A stretch of 20,661 bases of DNA from Synura sp. LO234KE (Eukaryota; Sar; Synurophyceae; Synurales; Mallomonadaceae): NCBI GenBank assembly GCA_015143735.1, contig VKHC01000029.1:5248-25908 (forward strand), given 5' to 3'. A program made the translations under genes and the position numbers. Shown here one piece after another: positions 1-20,661 of this stretch (positions are counted from its first letter, which is position 1; each line of letters opens with the position of its first letter). The notes beneath the pieces were generated by a model that worked only from the letters and a program-made list of their open reading frames with translations, was not told the origin of the DNA and did no database searches.

Positions 1-24
1 TGTCACATAATATGTCACATAATA
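1..24. repeat. two tandem copies of a 12-bp unit at the left edge
   Basis: The window opens with two identical copies of tgtcacataata. The array may extend to the left of the window. It lies beyond the last exon seen for the minus-strand chromatin gene, so it is either intronic or 3' to it. Confidence 0.7.
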
Positions 25-3000
25 AAATGGAAAAAAAGGAAATATCGTCTCGGAATCAGCTCTGCATAGAGGCTCCTCCTTACCTTGTCAAGCAGTACAT
101 CGTGCTCCTGACGAATGCACTTGAATCCGACCGGAAATATTTGTGTCTGACACATACCACATATAATTAGGTTGGAACGAATCCTCTTGCAACAATTATT
201 GAAGACATGACGCCTTAGCATTGCATAGAAAATCATGATCCGCCTCTTTAGAATTACAAGTTTTCATGTAAGAAATAAGGATGACGATGAAACGGTCTGC
301 CGCGAAGGGCAATAAAGCCAGGGTAACTATATGACGCTTCGTTAGGTCGGGGGCCACGGAGGCGCCAGTGCGGTAGTGTTGCTCACCGAGGTGTGAAAGC
401 CTTGTTGCACAGAGACTTTGCCCCAGTTTAGTACAGTTGTGTTCCTGTAGCAGACGCAATTGGCAAGCACACATTCAATGTTTTCCCTATCAACGACCGA
501 AAATTGACCATTTTTATACACACTATGATGTTAGGGCGACAGGAACAGTACTCAATGGTGGGTGTTCTATGCGGTGCGGTGGCACGGCGGGGTTAATGAC
601 AGAATGAAACGACAGCAAACCAGTCCTTCAAGATACTTTCACCGGCTCCCGTCCGATCCCACAGATTCAAAGTAGGCAGACAACACCTACCCGTAGGCGA
701 AGTGCAGCTCCGGGCCCGCCGAGCCTGAGCCCTCGTCCTCCACCCAATTCTCTCCTCTACCGCTCGGCCTCCCCGCCCCATCCTCCACCTTGGCTTCTGC
801 CTCCGACATATCTCCTATATTTGAGATCTGCGACTCAAAAGACTGCGAGCGACCTCGTGGATCTTTGTCGCGGTTATCACCGCTGCCAATCAGTCCAGTA
901 CGCGCCTCCGTGGTTGGGCCGCCATACGCCACCACCCTATCCCCATCTTCCCCTAACAAAGGCTTACGGGCGTAAGCGAGAGCCTTTTCAAGAGAGGCGA
1001 ATACATTCTCCCCGACCACACCGACGGCCACGTCCACACCCGGAGCGAGGTAATGAGTGCGCAAAGCAGTATGACCGGACACGGTATCCACAGTAGCCTC
1101 CTCGCCCGCGACACCAGGACCCGCGCCGTCGCTTTGGATGACGCATTTCGTCCAACCTCGCGTAGCCAGATACGACCAGCGCTCATCCGGTGACCCACCG
1201 ACAACCTCAGCCCCTCCATCAACTCTGCTATCCTCCACCATTGTACTCGGGGTCCACTCCAGTGTCTGCGGAGTGTCCGAAAGCGTTCCATCAGTGTGCG
1301 CTTCCTGCGATGTGTGACTAGTAGATGTGGGATTCGAATTACTCTCAGCGGGAGATCCATCTAAGCACTGAGACGCAGGCTGTGGAGACGAGTCTTGATT
1401 CAGGTTTGCCACGGAGCTCTCGAGCGAGTCCTCTGTACGGAGTGAAGGCCGCAAGGTAGGAGTAAAACAACGGACATAAAAGGCAGTAAGAATTGAAATG
1501 TCAGGCATGCTATAACACCAGCCCGATCTAGACGGACAGCGCTTTCACTGACAACTGGTGTCATCAGTCGATTGGAGCTCTAGTAGAAGCTCTTCTCCCC
1601 ATACACTGTCCTTCCTTTCTCCCTCTCCATGAGACATCCCCACAGTCAGTCCGCAGTACCTGAAGTGTCCGACGTGTCCGCGGGTTTAGACGACAGAGCC
1701 TGCTGCTCTTGGCCTCCTCGAACTGTCCTCCGAATGAATCGAATGGTATCGTCCGGATAGGAGCGCAGTTCACCGCCACGAATATCTCCTACACGGTTTA
1801 TATAGAGCCGAGTGGGCGAGCGGCCAGTGATACAGGCAGAGGTGGATCAGATATGATAGCGAGTAGAGCCTACGCATTCAACTCGGTCACGGACATGGTC
1901 ATGGTCACAGATGCGTTAACTGAAACGATATTAGTAAGTTTTTGCAATCGTCATGAGTGAAGTTATGCACAATGCCAAACGGGTACAAATAGAGCAGTGA
2001 GAGAGCCGATAGGGTACTATCTACCGAACTGCCGTGAACTGTGAGCAGTACGGCCGATGAAAGTGCACCGGCCTTCGACTAATAGAAAGTCGCAGTCAGA
2101 TATGTTCTTACCGTGAACAGCGAGTACGTGTGTGGCCAAGTGCTTTTCCCTAATTTCTTTGGATATGTTGTGCAATTGTTTCCTGTAATTTAATTTTGCC
2201 TTATTAATACGTATATTAATGCTAATCATCTTATAACTACACATGACAATTAATCGTATCAAGTAATGAGTGTATGTTTACGAGGTAGGTTGGGTTCTCT
2301 TACGTGGAAAGCAATTGTTGTTGACTGGTGAAAATCTCACCTTGTCATTCCGTTGTAGTTCCTTACAAATGGGAAAAGGTTTAACATCGTCGCTACTTCT
2401 ACCCTATATTAAGTTTTAAAGCGTTTATGCTGTAATTGTGTTTGATTACGAAATTTTGCTACCTGGATTTCATTTTCTTCTGTTTCGGACTCACGTACAC
2501 CACGTCCAGGATGGATAGTGGTCTCCTTATTACCTTTAGAACATTCATAATTAATATAGAGAGCACAAAATTGTTTGCAAATATGAGAAGTACCTGTGTC
2601 CTCCATCCTCTTAGAAGGTCCTGGTTACCTCCACTTTTAACAATATAATCCACTAGTTTATCATGGAAAAATATTCGTATGGGCTCTAATGATGAATCAT
2701 CTTATTTTGAAAGTCATCGATATGAGTTGCAAAGAGTTTACAGCAATCGATTTACGTTATAGGAATCAAAACGGGTGAAAAATCACAGAATTAAAATAAT
2801 TAACACCTGTAAAGTTGATGTGGTCATTTGACTCATCTCCAGAAAGATCATTTCCCTCATCATCAATTATATCAAAGTCTTCATAATTTCCTGATTTTTT
2901 CGGTGCTCGTGAAGATTGCCTTCTTCCTGCTTGAGCAGAGGAATCGGCTACATAGTCCTCGTCCGTAAAAGCTTCAAAAACAGTGCTGTCATTATTTTGA

Positions 3001-3119
3001 ACATGATCAATTTGGTCCTCCGTGGAGATTAGCGTCGGAACATCTAAGCTAGATTGATCATTCAACATAACGTCGCAAGAATCTAGAGAGTCGGCGTCCC
3101 CAGGATCATTGATCAACAT
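1..3119 (-). CDS. chromatin-type protein with MBD-like and FYRN-like domains (multi-exon, 3' end outside window)
   Basis: Not visible as one frame. Eight exons join with matching phases: 3119-2807, 2652-2594, 2533-2463, 2182-2112, 1788-1660, 1432-691, 444-387 and 146-84, giving 502 codons in the window. Residues 1-105 are acidic with a basic patch (GRRQSSRAPKKSGNYED). Residues about 115-150 read GWRTQVIRR..LDVVYVSPKQKKMKSR, matching the GW...R...DVYY.SP.GKK.RS pattern of TAM/MBD (methyl-CpG-binding) domains. Residues 173-300 form a Ser/Asp/Gln-rich linker. Residues 300-371 hold W..L...GW, then YLAPG, then VFASLEKALAYAR. From 463 on, WGKV....GFHTS joined to TQIFPVGFKCIR matches the FYRN half of FY-rich domains. 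The last exon either ends at donor AAG|GTAAGG (84/83) or reads on to a TGA near base 15. ATG 3119 is preceded in frame by TAA; an upstream coding exon is not excluded. Exons 2-3 and 6-8 are the firmest; the link through 2182-2112 and 1788-1660 rests on phase agreement. Likely nuclear. Arabidopsis MBD9 also combines MBD and FY-rich domains, from memory. Confidence 0.6.
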
Positions 3120-4255
3120 TTATATTACCTCACTAGTAAACGCTTTAAGATACCAAGTCGGGATGAAACGGTATTTTATTATTATGTGATTGGATGTACG
3201 CGGCGGCGCTTGCCCCTAAACCTTGTGTGACATGCTACGTGGATCCTAGCTGTACTTCGAAGATATTGAAGCTGTCAAGTTTTGTCAATATCGAAGCTCT
3301 GATGAATGATGAAAAGTTTATTTAGTACTGAGAGCGATGTAGATAGTACGATTTAAACTAAATTCTCATATAATCTCGTCAGCTTTTCATGAACACTGAA
3401 CACATTGAGCGTTGAAAAAGGGTTAAAGTAATTATTTAAATTTGATTAATTGAAACACGCTTTCACAAACTTCTGGAATATAGCGATGCAAGGCAGGTCC
3501 TTCGAGCACGCCCTCTCCGCATCGTCGATGATTTTTTAAAATTCAGTATAACTTTGCAAATAAAAGTCACTGGTGTTAATAATCCTGTTTATGCAATATT
3601 AGAGGCCTCTGGTGGAACAAGGGATGTAAAATTAGCAAGGACTATAATCAGGGAAAAGAGTAGCTACCGGATTAGCTATCCTCATAGTAACGTAGCGGCT
3701 TGTTCCATATGTTAATACTAGCTTCTTAAGACCAATTAGCACCTATTCCGTTTCTTGATCTTGGAAATTGTAAAAATCCTTAAAGTAGTGCGGGCGAGAT
3801 TACATCTGAGTGTAATTTGCAGTTAGTATAACAATCCTCCTCTGATGGGCCGGGTAAGATGATATCCTGCACTAAGGGGGACTAGCAGGAGGAATCTAGC
3901 ATCGCGGCTGCTCGTCCACATGATGATCTGGCCCAGCCAGGGGGAGTAGTCCTCAGAGCGAGAATAACTATTGTGGGTACCGCTATAGTACTAAGCAAAT
4001 TCTTTCGGCCCCCGCTCCAAGCTAATATTTCAGCCTTGAGTAATATTAATTATCACCGACGAGTATGATTGTTCAGAAAAAAATAACTCATTCTCCTCAC
4101 AATTCACTTCTCATTCCATATTTATAGGAATTGGAAAAAGTGATGGTGAAGAAAACAGTGAGTAGTTGGTCTGGAAAGCGAAGTAAGTAGAGATCGCATA
4201 TTCCAGAGCTAAATATATAAACGTCAACATAAGCTCCCGGCACTTTATCCACCGA
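3120..4255. other. intergenic spacer with one possible minus-strand exon
   Basis: AT-rich spacer between the 5' end of the chromatin gene and the 3' end of the dioxygenase gene. A CCAAT sequence on the minus strand lies about 70-75 bases upstream of ATG 3119. A GC-richer patch at 3823-3990 holds a minus-strand frame of 55 codons that opens right after an acceptor-like TTTGCTTAG and ends in TAA. It contains SEDYSPWLGQIIMW. It could be a 5' exon of the chromatin gene or a remnant, but no donor fixes it. Nothing else is supported here. Confidence 0.4.
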
Positions 4256-5840
4256 TTACCGCCCTCCATCCTCCTTCATTTTCAACTTCCTTGCAGCCAT
4301 CACCAAAAGTCGCGCCAGTGCGGGGTTGTTCTTGAGGTCCCGAGCGGTTATGCCTCCAACTGATTTGCGAGCCGATCCAACAGACTTCAATTCCCCCCGC
4401 CCTTCCGATCCCTCCCGTTGCGGCCGTATCGCACCGAATCCCGTGCTCTCTCCCGGGACTGGGAGTGACACAGACTTGGGCAACGGCACCTCACTGTCAC
4501 TGTCCCGTGACGAGCTCGTTGGGGTGTCACCCGCCGACTTCGAGGGTGGGGGCGGGGGCGACAAAGGAGGTGTTGGATCGTACTTACTGGCGGAGGTATT
4601 TAAACCCGCCATAGAAGAATGTGTGATCGGTAGGCCAATCGCCGCCATAGTCTAGCGTAGAAAATGCATTTCCCTCGTTACGGGACAAGACTATAATATC
4701 GGGCGTGTGGACGCAAGTCGACGGTTGACACGCACCTGGTAGAGTTTCACAGTCCTATTGAACACGTCGCTGTGCTCAGGGGCACGGGCGACGTGCGGCC
4801 CGACGTCATGAGCAAAGAAGTTAAAGCCCAAGATAACTCTTCTCTGGTCTGGCGGGAGGGCTGTGATTGGGGTCGATAGGTGCGGCAGTTCGCCGTCCAT
4901 TAGAATGAAGCGGTTTCCTTTGTATGGGATTTTTATCCAGTTCAAATTGGTGGTCAGATCGTATTCAAACGCTTCTCTGGACTGCAAAGAAGCTATAAAG
5001 TGATACGTTGAAGGAGGAACGTTAGTTGCAACAAGAATTGGTGAGGGTGGATGCAACAGAGTTAAGCTCAGATTTCTCATTCACATTTCTAGCATACCTT
5101 TGTAGCCAAAACGTTTGTAGTGTTCAAGTCCTTCTTTATTCACCATGAAGTCTCCACCAACCATCGCCTCTGTATTCGTCGCATGATAAGTTGCAGCATA
5201 GAGTGGAGGATGAATTATATTTGTCTCATATCTACAAAACAAGTATGTGTTTGATATATATCATAATTTGAGTTGCAAATTGATTCTGCCTGTACAGTTC
5301 AGCAAAGTCGATATGGTAGACCACTTCGTTCGTCCGTTGTGATGACAAACTCCATATCGCAACACCTTCGATCGGTAATATAAATAATATTGAAACGACA
5401 ATAAAAAGGTGAAGGAGACGAATTTTCGCTAACCGTGTATATTCATCTCATCCGCACGCAGAATATCCCATAGATCGCTACTAAGAATCTTTCGAAACAT
5501 ATACACACCTATCGCCCTTTCTTTATCGGAATCCCATAATCCCTCTGGACATATGTTATCGTTCTTTCCATCCGACATCAGAACGTAAATCCCTTGCAAT
5601 AAAGGATTTTATCCCTACTGATAAAATGATATTAAATTATAAAGCTCTTGTCCTACCCCAGGGTGCCGATCTAGCAACACTAAATTCGTATATCCGATTT
5701 TCCCAAGTCGAATCGACAAAATTATCGCAAGTTTCCACAAACGATGAATATGTTTTGTTCTCATAAATAGCCATGCGAGTCTGAACTGGAGTAGAACCAG
5801 GCGTGTGACCATCATCCCAATTAATTATGTTTATATTCAT
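4256..5840 (-). CDS. 2-oxoglutarate/Fe(II) dioxygenase-like protein with Pro/Ser-rich tail, six exons
   Basis: Exons 5840-5657, 5592-5434, 5365-5290 (or -5296), 5231-5098, 4992-4736 and 4651-4256 join in phase into about 400 residues. Introns are about 58-105 bases; the fourth has a CTAAC branch sequence 25-35 bases before its acceptor. Catalytic signature: H132-x-D134 in EVVYHID, distal His222 in GELPH, then a basic RR (235-236) before VILGFNFF, which is the HxD...H...R order of the double-stranded beta-helix dioxygenases. Family members bind Fe(II) with the two His and the Asp and 2-oxoglutarate with the Arg; most hydroxylate proteins or small molecules. The substrate here is unknown. Exon 6 adds 131 residues rich in Pro, Ser and charge (PPLSPPPPPSKS) without a recognised domain. 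ATG 5840 is the first Met in frame, but the frame stays open for a few codons upstream, so an extra 5' exon is possible. No clear signal peptide is seen. The second donor (GTTAGC at 5433) is weak. Confidence 0.7.
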
Positions 5841-5912
5841 TTGCAGTAAAATAAACTAAGTTTTGTCGTATTAGTAACGGATTAGTTCAACATCAATATA
5901 CCTAAGCTTGTT
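5841..5912. promoter_or_regulatory. 72-bp divergent intergenic region, possible shared promoter
   Basis: Only 72 bases separate the start codons of the minus-strand dioxygenase (5840) and the plus-strand plastid protein (5913). All 5' leaders and core promoter elements must lie here or within the neighbours, unless the dioxygenase has a further 5' exon. The stretch is AT-rich; no firm TATA box or other motif is evident. Confidence 0.4.
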
Positions 5913-6350
5913 ATGAAGATTGTCAACACCGTCATAGCGTTCTGGAGTCTCCTTGTCGTAGAATCATTCGAAACTCATCATCGTTCCAATACCCTCAAGA
6001 ATTCCTTGATTAATTTTCGATGTATTATTGAAACATGCTCGTCAACTCGAGTTCCCTCGAAATTTAAAGCCTCAGTTCGAGCACCTCATATCCGCCTGTT
6101 TTCATCGGAATCCGACTTGGAATCCGTTGCAAAAACTTCTGACATTGGTACTGCTGACCAAACCGATACTGAAGCTCCGCGTCGACCCGAAATCAGTAAT
6201 TCTATGCGGGAGAAGCTTCGGGCGGAGCTGCGATCTCAAGGTGCTGATCCGAACTATTCTGCAGGACCAATACTTGGAAACCCCATCTTGTTGATAAGTA
6301 TTGTTGTAGCTCTCCTCGTCCTATTCGGAGGAAAGGATATATTTTTTTAA
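5913..6350 (+). CDS. small plastid-targeted single-pass membrane protein
   Basis: A single-exon frame of 145 residues. Residues 1-19 (MKIVNTVIAFWSLLVVES) form a hydrophobic signal peptide followed at once by Phe20, which resembles the ASAFAP-type cleavage site of plastid preproteins in algae with red-derived complex plastids. Residues 20-60 are Ser/Thr/Arg-rich and poor in acids, as expected of a transit peptide. The conserved-looking C-terminus is SMREKLRAELRSQGADPN, then one membrane helix (GNPILLISIVVALLVLFGG), then a short KDIFF end. This layout, a charged GADPN segment plus one helix, looks like a small thylakoid or plastid-envelope protein family. I do not recognise a named function. 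The gene is divergent from the dioxygenase and convergent with the possible gene at 6464-6915. Confidence 0.75.
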   Translation: MKIVNTVIAFWSLLVVESFETHHRSNTLKNSLINFRCIIETCSSTRVPSKFKASVRAPHIRLFSSESDLESVAKTSDIGTADQTDTEAPRRPEISNSMREKLRAELRSQGADPNYSAGPILGNPILLISIVVALLVLFGGKDIFF

Positions 6351-6463
6351 CTCTATTGCCTAAACTACAACTGATATTCCACACAAGAATTATTACTACA
6401 TGACTTTCGTCCTCAGTTCGTGGGATGTACATAAATAATTCGATCGATGATACATTTCGGCCT

Positions 6464-6915
6464 TTAATGTAGTCGAATGACGGAAATATTCTTGTCGGTT
6501 CTACTTCGAGATAGGGGTAACAAAACAGTCTTTACTAGTGGAATCTGAGTTTTGATCTTCCTCTCGCCGAGAAGGATGAGGGTCATTCTTTTAGTGGCCT
6601 CGTAAACACTAGATAGTAGATGTAGGGGAAGAATAGGGGCTGTTAGGTAAGGCTATGCGAACGCACTTACGCCCTTCACCTACCACTGCCCCAGCTGGCT
6701 GCAGCGCTGACGAGCCTCCTTCTCCTCCCCCGGTATCTATTAAAACATTGATCTCTTGATTTGCTTCATGGGGATTTTGAAATAGTACTGGACACGCCTA
6801 CTTGCTGATTGCGCGTACGTGGCTTCTGTAGTATTATTATACTGGTGTGGTTAACTACAACCACATAGTCCAGTGGTTTTGGAACACAAATCGCCTCTTC
6901 TTCATGCTGCGCCAT
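6464..6915 (-). CDS. possible small three-exon gene of unknown function
   Basis: ATG 6915 opens a 38-codon exon (6915-6802, starting MAQHEEEAICVPKPLDY). It joins in phase to 6736-6684 and then to 6608-6464, ending in TAA. The total is 103 residues. Donors are CAA|GTAGGC and GTG|GTAGGT; acceptors are TTTTAATAG and TATCTAG; introns are 65 and 75 bases. The middle exon is a GC-rich island in AT-rich DNA. The C-terminal exon is basic (EATKRMTLILLGERKIKTQ). No family is recognised. It would be convergent with the plastid protein, 113 bases away. An alternative reading of the middle exon uses donor GGC|GTAAGT in another frame. Support is open frames and phase agreement only. Confidence 0.35.
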
Positions 6916-9188
6916 CTTAGCTAGTTGATTTGGTCACAGACATTTTCTCCCCATTTGTAAGTACTTACTATTCTTCAATTTTATTTTTATTTTTGGGTAC
7001 TATTCCCTCCTCCCTCGAGGTCGTATGGGCAGGTTGCGGAATATTGTCTATCCCCAGCGTGGTACTACCATTTTATTCTACAGAGTCGGCCTACCGTGAA
7101 CATGAAAAAGTGTGGTTGAGGAGGTGACCGTGTATAGAAATTCATCTACTTAGTAAGCTAGTTTTATAAATAGACAAGTAAAGGGGCAGCTGCGCAGCTT
7201 GGCTAACAATGATTGAGAGATCCATATTCCAACTGGGGAACCCAGTTATTGAGTGAGGGAAGGAGACGGCCTCTGTTAGAGTAAAGCCTGAAGGAAAGTA
7301 CTCTCGGTGCACTACAAGAGTGGCTTCCTAATGCTGGAATTACTACCTGAGTATAAGCTAGCCATGCTCTTGTTGCCAAGTTAAGAGATAAAGGGATCAG
7401 TAACGTTTAGTTACTTAAGGAATGATTATTTACAGCGCCCATAGTGGTTATAAACGGTTGACTTTGGGAGATTAACCATAGCTTTAATAGGATGGTGAAA
7501 GCTGTGAAGAGTAATTATGGAATAATAGAATCACTAGCAACACAATATCATTACAGAGCTATGGAATATATACTAGCATTCATGAATAATCTTTATTTAC
7601 ATATTTAACCGCCAAGGATATGATCAGTATGATTGTCCGCTTGAACCTTGAAGGTCGGTCCACGTTGAATTGGACTGACTACGCCGCACGATATCTTTTG
7701 ATGCAATAATTTAACTTAAGGTTCTGAATCGTTCTGCTATAAAAAGACTTACATCTTACTAAGTACCGAGCTAATCCTAAGCAGAGACAAATTAGCAGAT
7801 TATTCCAACAGCCTCCGCTCGCGGGCATCCCCGGGGATTATTAGTACGCAACGACTTCCCACACAAATCCCAAAAATTGTATAGTTCTTAGAGTAGTCTA
7901 GTTAAAGTCCCAAGCCAGATAGTAACAGGAAACGCGCGTGCCACCCCCGGAGGATATTTCTTCTAAATAAGCACCACGAACGACATAATACCATCAGAAC
8001 GCGTCAAAAAAAGTCCCAAGGGTGCGAGGGATAAGAATGGAGGCACTACATCATCATCCACATCCTTTGACGGGGTCTATGATTATGACGTGCAAATGAG
8101 GAAACCTTGCCTTCGCGAGTGAACAGATGTTCGGGAAGGTGGGCGTTGAAAGTCTGCACCACTCTTGGTGCAAGAGATGTATGGGGCAGGCGCGAACCTC
8201 AACGATTAACCGCTTCTACTGAAAAACTCGCGTAGTCGCCTCAACACGGCGCTGTAGCCTTTCACGTAAAAGCCTTTTTATCGGGGAGACTGCGCTGGGT
8301 CTCAAGTTGAGGAGAAGAGCCCGCTGAAGTGATATCTTTGATCCCAAGAAGTCAAATATTTGCTTTAAAATTTCTTATCTCCACTATTCACAAGCTGTTC
8401 GAAGGAAATTTGAGAATAGTGGCAGTACTGCTGTTTATCGATGCCGGATAGGTTTCAGATTTGATTTTCCATTTCGTAGAATACAATCATCGCCGTGAGT
8501 GGTGCCGCCTGCGCATTTGAAGGCTGAGATAACGTTGTTCGTCTAAACACCATTAAGCTAATTTTGACGCCAACCTACTCTAAAGCCGAGTAGTAAAATA
8601 TAGACATATTTTGGCACTGGCACGCAAAACAAGCTTTTAAAACTATGAAAAGAGCCTATTTCGGAAGGACCCTTAATGATTGGCGCAAATTATCATGATC
8701 TTCGATTACATTTTCAGTGTCACTACCGCCAGCGGCTAAATAATCCGCAAACTAAATTCTAATGACAATATTTTCCACTCTTTTCTTCCATCTTAGTTCT
8801 GATGGACGATGATTTTTCTCACAAGAAAGATTATCTAGCCCCGTTTCTATCTATTCTCTTAAAGAATTTGTCAACTTTACACATTTTAAACTCGAGTTGC
8901 TTACGTATAAGATTTATTTGTGGTGCAATATTGGAATTCCGTACGATGGCGCATTAACCAAATATTCGCGAATCACGCGCCTGCAATTTTGCCAGCGCAT
9001 TGACGCCCACAAAGCTCTTTAATCTGCTTTAATCGACTTGTGCCATCGGTCAAAAAATAGCAAACAATAGCGTTGCCGATATAACCGTACAGCTCGCTTG
9101 AGCAACATAAGATTAAATAGATCGCAACAAGGGATGACTACTACATATGGCTAATTATATCCCGTCTATTATGGACGGCCACTGTTCT
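6916..9188. other. gene-poor AT-rich region
   Basis: No gene can be assigned. A plus-strand frame at 6930-7127 ends in a GC-richer stretch (VWAGCGILSIPSVVLP) but has no partner exon. A minus-strand frame at about 8371-8053 is open except for one TAG; it may be a decayed coding remnant or chance. A perfect 9-bp inverted repeat lies at 8381-8389/8414-8422. No tRNA-like or rRNA-like sequence was seen. Confidence 0.4.
8381..8422. repeat. perfect 9-bp inverted repeat
   Basis: CCACTATTC at 8381-8389 is the exact reverse complement of GAATAGTGG at 8414-8422, with a 24-base loop. It is not in an assigned gene. It could be a small hairpin or the remains of a short terminal-inverted-repeat element. 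Confidence 0.5.
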
Positions 9189-9475
9189 ACGGTGACTAAA
9201 GACGGTAACTATAAACTGTGACTGTAAACCGTAGCTATGTATTGTGATTTCTATGAAATGAAACGATATCGACTAATACGGTAGCTATTAACGGTAATTA
9301 TAAATGGTGACTAGAAACGGTGGTATAGTGACTTTGAATAGAGAACTATACACGGTGACTGTAAACGATTATATGAAACAGTGGGAAAAAAATATTAATG
9401 GTAACTACAAACGGTGACTATAAACGATAACTACAAACCGATGCTACAAATGGTATCTATAAACGGGGACAATAA
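9189..9475. repeat. degenerate 13-bp minisatellite
   Basis: The region is built from diverged copies of a 13-base unit close to acggtgactataa. The clearest run is at the end, where consecutive units read acggtgactataa, acgataactacaa, accgatgctacaa, atggtatctataa and acggggacaataa. A second clean run opens the array. The middle has insertions that break the register, such as one around an A-rich run near 9390. About 20 units fit in total. Thirteen is not a multiple of three and stops are frequent, so it is not coding. Confidence 0.8.
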
Positions 9476-10297
9476 ATTTACTTCTTCTAAGTCTTTTGTT
9501 ACTGGTGAGTTTAAAAGATATCTATCTACCCCTCATATTACAAGCTCATTTGATAAATAGTTTTCCACTGAACAATATTACTTGTAAGGTAACCACCTCC
9601 GGCGCACCATGTGACGAGTCTCGTATCATCTCGTAGAAGAGCCTGGGTGGGCTACCCCGCATCTGCACAGTTGTTAACTATAAAGTTTCCGCATGGAGGG
9701 AACCGATGGCCGGGAATCAGAGAAATATGTGAATTTTTAAATCTACTACGCGAGTCAAGTTGGCAGACTCACTTGACAATCGGATGGTCACTTGTTTGTT
9801 CAGAGCGCCGACACTTTGGATTACCTTTGGGCACAAGAGCCGGAGAAAGAACAAACGTAATTTTTAAGGAAACTGGTAATATGATATCCTACGCTCAGTA
9901 TGTTTCGACAACGATCACGGATTACTGAAGCTTTCAAAATTGCAGTTTGATATCTAGTTTTTATTTGCTGTTCCCATATCAATATCATCCGATTTTTTCT
10001 TATTAGGAGCCATAATAATTATGTAAATGCAAGGTTGACTTGTTTCGTAACCTCCAAAATTATTTTTATTTCATTTAAAATGCTCTATTTTGAGTTTATG
10101 ACGCCCGTCTTTCTAATTAAACTTCTCTATTTATAGAATATACTCTAGTTACGGCTAAAGAATATACTCAGTTACGGCTGCTCTAGATAGTTTTCATCTC
10201 TTTCTCATTCAGTTTTTTTACTCAATAAAATATCTGGCAAAGAATGAACTCTGCAGAACGGAGCTTTGTGCGTCGATGTGCAGTTAACTTGAACTAG
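9476..10297. other. spacer; no confident gene
   Basis: A plus-strand frame of 105 codons at 9611-9928 lacks an ATG start and any recognisable motif, and the opposite strand is open over part of the same stretch. I see no consistent exon chain. A spaced direct repeat lies at 10136-10179. AT-rich DNA follows up to the possible exon at 10298. Confidence 0.35.
10136..10179. repeat. short spaced direct repeat
   Basis: gaatatactctagttacggct (first copy, 10136-10156) recurs at 10160-10179 with one base missing. The copies are separated by three bases. The function is unknown; it is probably slippage or local duplication. Confidence 0.6.
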
Positions 10298-10839
10298 TTG
10301 GTGCTAAGGCTCCTCTCGTCGACACAGTGGCAGCAATTGACACACTTCTGAACGACAGCTGTAGTCGAGATTTGAAACTATTGAAAGACGGGAGAACAGA
10401 TGAAACTCTTGTAGTTAATAGCAGAGTCGCTTCTGCAACCGATCCGACCGGTCTACCGCGGTATTTCCAGTAAAAACTCAAGCCTTGCATGGCAAGGTTC
10501 TAGTTTAATATTCGACACGGGTTTTCCGTCGCTGTTGTCAGTTTTTCTTGTGGCGTCTTTACCTAACTAAACTATCTACATAAGATTTTTGAAAAGAGCA
10601 GCATATACGCGAATAAAATTGCAGGTCAGAATTTCCCCGTGGAAAAAGTGATGCAGTTGATCGTTCGTTTCGTTTATCTAGTGAATTTCAGAGATATCAG
10701 ATGTAGGAGAAGTATAAGGGTCTTTTATGGACATGCCAACGTTCTAGCGGCAATTCAATCTCAAAGGAGAAACTTCTCCCAAGTATTGGTGAGGGAGGGC
10801 GCGTACAACCAACTACTCTTCGTTCTTAAAACTAATTAA
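10298..10839 (+). CDS. possible SpoU/TrmH-type RNA 2'-O-methyltransferase N-terminal exons (partial)
   Basis: The frame from 10692 reads RSIRVFYGHANVLAAIQS followed by QRRNFSQVLVREG. This fits the start of the SpoU substrate-binding domain (pattern: iyG.naVl.Al.s.rr.i..vlv.eg). Enzymes of this family methylate the 2'-O of ribose in rRNA or tRNA. Two starts are possible. One is ATG 10651, which gives a basic N-terminus like a mitochondrial presequence (MQLIVRFVYLVNFRDIRCRR). The other is a phase-matched splice from an upstream exon at 10298-10469 (AKAPLVDTVAAIDTLLNDS...) to acceptor AATTTCAG at 10691. Downstream the frame either stops at 10839 or splices at TTG|GTGAGG (10788/10789). An ACTAATTAAC branch-like sequence sits just after it. 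I could not find the knotted catalytic domain downstream, so this may be a fragment or pseudogene. Confidence 0.33.
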
Positions 10840-11290
10840 CACGCTCAGCTTTCGATTTTTTAGTAGATATGACTACTCATCACCGTCAACGTTTGTGAAA
10901 ACTGCAATCACCTACATATTCATAAAGTTTTGTCAGTATGCTAGAAGCACGCAGTTTGTATAGTTGTGTAGTGGTTATCAGCTTTCGGAAACATTGCTCT
11001 GTGTGTGTAGGATACCGATTGCGGTTTATATTCGATACAATTACAACGCGCCAAGAGACTCAACAAGTATCACACAATTAAATTTATTACTAAGAACTTC
11101 TGATAGGGTATTGAGCCATTGTTATTTAAACCTTGAAAATTTATCTTGCTCAAAATTCGGAAATGAATGGTATCAATAATCGATCAACTAAGCACCGAAC
11201 CCATCAACCAAACAGCAAAAATACATCAGCGCACAAAACGCATGACGGGTTACCTTCAGTACCGCAATAATTCATTATAATAATATAGTG

Positions 11291-11330
11291 GGGCTAACTA
11301 AAGATGATAAGGGTTAACTGAAGATGATAA
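11291..11330. repeat. 20-bp tandem duplication
   Basis: gggctaactaaagatgataa is followed directly by gggttaactgaagatgataa, with 18 of 20 bases identical. It lies in AT-rich spacer DNA with no gene assigned. Confidence 0.7.
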
Positions 11331-12937
11331 AAATTCATGATTTGAGAAAACTCCTTAATTTGATTCACCAAAAGACCAAGCGAGCACTTTCCGTGACCTC
11401 ATCTGATGGTTCAACTCAACTGAATCACTACACTTTCAGTGAGTAAATTTTAGGTGGATATTTTATTGTATGCCTCATTTTGACTTCGGAGAGTAATAAA
11501 TTCAGGTCGCATTCACACACCAGAAGAACTTTGGATATCCGACTCAGATCTTCACTCTACTCGGATGTAGTCAAAACGAGTTGTTTAATATTTTGGAATC
11601 AAATTTATTGACCGGTACAACCAAATTTTCTGAAAGTGTTCAAATATCAAGCCCTTGAAAATATCAAAGCAATTTTTGGTGAATGTTCCAGCAAACTTTC
11701 CGTATCAGCAGTACCTAGGAAGAGTTCTAGCTATCAACCTAGCCATTTCATAAGTGTAGATCTCTCAACTAGTAGATCGCGCAGTACCTCTATACTGAAG
11801 CCTCAATTGCGCCCATGATAGGGCACGGGTCTCGTAAGACTTAAAAGAATCCTGAGCACCACGTTCTAACACCACAGCTAGATGCGAGCATGGTGGAGAA
11901 ATCGCTGCCCGCAAGCTCTTGACACATCGACGGATCTCGGTCCTTGGTTTTTGTCGCCGTTCGGAAAGTCCTGCGGGGCGAGGACCACCAGTACACTGGG
12001 TGGATAACGAGGAAATTTCACTGGAGCTGCAATTTCACCGCAGCCCCCAAAAACCCCTACGTGGAACAGGATATGCCCACGGCAGCGAAGGAACTTGAAA
12101 AGTTGAAAAAATTCTTGCCTTGAAACTGGAGCGGTTGACCGGGCACGCAAGGCATTGCTGTGTTAATAAACGGAATCGGGCATCCTTTAACTCTAGAAAG
12201 TTGCGAGAGTAAAGGAGAGGTGAATGCATCAGGCCCGCCAGTTGTTACCAGCGTTGACGCCCTGACACTTTTGGGTTCTTGCTCTCTGTGGCAATTGACT
12301 TTGTAGAAGCCTATTCGATACTCGGTAGTTAGCATTCATACGTTGCTTCACTTTTGGAAGGTGTAGGTCTTGGTGCAGGATTCATGATTGAATGCTACAA
12401 ATCTCTTAAATTCTCTGGGTACAGAGTTGATTCTCTGCTTCTCCTTCAGGAAAGATAGTCGTTGGCTCAACTGCTGAATTGCGTGACGCTTGATTGATCC
12501 CTTCTGGTTTGAAGAGGCCGATTAAACTCTCTGCAAATATTCCTGATACGCGTTCTCAGTAACGGCGGCTTGTTCTTTCGTAAAGACTTCTCGGAACCTT
12601 TCATATTCTCTGAGGCTCCAAACTTCAAACCATTTTCCATGGGCTGGGTTACCCCCGATGATTTCTGCATGAAGTTGGATTCCAGAAATTTAAATATATT
12701 TTCCGGATCGGGGTTAAGTGGCTTGAAGCACGGGTTCTGCCGAAGAGGAAATTAAGCCCGATCCGCGGACGCTTCGAAGTTGAAACAAGGCGCGGAATCC
12801 GGATTGCCATTGGATTTGGATTCTGGAAAATTCGTTAAATAACTGTATCACTCCCGCATTAAATTGAAATATTATTTCAAGCAACAGGGTGAACGTTGGA
12901 AGACATTACTTAATCTATGGAGACTTAACCAAATTTT

Positions 12938-13008
12938 CGGCCATTTGGTAATTGGTTTTGGTTACCAAAATTTCCGCCATATTCGGTAATTGGATTTGGT
13001 TACCAATT
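12938..13008. repeat. imperfect direct repeat, each copy with an internal inverted repeat
   Basis: Two copies of about 33 bases (12938-12969 and 12975-13008) share the core ggtaattgg.tttggttacc. In the first copy TTTGGTAA (12944-12951) pairs with TTACCAAA (12962-12969) around a 10-base loop. The second copy keeps GGTAA/TTACC. This could be a duplicated binding-site-like element or the remains of a palindromic repeat family. Confidence 0.6.
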
Positions 13009-13239
13009 GCTCCAGTCAATTTTCAAAGCTTTTGATTTCCGAGTCTTTGGCGACAATTTTTTTAGCGTATAAATAACGAGGATTGAATATATTGTTTGCA
13101 AATTCTAAGTCGAAACCTCCCAGAAATCGAATAAAAAATCGTAGTATGTAGATAGGACAAATATCGCCTCACGTTTTTAAAATAGAATCCGCTCTTGCAT
13201 GGCCTACTGCCTCTGCTTTCTCATCTCCCAATTTTAGTG

Positions 13240-13425
13240 CTACTTCACTCCTTCCGCGTCTGGTTGAGTCCAGAGTGACGTGTCCGGAGGACATCGCACA
13301 GCACTAATCTCGGGGAAATTCTCCCTCACCGCTATAAAGGTGTCGGCCTCTTCCCCCTGCCGCCGCACCTCGGTCACACCAGCAAGTTGCCCGCCCTTTG
13401 GTACATAGTATTGGATGATTGCCGA
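13240..13425 (-). CDS. orphan exon-like open frame, function unknown
   Basis: A GC-rich island on the minus strand encodes 61 residues after an acceptor-like TACTAAAGTACTACTAAG and ends in TAG. An alternative donor GGA|GTGAAG lies just before the stop. It includes IIQYYVPKGGQLAGVTEVRR and TFIAVRENFPEISAVRCPP. The composition looks coding, but no upstream exon was found between it and the RFT1 stop 700 bases away. It may be the last exon of a gene or a pseudogene fragment. The YYVPKG...F pattern loosely recalls the YLAPG...F module in the chromatin gene at the left end; that likeness is weak. Confidence 0.35.
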   Translation of the reverse strand, partial: SAIIQYYVPKGGQLAGVTEVRRQGEEADTFIAVRENFPEISAVRCPPDTSLWTQPDAEGVK

Positions 13426-14143
13426 CTTAGTAGTACTTTAGTAATATCATGATTTAACCTTTTACTATTTTCACTTATCCATTGTATGTTTGCCGAAAAT
13501 CTAATAGTTATATATTACGAACTTATCCATTGTACGAGTAACATGTACCTAGCCCCTTGCTTATTCCTACTTCTCCCCCTTTTTCGGCCGCTACTCACTA
13601 CTTCTTGTTTGCCACTACTACTTGGTGTCTACCACGGAGAGGAGTTGTGTGAGGGAGTACCGTGGTAGGTGATGATAATCGCGACCAGATTTAGATAGCA
13701 CCATCCACTCGTCGCCACCCTGTTTTAATAATATTGTCCGTCAGGTTGCTAACTTTGTTAAAAGGAAAATAAAATTTCCATTTCTTCAGATTCTAATCAT
13801 GATATGCTGTTATCAAAATGAACGCTACAGAGGATAGATTGTTTTCGGGTTTTTAATCTAGTGCCTCTTTATCATGGCACCGTGCTTGAAATTATTGCAA
13901 TTAGTTTGACATCAAATTTGACATAAATAGTAACAAGCACAACTAGTATCCCATCCGCTTCCTAACACGAAAGACGAGAGCACATCCACCGAATTCGAAG
14001 CCGCAGTAGGTAGCTTGACCACAACGCAACTCCAATAATGAAATGTTATCTTGTTAGCCGGCCAAAGGATTCATAAGAGTGTCGGATGAGGAGCTGGTAC
14101 AGATAGGTGCACATTGATAGATACACTCAACATACCTCTCTCT
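13426..14143. other. spacer 3' of RFT1
   Basis: This contains a hydrophobic plus-strand frame at 13486-13668 that I regard as chance, a strong hairpin at 13629-13668, and short open frames on both strands near 13930-14040 without a consistent exon chain. The 3' untranslated end of RFT1 must lie in the upper part. Confidence 0.35.
13629..13668. repeat. perfect 9-bp hairpin
   Basis: CTACCACGG at 13629-13637 pairs exactly with CCGTGGTAG at 13660-13668 across a 22-base loop. It is GC-richer than its surroundings. No T-run follows, and this is a eukaryotic context, so I do not call it a terminator. Confidence 0.55.
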
Positions 14144-16608
14144 TTACCGCTCCTTCCCCCCTCGCACCATGGTGACTAACGGCACCAAGTCCGACCCGTG
14201 AGTTCTCCACGCGGTGAGCAAATAGACACAGAAGCTGAAGACGCCCGCACACAAGTGCACCAGCGCCGTGGCGGCGAGGGGGCTGCCCCACTCCACCCTG
14301 TCCGAGCACTCAGCCTCGCGTAGAGTCTGCTGCTCCAAAGCTGAGCGAGGATGCGGCTGGGCCGGAGGATAGAGGGTCCTCTCCGAGCAGCTTTGGGTCC
14401 GGGCGGTCAGATGAGCGTCCAGTTGGTTAGCAAAGAGCGAGGATGTGGAGAAGGTCAGCAGTAGGCCCAAGGACAGTGCGAGCCAGACTCGACGGTGGGG
14501 GACCACTCTGGTGAGCGAAGCAGCAGCAGGTCCGGACGGTACCACATACGCAGGACTGGATGACGAGGACACGGGATCCAACGAGACTTGTGACCCACAG
14601 TCCTCGCCCTCTCCGCTACGGACTCTCCCTCTCCTCCTTACGGCAGGCGAGGACCCGGGAACTGGTTCAGTCTCCTCTACTCCCTCCATCTCTGCAACTG
14701 AGACCAATACATCCGGATGCTCGTCCCCATCCTCAGTTTGATCGCGAGCAACCTGATTCTCCACCTCCGTCTCCCCATTCTGCCGCACAGAGTCTTCCGT
14801 CCCAGCCCCTGTCCATGTCCAAGTTGAAGTCTCCTCAGCCTCATCCTCACCAGTGGCCACGTCGTCCTCGTCCACGGAATCCCCCCGCAATCCTCCGGTA
14901 CCAACTCTCCCCCTTCTCGTACCCTGCACTACAACTTCAAGTGCACTCTGTAACAACGGCATATTCAACGTCGCCGCCGGGCGCGCTGTACAATTGTGTA
15001 TGTACCTCAAATTGAAAACCAGTCTGGTCACCATACTGAATGCGTTGGCCCAGACTAGTCCACTAGTGCCCATGTACAGCATGCACGGCCTGATCGTTGC
15101 CACAAACACCAAGGAGCTGAGGACCAGCCCTAGATTGAGCTGAGAGATGAAATAACGAGGAGGGTTTGTAGGCACAGGTGTTCCACTTTTGCCATTCACA
15201 TGGGCCCGCTCCTCCACACATTCACTGTTTCCGTTACTGCTGCTCGGAGATGTAGATATGACATAGGCCTCCGTTACGCCATTCAGACACATGACACCGA
15301 GATAGAAACAAAATGCTGCAAGCGTACGAACCATTTCTGGGGAGTACCACCGCGAGCCAAGAACATAATAACACAGTAGTCGGACATAATTGGGACCGAA
15401 TACCGGAAGTACTGCACTGAATAGAACGGCCAGCTTCAACAAGCCAGATATAAGGTTCTGTAGACCGTGATAATGCTCCCTAAGGTCCGCCAAGTGTTTA
15501 GAATGCTGGTGCCGTATACGCGATGAAAAATATTCGTATTTCGAATTAAGTTGGTTTATATGGTTTACTTGGACTTGCATACAATTCATACAGTTGGAAA
15601 AAGCCAAACGCGCACTTTCTTCTACGGGAAGGAAGAGTAGTCGAGCTGCTAGTGATCCATAATTCTGTGCTATCGCGTACAGACCTTGGTCATACAACGA
15701 ATAAAAGAAAGATAACACAATCTTATCTGCTTCGGTCAAAATAAATTTGATGATGGACGTGGATGTCGATGATAGCGCGCTACTTAGCGTCGATTCCCCG
15801 AACTGGTTTTTAAGGACATTCATTAATTTTATTACCGGTGATGTGTAATCGTTCCCATATATATCTTTATCACCACTATATTCGCCACGAGTAGGATTAG
15901 GAAGACTTATGAACTTCGGAAAATAATGCTTATAAGGTATCGGCTGTTTGTTTATAACCGCAACCGTCCGAATGTGATAAATCAATATGATCAGGTAGAC
16001 GAATCCATACGCTATTTGAGCATAAGCGAATCCATATATGCCATACTTATAGATACCTACCAATGTAAATGCAACAATCGACCTCACAAAAACCGCTCCA
16101 CTCTCAGCTCGGAGTCTAGGGCTAATTTGAATTACATTAGAAGAAATATTGTAAATTGGTTCCCCCAACAATTCCAGATAGGCAGCTACCGCATATAGCT
16201 GCATTAATTTTGGAAGCTGAGAGGCTTCGCTGCTGTAAGCAGATAAATAAACTGAGATACCAACAACTACTAACGTGAGCAGAAATGCTGGAATCCATGA
16301 AATATTGACAATTTGTTGAACTTCCAGAAAGCTGGTCAAGGGTGATCGCAAAGATGCTACGCGTATGCCTTCTCTGATTCATGAAATTTGATAAATCATG
16401 AATGGCAGTATTATTAAATTAAATACCTTGACAGAAAAAGAAAACACGAGCAAAGCAACTCTAACTGTATAGCAGCTAATCCGAAAGTTGATGGATCGGT
16501 ATATCTGATAAGTAAATTATTTAACACAAAAGAACATAACTTTTGGAACAAATTAATAAGAAAAATTCCAGATATCCCATTCAAAGCGCGAGATACATTT
16601 GATTTCAT
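14144..16608 (-). CDS. RFT1: RFT1-like endoplasmic reticulum membrane protein with large acidic insertion
   Basis: Two exons, 16608-16427 and 16373-14144, flank a 53-base intron and give 803 residues from ATG 16608. The family (about 540 residues in human) is a polytopic ER protein needed for dolichol-linked oligosaccharide supply in N-glycosylation; its flippase role is disputed. Family marks: LIRYTDPSTFGLAAIQLELL and the FLSREGIRVAS motif, which the intron splits; then LELLGEPIYN and SPRLRAESGAVFVRS; then EADKIVLSFF, QGLYAIAQNYGSLAARLLF and PVEESAR; then LCYYVLG. Many membrane helices are visible. Residues about 545-680 are a Glu/Asp/Gly/Ser-rich insertion with no counterpart in the usual protein. 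The last helices and a charged tail (MVRGGKER) follow. A Ser/Asn loop near residues 435-465 is also longer than usual. The insertion is GC-rich and open in the antisense frames, which explains several false plus-strand frames at 14445-15143. It is divergent from the secreted-protein gene. Confidence 0.9.
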
Positions 16609-16724
16609 GTTTTGATTCACACGACGACTTATGTCATCAAATTAAATTTTTAATTTTGACCCTCGATTAACGCAGATGTCGAAATTCACAAGAGACTTTA
16701 CTCTCCAGTACGCTCACCGGCAAA
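16609..16724. promoter_or_regulatory. 116-bp divergent intergenic region, possible bidirectional promoter
   Basis: This separates the start codons of RFT1 (16608, minus) and the secreted protein (16725, plus). It holds an AT-rich near-palindrome, aaattaaatttttaatttt, at about 16639-16657, and a TTATGTCATC sequence at about 16629-16638 that resembles half of a bZIP site. Both are only suggestions from sequence. The leader before ATG 16725 is pyrimidine- and CA-rich. Confidence 0.4.
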
Positions 16725-19700
16725 ATGACTCTAATATACTACCGCATCTTACTTTTCCTTACAGAAATTATTTTTTTATGTCTATCTGGTTCCGTGTTGG
16801 ATATAACAAGCAATTTTGTCGATGACACAGGAGAATATTTACTAGCGGAATGGATGGAGTTAGGTTCAATAACAGTTCAATATAATACTTTTGTAAACAT
16901 CAAGACGAAGTTGCAAAAATTTAATCGACCTCATGTTTTCATAAGCATACCGAGAACCATAAAAGGACCCCACAATATTTTCTCCACCCCGAATTTTCGT
17001 ATAGCAAAGCTACATAAAGACAGTACAAGCGGCGCTTACATTTTCAACATCAAAGCCGTCTTACAGAACAGTTCTTGGTGCAATCAAACTTGGTCCACTC
17101 CACCAGGAAATGCGTACGTTGCGGTCACATATCTTATCGTCGAAGAGGGTCATTATGACCTCAACAATGCAGAATTTGATGCCATAAGTGAAGTTTTAGA
17201 CAATCTTTCTAATACAGGTTATATATTCAAATTTTCAAAGCCTTTTCGAAGGAACTCGATTGATTATGCAAACACAGCACTACCTTCACTGATCGCTCAA
17301 GCACAAACTCACAATAATCCTGGATACATAACATATCGAGCCGTATTAGCGGCTGCTACAATTGAAAGTGCTACATTAGTTGCCACCCTATATAATCGCG
17401 GATCATCCTCGCGCTCCCTAAAGACCACTGAACGAATATCCTTGTTTTCCTTTATATCGAATTTCGTGGGGTTGTGCGATAATGACGTGACTTTCGAGAC
17501 GTTTAAAACATCTTTACCTGTTACGATAAATCCGCTTTCCCCTTTTCAGTCATATCATACTTTTCAATACAAATATTATACCAGTCCGAGTCTATTCGGA
17601 ATGATTCAAACGGACGCTGAACAGGGTCTCAGTCTCACTATTGACGCCTATAACCGCTCTGTCCATGGAATGAACATACAACTCACAATCAATGAACTAG
17701 ATTTGAATTGTACTGAATCTAGCTCCTTGCTGTCCAAAGATGTGGACGGCAACAAAGAAGTGCTTGCCTTCTTTGTCATTGGCAAGTCTCATCAGAAGGT
17801 CAGAAGAGATGGGATCGCGGCGGGGAATCAACCGTCGCAAATATCGGCGATTTCGTGGAAAGATTCAGTTGTAACATCCACGTCTAATTCGTTTGTCAAA
17901 TCCAGTCGCTCGCTATCTTCAACTCCGGCGGGGTCGCTGTCGAGTACTTCAGTCAGTACGACTGCCCATGCCCCGGGGATGGCGACCGTCGCAGGGAAGT
18001 GTTTTATTAAATACAACACTGACGGGGATGACAGCTTCCACGATTCCATTCACAGTCCTGATAATCGATACGATCGCGACGATTGGAGTTGGAGTGACTG
18101 GTTGGAAGACGAGGACGACAATAAGCATGTGGCCTACACTCCCGACGGCGATTCCGTTCCAAGCTCTCTGCCCACGGCTTCCAATAGTTCAAGCGCAGTG
18201 ACTGGATATAAGAAGGATGAAGATAATAAGAACAGCGCCGACGATAAACAGAGAGAGGGGGACGGGACCAACGTCAATTTCGTTATGTTCAATCGAAACG
18301 GTTACAAGAATGACGGAGGGGCGTGGTCGAGCGGCCGCGGGGATGACGCTGCGGACAGTGGCGATCACAGGGATCGCTATGCGCGCGATGCCGACGACAT
18401 CGACGCCCTTCTGTTTCCGCGCGCTGTGCTTCGCAACAGCACCGCCAACACGAGCGACGTCTGTATAACGTGAGCGCCGTTTTTGTTTTTGTTAACGCGC
18501 TGCGGATGGGTGACACAGGAATACTAGTTCATTCAAATATGTGATTGAAATTGATTGATGTTATCTTAATATGCTCTACCATAGGTTCTGGTTAAGGGAC
18601 AGCTTTGGGGATGGGTGGGGGTCCGCCTCTTTCTATCTCTACGACAGAGCGTCGTACCACTTGAAGACCGCCCCAGACTGCACGGTTAACAACGGATCCA
18701 CCCACAAGACTGTGACCTACTGCTTTGATGTGAACGGTGATGGTGGGGTGGCCGTAACTGCCACTGTCTTCGGCTTTAACCCGCCGCACCCTTGGGAGGT
18801 GAGCGCGTCTGTTCGGAGGGGAGGGGAGGGAGCCCAAACCAGACAGTGGCATCTGACAGATGAGAAGCTCACTTGTCACTCACTGAGTCTTCTGCTCCTG
18901 TGTTACCTGCGCCGCTCGGCTGATTGGCTTCACAGATATCGTGGGAGGCACACGTGCACGCGGACGGGCGGGTTTTCTACGGAGGCCTGAATACGATCAT
19001 GACCTTCCAGGTCTACACCGTCACACCTACTCCCTACTTATCGTCGGCGGCCTTTCTGTCCTCAGCCAGTGATGGCCCCGCGGGCACCTCCCTTGGAAAC
19101 AGGAAGAGATATATGGTCAAGTTAAAACAGGCAGACGACCTGCTGCCGGGGCCAGGGGTAGACCGAGGCGAGGCGAGCGGGTGAGCGACAGGTTCTTATA
19201 ATGCTATTTCTGCGTATAATGGGGACCTATGTGCTCTAAACGAACAGAGTGGAACATTCTCACTGATATGCTTGATTTTATAACTTCACCACTGCCACAC
19301 TGCGGTATATTATTCTGTTCGACGTTTTGATGTCGAACCGATTTAGATTTTTCCACAGCTAGTAATATGATCCGTGGCAAAGAAAATCTTAATTTTTTAG
19401 TCAAAACGATCTTATTCAAAGATTTCCTTGGCGGATGTAAGTCGTCTTATGGTATCTAATTGTGTCATTTAGAAAGATTAAATAATAAAGGACGACCGCA
19501 TCGTTCGTGTTATTTACCTGCTTTTGTTAATTGACCTAGTAGCAGGACGACTTACTCTATACCTATATAACTGTCATGTCATTTTATTCAGGTGCACCAA
19601 TTACAATACGATTCCATATTCGGTTTCCAGTGACGGTTGCTCCATAAGATCGTCGTATGAGGGTGACCACTCAAATGGAAACAAGATATACGACGGAGGA

Positions 19701-20661
19701 CACTGGCTCGATGACCTTAAGAAACATTTGTATGATAAGGACGACGAAAGTGCAGAGAGCAGGGACGACCCAAGCGATGAGGAGAATGGACCGAAGAGTG
19801 GTGACGGTGGGGGGAACCAAGGTAGCGGGGAAGGTGTTGATGAAAGTAATGGTGAGGACAGCGGAGGCCGATCTCCGGTCGGGAGAGATTCAAGCGACGA
19901 AGTCGACGGAAGTTATTATTATTACACATATTATGGGAGGTCGGTTGAAAATCCACACCCTAATTCCGGTGAATCTGAGCCTGATGGCGACCACTACAGC
20001 TACTCACCGTCCTACGATAATGAAGATCTCGCCCCAAATGCCGGCAATTCTAATGCAGTAAACTCCCGTGGACAAGTCCAAGGTCCCGACACAGATGTTT
20101 ACCCGCATTATAGCAACCCCGGTACAGTGGGTAACAAACCAGATGTCCCGTGGCGTTCGAATAACGATCGCGCGTCCATACAGGGGTTTCACTCGGTTAA
20201 GACCGCTCCATTCCCAACATACTACTCGCCTCCTCCTCCTCCTGAATCGCATCCGACGTCAGATTCAGATGAACCAAATGCTGCGGCTAAGGAGGGGGCC
20301 CCCGAGAGGGTGGACCTAAAGCGCAAACCACCACTGCAGAGCACACAGTATTATTACAGTTACAATACGGGTACATACAATACGGACCCTCGCCATGAAC
20401 CAAATAAAATCGCTCCTCAACCAACGAGCTCTGTGGACCCCTTGTCTCCAGTAAGCTCGAGTGGTGGAGGTCCTCCGTCTGGGGATGTAGAGGCCCCCTT
20501 GTCTTCAGTGGGCTCGAGTGGTGGAGGTCCTCCGTCTGGGGATGTAGAGGCCCCCTTGTCTTCTGTGGGCTCGAGTGGTGGTCCTCCGTCTGGGGATGTA
20601 GAGGCCCCCTTGTCTTCAGTGGGCTCGAGTGGTGGAGGTCCTCCGTCTGGGGATGTAGAGG
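16725..20661 (+). CDS. secreted surface or matrix protein with DSFGDGW domain and C-terminal tandem repeats (3' end outside window)
   Basis: Four exons in phase: 16725-18469, 18585-18798, 18936-19180 and 19592-20661, giving 1091 residues so far. Donors are ACGTGAGC, GAGGTGAGC and CGGGTGAGC; acceptors are ATAG, CACAG and TTCAG. Residues 1-24 are a signal peptide (YYRILLFLTEIIFLCLSG). Residues 25-360 are a beta-rich-looking ectodomain with many N-x-S/T sites and no family I know. Residues 380-580 are Ser/Asp/Asn-rich. Exons 2-3 hold FWLRDSFGDGWGSASFYLYD (583-602), then a Cys pair, PHPWEISWEA and FYGGLNTIMTF. This is the DSFGDGW-type extracellular domain common in stramenopile and bacterial secreted proteins. 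Exon 4 starts with a Cys segment, then acidic stretches, Tyr-rich runs (GSYYYYTYYG, QYYYSY), TYYSPPPPPES, and 19-residue repeats. The Tyr/Pro runs recall extensin-type wall proteins. Role inferred as cell-surface or matrix structure. No membrane anchor is seen, but the C-terminus is missing. Confidence 0.8.
20436..20661 (+). repeat. in-frame 57-bp tandem repeat array (continues past right edge)
   Basis: Four units in the coding frame: 20436-20492 (57 bases), 20493-20549 (57), 20550-20603 (54, one GGA codon lost) and 20604-20660 (57), with the first base of a fifth. The unit encodes APLSSVGSSGGGPPSGDVE. Units 2-4 are almost identical in DNA; unit 1 is diverged (DPLSPVSSS), as expected at the edge of an array that expands by unequal exchange or slippage. 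The array is Ser/Gly/Pro-rich and likely extended and length-variable. Confidence 0.95.

Follow-up and report, generated by a model that had tools for sequence, protein, structure and literature searches.

Arabidopsis MBD9 is described in a review as carrying an MBD, a bromodomain, two PHDs, FYRN, FYRC, DDT and WSD (PMC10451976), and both SWR1 and ISWI complexes are given as its partners (PMC6659704). The MBD of MBD9 is said in the same review to bind neither methylated nor unmethylated DNA (PMC10451976), and another account gives unmethylated DNA as its presumed target (PMC6695207). The L1 loop of the BAZ2A TAM domain is reported to be much shorter than that of MBDs, and the domain not to prefer methylated DNA (PMC4446428); BAZ2B is likewise reported to be without such a preference (PMC10783490). 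FYRN and FYRC are also reported in MLL1 (PMC11354804). Searches of the open-licence literature listed no algal or protist protein described as combining MBD and FYRN; in a study of microalgal DNA methyltransferases the word MBD is absent from the main text (PMC9998398).

The window analysed here (a stretch of 20,661 nucleotides, referred to as the window throughout) holds the 5' part of a genuine algal gene, rich in introns, that encodes a chromatin protein. A sequence-only reading of this DNA had proposed a chromatin-type protein joining an MBD-like domain to FYRN, and this was borne out by the joined model and by its homologs. Judged from sequence, the gene probably encodes an algal nucleosome-remodeller subunit of the MBD9/BAZ2 type, in which the MBD-like domain, a helix and FYRN would be followed, by homology, by FYRC, DDT and perhaps a bromodomain or PHD. 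The algal source, also claimed in that reading, agrees with a light-harvesting gene on contig C30 of the same assembly (8.1 Mb, 549 contigs), for which the PDB gave the fucoxanthin-chlorophyll protein FCPI-12 as best match (6ly5, E 4.6e-55); the source is therefore a fucoxanthin-type alga, if C30 and C29 share an organism.

Nine minus-strand exons, running from 3119 down to 84, were spliced into an uninterrupted frame of 538 residues. As had been claimed, the phases are consistent throughout; every intron has GT...AG borders. The start codon (ATG at 3119) is immediately preceded by an in-frame TAA. The last exon (84..146) closes with a good donor (GTAAGG), indicating that the gene extends leftward beyond the window, where 5247 bases of the contig read as N in the sequence analysed. 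The features are as follows.

Exon 1, 2807..3119, minus strand: acidic N-terminus with RRQSSRAPKK; codon score +34.2, other two frames -34.9 and -56.4; the BLASTP stretch to homolog P0002 starts inside it.
Exon 2, 2594..2685, minus strand: helix FFHDKLVDYI and the opening part of the MBD (LLRGWRTQ).
Exon 3, 2463..2533, minus strand: MBD core (VIRRPLSILDVVYVSPKQKKMKS); weak codon score, 0.5 vs. 1.2 in another frame.
Exon 4, 2341..2398, minus strand: end of the MBD (RSSDDVKPFPICKELQRNDK).
Exon 5, 2112..2199, minus strand: conserved helix (KQLHNISKEIREKHLATHVL), aligned with QLHEISLETREKLLIGQQL of the homologs; the BLASTP stretch to P0002 finishes here.
Possible exon 6, 1660..1788, minus strand: DIRGGELRSYPDDTIRFIRR...; best-frame codon score +2.2; family profile neutral.
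Large exon, 691..1432, minus strand: Ser/Thr/acidic low-complexity sequence and the GW segment, closing with ...LHFAYG at the FYRN start; codon score +55.3 vs. -51.8 and -68.0.
GW segment, 939..1193, minus strand: WSYLATRGW...HYLAPG...FASLEKALAYARK.
FYRN exon a, 387..444, minus strand: NTTVLNWGKVSVQQGFHTS; acceptor supported by homology.
FYRN exon b, 84..146, minus strand: TQIFPVGFKCIRQEHDVLLDK; alone 43.9 bits against the family profile; codon score -0.9.

An eight-exon version, the count given in the sequence-only reading, scores as well as the nine-exon one. The phases permit the small exon at 1788-1660 to be included or omitted, and the exon count is given as eight or nine because the family profile is neutral on it (161 bits with, 163 bits without); the eight-exon version requires a 679-base intron (2111-1433). 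The end of the large exon corresponds to FAYG, the FYRN start in the homologs. The FYRN-side exon was set to start at 444 because most homologs have FAxGN-TxLxWG at this place; acceptor 444 yields FAYG-NTTVLNWG, matching most of the family. An acceptor at 522 was rejected in its favour (146 vs. 161 bits against the family profile). The earlier 564-residue model with the 522 acceptor was used in the first Pfam runs, the first homolog search and the second-copy search. An alternative chain, in which exon 4 is lengthened to 2304 and exon 5 begins at 2182, was also rejected, as the later frame is broken.

Two of the joins had been claimed to complete a domain each, and both are present. The join GWRTQ/VIRRP leads from exon 2 (2685-2594) to exon 3 (2533-2463), and the joined 74-residue piece reached 23.5 bits in Pfam, above the curated MBD cut-off (PF01429, 21 bits), as did the N-terminal 198 residues (21.2 bits). 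Unjoined, exons 3 and 4 scored 14.0 bits, the unspliced frame over exons 2-3 scored 13.7 bits and exon 2 alone gave no match. The join GFHTS/TQIFPVGF leads from 444-387 to 146-84, and the joined 75-residue piece exceeded the FYRN cut-off (PF05964, 24 bits); it scored 31.8 bits and the last-exon piece 13.8 bits, and the preceding piece gave no match. The FYRN pieces of these runs include extra residues from the 522 acceptor. Neither MBD nor FYRN was found in two reversed pieces. A profile match on the spliced protein itself had been proposed as a check. FYRN was above its cut-off there (30.4 bits, residues 495-529), while the MBD of the whole 538-residue model stayed at 19.5 bits, below the cut-off that its joined pieces exceed. 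MBD and FYRN thus stand together in the window protein, with the MBD under the cut-off in the whole model.

A profile was built from 20 homologs, leaving out the window sequence, and the joined model scored 161 bits against it. Retention of any one of the four frame-keeping introns lowered this to 130.7 to 150.6 bits, and retention of a frame-shifting intron left 45.5, 67.4 and 68.7 bits for three of the four, intron 1 not being among the matches listed; the best single exon reached 43.9 bits. Neither the reversed model nor any of 200 shuffled proteins appeared among the rows above 8 bits. Against the same profile, six-frame pieces of the 3119 bases scored 44.0, 26.8, 22.8, 19.4 and 11.8 bits, compared to a chance level of 4.8 bits for the best piece in 200 first-order Markov resamples and 2.0 bits in the rest of the window. 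In codon use, scored after training on three other frames of the window, the model's frame was the best of three in eight of the nine exons, and the scores of exon 1 and the large exon were very strong. There was little signal in the short exons: exon 3 favours another frame, exon 5 is tied with an antisense frame and exon 9 is ahead of the other frames by 0.1 only. BLASTP aligned the model to P0002 over residues 68-208, a stretch spanning exons 1-5 (E 3e-9), and over residues 494-538, which span the three FYRN-bearing exons (67% identity).

At least 20 homologs were obtained, two from a search with the FYRN region and 19 (one shared) from a search with a three-row alignment that scored the 7997 candidates with the most shared words. 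One homolog carries a EukProt label. The homologs are single predicted proteins whose blocks match those of the joined model in kind and order. FYRN was above the cut-off in 19 of the 20, MBD in five (listed below it in three more) and DDT in two (listed below it in eight); FYRC matches were found in 10, all under the cut-off, bromodomains in three and PHD in one. Both MBD and FYRN were matched, in the same order, in eight homologs, and the alignment of 18 extends over both regions, at least in part. Pieced together from several homologs, the order is MBD, helix, FYRN, FYRC-like, DDT, bromodomain, PHD; the whole set occurs in none. P0001, P0003 and P0013 have MBD, FYRN and DDT matches. P0015, P0016 and P0017 have FYRN, DDT and bromodomain without a listed MBD match; P0015 and P0016 align across the MBD region, and P0017 only across its second half, its front half being absent. 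Three of the five longest homologs extend into a bromodomain, and P0011 and P0013 (more than 1000 residues each) are without a bromodomain match. WHIM/WSD was listed in none of the 20 at E ≤ 1, many of these proteins being possibly incomplete. The FYRN part of a profile built from nine of the 20 homologs aligned with TBRG1 (PDB 2wzo, E 0.028). In a tree of 19 of the 21 rows (P0014 and P0018 were left out as too short), the row nearest to the window was P0013 (support for the pair no more than 86/87).

As the homologs continue into a FYRC-like region, DDT and, in some, a bromodomain, as in MBD9, the window protein is placed in an already known kind of protein. It is most likely a targeting subunit of an ISWI/SWR1-type remodeller. 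In such a subunit the DDT region would hold the ISWI-class ATPase, the bromodomain or PHD would read histone tails, the FYRN-FYRC module would fold into a platform for protein binding, and the MBD-like domain would add nucleic-acid or protein contacts without preference for methyl-CpG. DDT and SLIDE (ISWI) gave no match in an exon-by-exon search of the 8.1 Mb assembly, and the controls gave none either.

Next, we considered the fold of the MBD-like domain and its contacts with methyl-CpG. The family MBD profile (15 of the 18 rows with more than 50 residues in the region, window included) retrieved plant MBD6/MBD5, MBD3, MBD2 and MeCP2 in a PDB search (best E 3e-7). For homolog P0001, AlphaFold2 gave a model with a mean pLDDT of 58.6 and with ten-residue blocks of 77-93 in the MBD region and 56 in the loop. 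In Foldseek, this predicted fold matched an MBD structure at every rank from 1 to 29 (best E 0.0098 with probability 1.00; no match reached E ≤ 0.001). The predicted model thus points to an MBD fold for the family. The contact positions were compared at those that we take to be MeCP2 R111, D121, Y123 and R133. The first contact arginine is Arg in 13 of 17 homologs and in the window; the second is Arg in 16 of 18 homologs, Lys in the other two and Lys in the window. P0007 is one of the homologs that have both. The contact Asp is found in 15 of 18 homologs and is kept in the window, and the aromatic position, Tyr in two and Phe in seven of 18 homologs, is Val in the window. Moreover, the window MBD has a four-residue loop deletion removing a Gly that is kept in all 18 homologs. 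P0013 shares the Lys at the second arginine, but its loop is intact. On sequence, then, the window domain departs from the feature set of a methyl-CpG reader (two arginines, an aromatic residue and a full L1 loop). The deletion, the Lys and the Val, together with the analogy to the TAM domains of BAZ2A and BAZ2B, make methylation reading by this domain unlikely, and most likely it does not read DNA methylation. On nucleic-acid binding in general, the two accounts of MBD9 contradict each other: an MBD that binds neither form of DNA would leave no nucleic-acid role, and the other account has unmethylated DNA as the presumed target.

The linker between the helix and FYRN is 288 residues long in the window (245 without the optional exon), compared to 28-80 in the 18 homologs that cover it. 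The insert amounts to roughly 200 residues, and most of the large exon is without counterpart in the homologs. The GW segment gave no Pfam match at E ≤ 1, its single-sequence structure model had a pLDDT of 43.9, and hhalign gave no detectable relation to the family MBD (probability 0.2). We expect the insert to be a linker peculiar to this lineage that includes a small folded module.

The sequence-only reading had seen in this protein a link between DNA methylation and histone regulation, that is, a true methyl-CpG reader. The fold family is the correct one for this, the window keeps one contact arginine and the Asp, and most homologs keep the arginines (13/17 and 16/18); it is the window copy that speaks against the claim, by the loop deletion, which takes a Gly that all 18 homologs keep, by Lys in place of the second arginine and by Val at the Tyr/Phe position. 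DNA methyltransferase (PF00145) had no match in the 8.1 Mb assembly, a weak negative from an exon-by-exon search of a possibly incomplete assembly. We therefore regard such a reader as unlikely. Kinship with MLL and JmjC proteins, which that reading named among the carriers of FYRN/FYRC domains, would make the gene a histone enzyme of MLL/KMT2 or JmjC type with its catalytic domain beyond the window. FYRN and FYRC do occur together in MLL1 (PMC11354804), but SET and JmjC were listed in none of the 20 homologs at E ≤ 1 (lengths up to 1176 residues, many possibly incomplete), while DDT was matched in 10 and a bromodomain in three. This places the protein nearer to remodeller subunits, and a histone enzyme is very unlikely.

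The gene itself could be doubted in two ways. Two adjacent genes, one with an MBD and one with FYRN, might have been wrongly joined, as the 679-base intron of the eight-exon version and the dissimilarity of most of 1432-691 to the homologs would allow. Against this, eight homologs hold MBD and FYRN in one predicted protein, 18 align through part of both, the phases agree and the large exon closes with FAYG at the homologs' FYRN start; a wrong join has only a minimal chance. A decaying copy would account for the worn MBD and the insert alike, and the window's end branch lies above the median (0.97 vs. 0.41); the branches of two homologs exceed it, however, and no branch is flagged as long by the program. 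A pseudogene is nevertheless highly improbable, given 538 residues without stop or frameshift, a FYRN region 67% identical to P0002, the model's frame as the best of three in eight of nine exons, and a second-copy search in which all nine matches at E ≤ 1 fall in this gene.

A wider history can be offered tentatively, as a possibility that we rather doubt. The MBD-FYRN-FYRC-DDT-bromodomain-PHD subunit would be old in eukaryotes, rather than special to plants, and kept in fucoxanthin algae as well; in one lineage of these, losing the L1 loop and exchanging Arg for Lys would have made a TAM-like nucleic-acid binder out of an MBD that once read methyl-CpG, and a new GW module would have been inserted between MBD and FYRN. 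If true, the homologs with both arginines and the window copy would form a natural series for dating the loss of methylation reading. In any case, most homologs have retained the two methyl-CpG arginines, of which the window copy has one, and this makes it testable whether algal remodeller-linked MBDs read methylation. The locus also demonstrates that a gene of eight or nine exons, the majority too short to appear as frames, can be recovered by reading raw sequence.

Compared to known systems, the family resembles MBD2, MBD3, MeCP2 and plant MBD5-6 in fold and in the core motif GW...DVfYxSPxxKKfRSR, while the window copy differs from them by the loop deletion, Lys for Arg and Val for Tyr/Phe. 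TBRG1 is not known to carry an MBD. Its FYRN-FYRC domain (PDB 2wzo) is similar in its FYRN part, to which the match is confined. The animal, NoRC-type proteins BAZ2A/TIP5 and BAZ2B, as far as their sources describe them, share a TAM/MBD domain without preference for methylated DNA, a short L1 loop (BAZ2A), PHD, bromodomain and the role of remodeller subunit; unlike the window protein, they have no FYRN named for them in these sources, and the BAZ2A TAM domain has RNA-binding C-terminal extensions. Arabidopsis MBD9 (At3g01460), compared by description only, is alike in combining MBD, FYRN and FYRC in one protein, in DDT, bromodomain and PHD as in some homologs, and in an MBD described as being without the methyl-CpG residues (PMC10451976, PMC6659704). 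It differs in its two PHDs and WSD, and the window protein differs in the GW/low-complexity insert before FYRN. The combination of MBD and FYRN is consequently not new, as MBD9 has MBD, FYRN and FYRC, and FYRN is found in 19 of the 20 homologs; an MBD9-like chromatin protein is now placed in an alga.

Lysine replaces the second methyl-CpG arginine in two of the 18 family members that cover the position (P0010 and P0013), as it does in the MBD of the window. Because both share this residue, the Arg-to-Lys change may predate the lineage of the window, or may have recurred.

The following features were recorded in the window and, last, elsewhere in the assembly:
939-1193 (-), GW segment, inserted upstream of FYRN
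4691-5080 (-), frame with terminus GNRFILMDGELPHLSTPI...RVILGFNFF, inspected by eye
10567-10839 (+), weak match to the SpoU RNA methyltransferase substrate-binding domain (13.5 bits vs. cut-off 22.8)
14144-16378 (-), RFT1-type gene, one long frame (PF04506, 214 bits)
20438-20661, 57-base tandem repeat, 4 copies, within frame 19482-20660 (+)
G000:C30:22512-22940 (L010, on another contig, C30), fucoxanthin-chlorophyll antenna gene, evidence of the source lineage

By eye, the SpoU-like stretch was read as a putative exon of an rRNA 2'-O-methyltransferase, and the 4691-5080 frame resembles the final portion of a 2-oxoglutarate dioxygenase, a reading without support from Pfam. The frame at the right edge is long, acidic and rich in Tyr/Ser, and its repeat encodes the peptide SSVGSSGGGPPSGDVEAPL.

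A Pfam search (E<=1) found no relatives of the GW segment. Oomycete proteins may carry a W..GW..YxxPG..F.S pattern that resembles it.
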